Origin: Candidatus Altimarinota bacterium
Lineage (GTDB): Bacteria; Patescibacteriota; Gracilibacteria; UBA4473
DNA length: 34,309 bases
Assembly: GCA_021734525.1 (NCBI GenBank)
Contig: JAIPIW010000010.1
Span: 1-34,309 of the forward strand
Direction: 5' to 3'
Position 1 is the stretch's first letter, and every line of letters starts with the position of its first letter. Below the pieces are notes generated by a model. That model was not told where the DNA came from, ran no database searches, and worked only from the letters and a program-made list of their open reading frames with translations. A program made the position numbers and the translations under genes. Shown piece after piece: positions 1 through 34,309 of this stretch.

Positions 1-71
1 TATTATTTATCCATGAAACATGATTAACAAGTCAAAAAATCCAAAACTTGACAATAAGTGGAAAAAAAAGT

Positions 72-100
72 TTGACAATCTTTTATTTTATCATTAAAGT
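72..100 (+). promoter_or_regulatory. possible sigma70 promoter of the sigma4/HARE-HTH gene
   Basis: TTGACA stands at 72-77 and is followed after 17 bp by TAAAGT at 95-100, a poor -10. The octamer TTGACAAT also occurs 24 bp earlier, at 48-55, so the -35 region is duplicated. A second weak option lies nearer the gene (TTGTGA at 104-109, TTATTA at 126-131). The exact start of transcription is uncertain. Confidence 0.3.
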
Positions 101-162
101 TTCTTGTGATTTTCAATGCATCTTGTTATTATCTATTTATCTAAAAAATTTTCCCTCAAAAA

Positions 163-1248
163 ATGAATACTTCTGCCTCAGATCAAATCAATTTCTCTGA
201 ACTGATGAATAGACTTCTTGGCCTTTTAACTGAAAAGGAGAAGAATATTATTGAACGGAGATTTCCTTTGGGGGACTATCCACGAGAAACTTTGGATAAG
301 ATTGGGAAAAGTTATTCTATCACCAGAGAAAGGGTTAGACAGATAGAAGCCGTAGCAATTAAGAAATTAGCTCGTATTTCTATGGATCCTTCCATGCGAA
401 GAATTCATGATCTAGCTTATTCTATTCTGGCTGGTCATGGCAACGTGATGTCAGAGGATTTGTTAGTTTCTGAAATGCTTAAGGCTTTGGAAAGTACTAG
501 CAAGATTGATGGTAACGCTATGAAATTAGCGATGAGAGTTTCTGACAAACTTATTAAACAAGAAAAAAATCAATTCTTCCGTCCTTTTTGGAGAGTAAAG
601 GATTTAGATCTACAAGAAGTAAGAAATACTGGAGACGACATTCATAAAGCAATGAAGAAAAAGAGAGAACCAATGGGATTGGATGAGTTGACTAGTAAAT
701 TATCTCACCGATCACCAGAAATGATTTCTTCTTTGCTTAATGTTTACTGGGAATTCATGCAGGTAGATGATGGTTGGGGACTCAAGTCTTGGCGGTTTAT
801 TAATCCTCGTTCTATCAAGGACAAGATTTTAATCAGTCTCAAGAACATTGAAAAACCATTGCACTTCACTGACATCATTAAACATGTCTTACAAGACTTT
901 GAATCTAAGAAAAGAGTTACTCCACAAGCAATTCACAACGAATTAATTCGTCACGAAGAATTTGTATTGGTGGGACGTGGTCTTTATGGATTGAAAGAAT
1001 GGGGACTAGCTTCTGGAACAGTATGTGACGTTATTAAGTCTGTACTTATTGAGAATGGCGCTCCAATGAAGAGACAAGAAATTATCGAAGCAGTTCTTAA
1101 TAAAAGAGAAATTAGATTAGGAACTATCTCTCTCAACTTACAGAAATATCCTTTCTTTAAGAGAGTTGGGCGAGCTGTCTATGAATACGATCAGGCGCTA
1201 GATAATGTTCCTAGACGCAAAAGAGGGCGTAAGCCTAAGAACGTCTAA
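163..1248 (+). CDS. Sigma-70 region 4-like HTH protein with HARE-HTH (RNAP delta-like) domain
   Basis: A 361-residue DNA-binding protein, probably a transcription factor that touches RNA polymerase or promoter DNA. Residues about 20-72 match sigma70 region 4, the -35 recognition helix-turn-helix, with the hallmark ITRERVRQIE followed by AIKKLAR. No sigma region 2 is present, so it cannot act as a complete sigma factor. Residues about 217-283 (DKILISLKNIEKPLHFTDII to GRGLYGLKEWG) match the HARE-HTH winged helix found in the delta subunit of Firmicutes RNA polymerase, and a further winged-helix-like segment follows (about 285-345). The C-terminus is basic (RRKRGRKPK). It is convergent with the LOG gene, only 10 bp away. 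The start has no Shine-Dalgarno sequence. Family assignment is firm at domain level; the regulatory role is inference. Confidence 0.8.
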   Translation: MNTSASDQINFSELMNRLLGLLTEKEKNIIERRFPLGDYPRETLDKIGKSYSITRERVRQIEAVAIKKLARISMDPSMRRIHDLAYSILAGHGNVMSEDLLVSEMLKALESTSKIDGNAMKLAMRVSDKLIKQEKNQFFRPFWRVKDLDLQEVRNTGDDIHKAMKKKREPMGLDELTSKLSHRSPEMISSLLNVYWEFMQVDDGWGLKSWRFINPRSIKDKILISLKNIEKPLHFTDIIKHVLQDFESKKRVTPQAIHNELIRHEEFVLVGRGLYGLKEWGLASGTVCDVIKSVLIENGAPMKRQEIIEAVLNKREIRLGTISLNLQKYPFFKRVGRAVYEYDQALDNVPRRKRGRKPKNV

Positions 1249-1258
1249 TAGTCTTAAA

Positions 1259-1948
1259 TTAACTTTTCTCTTTAGTATCCAGAAGTGGTAATTGACTGGA
1301 GTTTTTAAATTTACTCTCTATTTTTGTTACCGCTCCATCATGACCAATAAGATAATCGTCTAGAGATCCTTCACTTCCCACTCGTTTAATAATTTTGAGC
1401 AATCCTTTTACTAGCTCTTCGGGGTTATCTGAAAAAATCATACGATCAGTTACTTCTCGGTGACAAAAGCGAAGGATGTCTTTGATGTGATCAGCCACAC
1501 CATCGTGTCCAGTTAATACTCCAATAGGTTTTCCTTCATCATAAGCAACGGTAAATTCGTTTAAAGTTCCAGTTCCTCCTGGCAGAATAATAACTCCTTC
1601 AGCAGATCGGATATTAATAATGTCTCGCATCATCAGTCCCACCCCTGTAAATAGGAAATTGTCGTAATGTTCTATGGGGGAACGATATTTTTCTAGGTGA
1701 GACTCTAAAGATATAGCCGGAGATACTCCATAAGTTTCACCTCCTGCTTCTTTGGCTCCTTGGGCTGCTTCATCAGGTAGTCCTGGACAAGCTCCGTTTC
1801 CTAGAATACAACCGCGTTTTGCAATTTGACGACCAATTTCTCTGGATGCTGCTACAATTTTCTTGTTATGCATTAGATATCCAGAAGCAGATCCCATGAC
1901 GCCGATGGTTAGCTTATAATTCGGTAGGTGTTTGAAAATATTTCCCAT
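1259..1948 (-). CDS. LOG family / TIGR00725-like Rossmann protein
   Basis: A 229-residue protein of the LOG (lysine-decarboxylase-like, DprA/Smf-related Rossmann) superfamily. The diagnostic motif PGGTGTLNE lies at residues 123-131, and an N-terminal glycine-rich Rossmann segment (GVMGSASGYLM, GNGACPGLPDEAA) precedes it. Characterised relatives either cleave nucleoside 5'-monophosphates to free bases (cytokinin-activating LOG) or bind molybdenum cofactor; which applies here cannot be read from the sequence. It starts 17 bp after the prsW stop codon on the same strand and is probably co-transcribed with it. The final 35 residues are hydrophilic and lie outside the fold. No Shine-Dalgarno sequence precedes the ATG. 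Confidence 0.75.
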   Translation of the reverse strand: MGNIFKHLPNYKLTIGVMGSASGYLMHNKKIVAASREIGRQIAKRGCILGNGACPGLPDEAAQGAKEAGGETYGVSPAISLESHLEKYRSPIEHYDNFLFTGVGLMMRDIINIRSAEGVIILPGGTGTLNEFTVAYDEGKPIGVLTGHDGVADHIKDILRFCHREVTDRMIFSDNPEELVKGLLKIIKRVGSEGSLDDYLIGHDGAVTKIESKFKNSSQLPLLDTKEKS

Positions 1949-1965
1949 GATGTATATATAAATTA

Positions 1966-3033
1966 TTAGGTATGACGAAGTAAGTTACCGGTTTGGAAAT
2001 GTAATTGTTTCCGGTGAAATAAATTTAGAACCCAGAAAAAGAGTCCTAGTAAAAAGACAATCATTAAGGTTACTTTACCAAATTCTAGCAAAGAATTGAA
2101 GATAGCGTGGACGAACATAGCTAAGATCATTCCTTCCAGCATCTTTTCTTCATGGAAAAGGGTGGCGCCCTTAAGGTGAAGAATTTGGTGTAGTTTTTGG
2201 ATAATTGGATGCCTGTGTTCCAAAACCTCCTGTTGATAGATTTCTCGGGAGAAACGGGCAATCCCATAGAAGTATCCCAAAATAGCAGAGAAGCAAACAT
2301 GAGCCATAACAGACACAGTGGATCTAAGCACAAAGAAGATTGAGAGCTGTTGAATATTACTATCTGCTATCTTGGAGAAGTTATGGAAGTAAACGATATT
2401 TTCTACAAAAGCAAATCCTAAGGCGATAATAATAGCGAAGGATAGCGCATCATCTACCGACTGAATCTTCTCTTCGTCGGAGAAGCGTAAGACGAGATGT
2501 TTTACAAACTCTTCTAGCATTCCTACGACGACAAAGAACCATATTTTTTGGTTTACGGAGAAAGATAAGAAGTAAGCAATAACTCCACAAAGTATTCCTA
2601 CCGTGATGAAAAACAGAGGACTCTCGATAGCTTTCTTGGTTTTTCTCTTAAAGATTGCAAAGGTGTTATCTCCGGTAAAAACCTCCAGAATAAACATCAT
2701 GATGGCAATGAAGGCAAAAAGACCCATCCCCACTAAGGCGTGCATAGAGATATAAGCCAAAAAACGTGGAAGGTCTGGAAATTGGACTAAGTCAGCCAAG
2801 TACTGAAAGAGATTGATATGTTGGAAGTATAAGACTGCCGTATCCCAGTATTTCTCGTAGAGTTTAATGGGAATAACGGCAAGCATTCCTGCTAAAAAGG
2901 TGAGGGTCACATACAGCTTTTTTTCATGATTCTTTTTCTGAAAGAAATAAATCCAACCTAAAATAGGGATGAGGCTCATTCCTACGTACAATACGAAGTT
3001 TGTAGAGGCTAGAAAACTAATAATTTCTTTCAT
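1966..3033 (-). CDS. PrsW-family intramembrane protease
   Basis: A 355-residue polytopic membrane protein with about eight hydrophobic segments. It carries the signature residues of PrsW, a glutamate-dependent intramembrane protease related to the CAAX protease/APH-1 group: E174-E175-x-x-K178 (GMLEEFVKH), F207-x-x-x-E211-N212 (FAFVEN), H245 (AHVCFSAILG) and H309 (FVHAIFNSLLEF), all in or next to predicted membrane helices. In Bacillus subtilis PrsW cleaves the anti-sigma factor RsiW; no anti-sigma factor gene is seen here, so the substrate is unknown. It is the first gene of a two-gene unit with the LOG gene. A reasonable promoter lies just upstream (3057-3085). Confidence 0.8.
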   Translation of the reverse strand: MKEIISFLASTNFVLYVGMSLIPILGWIYFFQKKNHEKKLYVTLTFLAGMLAVIPIKLYEKYWDTAVLYFQHINLFQYLADLVQFPDLPRFLAYISMHALVGMGLFAFIAIMMFILEVFTGDNTFAIFKRKTKKAIESPLFFITVGILCGVIAYFLSFSVNQKIWFFVVVGMLEEFVKHLVLRFSDEEKIQSVDDALSFAIIIALGFAFVENIVYFHNFSKIADSNIQQLSIFFVLRSTVSVMAHVCFSAILGYFYGIARFSREIYQQEVLEHRHPIIQKLHQILHLKGATLFHEEKMLEGMILAMFVHAIFNSLLEFGKVTLMIVFLLGLFFWVLNLFHRKQLHFQTGNLLRHT

Positions 3034-3056
3034 TACTTTTTGTGCGAAATCCCTTT

Positions 3057-3085
3057 ATTTTAACATAAATTTAAGGAAAATGCAA
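3057..3085 (-). promoter_or_regulatory. sigma70-like promoter of the prsW-LOG unit
   Basis: On the minus strand TTGCAT (3085-3080) and TAAAAT (3062-3057) are separated by 17 bp, and the start codon follows at 3033. The -10 matches the consensus at five of six positions. Confidence 0.5.
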
Positions 3086-3137
3086 AACAAAAAAGCAATT
3101 ATTCTAAAAACCTAGACAGATGATTATAGGTATTTAA

Positions 3138-4397
3138 CTAGCTTTCCTTTCTTACCACTTGTGGTTGATCTAATTGCCAATTAACCAAGCGTTGTTGGAA
3201 AATACCAAAGATAGTTGAAGTTAACCAGTAGATACCAACCCCTGCTGGAAAGGAAGTGACAAACATAGCAATCATGATGGGCATCATCCAAAGCATGACC
3301 TTATTCATCTGTTGCATTTGACCAGCCGGTCCGTCCTTTTTTACAACTGGTTTGTCAGAGTTTTTGTTGGCTCTTTTTTTAGCGGAAATAAAGGACAACT
3401 TTATGGCTATCCATTGCATTAATCCGACAAGGACCGCTAGTACGATAGGGCCGTTATAATCTAGATTAAGTCCAAAAAATGCAGAATTTACCACCGATAA
3501 ATCTACTCCTTGTTGGAAGGAGTAAAGCAGATAGTTTAAGTGAGGAGAAAGACCATCCCGGACGATATAGTAAATTCCTAGCAAGAAGGGCATTTGGAAC
3601 ATGATTGGTAGGCAAGAGCCCATCGGATTAATCTTGTGAGTTTTATACAATTCCATTGTTTTCATGGCCATCATCTGCTGATTCTTGCCGTACTGTTGTT
3701 TAAGCTCTTCTAGTTTAGGTTGCAGTTTCTGCATCTCTCGTTGGGAACGCATTGATTTTTGGTTGGGGACGAACAAGGCAATTCTGACTAAGATAGTTAG
3801 AATGATAATGGCCCAACCAAAAGGATGTCCTGGTAGTTTATTTGTTAAAAACACCAGAATATTAAAAAGCGGTTTAGAGATAATAGCTCGGAAAAGCTGT
3901 CTGAAGACGCCGGGACTTTTGATTTCTATTGGTAATGACAAGACTGTTTCAATATTTTCTTCCTGTTCGAAATTCATTTCTAGCTGGTATTTTCCTGGTT
4001 CGGAAAAAAGATCAAGATTAAAGTCCTTCATTCCAAAGGTGATTTTGCTACCGGGTTCTAATTCGAAAGAGGAAACAGATTTACCATTACAATTTTCAAA
4101 AGCGTTTTCTGAAATATTAAATTGATTATCATTAGCTAGACGAAGCACTTTTAAACTACCTGGATTTTCACAGGGGGAAGGGAAGGTGATCTTCTCATCT
4201 AGTTTATTTTCTACTTTAAAGGCAATCAGATTGCCAATAACCATGGATTTTTTTATGGGAGTAATTATTACTTGAGATTCACTGGGTAAATGAGATTGGT
4301 CTTTTTTGCCGAAGAACTTTTCTATTCCTAATATTACTAGATAGAAAATGGCAAACCAGATTAAGAAACTCTTGATAAAGTCTTTGAATTTATTCAT
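3138..4397 (-). CDS. yidC: YidC/Oxa1 membrane protein insertase
   Basis: A 419-residue insertase that folds proteins into the cytoplasmic membrane, alone or with SecYEG. Residues 11-25 form an N-terminal membrane anchor. Residues about 40-165 form an external beta-rich domain much shorter than the Proteobacterial one. The conserved YidC core starts near residue 190 with GHPFGWAIIILTILVRIALF, including the positively charged groove residue R205. A cytoplasmic coiled-coil loop follows (MQKLQPKLEELKQQYG, residues 222-237), then further helices ending with PAGVGIYWLTSTIFGIFQQ. The start codon overlaps the end of rnpA by 8 bp, so the two are translationally coupled in the classical rpmH-rnpA-yidC order. 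The stop is TAG. Confidence 0.95.
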   Translation of the reverse strand: MNKFKDFIKSFLIWFAIFYLVILGIEKFFGKKDQSHLPSESQVIITPIKKSMVIGNLIAFKVENKLDEKITFPSPCENPGSLKVLRLANDNQFNISENAFENCNGKSVSSFELEPGSKITFGMKDFNLDLFSEPGKYQLEMNFEQEENIETVLSLPIEIKSPGVFRQLFRAIISKPLFNILVFLTNKLPGHPFGWAIIILTILVRIALFVPNQKSMRSQREMQKLQPKLEELKQQYGKNQQMMAMKTMELYKTHKINPMGSCLPIMFQMPFLLGIYYIVRDGLSPHLNYLLYSFQQGVDLSVVNSAFFGLNLDYNGPIVLAVLVGLMQWIAIKLSFISAKKRANKNSDKPVVKKDGPAGQMQQMNKVMLWMMPIMIAMFVTSFPAGVGIYWLTSTIFGIFQQRLVNWQLDQPQVVRKES

Positions 4398-4728
4398 GTT
4401 TTTTCTTCAGAAATTTAAGTAAGTCTTTAATAGCTTTTTCGAACTCTATTAAATTTTCCAAGATTTCAGGGCCTTTGTAAAGACAAATGATATTTTTATC
4501 ATGAAGATGAGGTAGTAGATTGAGCCGCATAGCTTCATAAAGTTGGCGACGAATTCTGATTCGTTGCGTCGCTTTTTTAGCTGTTTTTTTACTAACTACT
4601 ACCGCTAAATGCGGATTATATTTTTCTTCGGAAATTAAAAACATGAATGCCCCAGATCTAAATCTGGTCGATCGTCGGAAACAACGATCAAAAAGTTTTT
4701 TACTGAAACGAGACAATTTAGAGATCAT
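4390..4728 (-). CDS. rnpA: Ribonuclease P protein component
   Basis: A 112-residue protein subunit of RNase P, which assists the catalytic RNA in trimming the 5' leader of pre-tRNAs. The fold is recognised from the N-terminal RRSTRFRSGAFMFLI strand, AVVVSKKTAKKATQRIRIRR and the basic helix that follows. The usual RNR motif (RNRIKR) reads RIRIRR here, so the conserved Asn is replaced by Ile; this departs from the norm but keeps the positive charge. Length and gene neighbours (rpmH upstream, yidC overlapping downstream) fit. Translation starts at the first ATG after rpmH, without an obvious Shine-Dalgarno sequence. Confidence 0.9.
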   Translation of the reverse strand: MISKLSRFSKKLFDRCFRRSTRFRSGAFMFLISEEKYNPHLAVVVSKKTAKKATQRIRIRRQLYEAMRLNLLPHLHDKNIICLYKGPEILENLIEFEKAIKDLLKFLKKKHE

Positions 4729-4779
4729 AAAAAAAAATCTCCTTGATTGAAGATTGAAGAGAGGGAAATGTCAATGAAT

Positions 4780-4932
4780 TTAAGTCCAAGGTTTTTCTTT
4801 AGATCCGACACTAAGAAGCTTTCTTCCCTTATTTCTTCGACTAGCAATAACTCTACGACCGGTAGCAGTTCTCATGCGAGAACGGAATCCGTGTGTGCGT
4901 AATCTTTTGCGCCAACGTCTTTTAGAAAGCAT
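4780..4932 (-). CDS. rpmH: 50S ribosomal protein bL34
   Basis: A 50-residue basic protein of the large subunit. It begins [20 protein letters not shown] and continues with [20 protein letters not shown], matching the conserved L34 pattern (KHGFRxRMxTxxGRxVLxxRRxKGRKxLS). The last nine residues (VGSKEKPWT) form a short extension. It heads the rpmH-rnpA-yidC cluster, preceded by a clear promoter at 4957-4984. In many bacteria dnaA and oriC lie next to this cluster; here the divergent neighbour is glutamate dehydrogenase. Confidence 0.95.
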
Positions 4933-4956
4933 CTTTAGTATTTAAACTGCGCGCAG

Positions 4957-4984
4957 AGTGTAAGGAGAGGGACCATTTTGTCAA
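4957..4984 (-). promoter_or_regulatory. sigma70-like promoter of rpmH-rnpA-yidC
   Basis: On the minus strand a perfect TTGACA (4984-4979) is followed after 16 bp by TACACT (4962-4957). The initiating region falls in the palindrome CTGCGCGCAG (4947-4956), a GC-rich island in AT-rich surroundings that resembles a stringent-type discriminator. Confidence 0.65.
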
Positions 4985-5092
4985 ATTCTTTTTAGAGAAT
5001 TTCTATTATTATGTTTTTGTATCGTAATAATTAGAATTGATTTTTTAAAAAAAGCCTTCAAAATTTGTCCATCTTAATTACTAACAAACCCC

Positions 5093-6388
5093 ATGCTTAC
5101 CAAAAAACCGTATCAGAATTTTTTAGATAATCTACATAAGGCTTCTAGTACCATGAAACTTTCTGGTCAGGCCTTGGCTCGTTTAGAAGAACCGGAAAGT
5201 ATTAATAACTTTCAGGTGGAATTTGAATTAGATTCTGGTCAGAAGGAATGTGTGGCTGGATATAGAGTACAACATAATTCTGCGCGGGGTCCTTACAAGG
5301 GAGGAATAAGGTTTCATCCAGAAGCAGATTTAGATGAAGTAAAAGCTCTTGCGGCTCTGATGTCTCTGAAGTGCTCGGTAGTAAATATTCCCATGGGTGG
5401 AGGGAAAGGAGGTATTACGGTTGATCCTAAAAAATTATCTAAAACAGAATTAGAAAGAATGAGTCGATCCTACTTTAGGATTGGAACGGAAAAGGGGGTA
5501 TTTGGAGTTCATAAAGATATCCCTGCTCCAGACGTTTATACTAATCCACAAATTATGGCTTGGATGTTAGACGAACATGAACAAGTCCTTGGTTACAAAT
5601 CTCCTGGAGTGATAACTGGTAAGCCATTAGAGTTAGGAGGATCACTAGGAAGGAACTATTCTACCAGCCAAGGAGGATTTTATGTTCTCAAAAAATATTT
5701 AGATTCTATTGGAAAGAAATTAGAAGATACCACTATTGCTTTACAAGGATTTGGTAACGCTGGTGCTTATTTTGCGGAAATTGCACACAAGTCTGGTTGC
5801 AAGATTGTAGCGGCATCAGATTCCAAAGGGGGTATTTTGCGTAGTAAGGGTTACTTTGAAGCAAAAAAACTTAATGATTATAAAAAAGAAACAGGATCTT
5901 TACGAGGGAACTTCTGTCAGGGGGAAGTTTGCGATCTGGAAAAGATGAAACGAGAGGAAGTACGGGAGGTTTCTAATGAGGAATTATTAGAGCTAGATGT
6001 AGATGTCTTAGTATTGGCAGCATTAGATGGTGTTGTTCACGCAGAAAATGCTAGTAACATTAAGGCTAAAGCAATTTTAGAACTGGCTAATGGTCCGGTT
6101 ATTGCGGAAGCAGATGATATTTTAGAAAAGAAAGGAATAGACGTCTTACCAGATATTCTAGCTAATGCCGGAGGAGTAACTGTTTCTTATTTTGAATGGG
6201 TTCAGAATCGTTCTGGAGATGTTTGGGAAGAAAACTATGTTAACGAAAAATTAAAGAAAGTAATGGAAAATGCTTTTGATGATCTTACTAAGATAAAAGA
6301 AGAATATAAGGTTTCTTATCGTCAGGCAGCTTTTATTTTAGGACTAGAAAGAATTGTGCGGGCGATGGAATTACGGGGACAGATTTAA
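5093..6388 (+). CDS. Glu/Leu/Phe/Val dehydrogenase, probably glutamate dehydrogenase
   Basis: A 431-residue amino acid dehydrogenase that would interconvert glutamate with 2-oxoglutarate and ammonia using NAD(P). The substrate domain shows GPYKGGIRFHP (Lys69), the catalytic-lysine motif PMGGGKGGI (Lys105) and PAPDVYTNPQIMAWMLDE (Asp147). The coenzyme domain begins near residue 210 with the Rossmann loop LQGFGNAG (218-224) and the second-strand segment ASDSKGG. GKPLELGGSLGR fits glutamate dehydrogenases better than leucine or phenylalanine enzymes, although specificity was not tested. Length is typical of the hexameric small type. It is monocistronic and divergent from rpmH. Such an enzyme gives a host-associated, biosynthetically poor cell a route to ammonia assimilation or amino acid catabolism. 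Confidence 0.9.
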   Translation: MLTKKPYQNFLDNLHKASSTMKLSGQALARLEEPESINNFQVEFELDSGQKECVAGYRVQHNSARGPYKGGIRFHPEADLDEVKALAALMSLKCSVVNIPMGGGKGGITVDPKKLSKTELERMSRSYFRIGTEKGVFGVHKDIPAPDVYTNPQIMAWMLDEHEQVLGYKSPGVITGKPLELGGSLGRNYSTSQGGFYVLKKYLDSIGKKLEDTTIALQGFGNAGAYFAEIAHKSGCKIVAASDSKGGILRSKGYFEAKKLNDYKKETGSLRGNFCQGEVCDLEKMKREEVREVSNEELLELDVDVLVLAALDGVVHAENASNIKAKAILELANGPVIAEADDILEKKGIDVLPDILANAGGVTVSYFEWVQNRSGDVWEENYVNEKLKKVMENAFDDLTKIKEEYKVSYRQAAFILGLERIVRAMELRGQI

Positions 6389-6410
6389 AGTAATAGTTAA
6401 TTAAGAAACT

Positions 6411-6660
6411 TTATTCGTAGTGTTTGGAAATATAGAGAAGAACGGGAATTTCGTTTTCAAAAGTAAAAATAATTCTAAATTGCCTATTAACCCTAAAAGA
6501 ATATTTCTCGTAATGAGCTGGTTTTAGTTTCTTTGTGTGTAAGGAAGGGTAAGTTTGGTCTTGAATAAAAAAATCAAGTTGTTTTTCAATTTGTGAAGAA
6601 AGATGTTTTAAGCGTTTAACATCTTTTTTTAAATCGTCCTGTAAAAATTATCTTAGGCAT
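6411..6660 (-). pseudogene. RelE/YafQ-type toxin, frameshifted at an A7 run
   Basis: The ATG at 6660 overlaps the end of the antitoxin gene by 13 bp and begins MPKIIFTGRFKK, a typical RelE/YafQ opening. Translation then meets TAA after RC. If one A is removed from the run of seven A at 6631-6637 (minus strand), the frame continues DVKRLKHLSSQIEKQLDFF and on to HYEKYSFRVNRQFRIIFTF and LLYISKHYE, a complete RelE-superfamily mRNA interferase of about 82 residues. The gene is therefore +1 frameshifted at its sixth percent of length from the start. Either it is a pseudogene, or slippage on the A run makes small amounts of toxin, or the run is miscounted in the assembly. Confidence 0.75.
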
Positions 6661-6839
6661 TTCTTCATCACCTCTTTCGCAGAAGAGGCTTTAAATACAT
6701 TCCCTTTTTTTAAGTCATCTAGGGCTTCATTTTCTACTTTTGCCTCCAAAACGGGAAGTACTTTTGGTTCGATGGTAACGTAGATTTCAATTAATTCTTC
6801 CTGACTAGCGTTTTTGATAATGCTTTGTAATGTTGGCAT
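6648..6839 (-). CDS. Antitoxin partner of the frameshifted RelE-type toxin
   Basis: A 63-residue acidic and helical protein located directly upstream of, and overlapping, the RelE-type toxin frame. The last codons (ATG AAG AAA TGC CTA AGA TAA) contain the toxin's ATG. It has no motif that I can assign to a named antitoxin family; the assignment rests on size, overlap and toxin identity. It has a good promoter (6846-6873) with a CTTTTAAAAG palindrome in the spacer, a plausible site for autorepression. The antitoxin reading frame is intact although the toxin is not. Confidence 0.65.
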   Translation of the reverse strand: MPTLQSIIKNASQEELIEIYVTIEPKVLPVLEAKVENEALDDLKKGNVFKASSAKEVMKKCLR

Positions 6840-6845
6840 GTTTTA

Positions 6846-6873
6846 AGTATAAAAAAGTTCTTTTAAAAGGCAA
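6846..6873 (-). promoter_or_regulatory. sigma70-like promoter of the first toxin-antitoxin pair
   Basis: On the minus strand TTGCCT (6873-6868), a 16-bp spacer and TATACT (6851-6846) precede the ATG at 6839. The 10-bp palindrome CTTTTAAAAG (6860-6869) overlaps the -35 and may be an operator. Confidence 0.55.
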
Positions 6874-6889
6874 ATTTAAGGGATTTAGA

Positions 6890-7945
6890 TTAGATTATTT
6901 CCCCTCCTCCTAGACAGACATCTTTGTCGTAAAAAATCACAGACTGACCGGGCGTAATGGCTCGAATAGGTTTCTGAAATTTTACCTGAACAATTTCTTT
7001 AGTAACTTCCACTTCACAAGGAATAACTTCACCTCGGTAACGAATTTTAGCTTCACAAGAAAATTTCTTGCTAGGAGGATTCCCTGCAATCCAGTTTATG
7101 TTTTGAGCGGTAAGATTTGGTTTTAGTAATTTGTTTTCGTCTTGAGAAACAAATACTTCATTGGTGTTGAAGTTTTTATCCACCACAAACCAAGGAGCTT
7201 CTGAAAAGTTTTTTACTCCTCCAATGCCTAAGTTTTTACGTTGACCAAAAGTGTAGAAGATAGCGCCATCATGTTGTCCAATAACTTTTTTGGTATCTAC
7301 TTCGACAAAATTACCGGGTTTTTTCGCAAAGTGTTCTTTGAGAAAATTTTCGAATTTAGCACCTTTGATAAAACAAACATCAGTGGAGCTTTTTTTCTCA
7401 TGGTTTTTGAGACCAATACTTTTAGCTATTTTCCTCACTTCTGGTTTTGTGATATCTGACAAGGGGAAAAGAGTCCTACTAAATTGCTCCTGATTCAGAT
7501 GGTGTAAGAAATAAGTCTGATCGTTATTTTTGTCTTTAGGAATACTTAATTCAAATTTTTTGGTTTTTTCATTCCACTCGTTTTTGACGTAGTGACCGGT
7601 AGCAACAAAATCCGCTTGGAGTTTTTTTACAGCAAATTCTAGTAAATGACCAAACTTAAAGACCTTGTTGCAGCGTACACAAGGGGTAGGGGTTTTGCCA
7701 GATTTTAGTTCTTGTAAGAAATGCTGAAATACTTGGCCATGAAAAAAATCAGAAAAACTAAAGAATTCTAGTTTTACTCCTAAGTGTTTAGCGGCCATTT
7801 CTGCCCATTTTCGTTCTGGGTTTTTTTCAAAACTTTCAAAAAAAAGACCAATTACTTCATACCCTTTTTCCAGTAATAAGTAAGCAGCGATAGAACTATC
7901 TACACCTCCTGACATTCCTACCACCACTCTTTTTTTAGAGGTCAT
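6890..7945 (-). CDS. mnmA: tRNA-specific 2-thiouridylase MnmA
   Basis: A 351-residue enzyme that activates and thiolates uridine 34 of tRNAs for Lys, Glu and Gln. The ATP-pyrophosphatase P-loop SGGVDSS is at residues 12-18. The two catalytic cysteines are in TPCVRCN (Cys89) and STDVCFI (Cys191), and FYTFGQRKNLGIGG marks the central domain. I chose the ATG at 7945, which gives the family-typical MTSKKRVVVGMSGG; a longer open frame to 8005 would overlap the small upstream gene and adds residues not seen in MnmA. It lies one base after the stop of the 28-residue peptide gene (TAA-A-ATG), which implies translational coupling. tRNA-Lys(CUU) elsewhere in the window is not itself a substrate class (U34 is required). 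Confidence 0.92.
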   Translation of the reverse strand: MTSKKRVVVGMSGGVDSSIAAYLLLEKGYEVIGLFFESFEKNPERKWAEMAAKHLGVKLEFFSFSDFFHGQVFQHFLQELKSGKTPTPCVRCNKVFKFGHLLEFAVKKLQADFVATGHYVKNEWNEKTKKFELSIPKDKNNDQTYFLHHLNQEQFSRTLFPLSDITKPEVRKIAKSIGLKNHEKKSSTDVCFIKGAKFENFLKEHFAKKPGNFVEVDTKKVIGQHDGAIFYTFGQRKNLGIGGVKNFSEAPWFVVDKNFNTNEVFVSQDENKLLKPNLTAQNINWIAGNPPSKKFSCEAKIRYRGEVIPCEVEVTKEIVQVKFQKPIRAITPGQSVIFYDKDVCLGGGEII

Positions 7946-7946
7946 T

Positions 7947-8033
7947 TTAAAGATAGGGTAGGATGACCATAGCAGCCATAGCGGCGATAGTAATCCAGAT
8001 GACAATTTTGAGTCCGAGAGATTTTTTAGCCAT
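7947..8033 (-). CDS. 28-residue single-pass membrane peptide
   Basis: A small ORF encoding MAKKSLGLKIVIWITIAAMA followed by AMVILPYL. It has a basic N-terminus and one hydrophobic helix of about 20 residues. It fills the gap between grpE and mnmA exactly: its ATG overlaps the AT palindrome at 8032-8049, and its TAA is one base before the mnmA ATG. The tight packing, the positive-inside signature and the absence of stops argue that it is translated; I recognise no family. It could act as a leader for mnmA translation or as a true membrane microprotein. Confidence 0.5.
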   Translation of the reverse strand: MAKKSLGLKIVIWITIAAMAAMVILPYL

Positions 8034-8049
8034 TATATTATAATATAAT
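8032..8049. repeat. AT palindrome, copy 1 (18-bp perfect)
   Basis: ATTATATTATAATATAAT is a perfect 18-bp palindrome between the grpE stop and the start of the 28-residue gene, whose ATG it overlaps. It contains TATAAT twice on each strand. It shares the core ATTATAATATAAT with copies at 22474, 24967, 28899 and 33381, and nearly so at 18886. Confidence 0.85.
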
Positions 8050-8052
8050 TAA

Positions 8053-8514
8053 TTATTTTTGGGCGGCGGATATTTTGGCGGGAGTAAGAATTAAGTTATT
8101 AAATTTCCAACCAGGTTCTAAAGTCTCAACAACAGTTCCAGGAGTTCCACTAGCAGTAGCTAAGACTTCATGTTCTTCTGGGTCTACAGAATCCCCTTTT
8201 TTTGGAGTTATTTTTTGGAGTCCTTTTTTTTCTAGTTCCAGGAAGAAATTATCTACAACTTTTTTTAGATCAGCATCTTTTGAATGTTCTACACCTAGTT
8301 TTAATTCCAAAAATCTTGGTAAGATTTGCTTCAGAAATTCGGCTATACCAAAAGAAACCCAGTTTTTTTTATTTTCCGCTTCTCGACGTTGGAAGTTTTC
8401 TAGATCCGCCAAGGCTCTTAATTTAGAACCATTAGCGAGTTCTAAATCTGTTTGTAATAATTCCAACTGTTCTTCTAGTTCCGCAATTCTTTGTAGTTGA
8501 GGATCTTTTTTCAT
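8053..8514 (-). CDS. grpE: GrpE nucleotide exchange factor
   Basis: A 153-residue co-chaperone that releases ADP from DnaK. An N-terminal coiled coil (QRIAELEEQLELLQTDLELA, residues about 7-26) leads into RALADLENFQRREAENKK, the conserved GrpE helix. The beta-wing domain follows, with DPEEHEVLATASG (the usual DPxxHEAV motif) and GTVVETLEPGWKFNNLILTPAKI (GWxxxxxxLRPAxV). The ATG at 8514 is chosen because upstream in-frame codons run into the efp promoter region. No dnaK, dnaJ or CIRCE element is in the window. It is divergent from efp by 73 bp and followed by the membrane peptide and mnmA. Confidence 0.9.
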   Translation of the reverse strand: MKKDPQLQRIAELEEQLELLQTDLELANGSKLRALADLENFQRREAENKKNWVSFGIAEFLKQILPRFLELKLGVEHSKDADLKKVVDNFFLELEKKGLQKITPKKGDSVDPEEHEVLATASGTPGTVVETLEPGWKFNNLILTPAKISAAQK

Positions 8515-8587
8515 CAGGATAGATTTTGACAATTTCTGCTTAAAATGCAACACTTCAGCGCTTTTTATAGATATTAGTAATAATAAA

Positions 8588-9148
8588 ATGCTTGGAATTA
8601 CGGATTTAAAGATCGGCACAAAACTACAATTAGACGGAGAACCATATGTAGTAACTTGGAACCAACACAGCAAACAAGCACGAGGTGGGGGAGTTATGAA
8701 AGTAAAGATTAGGAATTTAGCTACAGGATCTGTGTTAGATAGAACATTCCAAGGAGCAGATAAAATAGAACCGGCAGATATTAGTTTCCGTCGGGCGCAA
8801 TTTCTTTATGCCCAAGGTGATGAATATCAGTTTATGGATCAAGAAACCTATGAAACAATAGTTCTTGATAAATCTAAATTAGGAGATGCCCCCGACTACC
8901 TAACAGACGGTATAGATGTAGATTTGCTTTATTTTGATCAGAATCCAATCAATATCCAGCTTCAACCGAAGATGACCTTTGTGGTAACTCAAACTGACCC
9001 AGGTGTCCAAGGAGATCGTGCCCAGGGAGGAACAAAACCAGCAACAATTGAAACGGGTAAAATAGTTAGAGTACCGTTGTTTGTCGCTATTGGAGATAAA
9101 ATAGTAGTGAATACTGATAGTGGTGAATACGTTGAAAGAGCTAAATGA
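8588..9148 (+). CDS. efp: Elongation factor P, Arg32 type
   Basis: A 186-residue translation factor that rescues ribosomes stalled at polyproline. All three beta-barrel domains are present: KOW-like N-domain, central domain (RTFQGADKIEPADI), and the C-terminal OB domain (FVVTQTDPGVQGDRAQGGTK followed by PATIETG, GEYVERAK). In the tip loop, where most bacteria have PGKG with a modified Lys34, this protein reads SKQARGGG, with Arg at residue 32. Arg32 is the residue rhamnosylated by EarP in one known EF-P class, but the flanking prolines are missing and no earP is in the window. The frame ends TGA immediately followed by TAG, a double stop. Confidence 0.95.
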   Translation: MLGITDLKIGTKLQLDGEPYVVTWNQHSKQARGGGVMKVKIRNLATGSVLDRTFQGADKIEPADISFRRAQFLYAQGDEYQFMDQETYETIVLDKSKLGDAPDYLTDGIDVDLLYFDQNPINIQLQPKMTFVVTQTDPGVQGDRAQGGTKPATIETGKIVRVPLFVAIGDKIVVNTDSGEYVERAK

Positions 9149-9199
9149 TAGAACTAAAAATGATTGCTCATTCTGGTGCAATCGTTGATAATCAAGGTA

Positions 9200-9763
9200 A
9201 TGGAGATTGCTTTGACGTGGAATTTGGTCATCTTAATTATTTTTGTAGTTCTGTTTGCCTATAACTTTTTGTTGGGACAAAACGCAACGATAAAGCTTAT
9301 TATTTCCATTTATATCGCTATACTAACTGCCGATGGCGTAGCCAGAATTCTTAAGGATTTTGTTTTAGATCAATCCCCCGGTTTCCAGCAACTTATTGGA
9401 AATAGTGAAGCAGAGATTTTTACTGGAATTAGACTAATCTTATTTCTAGCAGCTATAGTAATTTTTGTGGTCAAAGGAGCCTTCCATATTTCCATAGAGA
9501 AACATGACCACTGGATGCTACGCATGGTTATTCACACTGTTTTTGCAGCTTTATCTGCGGCTTTATTTTTAGCTACAGTTTTAATCTACCTGTCTGGAAA
9601 CTCTTTTGTAGAGGGATTGATGGTTGCTAAAGAAGTAAATATTTATGAAGAATCCTTGCTGGCGCAAGTTCTTATTAATTATTATCAGTTCTGGTTCTCT
9701 TTGCCAGCAATTGCTTTTCTGGTTAGCAGTTTTCTTTTTGATGGCAAAGAAGAAGAGGATTAA
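9200..9763 (+). CDS. Polytopic membrane protein of unknown function
   Basis: A 187-residue protein with about five hydrophobic segments (residues near 8-25, 30-48, 73-93, 106-129 and 160-178) and an acidic tail (DGKEEED). I do not recognise a family; the helix layout resembles CvpA-like or CPR-specific membrane proteins but no motif supports a name. The start is set at the ATG at 9200 (MEIALTWN); a TTG at 9164 in the same frame would add 12 residues. It lies 51 bp downstream of efp on the same strand and may be co-transcribed. Its stop codon overlaps the stop codon of the convergent CorA/Mrs2 gene. Confidence 0.6.
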   Translation: MEIALTWNLVILIIFVVLFAYNFLLGQNATIKLIISIYIAILTADGVARILKDFVLDQSPGFQQLIGNSEAEIFTGIRLILFLAAIVIFVVKGAFHISIEKHDHWMLRMVIHTVFAALSAALFLATVLIYLSGNSFVEGLMVAKEVNIYEESLLAQVLINYYQFWFSLPAIAFLVSSFLFDGKEEED

Positions 9764-10680
9764 ATAATTTTTTTCCGTTTAAGCCAGCCGATTAAAAAAC
9801 CTAAGGCTATAATAAATAGAGCCACTAATATCCAGCCTATTGCCCAAAAGGCATCTGGATTTTGTTCAATACCACTTTTAAGATTCATCCCATACATACC
9901 GGTTATAACGGCTAGTAGCGCTAGTACGCAAGTTACGGCAGTAACTAGTAAATCAAATTTAATAATGATGTTACGCATGCTATCTAACTTTAAGGTCAAA
10001 ATTTCCTGGGTGTCGTCGATATTTTCTTTCAGATCTTCTACGCGGTGGGAAGTGTCCTCTATTTGTTCTAGAGCACTTTCTAAAATAGATTCAATTTCAT
10101 CGGTATCATTTGGTTTTTTGATGCCGAGATATAAATCAGCTAGATCATCATCGTCTTCGACAAGTTCAGTAATTTCTGTTTCTATTTCTTCTACATTTGT
10201 ATCTAACTTAGAAAGGCGCTTCTTTAAATGGAGAAGTTGTTCAAAGGTAGAATCACTCAGGCTTTCGGCTCCTAATTTTTGGAAGATTAGCTCTGAAGCC
10301 CTCTCGATGTCTTCGAAACGACGTTGTATTTTATCAATCCAATAGTTTAATGTGGCATCTAAAACCAAGTGTTCGAAACGGGTTTTTTCTTTATTTGTTT
10401 TCCAAGCTTCAATTTTCTCTATCAGAATGGGGACAAAGTATTCAGGAATTTTTTTCTTTTCTAAGTTAAAAATAAAAACTTCTTTAGTGCCGATAATAAT
10501 CTTTACCGAACGAATACTAACGATAATACACCCTCCTCTAGGCATAATGGTTGCCACTTGTTTTTTAGTAAAAACTGGACGTAAATCCCGACTATGGATT
10601 TGGAACAGAATTGCTAGTTCTTTCCGCGAGAGATTTTTTTCCTGTACTTTTCCAGAGGAGTTGAGATGAAGAGAATTCAT
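9760..10680 (-). CDS. CorA-superfamily Mg2+ channel of Mrs2-like architecture
   Basis: A 306-residue divalent-cation channel subunit, expected to form a pentamer. The selectivity motif GMN is at residues 264-266 (ITGMYGMNL) after transmembrane helix 1 (243-262), and helix 2 spans about 280-300. Several features resemble mitochondrial/yeast Mrs2 and plant MGT proteins more than classical CorA: IHSRDLRPVF (residues 28-37, compare the Mrs2 RDLR box), IMPRGGCIIVSIRSVKIIIG (45-64), and VEDDDDLADLYLG (174-186, compare the Mrs2 LLDDDxDMAxMYL motif). The long helices between carry heptad patterns. It is 13 bp downstream of the DUF2797 gene and probably in its operon. Confidence 0.85.
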   Translation of the reverse strand: MNSLHLNSSGKVQEKNLSRKELAILFQIHSRDLRPVFTKKQVATIMPRGGCIIVSIRSVKIIIGTKEVFIFNLEKKKIPEYFVPILIEKIEAWKTNKEKTRFEHLVLDATLNYWIDKIQRRFEDIERASELIFQKLGAESLSDSTFEQLLHLKKRLSKLDTNVEEIETEITELVEDDDDLADLYLGIKKPNDTDEIESILESALEQIEDTSHRVEDLKENIDDTQEILTLKLDSMRNIIIKFDLLVTAVTCVLALLAVITGMYGMNLKSGIEQNPDAFWAIGWILVALFIIALGFLIGWLKRKKII

Positions 10681-10693
10681 TTTAAAGAGAATT

Positions 10694-11596
10694 TTAGAAT
10701 AGAGCCTTCTGAAAAGCCGTGTTTAATGTAATCCCTGCTGATTTTTCGTCAAATTGAATTTCGTGTCCTACGAGATCTTTAGCACAAATAAAAACTAGTT
10801 CTTCTGGTGTCTCTATAACTAAAAAAGGACCTTTGATAGCTATAATTTTACCAGAAACCCACTCATCTTTTTGTAATTTTACAGAATGAAAACTTTTCAA
10901 TGATTTTTCTATTGCAACAATATTGTAATAAGAGGTCCAATTTACGAACTCTGCCGATTCGGTTTTTACTAGTGGTTTAAGGTGATCGTATTCTTGTAGA
11001 GTGTTTAAAGAGTTTTTGCAAGTATCTTGCAATAAATTACGTCCCTCTGTTTCGGTGATATCTGGACACAAGAAGTCTTTTTTTTGTGTTGGTTTTATTT
11101 TATCTTGTAAGCCATTTTTGCGTAACAAAGTTTCTATTTGACGGGCGGTAATTCCGTCTGGTGTCTGAGAAATAAATAAAGTGAAGTGAGATCCTTGTTC
11201 TAACTGCCTGAGATTACGACGCGTAAGTTTAGAAACTCCCACTTTAATAAGATCTTTGTTAAATAAAGCTAGATAAACTAGATGAGAATCTTTAATTTGA
11301 GCTAAATCTTGTTCTGTAACATTGCTGCGGTCGAAACCGTCAAAAGCAGTAAATATAAAACTTCGTTCGCGGTTGCGGCAGGATTGGCATTTAGCTTTGC
11401 CACTAATTTTGTCTGGACAAGGAGACCAAAGGTCGTCAATCATACTTCCTGCACATTGAGTCTGATCAGATTTCACTTCTATGGATAAGTTATCGCCAAT
11501 TTTTAACTTCTTATAACCAAACTTATTACCACTACTTGCTTGGAACTCACAAGTATTTTCATCCACCCAACGAAAATCAAAAAGATGAACTTTCAT
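10694..11596 (-). CDS. DUF2797 family protein
   Basis: A 300-residue protein that resembles DUF2797. Visible features are a cysteine cluster that could bind zinc (CPDKISGKAKCQSCRNR, preceded by an isolated Cys in QTQCAG) and the core SHLVYLALFNKDLIKVGVSK followed by NLRQLEQGSHFTLFI and ARQIETLLRK, which looks like a degenerate GIY-YIG-type fold (YLA...KVGVS...R..QG...E). The biochemical function of DUF2797 is not known to me. It begins 24 bp from the divergent recJ start, so the two share a control region, and it is followed by the Mrs2-like gene after 13 bp. Confidence 0.65.
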   Translation of the reverse strand: MKVHLFDFRWVDENTCEFQASSGNKFGYKKLKIGDNLSIEVKSDQTQCAGSMIDDLWSPCPDKISGKAKCQSCRNRERSFIFTAFDGFDRSNVTEQDLAQIKDSHLVYLALFNKDLIKVGVSKLTRRNLRQLEQGSHFTLFISQTPDGITARQIETLLRKNGLQDKIKPTQKKDFLCPDITETEGRNLLQDTCKNSLNTLQEYDHLKPLVKTESAEFVNWTSYYNIVAIEKSLKSFHSVKLQKDEWVSGKIIAIKGPFLVIETPEELVFICAKDLVGHEIQFDEKSAGITLNTAFQKALF

Positions 11597-11620
11597 CTAG
11601 CCTTGTGTATCATGGGAGAG

Positions 11621-13309
11621 ATGAAAAATCAATTGGTATTTAAGGAGAAAAAGTGGCGAGAGGCACCGGAAATTAAAGACGCAGAAAGGCTTTACGAGAT
11701 TTTATTGGAGAATAGAAACCTTTCTGATCCAGGTAAAATTCAGTCATTTTTATCGCCAAGTTTAACCAATCTTTGTTCTCCTTGGGAGATGAAAGGGATG
11801 AAGAAAGCGGTAGAAAGAATTTTATCAGCTATAGATTTGGGAGAACGAATCATGGTTTTTGGTGATTTTGATGCTGATGGAATAACTTCTACCACGATTC
11901 TTGTTTCGGGGTTACAGGAACTTGGGGCAGAAGTTTCTTACCGGATTCCAGATCGGCATACCGAGTCGCATGGTTTAAAAAATTCTCATGTAGATAAGAT
12001 TAAAGAGAAAGAAGTTAAACTTATCATTACTTGTGATTGTGGAATGAATAATGACGAGGCAATTCTGTACGCTAAAAGCCTAGGAATTGACACGATTGTG
12101 ACCGACCATCATGAATCAGATCCAAAGACTTTTCCACACAAAGCAGTGGCAGTACTTAATCCCAAACAAGCCGGTTGTGATTATCTTTTTAAGGATTTAG
12201 CTGGAGCGGGAGTGGCTTTTAAATTAATTTCTGCCCTAGCAGAAAAGGCCTTTGATGATCCCCAGGTTATGGGAGATTATATTTATCGTTTTCTAGAAAT
12301 TTGTGCGATAGGCCTTATTGCAGATTGTGTATCCTTAACTGGAGAAAATAGAATATTAGCCAGATTTGGTATTGAGAAATTAAAAACTACTAAATGGCCG
12401 GGACTAATAGAAATATTTAAGCAGACCAATATAGATCCTCGTAACATAGATGCGGGGACAATTAGTTTTGCTATTGCCCCCAGACTTAATGCTGCTTCTA
12501 GACTAGGAGAAGTGGAGGTAGCAATTAAGCTTTTCTTGGGAGACCAAAAACAACATTTCCAACTAGTAAAAAGACTCAATGAACTTAACGAAGAAAGAAA
12601 AGAATTAACTAAAAAAGCTTTTACAGAAAGCTTAGAGCAATTTAGAAAAGAAGCTTCTTTGCAAATGTGCATGAGTAAGTCTTGGGATTTAGGAATTTTG
12701 GGATTGGTGGCTTCTCAATATGTAGCATATTATAATATACCATCAGTTGTAGCGACCATTCGTCCAGATGGACTTTTATCTGCTTCTTGTCGAGCTCCAG
12801 AAGGTTATTCCATGATTAAGGCTTTACAGGAAATATCAGATTTATTCGAAAGCTTTGGTGGACATGATGGAGCAGCTGGATTTTTAGCAAATCCTGCTAA
12901 TTACGAAAAAATACAGGCAGGATTAGATAAGTTTTTTGCTAAAACTCCTTTAAAAGAAAACGAAGTTAAATTAGAAGCGTTTATAACAGAAGATTTATTA
13001 GATTTTACGTTAATAGACTTTCTAGATAATTTGGCTCCATTTGGACGAGGTAATGGAGAACCTATTTTTGGCCTAAAAAACGTGGAGGTTCTAAATTGCC
13101 AAACTGTTGGGAATGGACAGATTCATTTACGTATTTTAGGAAGAGTAGGAAAAAAAGAGTTTAATTTTATGGCTTTCTTTGCCGATGATTTTGTGGACAT
13201 AGCAAAAGTAGGATCTATTTTAGACATTCTTTTTACTGTATCTGGTAATTATTGGAATGGAGATCGAAGATTACAACTACGAGTAGAAGATTTACGAAAA
13301 GTTGACTAA
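11621..13309 (+). CDS. recJ: Single-stranded-DNA-specific exonuclease RecJ
   Basis: A 562-residue 5'-3' ssDNA exonuclease for recombination and mismatch repair. DHH phosphoesterase motifs are complete: FGDFDADGITS (Asp82, Asp84, Asp86), ITCDCGMN (Asp139), VTDHHESDP (162-164) and GLIADCVSLTGENR. The DHHA1 domain shows SCRAPEGYSMIKAL and FGGHDGAAGF. A C-terminal OB-like domain follows (FGRGNGEPIFGLKN). I chose the ATG at 11621, with GGGAGAG just upstream; 11612 is an equally framed alternative, and a longer frame to 11540 would overlap the divergent DUF2797 gene. An internal 12-bp ATATTATAATAT is coding (AYYNIP) and is probably chance. Confidence 0.93.
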   Translation: MKNQLVFKEKKWREAPEIKDAERLYEILLENRNLSDPGKIQSFLSPSLTNLCSPWEMKGMKKAVERILSAIDLGERIMVFGDFDADGITSTTILVSGLQELGAEVSYRIPDRHTESHGLKNSHVDKIKEKEVKLIITCDCGMNNDEAILYAKSLGIDTIVTDHHESDPKTFPHKAVAVLNPKQAGCDYLFKDLAGAGVAFKLISALAEKAFDDPQVMGDYIYRFLEICAIGLIADCVSLTGENRILARFGIEKLKTTKWPGLIEIFKQTNIDPRNIDAGTISFAIAPRLNAASRLGEVEVAIKLFLGDQKQHFQLVKRLNELNEERKELTKKAFTESLEQFRKEASLQMCMSKSWDLGILGLVASQYVAYYNIPSVVATIRPDGLLSASCRAPEGYSMIKALQEISDLFESFGGHDGAAGFLANPANYEKIQAGLDKFFAKTPLKENEVKLEAFITEDLLDFTLIDFLDNLAPFGRGNGEPIFGLKNVEVLNCQTVGNGQIHLRILGRVGKKEFNFMAFFADDFVDIAKVGSILDILFTVSGNYWNGDRRLQLRVEDLRKVD

Positions 13310-13313
13310 AAAA

Positions 13314-13388
13314 TGGTGGGTTGGGTGGGGCTCGAACCCACAACCAATGGCTTAAGAGGCCACTGCTCTACCATTGAGCTACCAACCC
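13314..13388 (-). tRNA. tRNA-Lys (CUU anticodon)
   Basis: A full cloverleaf on the minus strand. The acceptor GGGTTGG pairs with CCAACCC, the anticodon stem-loop is GTGGC-CTCTTAA-GCCAT with anticodon CTT, and the T arm is GTGGG-TTCGAGC-CCCAC. The discriminator A is followed by an encoded CCA (13316-13314). It is 4 bp from the recJ stop, convergent to it. Confidence 0.95.
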
Positions 13389-13403
13389 ACAAATAACTCG
13401 CAA

Positions 13404-13431
13404 ATTCTAATTTTAGAAACTCTTTTGTCAA
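13404..13431 (-). promoter_or_regulatory. sigma70-like promoter of tRNA-Lys
   Basis: On the minus strand TTGACA (13431-13426), a 16-bp spacer and TAGAAT (13409-13404) precede the tRNA 5' end by 15 bp. The -35 overlaps the aroB stop codon, so the promoter sits on the very end of the upstream gene. Confidence 0.65.
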
Positions 13432-14450
13432 ACCGTGTGTACTCTTACTTTGCCAATTTTCTCTGGTAATACTAAGCGAATACGTCCTTCTTTAACTTTC
13501 TTATCATTAGCCATGGCCTGCCAAATTTGTTCTTCAGATAAATCACAGGTTATGTCCATTTCAAATTTGTTGAAGATGTTTTCTATCCGGTCCACGGTTT
13601 CTTCGTTGCAAATTCCATGCTCTAAGGCGTATTGAGCAGCCATTACGGTACCAATAGCAACTGCTATTCCGTGGGAGAACTTAAAATCATGCAGTAGTTC
13701 TATAGCATGACCAAAGGTGTGGCCAAGATTTAATTGCATTCTAGCTCCTCCTTCTCGTTCGTCTTGTTCTACTACTTGGGATTTGATATTCATAGAATCT
13801 CGTACTAGAGGGAAGATTCGCTTGGCAGTGGGATTGGGATTAGCAATTTTTTCTAAGTCTGTGAAATGCTTTGGAGATCCTAAAATGCCATGTTTAATCA
13901 TTTCCCCCAAACCACTTTTTATTTCTGATAGTGGAAGACTTTTCAAAAATTCTTCGCAAGCATATATTTTTTCTGGTTGGTGAAAGGTACCAATGAGATT
14001 TTTACCATACTGACAATCTATCCCCGTTTTACCACCAATAGAAGCATCTACCATAGCAAGTAATGAAGTTGGAATTTGGATTACTGGAATACCTCGTTTA
14101 TAAATTGAAGCAGCAAAACCAGTAATATCTCCAATGACTCCTCCTCCTATAGCTACGAGAACTGCAGAACGATCTAGTTTTTCTTCGAAACATTTATCTA
14201 GTATTTTTTCTACATACGGCCAATGTTTAGTTTTTTCTCCAGGAGGAAGAATGAGGATATTTTTTTTATCAAAGGTATTTAGGAAACTAGTAAATTTATC
14301 AACATTTTGATCAGAAACAATTAGGAATTTTCTTTTTCCTATTTGTTCCTTTAGTCGTGTATTTAATTCTTTAAAGGTTTCAGAAAATTCTATTTCATAA
14401 GAAATTTTTCGGACAGGAAGGTTGATAACCAGACTTTTCATGCAATGCAT
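13428..14450 (-). CDS. aroB: 3-dehydroquinate synthase
   Basis: A 340-residue enzyme of the shikimate pathway that converts DAHP to 3-dehydroquinate using NAD and a divalent metal. Signature segments are VAIGGGVIGDITGFAASIYK (nucleotide site), IPTSLLAMVDASIGGKTGID followed by GKNLIGTFHQP, and the metal-site helix LNLGHTFGHAIE with a later HGIAVAIG. An in-frame ATG at 14441 would give MKSLVIN and is as likely as the first ATG. It is 39 bp downstream of gyrA, probably in the same transcript, and is the only shikimate gene in the window. The stop is TGA. Confidence 0.92.
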   Translation of the reverse strand: MHCMKSLVINLPVRKISYEIEFSETFKELNTRLKEQIGKRKFLIVSDQNVDKFTSFLNTFDKKNILILPPGEKTKHWPYVEKILDKCFEEKLDRSAVLVAIGGGVIGDITGFAASIYKRGIPVIQIPTSLLAMVDASIGGKTGIDCQYGKNLIGTFHQPEKIYACEEFLKSLPLSEIKSGLGEMIKHGILGSPKHFTDLEKIANPNPTAKRIFPLVRDSMNIKSQVVEQDEREGGARMQLNLGHTFGHAIELLHDFKFSHGIAVAIGTVMAAQYALEHGICNEETVDRIENIFNKFEMDITCDLSEEQIWQAMANDKKVKEGRIRLVLPEKIGKVRVHTV

Positions 14451-14489
14451 AAAATAAGGGTTTAGATATCAGGGTCAAACTTTTTAACT

Positions 14490-17141
14490 CTATTCTTCTT
14501 TAATCTCTTCATCTTTTTCTTCTTCATTGTCATTCAATTCTTCAATCAAGGAAATGGAAGCCACAAAATCTCCGTTACTTGGTCGCATGAGAATAACTCC
14601 TTGAGTAGACCGGCCAGAAACCTTTACCTTGTCTAGTGGAGTACGAATGGTTTGTCCATTCTTAGTCACCAGTAGTAGGTCTGCCTTAGTATCATCTTGG
14701 ACAACTGTAGCTCCAGCTATTTTCCCAGTTTTGGCGGTAATATTAGCAGTTTTTACCCCAGTTCCTCCTCGAGACTGGGCTCGGTATAACTTTACTTCCG
14801 ACATCTTTCCAAGACCGTTTTCCATAACTGTTAAGAGTTTGGCTTCTTCGTTAGGAAGAAGATCCATAGTTACTACCTCATCATCTTTTTTGAGTTTTAT
14901 TCCTCTTACTCCAGCCGCACTTCTTCCCATGGTGCGAACATTCTTTTCATTAAAGCGAATAGATTTTCCTTCTCGAGTAACGATGAATACTTCATCATTT
15001 CCAGAAGAAACTTTTGTCCATTCTAGAGTTTCGCCCTGTTTTAATCCACAAGCTATGAGTCCTGACTGACGGACATTCTTAAATTGTTCCAAGTCAGTCT
15101 TTTTTACCGTTCCCCCAGTAGTACAGAAGAATATATATTTTCCTTCTGAGCGAGAAAGGTTAAGTATTTCGGTTACTTTTTCTTGAGGTTTGAGTTGCAA
15201 GAGATTAATTATTGGAGTCCCTTTGGCAGTTCTACTGGCTTCTGGTATTTCATACATTGGTAACTGGAAAACTCGACCAAAGTTAGTGAAGAAGAGTAGT
15301 TCATTGTGGTTAGTTCCAAATCTAGCCTTAACAATAATATCTTCTTCTTTAGTAGCTCCCTTAACTCCCATACCACCTCTTTTTTGGGTCCGGAATACGG
15401 AAGGATTGAGACGTTTAACGTAGTTTTGTTCGGTAAGTACAGCCAACATTTCCTCGTCTGGAATAGTGTCTTTAGCACTAAATTTTCCTAAAGCATTTTT
15501 GTTAACCTTGGTTCTTCTTTCATCACCGAATTTCTCTTTGGCTTCGTCTAATTCCTTTTCGATAATGTCTGCTTGTTTAGCACGGCTTGCTAAAATTCCT
15601 TCTAATTTACTAATTAGTTTTAATTTTTCTGCTAATTCGTCTTCGATTTTCTTTCTTTCTAAGCCCGCTAAGGTTTGGAGTTTCATCTCCAAAATTGCTT
15701 TGGCCTGTAGGTCGCTTAAACCAAATTTCTTCTGTAATTCTGCTCCAGCAATTTCTTTAGTTTCTGATTTTTTAATAGTCTGGATTACTTCATCGATGTG
15801 ATCTAAAGCGATTTTTAGTCCTTCTAGAATATGAGCCCGAGCTCGAGCTACTTTTAGTTCGTATTCTGTGCGACGTTTAATGACGATAAACCGGTGGTCG
15901 AGGAAGTACTGCAAGACCTCCTTGATGTTTAATAGTCGGGGATGAATTTCATCCACCAAAGCAATCATGTTAAGATTGAAGGTCTTTTGGAGGAAGGTGT
16001 ATTTAAATAACTTATTGAGTGTTTTTTTCGGATAAGCATCTCGTTTGAGTTCGATAACAATACGCATTCCCTCTCGATTAGATTCGTCGCGGAGATCAGA
16101 GATACCTTGGATCTTTTTCTCTCGGACAAGATCGGCAATCTTCATTACAAGATCTGCTTTGTTTACTTGGTAAGGAAGTTCGGTAACAATAATACGATGT
16201 TTACTATTCTTAACCTCTTCAATAAGGGTTTTAGCCCGCATAACAATTCCTCCTCGTCCGGTGGAGTACATTTCTTTGATAGCTCCGCCATCATAGATTT
16301 CAGCAGCGGTAGGGAAATCTGGTCCCTTAATATGTTTTAGGATGTCATCGATAGACATCTCCTCATTACGTAAGAGGTCTTTAGTAGCATTAATAACTTC
16401 ATTAATATTGTGCGGGGGAATATTAGTAGCCATTCCAACTGCAATTCCCATGGTTCCGTTAAGGAGAAGTTGAGGAATAACATTAGGAAGAACGGAAGGT
16501 TCTTCGGGGGTGGCATCATAATTTGGTCTAAAATCTACAGTTTCTTTTTCAATGTCGGCTAGCATAAGTTCGGTAATCTTGGACATCTTGGCTTCCGTAT
16601 ATCGCATAGCAGCAGGATTGTCTCCGTCAATAGAACCAAAGTTCCCCTGTCCATCTACTAGTGGATAACGCAAAGAAAAGTCCTGAGCCATACGGACCAT
16701 AGACATGTACACCGCACTATCTCCGTGCGGGTGGTATTTACCAAGAACAGCACCTACCACATTGGCCGACTTACGATATTTAGCAGAAGGCCTGAGACCA
16801 TTCTCGTGCATAGCGTATAGGATACGTCGGTGCACCGGCTTTAGTCCGTCTCTGACGTCTGGCAAGGCTCGACTAACAATGACGGACATGGCATAGGAGA
16901 GATAAGACTCTTCCATGTCATCCACAATTTCCTTTTGAAATAAATTACGGGCACTTCCAGCGGGGTTGTAGAAAGGAATTTCTAGCTCTTTCGCAGGAGC
17001 TCCATCTTCCGAAGTAGTCACTTCTTCCTCTGTAAGATCTTCATCTACTTCTTCGATATCTAAATCATCTTCTTCCTGCTTTTCTGGTTCGTTTTCTTCA
17101 GGGTCGTCAAAGGGAAGTTTGTTGTCGTTTTCGTCGGTCAT
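14490..17141 (-). CDS. gyrA: DNA gyrase subunit A
   Basis: An 883-residue breakage-reunion subunit of gyrase. The catalytic tyrosine is Tyr181 in AAMRYTEAK. The winged-helix region has [19 protein letters not shown], where the residue equal to E. coli GyrA Asp87 is Met146, while the Ser83 equivalent is kept (Ser142). The GyrA box, needed for DNA wrapping, is QKRGGMG at about 586-592, which supports gyrase rather than topoisomerase IV; beta-pinwheel repeats follow. Both ends carry acidic extensions absent from most GyrA: residues about 1-50 (rich in Asp and Glu) and the last 15 residues ([14 protein letters not shown]). It heads a unit with aroB. Confidence 0.95.
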
Positions 17142-17166
17142 TTTTGTAGGTCAAATAAGCCCATAA

Positions 17167-17195
17167 ATTATAGGGAAATACGGGGAAAATACAAA
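17167..17195 (-). promoter_or_regulatory. sigma70-like promoter of gyrA
   Basis: On the minus strand TTTGTA (17195-17190), a 17-bp spacer and a perfect TATAAT (17172-17167) lie 26 bp upstream of the gyrA ATG. Confidence 0.55.
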
Positions 17196-17229
17196 GGAAA
17201 AGAAGGAGAATTTTAACCAATTTCATGGG

Positions 17230-17257
17230 TTGACTTTCTGACTTTTAAAACTACACT
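17230..17257 (+). promoter_or_regulatory. sigma70-like promoter of tRNA-Tyr
   Basis: TTGACT (17230-17235), a 16-bp spacer and TACACT (17252-17257) precede the tRNA 5' end at 17271. Confidence 0.6.
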
Positions 17258-17270
17258 CGCATAGCTCTTG

Positions 17271-17355
17271 GGGTCGGTAGCGAAGCGGTCAAACGCGGCA
17301 GACTGTAAATCTGTTACCTCTGGTTTCGCAGGTTCGAATCCTGCCCGGCCCACCA
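17271..17355 (+). tRNA. tRNA-Tyr (GUA anticodon)
   Basis: A class II tRNA of 85 nt with a long variable arm (TACCTCTGGTTTC). The acceptor GGGTCGG pairs with CCGGCCC (one G-U), the anticodon stem-loop is GCAGA-CTGTAAA-TCTGT with anticodon GTA, and the T loop is TTCGAAT. CCA is encoded (17353-17355). Confidence 0.97.
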
Positions 17356-17370
17356 TGAAAATAATTATAA

Positions 17371-17405
17371 ATAAAAACCTTCCATATCGAAGGTTTTTAT
17401 TTAGC
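17371..17405. terminator. Bidirectional intrinsic terminator
   Basis: ATAAAAACCTTC and GAAGGTTTTTAT form a 12-bp perfect stem around CATATC. The stem supplies T-runs on both strands, so it can end tRNA-Tyr transcription on the plus strand and the small Cys-rich gene on the minus strand. Confidence 0.75.
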
Positions 17406-17441
17406 TTGTAATCTAAGTAGCAATTCGAGAACCAAACTAGA

Positions 17442-17681
17442 TTAGTCTGTCCACTGCGTAGCAATGGGCTTTCCTTTTAGTTTTTTCCCATTCAATACAC
17501 ATTTTTTGCCATCTTCTGGTGATCCACAAACTGCGTCCACGGAAGCAGGAATGCTATCACATATTCCACAAAATGCTTCTATTTGAGTATCTGTCTCATT
17601 TACCGGAATGTTAGTAACCTCTGAAGGATTTGGACAACCGTTTACCATCTCAAAAGGAATTTTCAGTTCGTTTTCTGCCAT
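17442..17681 (-). CDS. Small cysteine-containing protein of unknown function
   Basis: A 79-residue hydrophilic protein with five cysteines (residues 16, 38, 41, 52 and 61), two of them in FCGICDS (CxxC). The cysteines suggest metal or disulfide binding, but I recognise no family and there is no signal peptide. I place the start at 17681 (MAENELKIPF) rather than at an in-frame ATG at 17717, because the apparent promoter's transcription start would fall just downstream of the latter. It is a single-gene unit ending at the bidirectional hairpin. Confidence 0.55.
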   Translation of the reverse strand: MAENELKIPFEMVNGCPNPSEVTNIPVNETDTQIEAFCGICDSIPASVDAVCGSPEDGKKCVLNGKKLKGKPIATQWTD

Positions 17682-17718
17682 TTTATTAAAAATAAAGAAA
17701 TAAGTATTTACTTTCATC

Positions 17719-17746
17719 CTTTTAAATATAAAAAAAGAAAAGTCAA
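17719..17746 (-). promoter_or_regulatory. possible promoter of the small Cys-containing gene
   Basis: On the minus strand TTGACT (17746-17741), a 16-bp spacer and TAAAAG (17724-17719) are in position for a transcript starting near 17712. Confidence 0.45.
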
Positions 17747-17757
17747 ATCTTTTTTGT

Positions 17758-17930
17758 TTAAACTCCTAAACGGTTAATTGTTTTAGAAGCGAATATCCCT
17801 AGTTCTGGGGAGGGAGTTTTTACTGCCTTAATGATGTTTTCGCAGGCATAAGCTAAAGAATCCAGGTTATCACTGCTTTGCTTGAAGTGTTCAAGTAGGT
17901 GTTTGAAGATTCTCTTACATAGACTACCAT
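17758..17930 (-). other. Open frame without a start codon downstream of the SpoU gene
   Basis: One minus-strand frame stays open from inside the end of the SpoU gene to TAA at 17758-17760. It has protein-like content: GSLCKRIFKHLLEHFKQSSD, then NLDSLAYACENIIKAVKTPS and PELGIFASKTINRLGV. No ATG lies in this frame; the only nearby ATG (right after the SpoU TAA) is in another frame that closes after 25 codons. It may be the end of a decayed gene whose start was lost by frameshift, or chance. I recognise no family. Confidence 0.25.
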
Positions 17931-18383
17931 TTATTTCAGTCCTATTTCGTACAACGCTATTCCAGCACTAACGGAAACATTAAGGGAAGACTTTTTCCCA
18001 TGCATCGGAATTTGTAAATGACGATCTGCTTCTTTTAATACTTCTGCTGTTACTCCTTCTACTTCGTTACCAAGAATGAGGGCTATTTTCTGTTTGGGAA
18101 ATTCTGCTGTGAATAAATCTTCGGCTTTCTTGGTTTGTTCTAGGGCAATGATTTCGTAGTTCTCTTTTTTTAGTTTCTTAATTAAGTCCAGCACATTATC
18201 TACTTGTTCCCATTGGATAAAATTCTCTGCTCCCAGAGACACCTTTTCTATTCTCCTATCTGGTGGACAACCAGTGTAACCACAAAGATAAATTTTCTGC
18301 CAACCAGCGCCATCTGCAGTACGCAAAATAGACCCCACATTATGGAGAGAGCGAATGTTTTCCAGAATGACAACCCTAGTCAT
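17931..18383 (-). CDS. SpoU/TrmH-family RNA 2'-O-methyltransferase
   Basis: A 150-residue SPOUT-class methyltransferase that would transfer methyl from S-adenosylmethionine to a ribose 2'-OH in tRNA or rRNA. All three SpoU motifs are visible: NIRSLHNVGSILRTADGAG (motif 1), IALILGNEVEGV (motif 2) and IPMHGKKSSLNVSVSAGIAL (motif 3, including the knot). It lacks the extra N-terminal domain of RlmB-type enzymes, so it is the minimal type and its target nucleotide is unknown. Its ATG overlaps the rpmB stop codon (TAATG), so the two are translationally coupled. Confidence 0.88.
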   Translation of the reverse strand: MTRVVILENIRSLHNVGSILRTADGAGWQKIYLCGYTGCPPDRRIEKVSLGAENFIQWEQVDNVLDLIKKLKKENYEIIALEQTKKAEDLFTAEFPKQKIALILGNEVEGVTAEVLKEADRHLQIPMHGKKSSLNVSVSAGIALYEIGLK

Positions 18384-18802
18384 TATTTTTCTTTTGGAGT
18401 TGGTTCTTCTTTTTCCTCTTGCTCTTCTTTCTGCGCATCCTCTTCTTTAACACCGGCTGCTTCGTTTTTAGCTTTTTCTTCCTCAAGAGCTTTTAATTCT
18501 TTCTTTTGTTTAGGAGTAAGTTTTTCCTTCTTTACAGGATTCTTTTCTTCGTTTTTACTTACTGGTCCAGTATTTACTACTGTTTTCTTCTCTTCCTCAC
18601 TCATAGATTCTCTCGCCCACTTCTTTAATGTACGAATAGCTTTAGCAGAAAGTTGCATTCGTTCTACTTTTCCAGTGAGAGGATTAAGCATCCGCTTGCG
18701 GAATAAATTAGGACGAAAGGTTCTTTTGGTAGCCTTCAAAGAAAAGGGACGATTTTGTCCGCTAGTTGTTTTCTTGCCGGTGAGCTGACATTTTCTAGAC
18801 AT
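18383..18802 (-). CDS. rpmB: 50S ribosomal protein bL28 with charged C-terminal extension
   Basis: A 139-residue protein. The first ~75 residues are bL28 (MSRKCQLTGKKTTSGQ, RTFRPNLFRKRML, MQLSAKAIRTLKKW). bL28 is normally 60-80 residues; here about 65 more follow, nearly all Lys, Glu, Pro and Ala (KKEKLTPKQKKELKALEEEK and onwards), predicted disordered or coiled coil. No second domain is recognisable. It has its own strong promoter (18831-18858) and couples to the SpoU gene. Confidence 0.92.
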   Translation of the reverse strand: MSRKCQLTGKKTTSGQNRPFSLKATKRTFRPNLFRKRMLNPLTGKVERMQLSAKAIRTLKKWARESMSEEEKKTVVNTGPVSKNEEKNPVKKEKLTPKQKKELKALEEEKAKNEAAGVKEEDAQKEEQEEKEEPTPKEK

Positions 18803-18830
18803 GTTTGTATCTTTGGGAAATTGTGGGGTG

Positions 18831-18858
18831 ATTGTAAGAAAAAACTAAAGTACGTCAA
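18831..18858 (-). promoter_or_regulatory. sigma70-like promoter of rpmB-spoU
   Basis: On the minus strand TTGACG (18858-18853), a 16-bp spacer and TACAAT (18836-18831) precede the rpmB ATG at 18802. Confidence 0.65.
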
Positions 18859-18885
18859 GACCTGAATATACAAGAAGAAATGGTT

Positions 18886-18902
18886 ATTATATTATAATAT
18901 AA
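18886..18902. repeat. AT palindrome, copy 2
   Basis: TTATATTATAATATAA (18887-18902) is a 16-bp perfect palindrome 6 bp beyond the stop of the beta-CASP gene and upstream of the rpmB promoter. A shorter related piece, ATATTATAA, follows at 18906-18914. The 13-mer core differs from the other copies by its last base. Confidence 0.75.
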
Positions 18903-18908
18903 CGCATA

Positions 18909-20387
18909 TTATAACTCGGGCCATTCTCCCCCTAAAATACTACGAGAAGTTTCATTAACTTCATCTAGTTTTTTCCATTTTTTAGTTTTGGTAATTTCGA
19001 AAATATCACCAGGAGCAGGAATGAAAATATCTGCTTTAGCGAGGTGTTTTCTGGTCTTTAGTTTTTTACGGAACTCTACCATGGCTTCGTCTTCTCCGTG
19101 GACACAAAATACTGCCTTAGGATCACCACAACTTCCGGCAAAACGCAACAATCTTCTTTGGTCAGCATGAGCAGAGAAGGCATTATATATTTGGACTTCT
19201 GCTTTTAATTCGTATGGATCCCCAAAGATATTAATAGGATTTTCTTTTTCTACGATTTTTCTACCCAAAGTATTTTCCGCCATAAAACCAACTACCAGAA
19301 TGAGATTTTTGGGGTCGGAAATGGTGTTTATTAAATGATGACGAATCCGACCAGCTTCACACATGCCACTGGCAGAAATAATAACCGCCGATCCAGGAAA
19401 GTTATTAAGAGCTTTAGATTGTTCTACGTCTTCAGTAAATTGGACACCACCTTCTGGGGCAAAGGGGTCTTCGCCACGGTCCATCATTTCTTTTAATTCG
19501 TCGTCATAACATTCTGGATGAAGTCGGAATATTTCAGTAGCAGCACTAGCTAGTGGGGAATCTAGGAAGATAGGGAGTGGTTTTATTTTTTTGTCGTGTT
19601 CTAATTCTCGTAACAAGTACAGTAATTCTTGGGAACGACCAACGGCAAAAGATGGAATAATAATCTTCCCTCCTCTTTTATAAGCCTCATTTACTTCTTT
19701 GGCGAGTTTGTCTGCTACATCAGAAATTTCATCATGTAGCCTGTTCCCGTAAGTAGATTCTGTGATGAGAATATCTAGATTTTTGAGTTGTTCGCAGTCC
19801 TTGAGGATTGGCAGACTTTTTCTGCCTAAATCTCCCGTGAATCCAAACCTTACTGTTTTACCAATATCCTGATCTTCTATTTCCCATTCTTCTAAAGCAG
19901 ATCCTAAAATATGTCCGGCATCATGGAAGGTTACTTTACATCCTGGAGCGGGAGAAAATTCTTGTTTATAACCAACAGAACGGAAGAGGGTCAGAGCACG
20001 TTCGGCATCTGCTATCGTATATAGTGGCTCTGCTTTGGGATCTTTGAGTTTTTTCTTAATCCATTCGGCATCCTTCTCTTGGATATAGGCAGAATCTTTG
20101 AGCATGATAGAACAAAGATCTCGAGTAGCATGCGTACAGTAAATAGGTCCTCTGTACCCTTTCTTTACCAAAAGTGGCAGAGAACCAGAATGGTCTATGT
20201 GAGCGTGAGAAAGAACAACAGCATCTATTTCTGTAACAGCAAAAGGAAAAGTCATATTAGCCTCTAAAGCCTCTGTCCGATGTCCTTGGAACATCCCGCA
20301 TTCTAATAAAATCTTTTTGCCGTTGACGTGTAAAAGGTGTTTAGATCCAGTTACGTTTCGTGCTGCCCCAGAAAATTCTAATTTCAT
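18909..20387 (-). CDS. MBL-fold/beta-CASP ribonuclease (CPSF-like)
   Basis: A 492-residue metallo-beta-lactamase RNA hydrolase with an inserted beta-CASP domain. Metal ligands are in LSHAHIDHSGSLP (His61, His63, Asp65, His66), HDAGHILGSA and ITESTYGNR. The beta-CASP and C-terminal motifs follow: IPSFAVGRSQELLYLL, ASGMCEAGRIRHHL, FSAHADQRRLL and a final HGE. This arrangement matches bacterial homologues of CPSF73/archaeal aCPSF-type nucleases rather than RNase J, which is longer and has a different C-terminal domain. It probably processes or degrades RNA in the cytoplasm. It is 40 bp downstream of comF on the same strand and may belong to the rpsP-khpA-pilin-comF transcript. Confidence 0.88.
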   Translation of the reverse strand: MKLEFSGAARNVTGSKHLLHVNGKKILLECGMFQGHRTEALEANMTFPFAVTEIDAVVLSHAHIDHSGSLPLLVKKGYRGPIYCTHATRDLCSIMLKDSAYIQEKDAEWIKKKLKDPKAEPLYTIADAERALTLFRSVGYKQEFSPAPGCKVTFHDAGHILGSALEEWEIEDQDIGKTVRFGFTGDLGRKSLPILKDCEQLKNLDILITESTYGNRLHDEISDVADKLAKEVNEAYKRGGKIIIPSFAVGRSQELLYLLRELEHDKKIKPLPIFLDSPLASAATEIFRLHPECYDDELKEMMDRGEDPFAPEGGVQFTEDVEQSKALNNFPGSAVIISASGMCEAGRIRHHLINTISDPKNLILVVGFMAENTLGRKIVEKENPINIFGDPYELKAEVQIYNAFSAHADQRRLLRFAGSCGDPKAVFCVHGEDEAMVEFRKKLKTRKHLAKADIFIPAPGDIFEITKTKKWKKLDEVNETSRSILGGEWPEL

Positions 20388-20427
20388 ATGGAATGATTAT
20401 CACCGAACAAAACCTAATGGGCAATTT

Positions 20428-21078
20428 TTATTTTCCACTTCTGGCAAAAACAATTGCCAAAACCTTATTAACTCCAACATTCTTTAGTTCCCTAGCGGCA
20501 GAATCTAGAGTTGCACCACTAGTTACTACGTCGTCTACGAGAATAACATTTTTAGGAATGTTTTTTCCTTGCCATTGAAAAACATTAGAGAGATTTTTTT
20601 GGCGGTCTTGTTTACCTAATTTGGCTTGTTGGTTAGTTTTTTTAGTTCTCTTTAAGTCTAAACAAACTGGTAGATGTAAACGTTGCGCTATTTCTCTAGC
20701 TAACAGTTCTGACTGATTAAATCCCCGCCAGATTTCCCTACTCCAGTGGAGGGGAACAGGAATAAGAACAGCATTTTTCTCCCAGCTTCTGGGACTGTTT
20801 TTGATCATTTCCAGCGCCATAATTTTGCCAATTTCTTTGAATCCTCGGAACTTAAAATATTCTGTACACTTTTCTGCCGGAACAGAGGTATATTTGGTGG
20901 CCGCATGAATTCCATCTAGGTATTTAAAACTAGCCTGGCTTGGAGAGGCTATTTCAAAATGGAAGTGAGTGGGACACAAATAGTCCCCTTCTTTTTTACA
21001 AACTAAACATCGTGGCGGAAAAAGAGCAGCCAAAAACCACTGCCAAGCTTTTTTTATTCTCAAACAAATACCATTCAT
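20428..21078 (-). CDS. ComF family phosphoribosyltransferase-like protein
   Basis: A 216-residue ComF-like protein. The N-terminus has a zinc-binding cysteine set (RCLVCKKEGDYLCPTH) and the C-terminus a type I phosphoribosyltransferase fold with the PRPP loop VILVDDVVTSGATLDSA and the preceding PVPLHWSREIWRGFNQSELLA. In competent bacteria ComF helps bring imported single-stranded DNA through the membrane or load it. I set the start at 21078 (MNGICLRIKK), because an ATG at 21108 would overlap the pilin-like gene by 25 bp. The pilin-like neighbour 5 bp upstream makes a DNA-uptake role attractive, but this is inference. Confidence 0.85.
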   Translation of the reverse strand: MNGICLRIKKAWQWFLAALFPPRCLVCKKEGDYLCPTHFHFEIASPSQASFKYLDGIHAATKYTSVPAEKCTEYFKFRGFKEIGKIMALEMIKNSPRSWEKNAVLIPVPLHWSREIWRGFNQSELLAREIAQRLHLPVCLDLKRTKKTNQQAKLGKQDRQKNLSNVFQWQGKNIPKNVILVDDVVTSGATLDSAARELKNVGVNKVLAIVFARSGK

Positions 21079-21083
21079 CTTTC

Positions 21084-21626
21084 TTAGAAAGAAATTGTTC
21101 CCTGACAAGTATTGTCAGTAGGGTCTTCTCCAAATTCAATCAGGTTGTTAATGGAGCACTTAATCTGTTCGTAGGAAATGTAGTTAAGTAGATTAAGACC
21201 AAAAATACGACCGATGATCATAATAAAAGTGAAACTCAAAATGGTAACAATTAGTCCAATAATTGCATACCGAATAGTATTAACGGCTGATTTAATTTTC
21301 TCGTCATTTCCTCCAGAGAGAATGAAGGAGATACCACCAATAAAAATAAAGACGGCAGACAAAGCACCGGCAATAATAAAGGCATAAACAATGAATAACT
21401 GAACCAAATCCATGAGAGAGTAGTTGTTCATGGTCTCTAGGGCTCCGCCAAAAACAGGAGAGGAAGCATCAAAAGAACCACCGGTCATTGCTCCAGCATC
21501 CATGGTGTCACCACCGTATTCTACGCCAGTTAAAGGGAAATCCGCCGCAGAATTCATGTCTGCGGGAGTTGCAGCTGATCCCTCGTCCATATAATAGACG
21601 GGAGGAATTAATGTCTCTTCATTCAT
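21084..21626 (-). CDS. T4SS pilin-like (VirB2/Mbov_0395-type) membrane protein
   Basis: A 180-residue protein. Residues 1-70 are polar, low in Lys and Arg, rich in Gly, Ala and Asp. Two hydrophobic helices follow (about 75-104 and 117-143) with the characteristic hinge GGISFILSGGNDEKIKSAVN then TIRYAIIGLIVTILSF, the pattern of VirB2/TrbC-like pilins of the Mbov_0395 family that is frequent in CPR genomes. The C-terminus has two cysteines (KCSINN, NTCQG). No other conjugation gene is present. It lies between khpA (4-bp gap) and comF (5-bp gap), which links it to the rpsP transcript and perhaps to DNA uptake. Confidence 0.7.
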   Translation of the reverse strand: MNEETLIPPVYYMDEGSAATPADMNSAADFPLTGVEYGGDTMDAGAMTGGSFDASSPVFGGALETMNNYSLMDLVQLFIVYAFIIAGALSAVFIFIGGISFILSGGNDEKIKSAVNTIRYAIIGLIVTILSFTFIMIIGRIFGLNLLNYISYEQIKCSINNLIEFGEDPTDNTCQGTISF

Positions 21627-21630
21627 ATTA

Positions 21631-21891
21631 CTATTTTGCCACAGGATCTATGACTTTCAAGTTTATTTTTTTACCTTCTCTGGCTCCCATCGCTCTAACG
21701 AGCAAACGGATAGCAGAAACAGTCTGTCCACTTTTTCCAATTAACTTACCCATATCTTCTTCATTTACAGTTACAGAAAGCAAAGTTCCAATTTCATCTT
21801 CGGTTTGTTCAACGTTAATATCGGACTTGTGTTCACAGATTTGTTCTAGAGTATAACGAACAAATTCGAGAGCGGAGCTGGTTTCAGCCAT
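21631..21891 (-). CDS. khpA: KH-domain RNA-binding protein KhpA
   Basis: An 86-residue single KH domain protein. The GxxG loop is in MGKLIGKSGQTVSAIRLLVR, preceded by beta strands (GTLLSVTVNEED) and followed by KKINLKVID. KhpA acts with KhpB as a small RNA-binding chaperone and influences cell elongation in Firmicutes. The position directly after rpsP is conserved across many bacteria (rpsP-khpA-rimM-trmD); here rimM and trmD are absent and the pilin-like gene follows. The stop is TAG. Confidence 0.9.
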   Translation of the reverse strand: MAETSSALEFVRYTLEQICEHKSDINVEQTEDEIGTLLSVTVNEEDMGKLIGKSGQTVSAIRLLVRAMGAREGKKINLKVIDPVAK

Positions 21892-21916
21892 ATTAATAAA
21901 GGGTTATAAATATAGA

Positions 21917-22393
21917 TTAATTCTCTTTTTTATCCTCCTCTTCGGCAGGAGCATCTTCTTTTACTTCCTCAGAGGTAGTTTCTTCTGCTTCTGGAGCAGG
22001 TTCATCTTTAGATTCTTCCTCCTCCTTATCATCTGTTTTTTCTGCAGCTACGTCTTCTGGTTCTTTAGTTTCTTCCGCTGGAGCTTCGGTCTTAGGAGGT
22101 TCGGTGCGCTTAGGCTTAGTAGCTCTTTCGGTAACAAATTTACCAGCTTCTTTGAAGCCTTTAGTAACAAGTAATCTAGCTACAGTTTGAGATAATTGAG
22201 CACCGTTCTTGATAAAGTGCTTTACACGGTCTTCATTAAAGACTAACTCGCCCTCACCACTATTGGAATGAGGATTATAATGACCGAGTTTTTCAATATA
22301 CTTTTTTTGGACGGCACGAGCTTTTTCTGCGGCAACGAGGTGAAAGTAAGCTTGTTTATTTCTTCCAACTCGGACAAAACGGATAACTATCAT
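21917..22393 (-). CDS. rpsP: 30S ribosomal protein bS16 with acidic C-terminal extension
   Basis: A 158-residue protein. Residues 1-85 are bS16 (MIVIRFVRVGRNKQAYFHLV, EKLGHYNP, DRVKHFIKNGAQLSQTVARL). bS16 usually ends near residue 80-90; here about 65 more residues follow, dominated by Glu, Ala, Pro, Thr and Lys (such as EEESKDEPAPEAEETTSEE). The tail has no recognisable fold. It starts the rpsP-khpA-pilin-comF run, with a clear promoter at 22424-22451. Confidence 0.93.
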   Translation of the reverse strand: MIVIRFVRVGRNKQAYFHLVAAEKARAVQKKYIEKLGHYNPHSNSGEGELVFNEDRVKHFIKNGAQLSQTVARLLVTKGFKEAGKFVTERATKPKRTEPPKTEAPAEETKEPEDVAAEKTDDKEEEESKDEPAPEAEETTSEEVKEDAPAEEEDKKEN

Positions 22394-22423
22394 GGTGGGT
22401 TGTTTCTAATTAGTGCGGGCGGA

Positions 22424-22451
22424 ATTGTATTGTAAAGCTCATTACTGTCAA
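22424..22451 (-). promoter_or_regulatory. sigma70-like promoter of rpsP
   Basis: On the minus strand a perfect TTGACA (22451-22446), a 16-bp spacer and TACAAT (22429-22424) lie 30 bp from the rpsP ATG. Confidence 0.7.
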
Positions 22452-22473
22452 ATAAAAATAGTGGAAAATTGGC

Positions 22474-22488
22474 ATATTATAATATAAT
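22474..22488. repeat. AT palindrome, copy 3
   Basis: ATATTATAATATAAT sits in the divergent gap between rpsP and glmS, upstream of the -35 of both promoters and about 50 bp before the glmS ATG. Confidence 0.8.
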
Positions 22489-22498
22489 AAGAGAAGAA

Positions 22499-22526
22499 TT
22501 GACATTTCCCCCTGTTTCGACAGAAT
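22499..22526 (+). promoter_or_regulatory. sigma70-like promoter of glmS
   Basis: TTGACA (22499-22504), a 16-bp spacer and CAGAAT (22521-22526) would start transcription about 6 nt before the glmS ATG at 22539, giving a nearly leaderless message. No glmS ribozyme can fit in this leader. Confidence 0.5.
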
Positions 22527-22538
22527 CTCCTTCGATAC

Positions 22539-24299
22539 ATGTGTGGCATTTTTGCCGTTTCCGGACAAGAAAAAAACGCAGGGAGTGTGGTCCTGCGGGG
22601 ATTAAAGAAATTAGAATACCGTGGGTACGATTCCTGGGGGGTAGCGATACGCAACCTTTCCGGAGGGATAGAGGTAGATAAAGAGGTGGGGAAAATATCT
22701 TCGGTACAGCATAAGTTTGGGTCAGCAAAAGAAGCAATTGGACATACTAGGTGGGCTACTCATGGAGGAGTAACTAAAAAGAATGCCCATCCGCATAAAG
22801 TAGGGGGAGTGACCATTGTCCACAATGGTATTTTTGAAAATTACCAAGTCTGGAAGAAAAAACTCAATAAAAACTCTTTTCAATCAGAAACGGATACAGA
22901 AATTATTGCGGGGATGTTAGAAACTAGCTTGGTTAAAAAGAAAGAGATAACTAAAAAAGAAGTAGCAGAATGTATCCGGGAAGTCTGTGCAGAGATACAA
23001 GGACGATTTGGGATTCTGGTTATGGTGGAGGGAGTCTCTGGAATTTTTGCGGCCAGAAGAGGATCCCCTTTAATACTTGGTCGGGGGAAAAAAGAAACCT
23101 ATATCGCTTCTGACATTCCAGCCTTTTTAGAAAAGACTAACACGGTGAATTATCTAGATGATGATGAAATGGTGTATATCCAAGAAGGAAAAGTAGAATT
23201 TTCTAACCTAAAAACTGGAGCATTAGTAAAGAAGAGAGATATTAAGGTTTCTTGGAAGACCGAAGAAGCGGAAAAAGGTGAGTGGCCACACTTCATGATT
23301 AAGGAAATTTTTGACCAAAAAGACACTATTGCCAGAGCTATTAACCATGATGATAAATTGTTAAATAAAGCGGCCAAGCTTCTCCAATCTGCCAATGGTG
23401 CTTATTTTGTAGCTTGTGGTACGGCTCACAAGGTAGCTATGGCCGCAGAATATTTCTTTACAGAAATTTCTGGACGAAAAATTAATGTGGTACCGGCTTC
23501 GGAAATGACGTCTTTTGAGAAATTCGTAAACAAGAAAACTGCTATCATCGCCGTTTCTCAGTCTGGAGAAACTGCAGATGTTTTAGAAATACTAGAAAGA
23601 GGAAAGAAGAGAGGCGCTAAAATTTTAGCCCTTACGAATGTAGAATCTTCTTCTATTGCCAGACTTGCTCATGTACATTTGCCAATAAAAGCGGGACCAG
23701 AAAAAGCCGTAGCTTCTACTAAAGCAGCTACTTCTCAGATGGCTTTGCTCTTCCTATTAGCTTTTGCAGATAGTGGCCAGATTAATTTTGGGCGATTCAT
23801 TCTGCGTTCTACCGCAGAAAGTATTAACGACCTCATTAATCCTCGTTATGAAGAACGTATTAGAAGGGTGGCGAAAAAAATAGTGAAGCACCCTAATCTT
23901 TTCATTATTGGACGAAAAAGTTTGTATCCCATGGCTTTGGAATCTGCTATTAAGATCCAAGAAGTGTCATATATTCATGCCCAAGGATTTGCTGCTGGAG
24001 AATTAAAACATGGACCAATTGCGTTAATAGAAAAAGGAACACCTTGTTTAGTGCTTGGGGGAGGACAAGAAACAGTTTCTAATGCCACCGAACTAAAAGC
24101 CAGAGGAGCTTTTATTATTGGCATCTCACCCAACAGACAAGACGTTTTTGACGAATGGTTGAAAGTACCAGATTGTAATGGTGCCCAAGCCATTGCCACC
24201 ATTATTCCAGTACAGATATTAGCGTATCACTTGGCAGTACTTAGAGGACTAGACCCAGATATGCCAAGGAATTTGGCGAAAAGTGTGACGGTGAAATAG
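22539..24299 (+). CDS. glmS: Glutamine-fructose-6-phosphate aminotransferase
   Basis: A 586-residue enzyme that makes glucosamine-6-phosphate, the entry to peptidoglycan and amino-sugar synthesis. The start is certain because MCGIF exposes the catalytic Cys2 of the glutaminase domain; RGLKKLEYRGYDSWG, GHTRWATHG and HNGIFENY follow. Two SIS sugar-isomerase domains contain VACGTAHKVAMAAEYF, AVSQSGETADVLE and QGFAAGELKHGPIAL. The C-terminus DPDMPRNLAKSVTV is the family ending that forms the ammonia channel. It is monocistronic, with its 3' end 3 bp from the convergent toxin pseudogene. The stop is TAG. Confidence 0.96.
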   Translation: MCGIFAVSGQEKNAGSVVLRGLKKLEYRGYDSWGVAIRNLSGGIEVDKEVGKISSVQHKFGSAKEAIGHTRWATHGGVTKKNAHPHKVGGVTIVHNGIFENYQVWKKKLNKNSFQSETDTEIIAGMLETSLVKKKEITKKEVAECIREVCAEIQGRFGILVMVEGVSGIFAARRGSPLILGRGKKETYIASDIPAFLEKTNTVNYLDDDEMVYIQEGKVEFSNLKTGALVKKRDIKVSWKTEEAEKGEWPHFMIKEIFDQKDTIARAINHDDKLLNKAAKLLQSANGAYFVACGTAHKVAMAAEYFFTEISGRKINVVPASEMTSFEKFVNKKTAIIAVSQSGETADVLEILERGKKRGAKILALTNVESSSIARLAHVHLPIKAGPEKAVASTKAATSQMALLFLLAFADSGQINFGRFILRSTAESINDLINPRYEERIRRVAKKIVKHPNLFIIGRKSLYPMALESAIKIQEVSYIHAQGFAAGELKHGPIALIEKGTPCLVLGGGQETVSNATELKARGAFIIGISPNRQDVFDEWLKVPDCNGAQAIATIIPVQILAYHLAVLRGLDPDMPRNLAKSVTVK

Positions 24300-24302
24300 T
24301 TG

Positions 24303-24566
24303 TTATAAATTGCGGTAAGTTTGATCGTCTCTCTTTCTAATGTGAGTTATCTTAATAACTTTATTTTGCTCTTCTACGGCAAATATAATTCTATAATTTC
24401 CAGATCTAATTCTAAAAATAGTTTTCTCTCCTTTAAGTTTTTTAGCTCAAGAGAGTTTAGAGAAATTTTCTAATTTCAAAATAATTTCTTTCATTCTTTT
24501 TTGGAGTGGGCGTGGGATGGAATCAAATTCTTTTTGGGCCGCTCGAGAAATAAGAATGGAAAACAT
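24303..24566 (-). pseudogene. RelE/ParE-type toxin with an in-frame TGA
   Basis: The frame from the ATG at 24566 reads MFSILISRAAQKEFDSIPRP and continues to SKLS, then TGA at codon 40, then AKKLKGEKTIFRIRSGNYRI and VIKITHIRKRDDQTYRNL to TAA. Reading through the TGA gives a complete 87-residue RelE/ParE-superfamily toxin (RxxxKEF..., KKLKG, RIRxGxYRIIF, I..I.HRxdxY). Family members often have Gly where the TGA stands, so a single GGA to TGA change would explain it. The genome otherwise uses TGA as stop, so this is most likely a nonsense pseudogene; recoding cannot be excluded. Confidence 0.7.
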
Positions 24567-24574
24567 AATTACTA

Positions 24575-24745
24575 CTACTTGAAAGGAATGAATTCATCTT
24601 TTTCTAAACGACTTTGGGCGACAATTCTGTCATACAAATCATCAGAATCTTCTTGAATAAAAATTTCTATAGGAATTACTACAGAAGTTTTAGTTCCTTC
24701 ATCATTAATGAGATAAGTGAAATCAGCAGTCTTTGTTTTCATCAT
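24575..24745 (-). CDS. Antitoxin partner of the nonsense-interrupted toxin
   Basis: A 56-residue protein beginning MMKTKTADFTYLINDEGTKT and ending RLEKDEFIPFK. It lies 8 bp upstream of the RelE/ParE-type frame. It is short and acidic; SVVIPIEIFIQE could be a strand/helix for dimerisation. I cannot name its family; the call rests on position and on the inverted repeat overlapping its -10. Either of two adjacent ATG codons could be the start. The frame is intact although the toxin is not. Confidence 0.6.
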   Translation of the reverse strand: MMKTKTADFTYLINDEGTKTSVVIPIEIFIQEDSDDLYDRIVAQSRLEKDEFIPFK

Positions 24746-24749
24746 TTCA

Positions 24750-24773
24750 ATTGTACCGTAAGTACAAAAAAAT
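24750..24773 (-). promoter_or_regulatory. Promoter and autoregulatory operator of the second toxin-antitoxin pair
   Basis: TTGTAC and GTACAA form a perfect inverted repeat with a 5-bp centre (24751-24767). It overlaps TACAAT (24755-24750, minus strand), the probable -10 of the antitoxin gene. A T-rich TTGATT-like -35 lies about 15 bp upstream. Such placement is typical of toxin-antitoxin autorepression. Confidence 0.55.
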
Positions 24774-24842
24774 CAAATTTTTTAAAAAACTACCACAAAA
24801 AAACATTCTCTAAAATGCAACAACTTGTTTTTAAGATTTTTC

Positions 24843-24871
24843 TTGACTTTGCTATATTTGGGGGACAAAAT
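24843..24871 (+). promoter_or_regulatory. sigma70-like promoter of the nrdD operon
   Basis: TTGACT (24843-24848), a 17-bp spacer and CAAAAT (24866-24871) predict a start near 24878 and a leader of about 105 nt. The two NrdR-like boxes cover the spacer and the start site. Confidence 0.5.
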
Positions 24872-24896
24872 TCAAATCACCTACAACATATTGTGT
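24849..24896 (+). promoter_or_regulatory. Tandem NrdR-like boxes
   Basis: The downstream box CTACAACATATTGTGT (24881-24896) matches the NrdR consensus ACACwATATATwGTGT at 13 of 16 positions. The upstream box, centred on CTATATTTGG (24852-24861), is weaker. The centres are 32 bp apart, i.e. three helical turns, which is the spacing usual for paired NrdR boxes. The nrdR gene is not in the window. Confidence 0.6.
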
Positions 24897-24966
24897 TTTT
24901 AATAGAAATTTAATCTAAAGAAGAACAAAAGTAGGAAAAGTAAGGGGTTCGGGGGAACAATAACAC

Positions 24967-24979
24967 ATTATAATATAAT
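24967..24979. repeat. AT palindrome, copy 4
   Basis: ATTATAATATAAT ends 4 bp before the nrdD ATG at 24984. It lies well downstream of the predicted nrdD transcription start, so in that transcript it would be in the 5' leader at the ribosome site. Confidence 0.75.
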
Positions 24980-24983
24980 ACTG

Positions 24984-27143
24984 ATGATTTTTAAGGTTCA
25001 AAAACGCACGGGAGAAATTGTGGATTTTCATCCAGAGAAAATTGCTAAAGCAATTTTTGCTGCTGCTAAAGAAATAGGTGGAAATAATAGAGAATTGTCA
25101 GAAAAATTAGCGAAAGAAGTGATAAAACTTCTAGATAAGAATTTTAAAGATCAAATTCCAACGGTAGAACAAATCCAAGACACGGTAGAAAAAGTATTAA
25201 TAGAGGATGGTCACGCTCAAACCGCAAAGTCATATATTCTTTATCGAGAAAGAAGAGCTCAATCTAGATCAGATAAAAGAGTAGTTGTTTCGGTAGAAGA
25301 CACTATTAGTGAATACCTAAACAAATTAGACTGGCGGGTTAATGCTAATTCTAACCAAGGATATAGTCTTGGGGGAATGATTCTTAATACTTCCGGAAAA
25401 GTAACTGCCAATTATTGGCTTTCTCATATTTATCCAAAAGCAGTAGGAGATTCCCACCGAAATGCGGATTTCCATATCCATGATTTGGATATGTTTTCTG
25501 GATATTGTGCTGGATGGAGTTTAAGAATGCTACTAGAAGAAGGATTTAATGGGGTACCAGATAAGACTGAAAGTAAACCCCCTAAACATTTATCTACTGC
25601 AGTGAGTCAAATGGTTAATTTCTTGGGAACCTTGCAGAATGAATGGGCTGGGGCCCAAGCTTTCAGTTCTTTTGATACTTACATGGCTCCTTTTGTGAAG
25701 AAATACAAAATGAAGTTAGAAAAGGATATTGAGAAAAGCAAAATGCTTTTCCCCACAGAAAAAGCTAAAGAAGAGTACATTGATGAACAGACTTATGATT
25801 ACGTGTTACAGAACATGCAGTCTTTTGTTTTCAATCTCAATGTTCCTTCAAGGTGGGGGACCCAAACCCCCTTTACAAATATAACATTAGACTGGACTTG
25901 TCCAGAGGACTTAAAGGATAAAAAATTAAAGCTGGGAGGTCAACCTTTTGAATTTACCTACGGTGAATTACAAGCAGAAATGGATGTTATTAACCGGGCA
26001 TATATCGAAGTGATGACAGCGGGTGACGCTAAAGGAAGAGTATTTACTTTTCCAATTCCAACTTACAACATTACCAAAGATTTCGATTGGGAAAATCCTA
26101 ACACAGTACCGCTTTTTGAAATGACTGCTAAGTACGGCATGCCTTACTTCCAGAATTTCCTTAATTCCGATTTAGAACCAAATCATGTCCGATCTATGTG
26201 TTGTCGTTTACAGCTCGACCTAAATGAACTCTTAAAAAGGGGGGGTGGTTTATTTGGGTCAGCTGAAATGACCGGATCTATTGGAGTAGTTACTATTTCT
26301 ACGCCACGAATTGGTTACCAATTCAAGGGAGACAAGGAAGGATTTTTAGGTCGGATAGAACACCTCATGAATCTAGCTAAGATTTCTCTGGAGCTAAAAA
26401 GGAAAGAAGTCCAAACTTGGATAGATCGAGGTCTCTTTCCTTATACGAAGAGATATTTAGGCACGTTAAATAATCACTTCTCTACTATTGGTATTAATGG
26501 ACTTAACGAAGCTATCCGTAATTTTACAAGTGATCAGCACAATATTGCAGACAGCTGGGGCCAAGATTTTGCGGAAGAAGTTTTAGACTTCATGCGAGAT
26601 AAGTTAACCGAATTCCAAAATGAAACTGGTAATTTATATAACTTAGAAGCAACTCCAGCAGAAGGTACTACTTACCGGTTTGCTAAAGAAGACCAAAAAA
26701 GATTTCCAAATATTATTCAGTCGGGAACTAAAGAAGCACCATACTATTCTAATTCTTCCCAACTGCCGGTAGAAATTACCGCAGATGCTTTCGAAGCTTT
26801 AGAATTACAAGATAGATTACAAACCAAATACACTGGTGGAACGGTTCTGCATCTTTATATGGGAGAAAGAATATCTGATGCAGAATCTTGTAAGAAATTA
26901 GTTCGTACGGTTCTAACCAAACACCGTTTACCGTATATAACTATTACACCAACCTTCTCTATTTGTCCGAGTCATGGTTACATGGCTGGAGAACATGACT
27001 TTTGTCCTAAATGTGATGCAGAAATTGGTTACACCGGATCTAACTTAGATGAAGAACTACGAGTTCATCATGATTCCAGAATTCAAAAGTCTTTAGAAAG
27101 AAAAACCCAATCGACCCCACATAAAATTCCTACTGAAGTATAA
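24984..27143 (+). CDS. nrdD: Anaerobic ribonucleoside-triphosphate reductase, catalytic part (lacks glycyl-radical loop)
   Basis: A 719-residue class III RNR large chain that reduces NTPs to dNTPs without oxygen. An ATP-cone regulatory domain is at residues 1-95 (FKVQKRTGEIVDFHPEKIAK). The ten-stranded barrel follows, with FHIHDLDM, SMCCRLQLDLNELL, GSIGVVTIS and a zinc-finger end (FSICPSHGYMAGEHDFCPKC; Cys661, Cys674, Cys677). In other NrdD proteins a linker then leads to the RVxGY glycyl-radical loop in the same chain. Here the chain ends at TAA (27141-27143) after a 40-residue linker, and the loop is in the next ORF, in the same frame. It is the first gene of the nrd operon. Confidence 0.95.
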   Translation: MIFKVQKRTGEIVDFHPEKIAKAIFAAAKEIGGNNRELSEKLAKEVIKLLDKNFKDQIPTVEQIQDTVEKVLIEDGHAQTAKSYILYRERRAQSRSDKRVVVSVEDTISEYLNKLDWRVNANSNQGYSLGGMILNTSGKVTANYWLSHIYPKAVGDSHRNADFHIHDLDMFSGYCAGWSLRMLLEEGFNGVPDKTESKPPKHLSTAVSQMVNFLGTLQNEWAGAQAFSSFDTYMAPFVKKYKMKLEKDIEKSKMLFPTEKAKEEYIDEQTYDYVLQNMQSFVFNLNVPSRWGTQTPFTNITLDWTCPEDLKDKKLKLGGQPFEFTYGELQAEMDVINRAYIEVMTAGDAKGRVFTFPIPTYNITKDFDWENPNTVPLFEMTAKYGMPYFQNFLNSDLEPNHVRSMCCRLQLDLNELLKRGGGLFGSAEMTGSIGVVTISTPRIGYQFKGDKEGFLGRIEHLMNLAKISLELKRKEVQTWIDRGLFPYTKRYLGTLNNHFSTIGINGLNEAIRNFTSDQHNIADSWGQDFAEEVLDFMRDKLTEFQNETGNLYNLEATPAEGTTYRFAKEDQKRFPNIIQSGTKEAPYYSNSSQLPVEITADAFEALELQDRLQTKYTGGTVLHLYMGERISDAESCKKLVRTVLTKHRLPYITITPTFSICPSHGYMAGEHDFCPKCDAEIGYTGSNLDEELRVHHDSRIQKSLERKTQSTPHKIPTEV

Positions 27144-27161
27144 TTCTTTATCCTTATCCTT

Positions 27162-27338
27162 ATGAATGCAGTTGCATCATCACCGTTAAAGAGAACCAGA
27201 TGTGAAGTCTGGACTCGAGTTATGGGCTATCATCGTCCAGTTTCCCATTTTAATGTCGGTAAGAAGTCGGAACACTATTCTAGGCAACACTTCAGCGAGG
27301 AAATTACCGCTAACTCTCAGTTTTGTTGTAAGTACTAA
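27162..27338 (+). CDS. Separate glycyl-radical domain of NrdD
   Basis: A 58-residue ORF. Residues 13-47 read RCEVWTRVMGYHRPVSHFNV followed by GKKSEHYSRQHFSEE, which is the C-terminal glycyl-radical loop of NrdD; the radical glycine is Gly22 in RVMGY. It is in the same frame as nrdD, separated by TAA and six sense codons, with its own ATG at 27162. It ends 3 bp before the next gene. It may be made by reinitiation or by TAA readthrough, and could dock in trans, as the spare domain YfiD/GrcA does for pyruvate formate-lyase. Alternatively nrdD has a nonsense mutation or an assembly error. The identity of the domain is clear; its mode of expression is not. Confidence 0.85.
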   Translation: MNAVASSPLKRTRCEVWTRVMGYHRPVSHFNVGKKSEHYSRQHFSEEITANSQFCCKY

Positions 27339-27341
27339 AAA

Positions 27342-27923
27342 ATGTCAGTTCCAAATCCTGAAAGTAGTTTAATGACGATTCCTGATTTGATTCAGATACT
27401 TGTTTTGGTAGCTACTGGTATAAATATTTTGATAGTTCTTTGGGTAAACAAAAAACAGAGAGAATATTCTTTAAACAAAGAGATATATTTTAAAAAACAG
27501 CAAATTTCTGAAAAAATAGTGTCAAAAATACTTCTTTTGGAAGGGCAATATGAAAAATTAGAAATATATTTAAGATGTGTTAATAAAGAATATTCTTCAA
27601 AAAATACTAAATTTATAGATTCTAATAATACTTTTGATGTAGAAAATTTTAGGCAAGATAGTCATGAAATAGCAGCTCTTGTTGAGATTTATTTCGAGGA
27701 TTTAAAGGCAGATTGGAATCATTGTTTGAAATACATGGGGCAGCTTTTTAATGTAGTTTTTGGTGTGAGAAAAAAAAGGGAAGATGGATTAAAAATTGAT
27801 TGGGAGAAAGAAATAGAAAAGTTTAATGGTTTTGCTAAAGAATTGGGTAACCGTCCAAAGGAAATGTGTGATAAGGTGAAAGAAGATTTAAAAAAATTTA
27901 AAACTAAAAATTTAAAACCATGA
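27342..27923 (+). CDS. Unknown protein with one N-terminal membrane helix
   Basis: A 193-residue protein. Residues 17-36 (IQILVLVATGINILIVLWVN) form one membrane helix; the remainder is a charged, helical cytoplasmic part with coiled-coil character and no motif that I recognise. An ATG at residue 11 is an alternative start. Base composition and codon use are clearly more AT-rich than in nrdD or nrdG (runs such as AAAAATACTAAATTTATAG), which suggests later acquisition. It sits inside the nrd operon between the glycyl-radical ORF (3 bp) and the thioredoxin-like gene, whose ATG overlaps its TGA (ATGA). Confidence 0.55.
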   Translation: MSVPNPESSLMTIPDLIQILVLVATGINILIVLWVNKKQREYSLNKEIYFKKQQISEKIVSKILLLEGQYEKLEIYLRCVNKEYSSKNTKFIDSNNTFDVENFRQDSHEIAALVEIYFEDLKADWNHCLKYMGQLFNVVFGVRKKREDGLKIDWEKEIEKFNGFAKELGNRPKEMCDKVKEDLKKFKTKNLKP

Positions 27924-28171
27924 ACGCCCTTCTCTTCACCACTACTCGTTGTCCAAAATGTCCGGCCTTTAAGGAATTTGTGGCGGGAAGTGTTTCTTTT
28001 CCAGTAGATACCTTAGACGAAACCATGGCAGAATTCTCGGAAGAGATTGCAAAATATGGTGTCGCCAATGCGCCGACAATTATTATTTTTGGAGAAGATG
28101 GGGAAGAAGCGTTTCGAGGAACAGAAACTTATGAATTAGAAGAATTTCTTAAACAACATCCAAGTTCATAA
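27920..28171 (+). CDS. Small thioredoxin/glutaredoxin-like protein (CPKC)
   Basis: An 83-residue thioredoxin-fold protein with the redox motif CPKC (Cys11, Cys14) after the first strand and a cis-proline segment NAPTIIIFG. Size resembles NrdH-type glutaredoxins and archaeal mini-thioredoxins. Its position between nrdD and nrdG suggests it supplies electrons, either to the NrdD cysteines (some class III RNRs use thioredoxin instead of formate) or to NrdG; this is inference. The start codon overlaps the previous stop (ATGA), so expression is coupled. Confidence 0.75.
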   Translation: MNALLFTTTRCPKCPAFKEFVAGSVSFPVDTLDETMAEFSEEIAKYGVANAPTIIIFGEDGEEAFRGTETYELEEFLKQHPSS

Positions 28172-28192
28172 AGAATTGGATTACAAATAATC

Positions 28193-28897
28193 ATGGTTAT
28201 CTCTGGAATTCACACCCTGACCTTATTGGATTTTCCAGGACATATATCCTGCATTGTTTTTCTGCCTGGTTGTAATTTTAGGTGTGGATACTGTCATAAT
28301 GCCGAATTCGTAATACCTGAGAAAATAAAAAAAATAGAACATGATTTTATTCCAGAAGAAAAATTCTTTAATTTCTTAGAAACAAGAAAAGGAAAATTAG
28401 AAGGGGTAGTTATTTCTGGTGGAGAACCAACAATCCATCCAGATCTTCCAGAGTTTATAAAAAAGATTAAAGACTTAGGATTTCTAGTGAAACTAGATAC
28501 TAATGGTACCAACCCAAAAATGTTACAGAAGCTTCTAGAAGAAAAACTAGTAGATTACATTGCTATGGATATGAAATCTTCCCCAGAAAAATATGATGAA
28601 TTTACGGGAGTTAAGAATGATTTTTCCTTATTAGAAAAAAGTAGAGATCTAATTGTAAACTCTAAAATAAATCATGAATTTCGGACGACTTACGTTAAAG
28701 GTTGGCATGACCAGAAGGAGGTAGAGACGATTGCTAAGTGGTGCACAGGAGCGCAGAAATATACCCTACAGAACTTTAGACCACAGAAAACCTTAGATCC
28801 AGCCTGGGGAAAATATACAGGGTTTACAGAACCAGAATTACAGGAAATGAAAGAAATAGCAGAAAAGTTTGTAAAGAATGTAGAGGTATTATCTTAG
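28193..28897 (+). CDS. nrdG: Anaerobic RNR activating protein, radical SAM
   Basis: A 234-residue radical-SAM enzyme that generates the glycyl radical on NrdD. The 4Fe-4S motif is GCNFRCGYCHN (Cys27, Cys31, Cys34), followed by the SAM-binding GGE (VVISGGEPTIHPDLPEF) and DTNGTNP. The sequence resembles the longer NrdG2 (TIGR02495) type. It is last in the nrd operon. The presence of an intact activase implies that a glycyl-radical target is still used in this cell. The stop is TAG, immediately followed by palindrome copy 5. Confidence 0.93.
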   Translation: MVISGIHTLTLLDFPGHISCIVFLPGCNFRCGYCHNAEFVIPEKIKKIEHDFIPEEKFFNFLETRKGKLEGVVISGGEPTIHPDLPEFIKKIKDLGFLVKLDTNGTNPKMLQKLLEEKLVDYIAMDMKSSPEKYDEFTGVKNDFSLLEKSRDLIVNSKINHEFRTTYVKGWHDQKEVETIAKWCTGAQKYTLQNFRPQKTLDPAWGKYTGFTEPELQEMKEIAEKFVKNVEVLS

Positions 28898-28898
28898 T

Positions 28899-28913
28899 AT
28901 ATTATAATATAAT
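28899..28913. repeat. AT palindrome, copy 5, between convergent genes
   Basis: ATATTATAATATAAT fills the 17-bp gap between the stop codons of nrdG (plus) and the Trx-CcdA fusion (minus). No start codon is next to it, so a promoter role is unlikely for this copy. Confidence 0.8.
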
Positions 28914-28914
28914 A

Positions 28915-30054
28915 TTACCCAATTAATTCTGCCAAAAATTGCGGATCAAAAATGAGGAATAGTCCTAATACTAACAATAGTAATCCGCCAATGAGGTGAG
29001 ATATTTGGACAATTTTTGGGGAAAATACTTTGAGACTCATTGTCCACAAAGCTATTACTAGGACCAAGACGTCATCTAAAATATAAGCAAAATCATAGAT
29101 TCCAATAGCAGATAATTGCTGCCAGAGGGGCAATTTTAGGTTGACGAGAGTGGCTGTAAAGGCGGTTGGAATTGCGAAGCTACAAAGTAATTCAATAGCA
29201 TTAACAGAAAGAGCCAGTCCCACGACTCCAGCAATAACTAGAATAAATTTTTCTCTGGCTAAAATTTCCGACAATTTATTACGGAATTTCTGTTTACTTT
29301 CCATTCCTCGGACATCACATTCCACTCCCTTCTTGAGCCAGTTTTTGAGAGAAAGAAGTCCTGTCCCAACGGCGAGTACTCCCACCAGACGGAAAATCCA
29401 GCCCATGACAGATCCGGCTACCCAACTGGAAACCTCTATAAAGCCAAACAGATACGCAAGGAGAGCTAAACCATAAAGAAGAGCCGAACTACCAACAAAG
29501 ATTCCCCCAATCCACCAACGTCTCTTCTTATTCTCCATAGATAATAAGAAACCAATAAGAATTAGCAGGGTCCACATGGCACAGGGATTGAAGCCATCTA
29601 AAATTCCCAACATAAAAGCCATGGCTGGCCAGGAAGAGGTTAGGTATTTTTTCCAGGAATCATTCTCTTTGGGAATTTCTACTTTTGCTTTGGGATCTAG
29701 AGGCGGACCAAAATGTTTTTCCAGTAAGGCTAAAATTCCTGGAGCATTAAAACCAACAATAGCTTCGTTTCCAATAATGTTAGTAGGAACTCCAGTAGGA
29801 ACCATTCCCAGTTCCCTCATTCTTTGGGTCCAAAGGGCTTTATTTTGCGGATTATGCCAGACTTCAAATTCCTTTATTTGAATATCTGGATACATCTTCT
29901 TTAGTTCGGGGAACCATTGGCGTTCTTCATGACAGTGGGGACATTCTGCGCCATGATAGAATTCCATTGTTACAGCGCGTTGGGCTTGGACATTATTTGT
30001 TGTTCCTAAAAATCCGAGCAAGACAAAACCGAGACCGAAAAGTAGTTTTTTCAT
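28915..30054 (-). CDS. Thioredoxin-CcdA/DsbD-like fusion membrane protein
   Basis: A 379-residue envelope redox protein. It has a signal peptide (residues 1-24, ending VQA), then an external thioredoxin-like domain with CPHC (Cys38, Cys41) and a cis-Pro in TGVPT (Pro90). A membrane domain with about six helices follows, in which FNPCA (Cys158) and ELLCSFAIP (Cys291) are the paired transmembrane cysteines of DsbD/CcdA transporters. It would carry electrons from cytoplasmic thioredoxin to an outside thiol protein within a single chain, with domain order reversed relative to DsbD (Trx at the N-terminus). It lies 6 bp downstream of csoR and shares its promoter. Confidence 0.82.
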   Translation of the reverse strand: MKKLLFGLGFVLLGFLGTTNNVQAQRAVTMEFYHGAECPHCHEERQWFPELKKMYPDIQIKEFEVWHNPQNKALWTQRMRELGMVPTGVPTNIIGNEAIVGFNAPGILALLEKHFGPPLDPKAKVEIPKENDSWKKYLTSSWPAMAFMLGILDGFNPCAMWTLLILIGFLLSMENKKRRWWIGGIFVGSSALLYGLALLAYLFGFIEVSSWVAGSVMGWIFRLVGVLAVGTGLLSLKNWLKKGVECDVRGMESKQKFRNKLSEILAREKFILVIAGVVGLALSVNAIELLCSFAIPTAFTATLVNLKLPLWQQLSAIGIYDFAYILDDVLVLVIALWTMSLKVFSPKIVQISHLIGGLLLLVLGLFLIFDPQFLAELIG

Positions 30055-30060
30055 AAAATA

Positions 30061-30342
30061 TTATTTGCGAGAAGAAACATCAAAAACACGAACCAGTTCA
30101 TTTACAAATTCATCACGAGTTTTCTTGTTAGGAGAAGCCATTTTTTTCGCTCCACAAGTTTGAAGATGATTTTTCAGCATTAAAGAATTAGCACTCCTAA
30201 GTAGTCCCAAGGAAGCATTTAGTTGTTGAGCTACTTCTAGGCAATACTTTTCATTCTCGACCATTTCTATCACTTTCTCAATTGAGCCACGGGCTTTCTT
30301 GAGATTAGTAAGGAGTTGATTTTTGTTTTCTGGCTTAATCAT
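30061..30342 (-). CDS. csoR: CsoR-family metal-sensing repressor
   Basis: A 93-residue all-helical repressor of the CsoR/RcnR family (DUF156). The copper-type ligand triad is present: Cys34 (YCLEVAQQL), His59 and Cys63 (LKNHLQTC), equal to the Cys-His-Cys of copper CsoR; the persulfide sensor CstR lacks the His. So Cu(I) is the likely effector, bound derepressing DNA. It precedes the Trx-CcdA fusion gene and follows a promoter that contains a palindrome half shared with the operon starting at 33889, suggesting autoregulation and control of both. A weak AGGA precedes the ATG. Confidence 0.85.
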   Translation of the reverse strand: MIKPENKNQLLTNLKKARGSIEKVIEMVENEKYCLEVAQQLNASLGLLRSANSLMLKNHLQTCGAKKMASPNKKTRDEFVNELVRVFDVSSRK

Positions 30343-30358
30343 TATTCCTAATTACGAG

Positions 30359-30390
30359 ACCTAGGGTACAGGTATATATTTTTTTGGCAA
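30359..30390 (-). promoter_or_regulatory. csoR promoter with CsoR-type operator
   Basis: On the minus strand TTGCCA (30390-30385), 16 bp and TACCCT (30368-30363) form the promoter. The plus-strand sequence ACCTAGGGTACAGGTATA (30359-30376) overlaps the -10 and matches the site at 33913-33930 at 17 of 18 bases. The left half of the inverted repeat is degenerate here. Confidence 0.7.
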
Positions 30391-30391
30391 C

Positions 30392-31465
30392 CTAAAGCAT
30401 TTGATTCAAAAGCAGTGCCAAAATTATAACCTGCGGTAAGGTTACTAGTGGTAAAAATAAAGCAATCTTCCAGCTTTTGGTTGTTTCTTTGAGTGACATC
30501 ATTTCCGTGTAATCAGTAGAGACTCCAGTCATAAGAAAGGCAAAAGAATTTCCCGGTGCTCCGGCTCTAGTTAAAAGATCGGCGGCAATGGGAGTAGAAC
30601 CCTCACTACAGACTTCCAAAATAGTAGCTACAAATAAGGTTAAACCAAGTCCGGCAATAGTTGGTCCAAACAGAGCTTCAAAACTTTCCGGAGTCATAAA
30701 AGTTCTAATTAGAGCAGCTAAAACTATCCCAAAAAAGATCCACTTAAGAACCATTTTAGATCCAGTTACACCTTCGATTAAAATTCTTCCAAAAAAAGAT
30801 CCATTGAATTTTGTTCTATTAAAACCAGATTTGGCTTCTCGCCAAAAACGAAAGTTTTGCGGTAAAACGGTCTGATTAGGATTTGGGGGAAGTACTTTGT
30901 TTCGTACTAGTTTTTCGAAAATCAACCCAGAAATTATGGCAATAAGCATCGAAAGAAGTAGGAAAGAGATCATCCACTTAAATCCTACTAGTGCCCACAA
31001 TATTAATGTTAAGGATAGTGAATTCCAAGGACTGGCAATTAAGAAAGCCATTATTTGTCCCAGACTCGCCCCTCGTTCATAAAGTTTCATTCCCACCATT
31101 AGAATTCCGTGGGAACAAAGATCTAATAATACTCCAGCTCCGGTAGCCCGAAGAATTCCAGAAAAAGTTCCTCCTTTGCCAAGGAGAGAAGTAACAAATT
31201 CACGAGGGACTTTATTTAAAATTCCCACGAAAATAATCCCCAAAAGTATTCCCCAAGACATGCGGTTGAGTAATTCAAAAACAGATTTAGAAAATACTTC
31301 GGCATAGGCATTGGTTAGTGAACCAGTAGCTAATAGATGAGCTAGGTATCCAATTCCCACAATGATAAGTGATCCCCAGAGCAACCAATCAAGATTTTTT
31401 TTGCCATGCTGACAACAGGAAGTGGTTTTTGGATTAGGTTCTGGATGTTGATGACAATGTTCCAT
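30392..31465 (-). CDS. Permease (DUF318/ArsP_1-like) with His/Cys-rich N-terminus
   Basis: A 357-residue membrane protein with eight to nine helices. The two repeated family motifs are LLDLCSHGILMVG and EVCSEGSTPIAADLLTRAGA followed by FAFLMTGVSTDYTEM, typical of the predicted permease family that includes ArsP. The first 24 residues contain a soft-metal binding cluster (HCHQHP, SCCQHG), unusual for ArsP and suggestive of copper or another thiophilic ion. It is last in the operon DUF1573-DUF1573-ccdA-dsbA-permease, whose promoter carries a CsoR-type operator. The transported substrate is unknown; copper is an inference from the regulator. Confidence 0.78.
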   Translation of the reverse strand: MEHCHQHPEPNPKTTSCCQHGKKNLDWLLWGSLIIVGIGYLAHLLATGSLTNAYAEVFSKSVFELLNRMSWGILLGIIFVGILNKVPREFVTSLLGKGGTFSGILRATGAGVLLDLCSHGILMVGMKLYERGASLGQIMAFLIASPWNSLSLTLILWALVGFKWMISFLLLSMLIAIISGLIFEKLVRNKVLPPNPNQTVLPQNFRFWREAKSGFNRTKFNGSFFGRILIEGVTGSKMVLKWIFFGIVLAALIRTFMTPESFEALFGPTIAGLGLTLFVATILEVCSEGSTPIAADLLTRAGAPGNSFAFLMTGVSTDYTEMMSLKETTKSWKIALFLPLVTLPQVIILALLLNQML

Positions 31466-31480
31466 AATTAAATTAGTAGA

Positions 31481-32251
31481 TTACTTATTAACAACATTAT
31501 CAATTAGACTTTGAAGTTGAGAGAAAGGTAGGGCACCGGGAATAGGAATTATTTCTTTAGTAAGATTATTTACAAAGAAGTTTCCTGGAGTACCACTTAC
31601 GCCAGCTTGGCCTCCTTCTGATGAGTCTTTTTGGACATGACTTTTGAATTCTTCAGCAACTAAACACTTTTGAAATTTATCCTGATCTAAACCAATTTCC
31701 TCAGCCATTTTTGGTAATTCTTCTATTTCTAACCCTTTACCATTAGAGGTGGTATTGGCGTAAACCAGATCAATATATTCCCAAAACTTATCATTACCAC
31801 CTAGCTTATTAGCACACTCAGAAGCGAGAGCTTCTTGGGTAGCTAACGGGTTATGGAAAGGAAGAGGGAAGTGACGATAAACCCAATTCACTTTGTCTGG
31901 ATAAGTTTCCAATACTTTTTTCATGGTGGGATGAAAACTTTTACAGAAAGGACATTCGAGATCTGAATATTCTACTATAGTAATAACCGCTTCCCTGTTA
32001 CCACGAAGATGATCATTTTTAGAAACAGGCTTTAATTTTTGGGCTTTAACTATGGCTTCCTGTTGAGTACCTTGTTTTTGTTTCTCAATAAAATTGGCAA
32101 CACCTTGTTCTATGTTTTCAGCTAAAATTTCTTCAGAAATTTCAGGAGATTTATTGCCGGATAATTGTAGACCAAAAAATACTAGTGATCCTCCAATGAT
32201 TAGGGCAGAAATAATAATAGCGAGAGAGAGAGTGGAATCTTGTTTTTTCAT
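31481..32251 (-). CDS. DsbA-like membrane-anchored thiol oxidoreductase
   Basis: A 256-residue protein with an N-terminal anchor (residues 8-30) and an external DsbA-type thioredoxin fold. The redox motif CPFC is at Cys100-Cys103 (SDLECPFCKSFHP), the helical insert contains further cysteines (ASECANKLGG, QKCLVAEEF), and the cis-Pro loop is GVSGTPGNFFVNN. Proteins of this form (Bdb/thioredoxin_4 type) make or isomerise disulfides in the exported proteins of Gram-positive and CPR cells. It lies 15 bp upstream of the permease and 23 bp after ccdA, which could keep it reduced or recycle it. Confidence 0.88.
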   Translation of the reverse strand: MKKQDSTLSLAIIISALIIGGSLVFFGLQLSGNKSPEISEEILAENIEQGVANFIEKQKQGTQQEAIVKAQKLKPVSKNDHLRGNREAVITIVEYSDLECPFCKSFHPTMKKVLETYPDKVNWVYRHFPLPFHNPLATQEALASECANKLGGNDKFWEYIDLVYANTTSNGKGLEIEELPKMAEEIGLDQDKFQKCLVAEEFKSHVQKDSSEGGQAGVSGTPGNFFVNNLTKEIIPIPGALPFSQLQSLIDNVVNK

Positions 32252-32274
32252 TATAAAAAAATTAAGAAGTTATT

Positions 32275-32919
32275 TTAACGAAGTAAAAGCCAAAGAAGAA
32301 AAAGGGAACCAGCTAGAATCATAACTATGGCGCTAAAGTAACGAGCTCGAATACCAAATTTTCCAACCAAATTGGAAATCATTTGAGCATTTTTCATGTT
32401 GTAGGCTAGAGCAAAAAGAACAATTAATGGTAGGACAAACATGAGGTTGTACCAGACCAACAGTCCAAGTCCAGACCAGAAAGTTTCCTGCAAACCAATA
32501 AATCCTACGGTTGCCAAATAAATTCCACCAGAACAAGGGAATTCGCAAAGTCCCACTAGAAATCCAAAGATGACTCCACTCAAAATTGTCGCCTCCTTAG
32601 GCATGTTTTTGGGAATAATGCAGGCGGAACGACTCAGCTGCCAAATTCCCATAAAGATTAAAGCAATAGCGGAAAGCCAGCCAAAGAAGTTGTGAATTCC
32701 AAACATATGAACAGCCTTCAAAATTCCGAGTCCGATTAGAAGGTAAGTTACAAAGGTGGTTAGGATGTAAAAGAATCCGAATAATCTAATTTGCTGTTTG
32801 TAATTTCCCAGAGCAAATAGTACTGCCACAGTTGCAACTAGCACCCCAATGGCACAGGGATTAATAGAGTCTATTAGTCCGTTAATGGTAACGACGGAAA
32901 AAGTTATTTCACTCGACAT
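32275..32919 (-). CDS. CcdA/DsbD-type thiol electron transporter
   Basis: A 214-residue membrane protein with six helices. The transmembrane cysteines are in SINPCAIGVL (Cys22) and GLCEFPCSGGIYLA (Cys125, Cys129), the two CcdA motifs. It moves electrons from cytoplasmic thioredoxin to external thiol proteins. No cytochrome c synthesis gene is nearby, so its partner is probably the DsbA-like protein encoded next or the DUF1573 proteins. The start overlaps the end of the upstream DUF1573 gene by 11 bp. Confidence 0.87.
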   Translation of the reverse strand: MSSEITFSVVTINGLIDSINPCAIGVLVATVAVLFALGNYKQQIRLFGFFYILTTFVTYLLIGLGILKAVHMFGIHNFFGWLSAIALIFMGIWQLSRSACIIPKNMPKEATILSGVIFGFLVGLCEFPCSGGIYLATVGFIGLQETFWSGLGLLVWYNLMFVLPLIVLFALAYNMKNAQMISNLVGKFGIRARYFSAIVMILAGSLFLLWLLLR

Positions 32920-33382
32920 AGGCTTGTAGATTAAAAATCAGAAAAGGAGTTAGGGGATCATTGGTTTCCACTCGCACCGCTCTCTTAGTGTCTCCGTGGG
33001 AGTTCATTTTTTCTGGATCAAAAAGGACTTTGATCACAGCTCCAGAATTGGGGGGAATAGAAGAGGGTAAGACTTTAGTTTGATTATCCAGTAAAAGTTC
33101 TGCGGTTGTACAGGCACAAGAAGTTCTAATTTTGCTGATTTCCAAAGGAAGTGATCCAGTGTTTTTAATTACGAAAGAGTGTTCGGCAATTTTATTTTGC
33201 GGAATTTTACCCCAATCAAAATCTGTTTCTTTCCAAGAAAGAATTGGTTTTTCTTCTGAGGTTTGTGCTTGTTCCTGCTTAACAGTGCGAGAAAGACTTT
33301 CATGGTATTTTATAATTACTCCTCCAGTAGCAACTAGAAGTAGAATAATTGTGATAAAGAGCGGGAAGTTTTTAGAGGTCAT
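32909..33382 (-). CDS. DUF1573 protein, membrane-anchored
   Basis: A 157-residue protein with an N-terminal membrane anchor (residues 7-24) and an external DUF1573 immunoglobulin-like domain: DFDWGKIPQNKIAEHSFVIK, NTGSLPLEISKIRTSCACTT, then IPPNSGAVIKVLFDPEKM. The SCAC cysteines are conserved in this family and could bind metal or form a redox pair. The ATG overlaps palindrome copy 6, so any promoter there would yield a leaderless message. The 3' end overlaps ccdA. Function of DUF1573 is unknown to me; the operon suggests thiol or metal handling. Confidence 0.82.
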   Translation of the reverse strand: MTSKNFPLFITIILLLVATGGVIIKYHESLSRTVKQEQAQTSEEKPILSWKETDFDWGKIPQNKIAEHSFVIKNTGSLPLEISKIRTSCACTTAELLLDNQTKVLPSSIPPNSGAVIKVLFDPEKMNSHGDTKRAVRVETNDPLTPFLIFNLQAYVE

Positions 33383-33398
33383 TATATTATAATATAAT
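33381..33398. repeat. AT palindrome, copy 6 (18-bp perfect)
   Basis: ATTATATTATAATATAAT is identical to copy 1. It overlaps the last base of the lipoprotein stop codon (33398-33400) on one side and the ATG of the next gene (33382-33380) on the other. Confidence 0.85.
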
Positions 33399-33889
33399 TA
33401 TTTTTTTACGACATCTCCTAAGAAACGGAATTTAACTTCTGGTGTTTCTAAGGAATTAGTTTTGATAATTATTTCTCGCATAATTGGACCGACGGCATTT
33501 GGCCCATGGGCAAGGGGATCGAAAACAGAGGTTAGGACAGCTGATTCATCTGGATTCAAGATTTGATTAATCTGTGCAGGTGCGCCATGTCCATACATTT
33601 TCATTCTTGGAGAGATAGTTTTGTTGTCGAAAGTGATAAAAGCTTCGGTGCACATACAAGTAGTAACTCCTTCTAGGAGTTCTACTGGTTCATCGCCAAT
33701 ATTACGGAAAGTAAAAACGGTTTTTACATCACCTCCCAAAATTAGAATTTCTTGGAGATCAATGTTGTTTTTGTCTACCTCTATTATCCCCATACTTGCT
33801 GGAGATTCCGATAAAGAAGAGTTAGATGTACTGTTACTACAACCTGCTAACAGAAAAAGGATAATGGAAAATAGAATTATTTTTTTCAT
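33398..33889 (-). CDS. DUF1573-like lipoprotein
   Basis: A 163-residue protein with a lipoprotein signal: a basic MKK, a hydrophobic core and the lipobox LAGC, with Cys17 as the lipidated residue. The mature part is a DUF1573-like domain (GGDVKTVFTFRNIGDEPVEL, VTTCMCTEAF, LNPDESAVLTSVFDPLAHG) with the CMC cysteines corresponding to SCAC in the neighbour. The two genes are probably ancient duplicates. It is the first gene of the operon that runs to the permease, and its promoter carries the CsoR-type palindrome. Confidence 0.8.
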   Translation of the reverse strand: MKKIILFSIILFLLAGCSNSTSNSSLSESPASMGIIEVDKNNIDLQEILILGGDVKTVFTFRNIGDEPVELLEGVTTCMCTEAFITFDNKTISPRMKMYGHGAPAQINQILNPDESAVLTSVFDPLAHGPNAVGPIMREIIIKTNSLETPEVKFRFLGDVVKK

Positions 33890-33906
33890 ATTTCTTATTT
33901 TTAATA

Positions 33907-33944
33907 ACCTATACCTAGGGTATAGGTATAAAAATAAATTGCAA
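33907..33944 (-). promoter_or_regulatory. Promoter with CsoR-type operator for the DUF1573-ccdA-dsbA-permease operon
   Basis: On the minus strand TTGCAA (33944-33939), 16 bp and TACCCT (33922-33917) form the promoter. The operator is a perfect inverted repeat: ACCTATACC, TAG, GGTATAGGT (33907-33927). Its right part recurs before csoR with the same position relative to the -10 and -35. Confidence 0.72.
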
Positions 33945-33966
33945 GTAAAAATTAAAAAAACAAAAT

Positions 33967-33994
33967 TTGCCTTCTTTTAATAAATTCCTAGAAT
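33967..33994 (+). promoter_or_regulatory. sigma70-like promoter of tRNA-Thr
   Basis: TTGCCT (33967-33972), a 16-bp spacer and TAGAAT (33989-33994) precede the tRNA 5' end by 16 bp. Confidence 0.6.
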
Positions 33995-34010
33995 CTTTTC
34001 GTTCTTCCAA

Positions 34011-34087
34011 GCCACTTTAGCTCAGCTGGTTAGAGCAGCTGTCTTGTAAACAGCAGGTCTCCGGTTCGAATCCGGAAAGTGGCTCCA
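34011..34087 (+). tRNA. tRNA-Thr (UGU anticodon)
   Basis: The acceptor GCCACTT pairs with AAGTGGC; D arm GCTC/GAGC; anticodon stem-loop GCTGT-CTTGTAA-ACAGC with anticodon TGT; T arm TCCGG-TTCGAAT-CCGGA. The discriminator is T and CCA is encoded (34085-34087). Confidence 0.97.
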
Positions 34088-34095
34088 CTTGATTT

Positions 34096-34120
34096 AACTG
34101 CTTATTTATGCGGTTTTCTT
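34096..34120 (+). terminator. possible tRNA-Thr terminator
   Basis: AACTGC and GCGGTT (one T-G pair) form a 6-bp stem around TTATTTAT, followed by TTTCTT. It is weak but properly placed, 9 nt after CCA. Confidence 0.4.
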
Positions 34121-34151
34121 AGGTAATCATATTTAACATAAGACATTTTTG

Positions 34152-34175
34152 CAAGATTCTTCTTGATTTTTTTTT
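34152..34175 (+). terminator. second possible terminator
   Basis: CAAGA-TTCT-TCTTG followed by A and a run of nine T (34167-34175). The stem is short but the T-run is long, so it may act as a back-up terminator for the tRNA-Thr transcript. Confidence 0.4.
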
Positions 34176-34193
34176 ATACGTTCCATTGAAAAA

Positions 34194-34309
34194 CCCCGAG
34201 CATACATGCTTGGAGGATGGAGCGTTAGTCCGCAGTTTCCGTTTTAGGAAACGAAGGGCTCAATCGGAGATTGAATTCAGCTAAAAATGCCCCGACCATA
34301 CTTGGTCGG
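34194..34309 (+). repeat. Hairpin-rich segment, possibly the start of a ~96-bp tandem repeat (cut by window end)
   Basis: Four hairpins occur in 116 bp: CCGAGCA-TACA-TGCTTGG (34196-34213), GTTTCC-GTTTTA-GGAAAC (34235-34252), CAATC-GGA-GATTG (34261-34273) and CCGACCA-TACT-TGGTCGG (34292-34309). The first and last begin with CCCCGA.CATAC after an A5 run and are 96 bp apart; they match at 16 of 20 bases and one base pair differs in a compensated way (G-C against C-G). All pairs form on the plus strand, including one G-U. No convincing ORF is present. It could be a repeat unit, a structured RNA or paired minus-strand terminators (CGGGG then TTTTT). Confidence 0.45.

Follow-up and report, generated by a model that had tools for sequence, protein, structure and literature searches.

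A 140-nt element at a contig end of a Gracilibacteria genome, very probably a non-autonomous derivative of an IS200/IS605-type transposon

The repeat at the contig end

The window (the whole stretch of DNA analysed, 34,309 nt) is one entire contig, C12, of genome G000, which comprises 934,600 bases in 43 contigs. The window stops inside a dispersed repeat, whose most obvious features are two similar hairpins in the same (direct) orientation, with AAAAA ahead of the first and AAAAATG ahead of the second. The left-end hairpin, CCCCGAGCA-TACA-TGCTTGG-A-GG, occupies 34194-34216 and has a single bulged A. The right-end hairpin, CCCCGACCA-TACT-TGGTCGG, starts at 34290 and is cut at 34309 by the contig end; its next two bases, GG, were read from contigs C32 and C35. 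The hairpins are 96 nt apart from start to start and are 76% identical over 25 nt. The pair G34200-C34209 of the left-end hairpin corresponds to C34296-G34305 in the right-end hairpin. Two smaller hairpins, at 34235-34252 and 34260-34274, lie between them.

The + strand of 34185-34309 has a predicted fold of -45 kcal/mol (z = -4.33; 0/200 shuffles as stable); the - strand of the same stretch gives z = -2.65 (1/200 shuffles). The original prediction had described the two hairpins, their spacing, the TACN loops, the exchanged base pair and two further hairpins in between; all of these are confirmed in sequence and fold. The accompanying view that structure rather than sequence is kept is supported.

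A DNA search of G000 gave four matches, every one at a contig tip (the ends of C12, C34 and C35 and the start of C32), and the tips of all 43 contigs were compared with one another. C12 and C34 have 138 nt in common and then differing left flanks; C32 and C35 have 137 nt in common and then differing right flanks; the two groups overlap by 126-129 nt. This pattern is that of a single 149-nt repeat in two copies: the two left flanks and two right flanks give two places in the genome, and no tandem array. Repeats of this kind stop assemblers, which explains where contig C12 ends.

The right border of the repeat is GTTTAC in both copies; the left border falls in a T run ahead of TATAC, and the copies share sequence from 34171. 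The element itself, of about 140 nt, probably runs from 34180, just after TTATAC, to 10 nt past the window, ending in GGTTGTTTAC. The coordinates first given for the structured region hold, but the unit begins further left; the continuation expected past the window is real for these 10 nt and stops there. The parts are as follows.

34174-34179, + strand: TTATAC, presumed left cleavage/target site; flank outside the element
34180-34309, + strand: probable palindrome-associated transposable element (PATE), about 140 nt; last 10 nt off-window on C32 and C35
34188-34193, + strand: GAAAAA, presumed left guide 5' of the hairpin; positioned as in the IS200/IS605 elements described in the available part of PMC8266576
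34194-34216, + strand: left-end hairpin, from the fold; left end homologous to a transposon end elsewhere in G000 (cluster B, below)
34215-34222, + strand: GGATGGAG, just after the left hairpin, from sequence comparison
34227-34260, + strand: second hairpin, AGTCC-GCA-GTTTCC / GGAAAC-GAA-GGGCT, with a six-base loop, from the fold
34261-34284, + strand: tnpA remnant CAA TCG GAG ATT GAA TTC AGC TAA, last 7 codons and stop, from alignment to relative L173
34283-34289, + strand: AAAAATG, presumed guide of the right hairpin, 5' of it; cluster A right ends (below) have the same seven bases
34290-34309, + strand: right-end hairpin, cut by the contig end, from homology to cluster A; then the off-window end, with presumed cleavage after TTTAC

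The + strand thus reads TTATAC, linker, A-rich guide position and hairpin, then guide position, hairpin, short linker and TTTAC. A third hairpin, CAATC-GGA-GATTG, sits within the tnpA remnant.

G001, which belongs to the same genus and is the closest relative that was searched, contains a full copy that is 98% identical and stands as a single unit inside a contig at another place. It ends on the right in TTTAC, and by eye no flank is duplicated; TTATAC stands before it, as it does before the other two full copies (C12 and C34). A match to the element was found in 3/99 relatives searched (G000, G001 and G013, the last with a single hairpin) and in 1/379 genomes drawn from the phylum, G000 itself. 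The hairpin motif at no more than one mismatch occurs in 3/353 genomes of the class, and the reversed hairpin pattern matched none of the genomes listed in that scan. In a collection of 84,980 species the motif occurs in six stretches, of which three belong to two Gracilibacteria MAGs; the three from other phyla have no TTTAC behind them and are probably due to chance. Two element patterns gave no match in viral contigs; a left-end pattern gave six, with no hairpin behind any by eye, and the element was not found in the phages and plasmids searched.

Relation to transposons

Of the 86 contig tips of G000 (loci L071-L146 and others), 50 sorted into shared dispersed-repeat clusters, several with recognisable transposon ends. 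Cluster B (5 tips) is a left end, TTTAAC|GTTCCTTGAAAAATCCCCGGGTCTACTGACCCGTGGGATGTAGCG, with TTTAAC at the place of TTATAC in all five tips. The left end of the window element, TTATAC|GTTCCATTGAAAAACCCCGAGCATACATGCTTGGAGGATGGAGCG, matches it with a score of 45 (shuffle maximum 29; 0/2000). A left-end pattern written for cluster B was found in 1/353 genomes; it is one base off the window element and so is uninformative on copies of the latter.

Two further clusters, A (3 tips) and E (6 tips), are right ends that follow the C-terminus of a Y1 transposase; the PF01797 match exceeds its cut-off at one cluster A tip and two cluster E tips. The right end of cluster A, AAAAATGCCCCGGGCTTTAGCCCGGGGATTGTTTAC, matches that of the window, AAAAATGCCCCGACCATACTTGGTCGGGGTTGTTTAC, with a score of 35 (maximum 29; 0/2000). 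The right end did not match cluster E (score 14; 1342/2000 shuffles), nor did the left end match cluster A (1097/2000 shuffles); the two ends have their counterparts in different resident elements. Clusters B and E share a hairpin core and have complementary arms, and for this reason they are probably the two ends of one element whose middle is not assembled. No intact Y1 transposase was found in G000, which has three C-terminal pieces, and no transposase with exactly the hairpins of the element was found in the genomes searched.

Two larger tip clusters in the same genome (11 and 12 tips) look by eye like the ends of one element, putatively IS1595-like.

When 353 genomes of the class were scanned for PF01797, 43 matches had an E-value of 1e-25 or lower. 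In one of these, L173, TnpA ends in EEDAGQAELELG and is followed by the hairpin CCCCGAGCGTAAGCTCGGGG. The 3' half of the window element matches the tnpA 3' end plus right end of L173 with a score of 45 (maximum 36; 0/2000), and a sub-stretch without the right hairpin still scores 32 (maximum 30; 0/2000); the same sub-stretch is more weakly matched to cluster E (26; 52/2000). The remnant (QSEIEFS stop) is aligned codon by codon with CAA GCG GAG CTT GAA CTC GGC TGA of L173 (QAELELG stop).

Six autonomous relatives (L173, L177, L180, L183, L205 and L210) were compared with the element. Its left end matches L180, L183 and L205 (0/2000 each), is borderline for L173 (8/2000), and is not significant for L177 (249/2000) or L210 (1342/2000). 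Its right half matches L173 only (0/2000); L210 comes next without significance (113/2000), followed by L177, L180, L183 and L205 (426, 519, 787 and 1412 of 2000). The exact parent was not found among the six. TnpA of four relatives is NF033573, the IS200/IS605 transposase; the L173 protein is similar to TnpA of solved structure, including that of ISHp608.

From these comparisons, the feature is very probably a non-autonomous PATE of 140 nt that arose from an IS200/IS605-type element (Y1 transposase) by loss of its core. It has near-terminal palindromes like those of an IS605-type transposon; it is too short for a transposase, of which it keeps the last codons only; and it is dispersed in near-identical copies, at the low number of two in G000, identical to each other, and one full copy in G001. 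Absence of target duplication was read by eye on G001, the sole copy with both flanks known; the two left flanks in G000 cannot be assigned to the two right flanks. The element is an ordinary kind of mobile element, real and well bounded.

Other explanations can be offered for parts of these data. A structured RNA had been suggested at the outset, and a small RNA gene in two copies, ending in an intrinsic terminator (the right-end hairpin followed by TTGTTT), would suit the stable + strand fold (z = -4.33) and the 98% identity in another genome of the genus. The copies lie in unrelated surroundings, however, and transposons are matched at both ends and in the tnpA tail; IS200-type ends and the tnpA 3' end account for most of the unit. 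No Rfam family reached gathering score at the element, the window and loci L005-L007 yielding three tRNAs only. An RNA gene is not needed and is very unlikely; a transcript from the element is conceivable. Spread of REP/BIME-type palindromes by a domesticated TnpA-REP is likewise very unlikely: the family does contain RAYT-like Y1 genes as well as palindromes of the GTAG type, and G001 and G013 have single hairpins of the same sequence, but AAAAA and AAAAATG stand 5' of the palindromes instead of GTAG, the two hairpins are direct, and a tnpA remnant lies between them.

The unit had also been taken for the first of a tandem array. All four G000 matches do lie at contig tips, where assemblers stop. 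Read beyond 34309 on C32 and C35, the sequence enters different unique DNA after one unit; each of the two left-flank and two right-flank tips holds one unit and then unique DNA, and the G001 copy is single. The array is contradicted and is almost certainly not the explanation. Nor do terminators of a minus-strand gene, the alternative named with it, fit a unit dispersed at unrelated places.

For the core-deleted PATE, the following mechanism is proposed. An internal deletion in an IS200-like element would have spared the left end, two stem arms from the 5'UTR and the tnpA 3' end (see below), the last tnpA codons with their stop, and the right end. The Y1 transposase of a full-size relative, supplied in trans, would recognise both hairpins on single-stranded DNA. 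The A-rich guides 5' of each hairpin would fix the cleavage sites, after TTATAC at the left end and after TTTAC at the right, and the element would move as a single strand. One protein reading both hairpins would account for the base pair that is swapped yet paired, and the action of a transposase from another element would account for dispersal.

The scheme draws on IS200/IS605 elements, for which the available part of PMC8266576 describes a TnpA that acts on single-stranded DNA, recognises palindromes and picks its cleavage sites via guides 5' of each palindrome. Like IS200-type insertion sequences (NF033573; ISHp608), the element has left and right hairpins, presumed 5' guides, TTATAC outside its left end and TTTAC at its right; unlike them, it has no transposase gene and is 140 nt long. 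REP sequences and TnpA-REP, as treated in the same part of PMC8266576, are similar in that a Y1 enzyme is believed to move short palindromes in trans; the window element differs in its lack of a GTAG motif, its direct hairpins and its IS200-type tnpA remnant.

The name PATE comes from Haloquadratum walsbyi. According to the accessible portion of PMC3119063, the elements of that organism are likewise transposase-free, with near-terminal IS605-type palindromes and no target duplication; some formed by core deletion, and single-hairpin 'terminal-only' forms exist. Judged against that portion, the window element differs in that the 3' remnant of its tnpA, and a stem made of 5'UTR and tnpA 3'-end sequence, can still be recognised; it also occurs in another organism. 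It would be a PATE whose origin can still be read, from a lineage with small genomes. Literature on mobile elements of this lineage, judged by title, yielded nothing related.

A long-range stem in the autonomous relatives

GGATGnAG stands at the place of GGATGGAG in all six relatives, and GGATGTAG stands there in cluster B. In the six, the sequence that follows the left hairpin and GGATGnAG can pair over 9-16 nt with the tnpA 3'-end codons; the two arms lie 413-428 nt apart, and compensatory changes are present. The stem was first noticed by eye, as was the 9-nt match of L210. In minimum-energy RNA folds, made for native sequences only, it is complete in 6/6 elements with a mean pair probability of 0.98-1.00.

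In a first survey, runs of at least 9 nt were found in 9/30 own pairs and in 36/870 cross pairs, a modest difference. When all 43 loci of the class were compared with their hairpins masked, 7/43 own pairs had runs of at least 12 nt and 36 did not reach this length; 7/1806 cross pairs did so, all within the close-relative sets L180/L183/L205 and L206/L207. Among 15 loci taken from other organisms or from viruses, one has a run of 13 nt, which is AT-rich. Seven further loci, L210-L216, none of them among the 43, gave runs of 9 (L210), 10 (L212) and only 7 nt (L214 and L215); L211 and L213 were missed by the ORF finder and are unscored, and L216 was left out.

Covariation was assessed on six rows chosen because they show the stem, L205 sharing the row of L183, which has the same arms. 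Among these arm pairs, 4/13 base pairs show changes in both arms, and none of 500 shuffles attained the covariation score; 89.7% of cells are paired in register, as against 30-54% in slid versions. Two of the five pair measures do not stand out: 16/500 shuffles reach the number of pairs with changes in both arms, and 249/500 reach that of further pair types. When the arms were dealt anew, the observed pairing was reached in 2/720 permutations, or 1/120 for the five distinct arms; both tests are small. In L206, L207 and L212, which form another IS200 subgroup, the start-codon region pairs instead with the tnpA stop-codon region, over 15, 14 and 10 nt; the place of the stem therefore differs between subgroups.

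In the window element the corresponding arms are now six bases apart and form the second hairpin (34227-34260). By this comparison the hairpin is the apparent collapsed form of the relatives' stem, its 3' arm being aligned and its 5' arm equated by position. A tentative model, which may well not hold, is that in an IS200 subgroup of the phylum (TnpA tail like G-x-E-D-[A/S/F]-G-Q) a conserved, covarying stem between the 5'UTR and the tnpA 3' end folds the element ends together across about 415 nt. It would work in cis in transposition, by joining the single-stranded ends, and/or close the tnpA message, and the window element would be its natural minimal version. On this model, retention of the stem in an element that no longer has a gene to translate would favour a role in DNA.

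In Salmonella IS200, too, there is structure in the tnpA 5' region; the stem given in the available text of PMC12594629 is local and hides the ribosome-binding site, whereas the stem of the relatives joins the 5'UTR to the tnpA 3' end. The literature searched, in the portions available, holds no description of such a 5'-3' tnpA stem; it took in few subscription papers and is no proof of novelty. If the model is true, the stem would suggest how single-stranded ends meet or how the transposase message stays shut, and the 140-nt element is a ready-made substrate for testing it. The stem could matter more than the element itself and is the part worth following.

Single hairpins and other palindromes

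Single hairpins related to the element occur in two genomes. On contig C4 of G001 (L012 1501-1530) there is a right-type hairpin, CCCCGAGCATAC plus TTGGTCGGGGTTGTTTAC, ending in TTGTTTAC; by analogy it looks like a left/right hybrid of the terminal-only kind. G013 (L010 1501-1530) has a single copy of the right hairpin as a long perfect palindrome, GTAAGCCACCCCGACCATACTTGGTCGGGGTGGCTTAC. Both may be core-deleted, terminal-only forms.

G002 has two identical GTAG-type palindromes (L047 1760-1779 and 2048-2067), with TTAC after each, near a Y1 (PF01797) match; this looks like a REP system. On C32, right after the element (L006 140-165), the palindrome ATACGTTA-GAA-TAACGTAT stands before a small ORF that is CopG-like by eye, and is possibly an operator.

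Elsewhere in the window, the palindrome TATATTATAATATA occurs at 8034, 12726, 18888, 22473, 24964, 28898, 28903 and 33383. These are eight matches at up to two mismatches, against 0.31 expected, and 0/100 shuffles had as many. Several copies lie just upstream of ORF starts, and the same core is present near the tips C19_e, C39_s and C43_e; it is possibly a promoter or operator motif.
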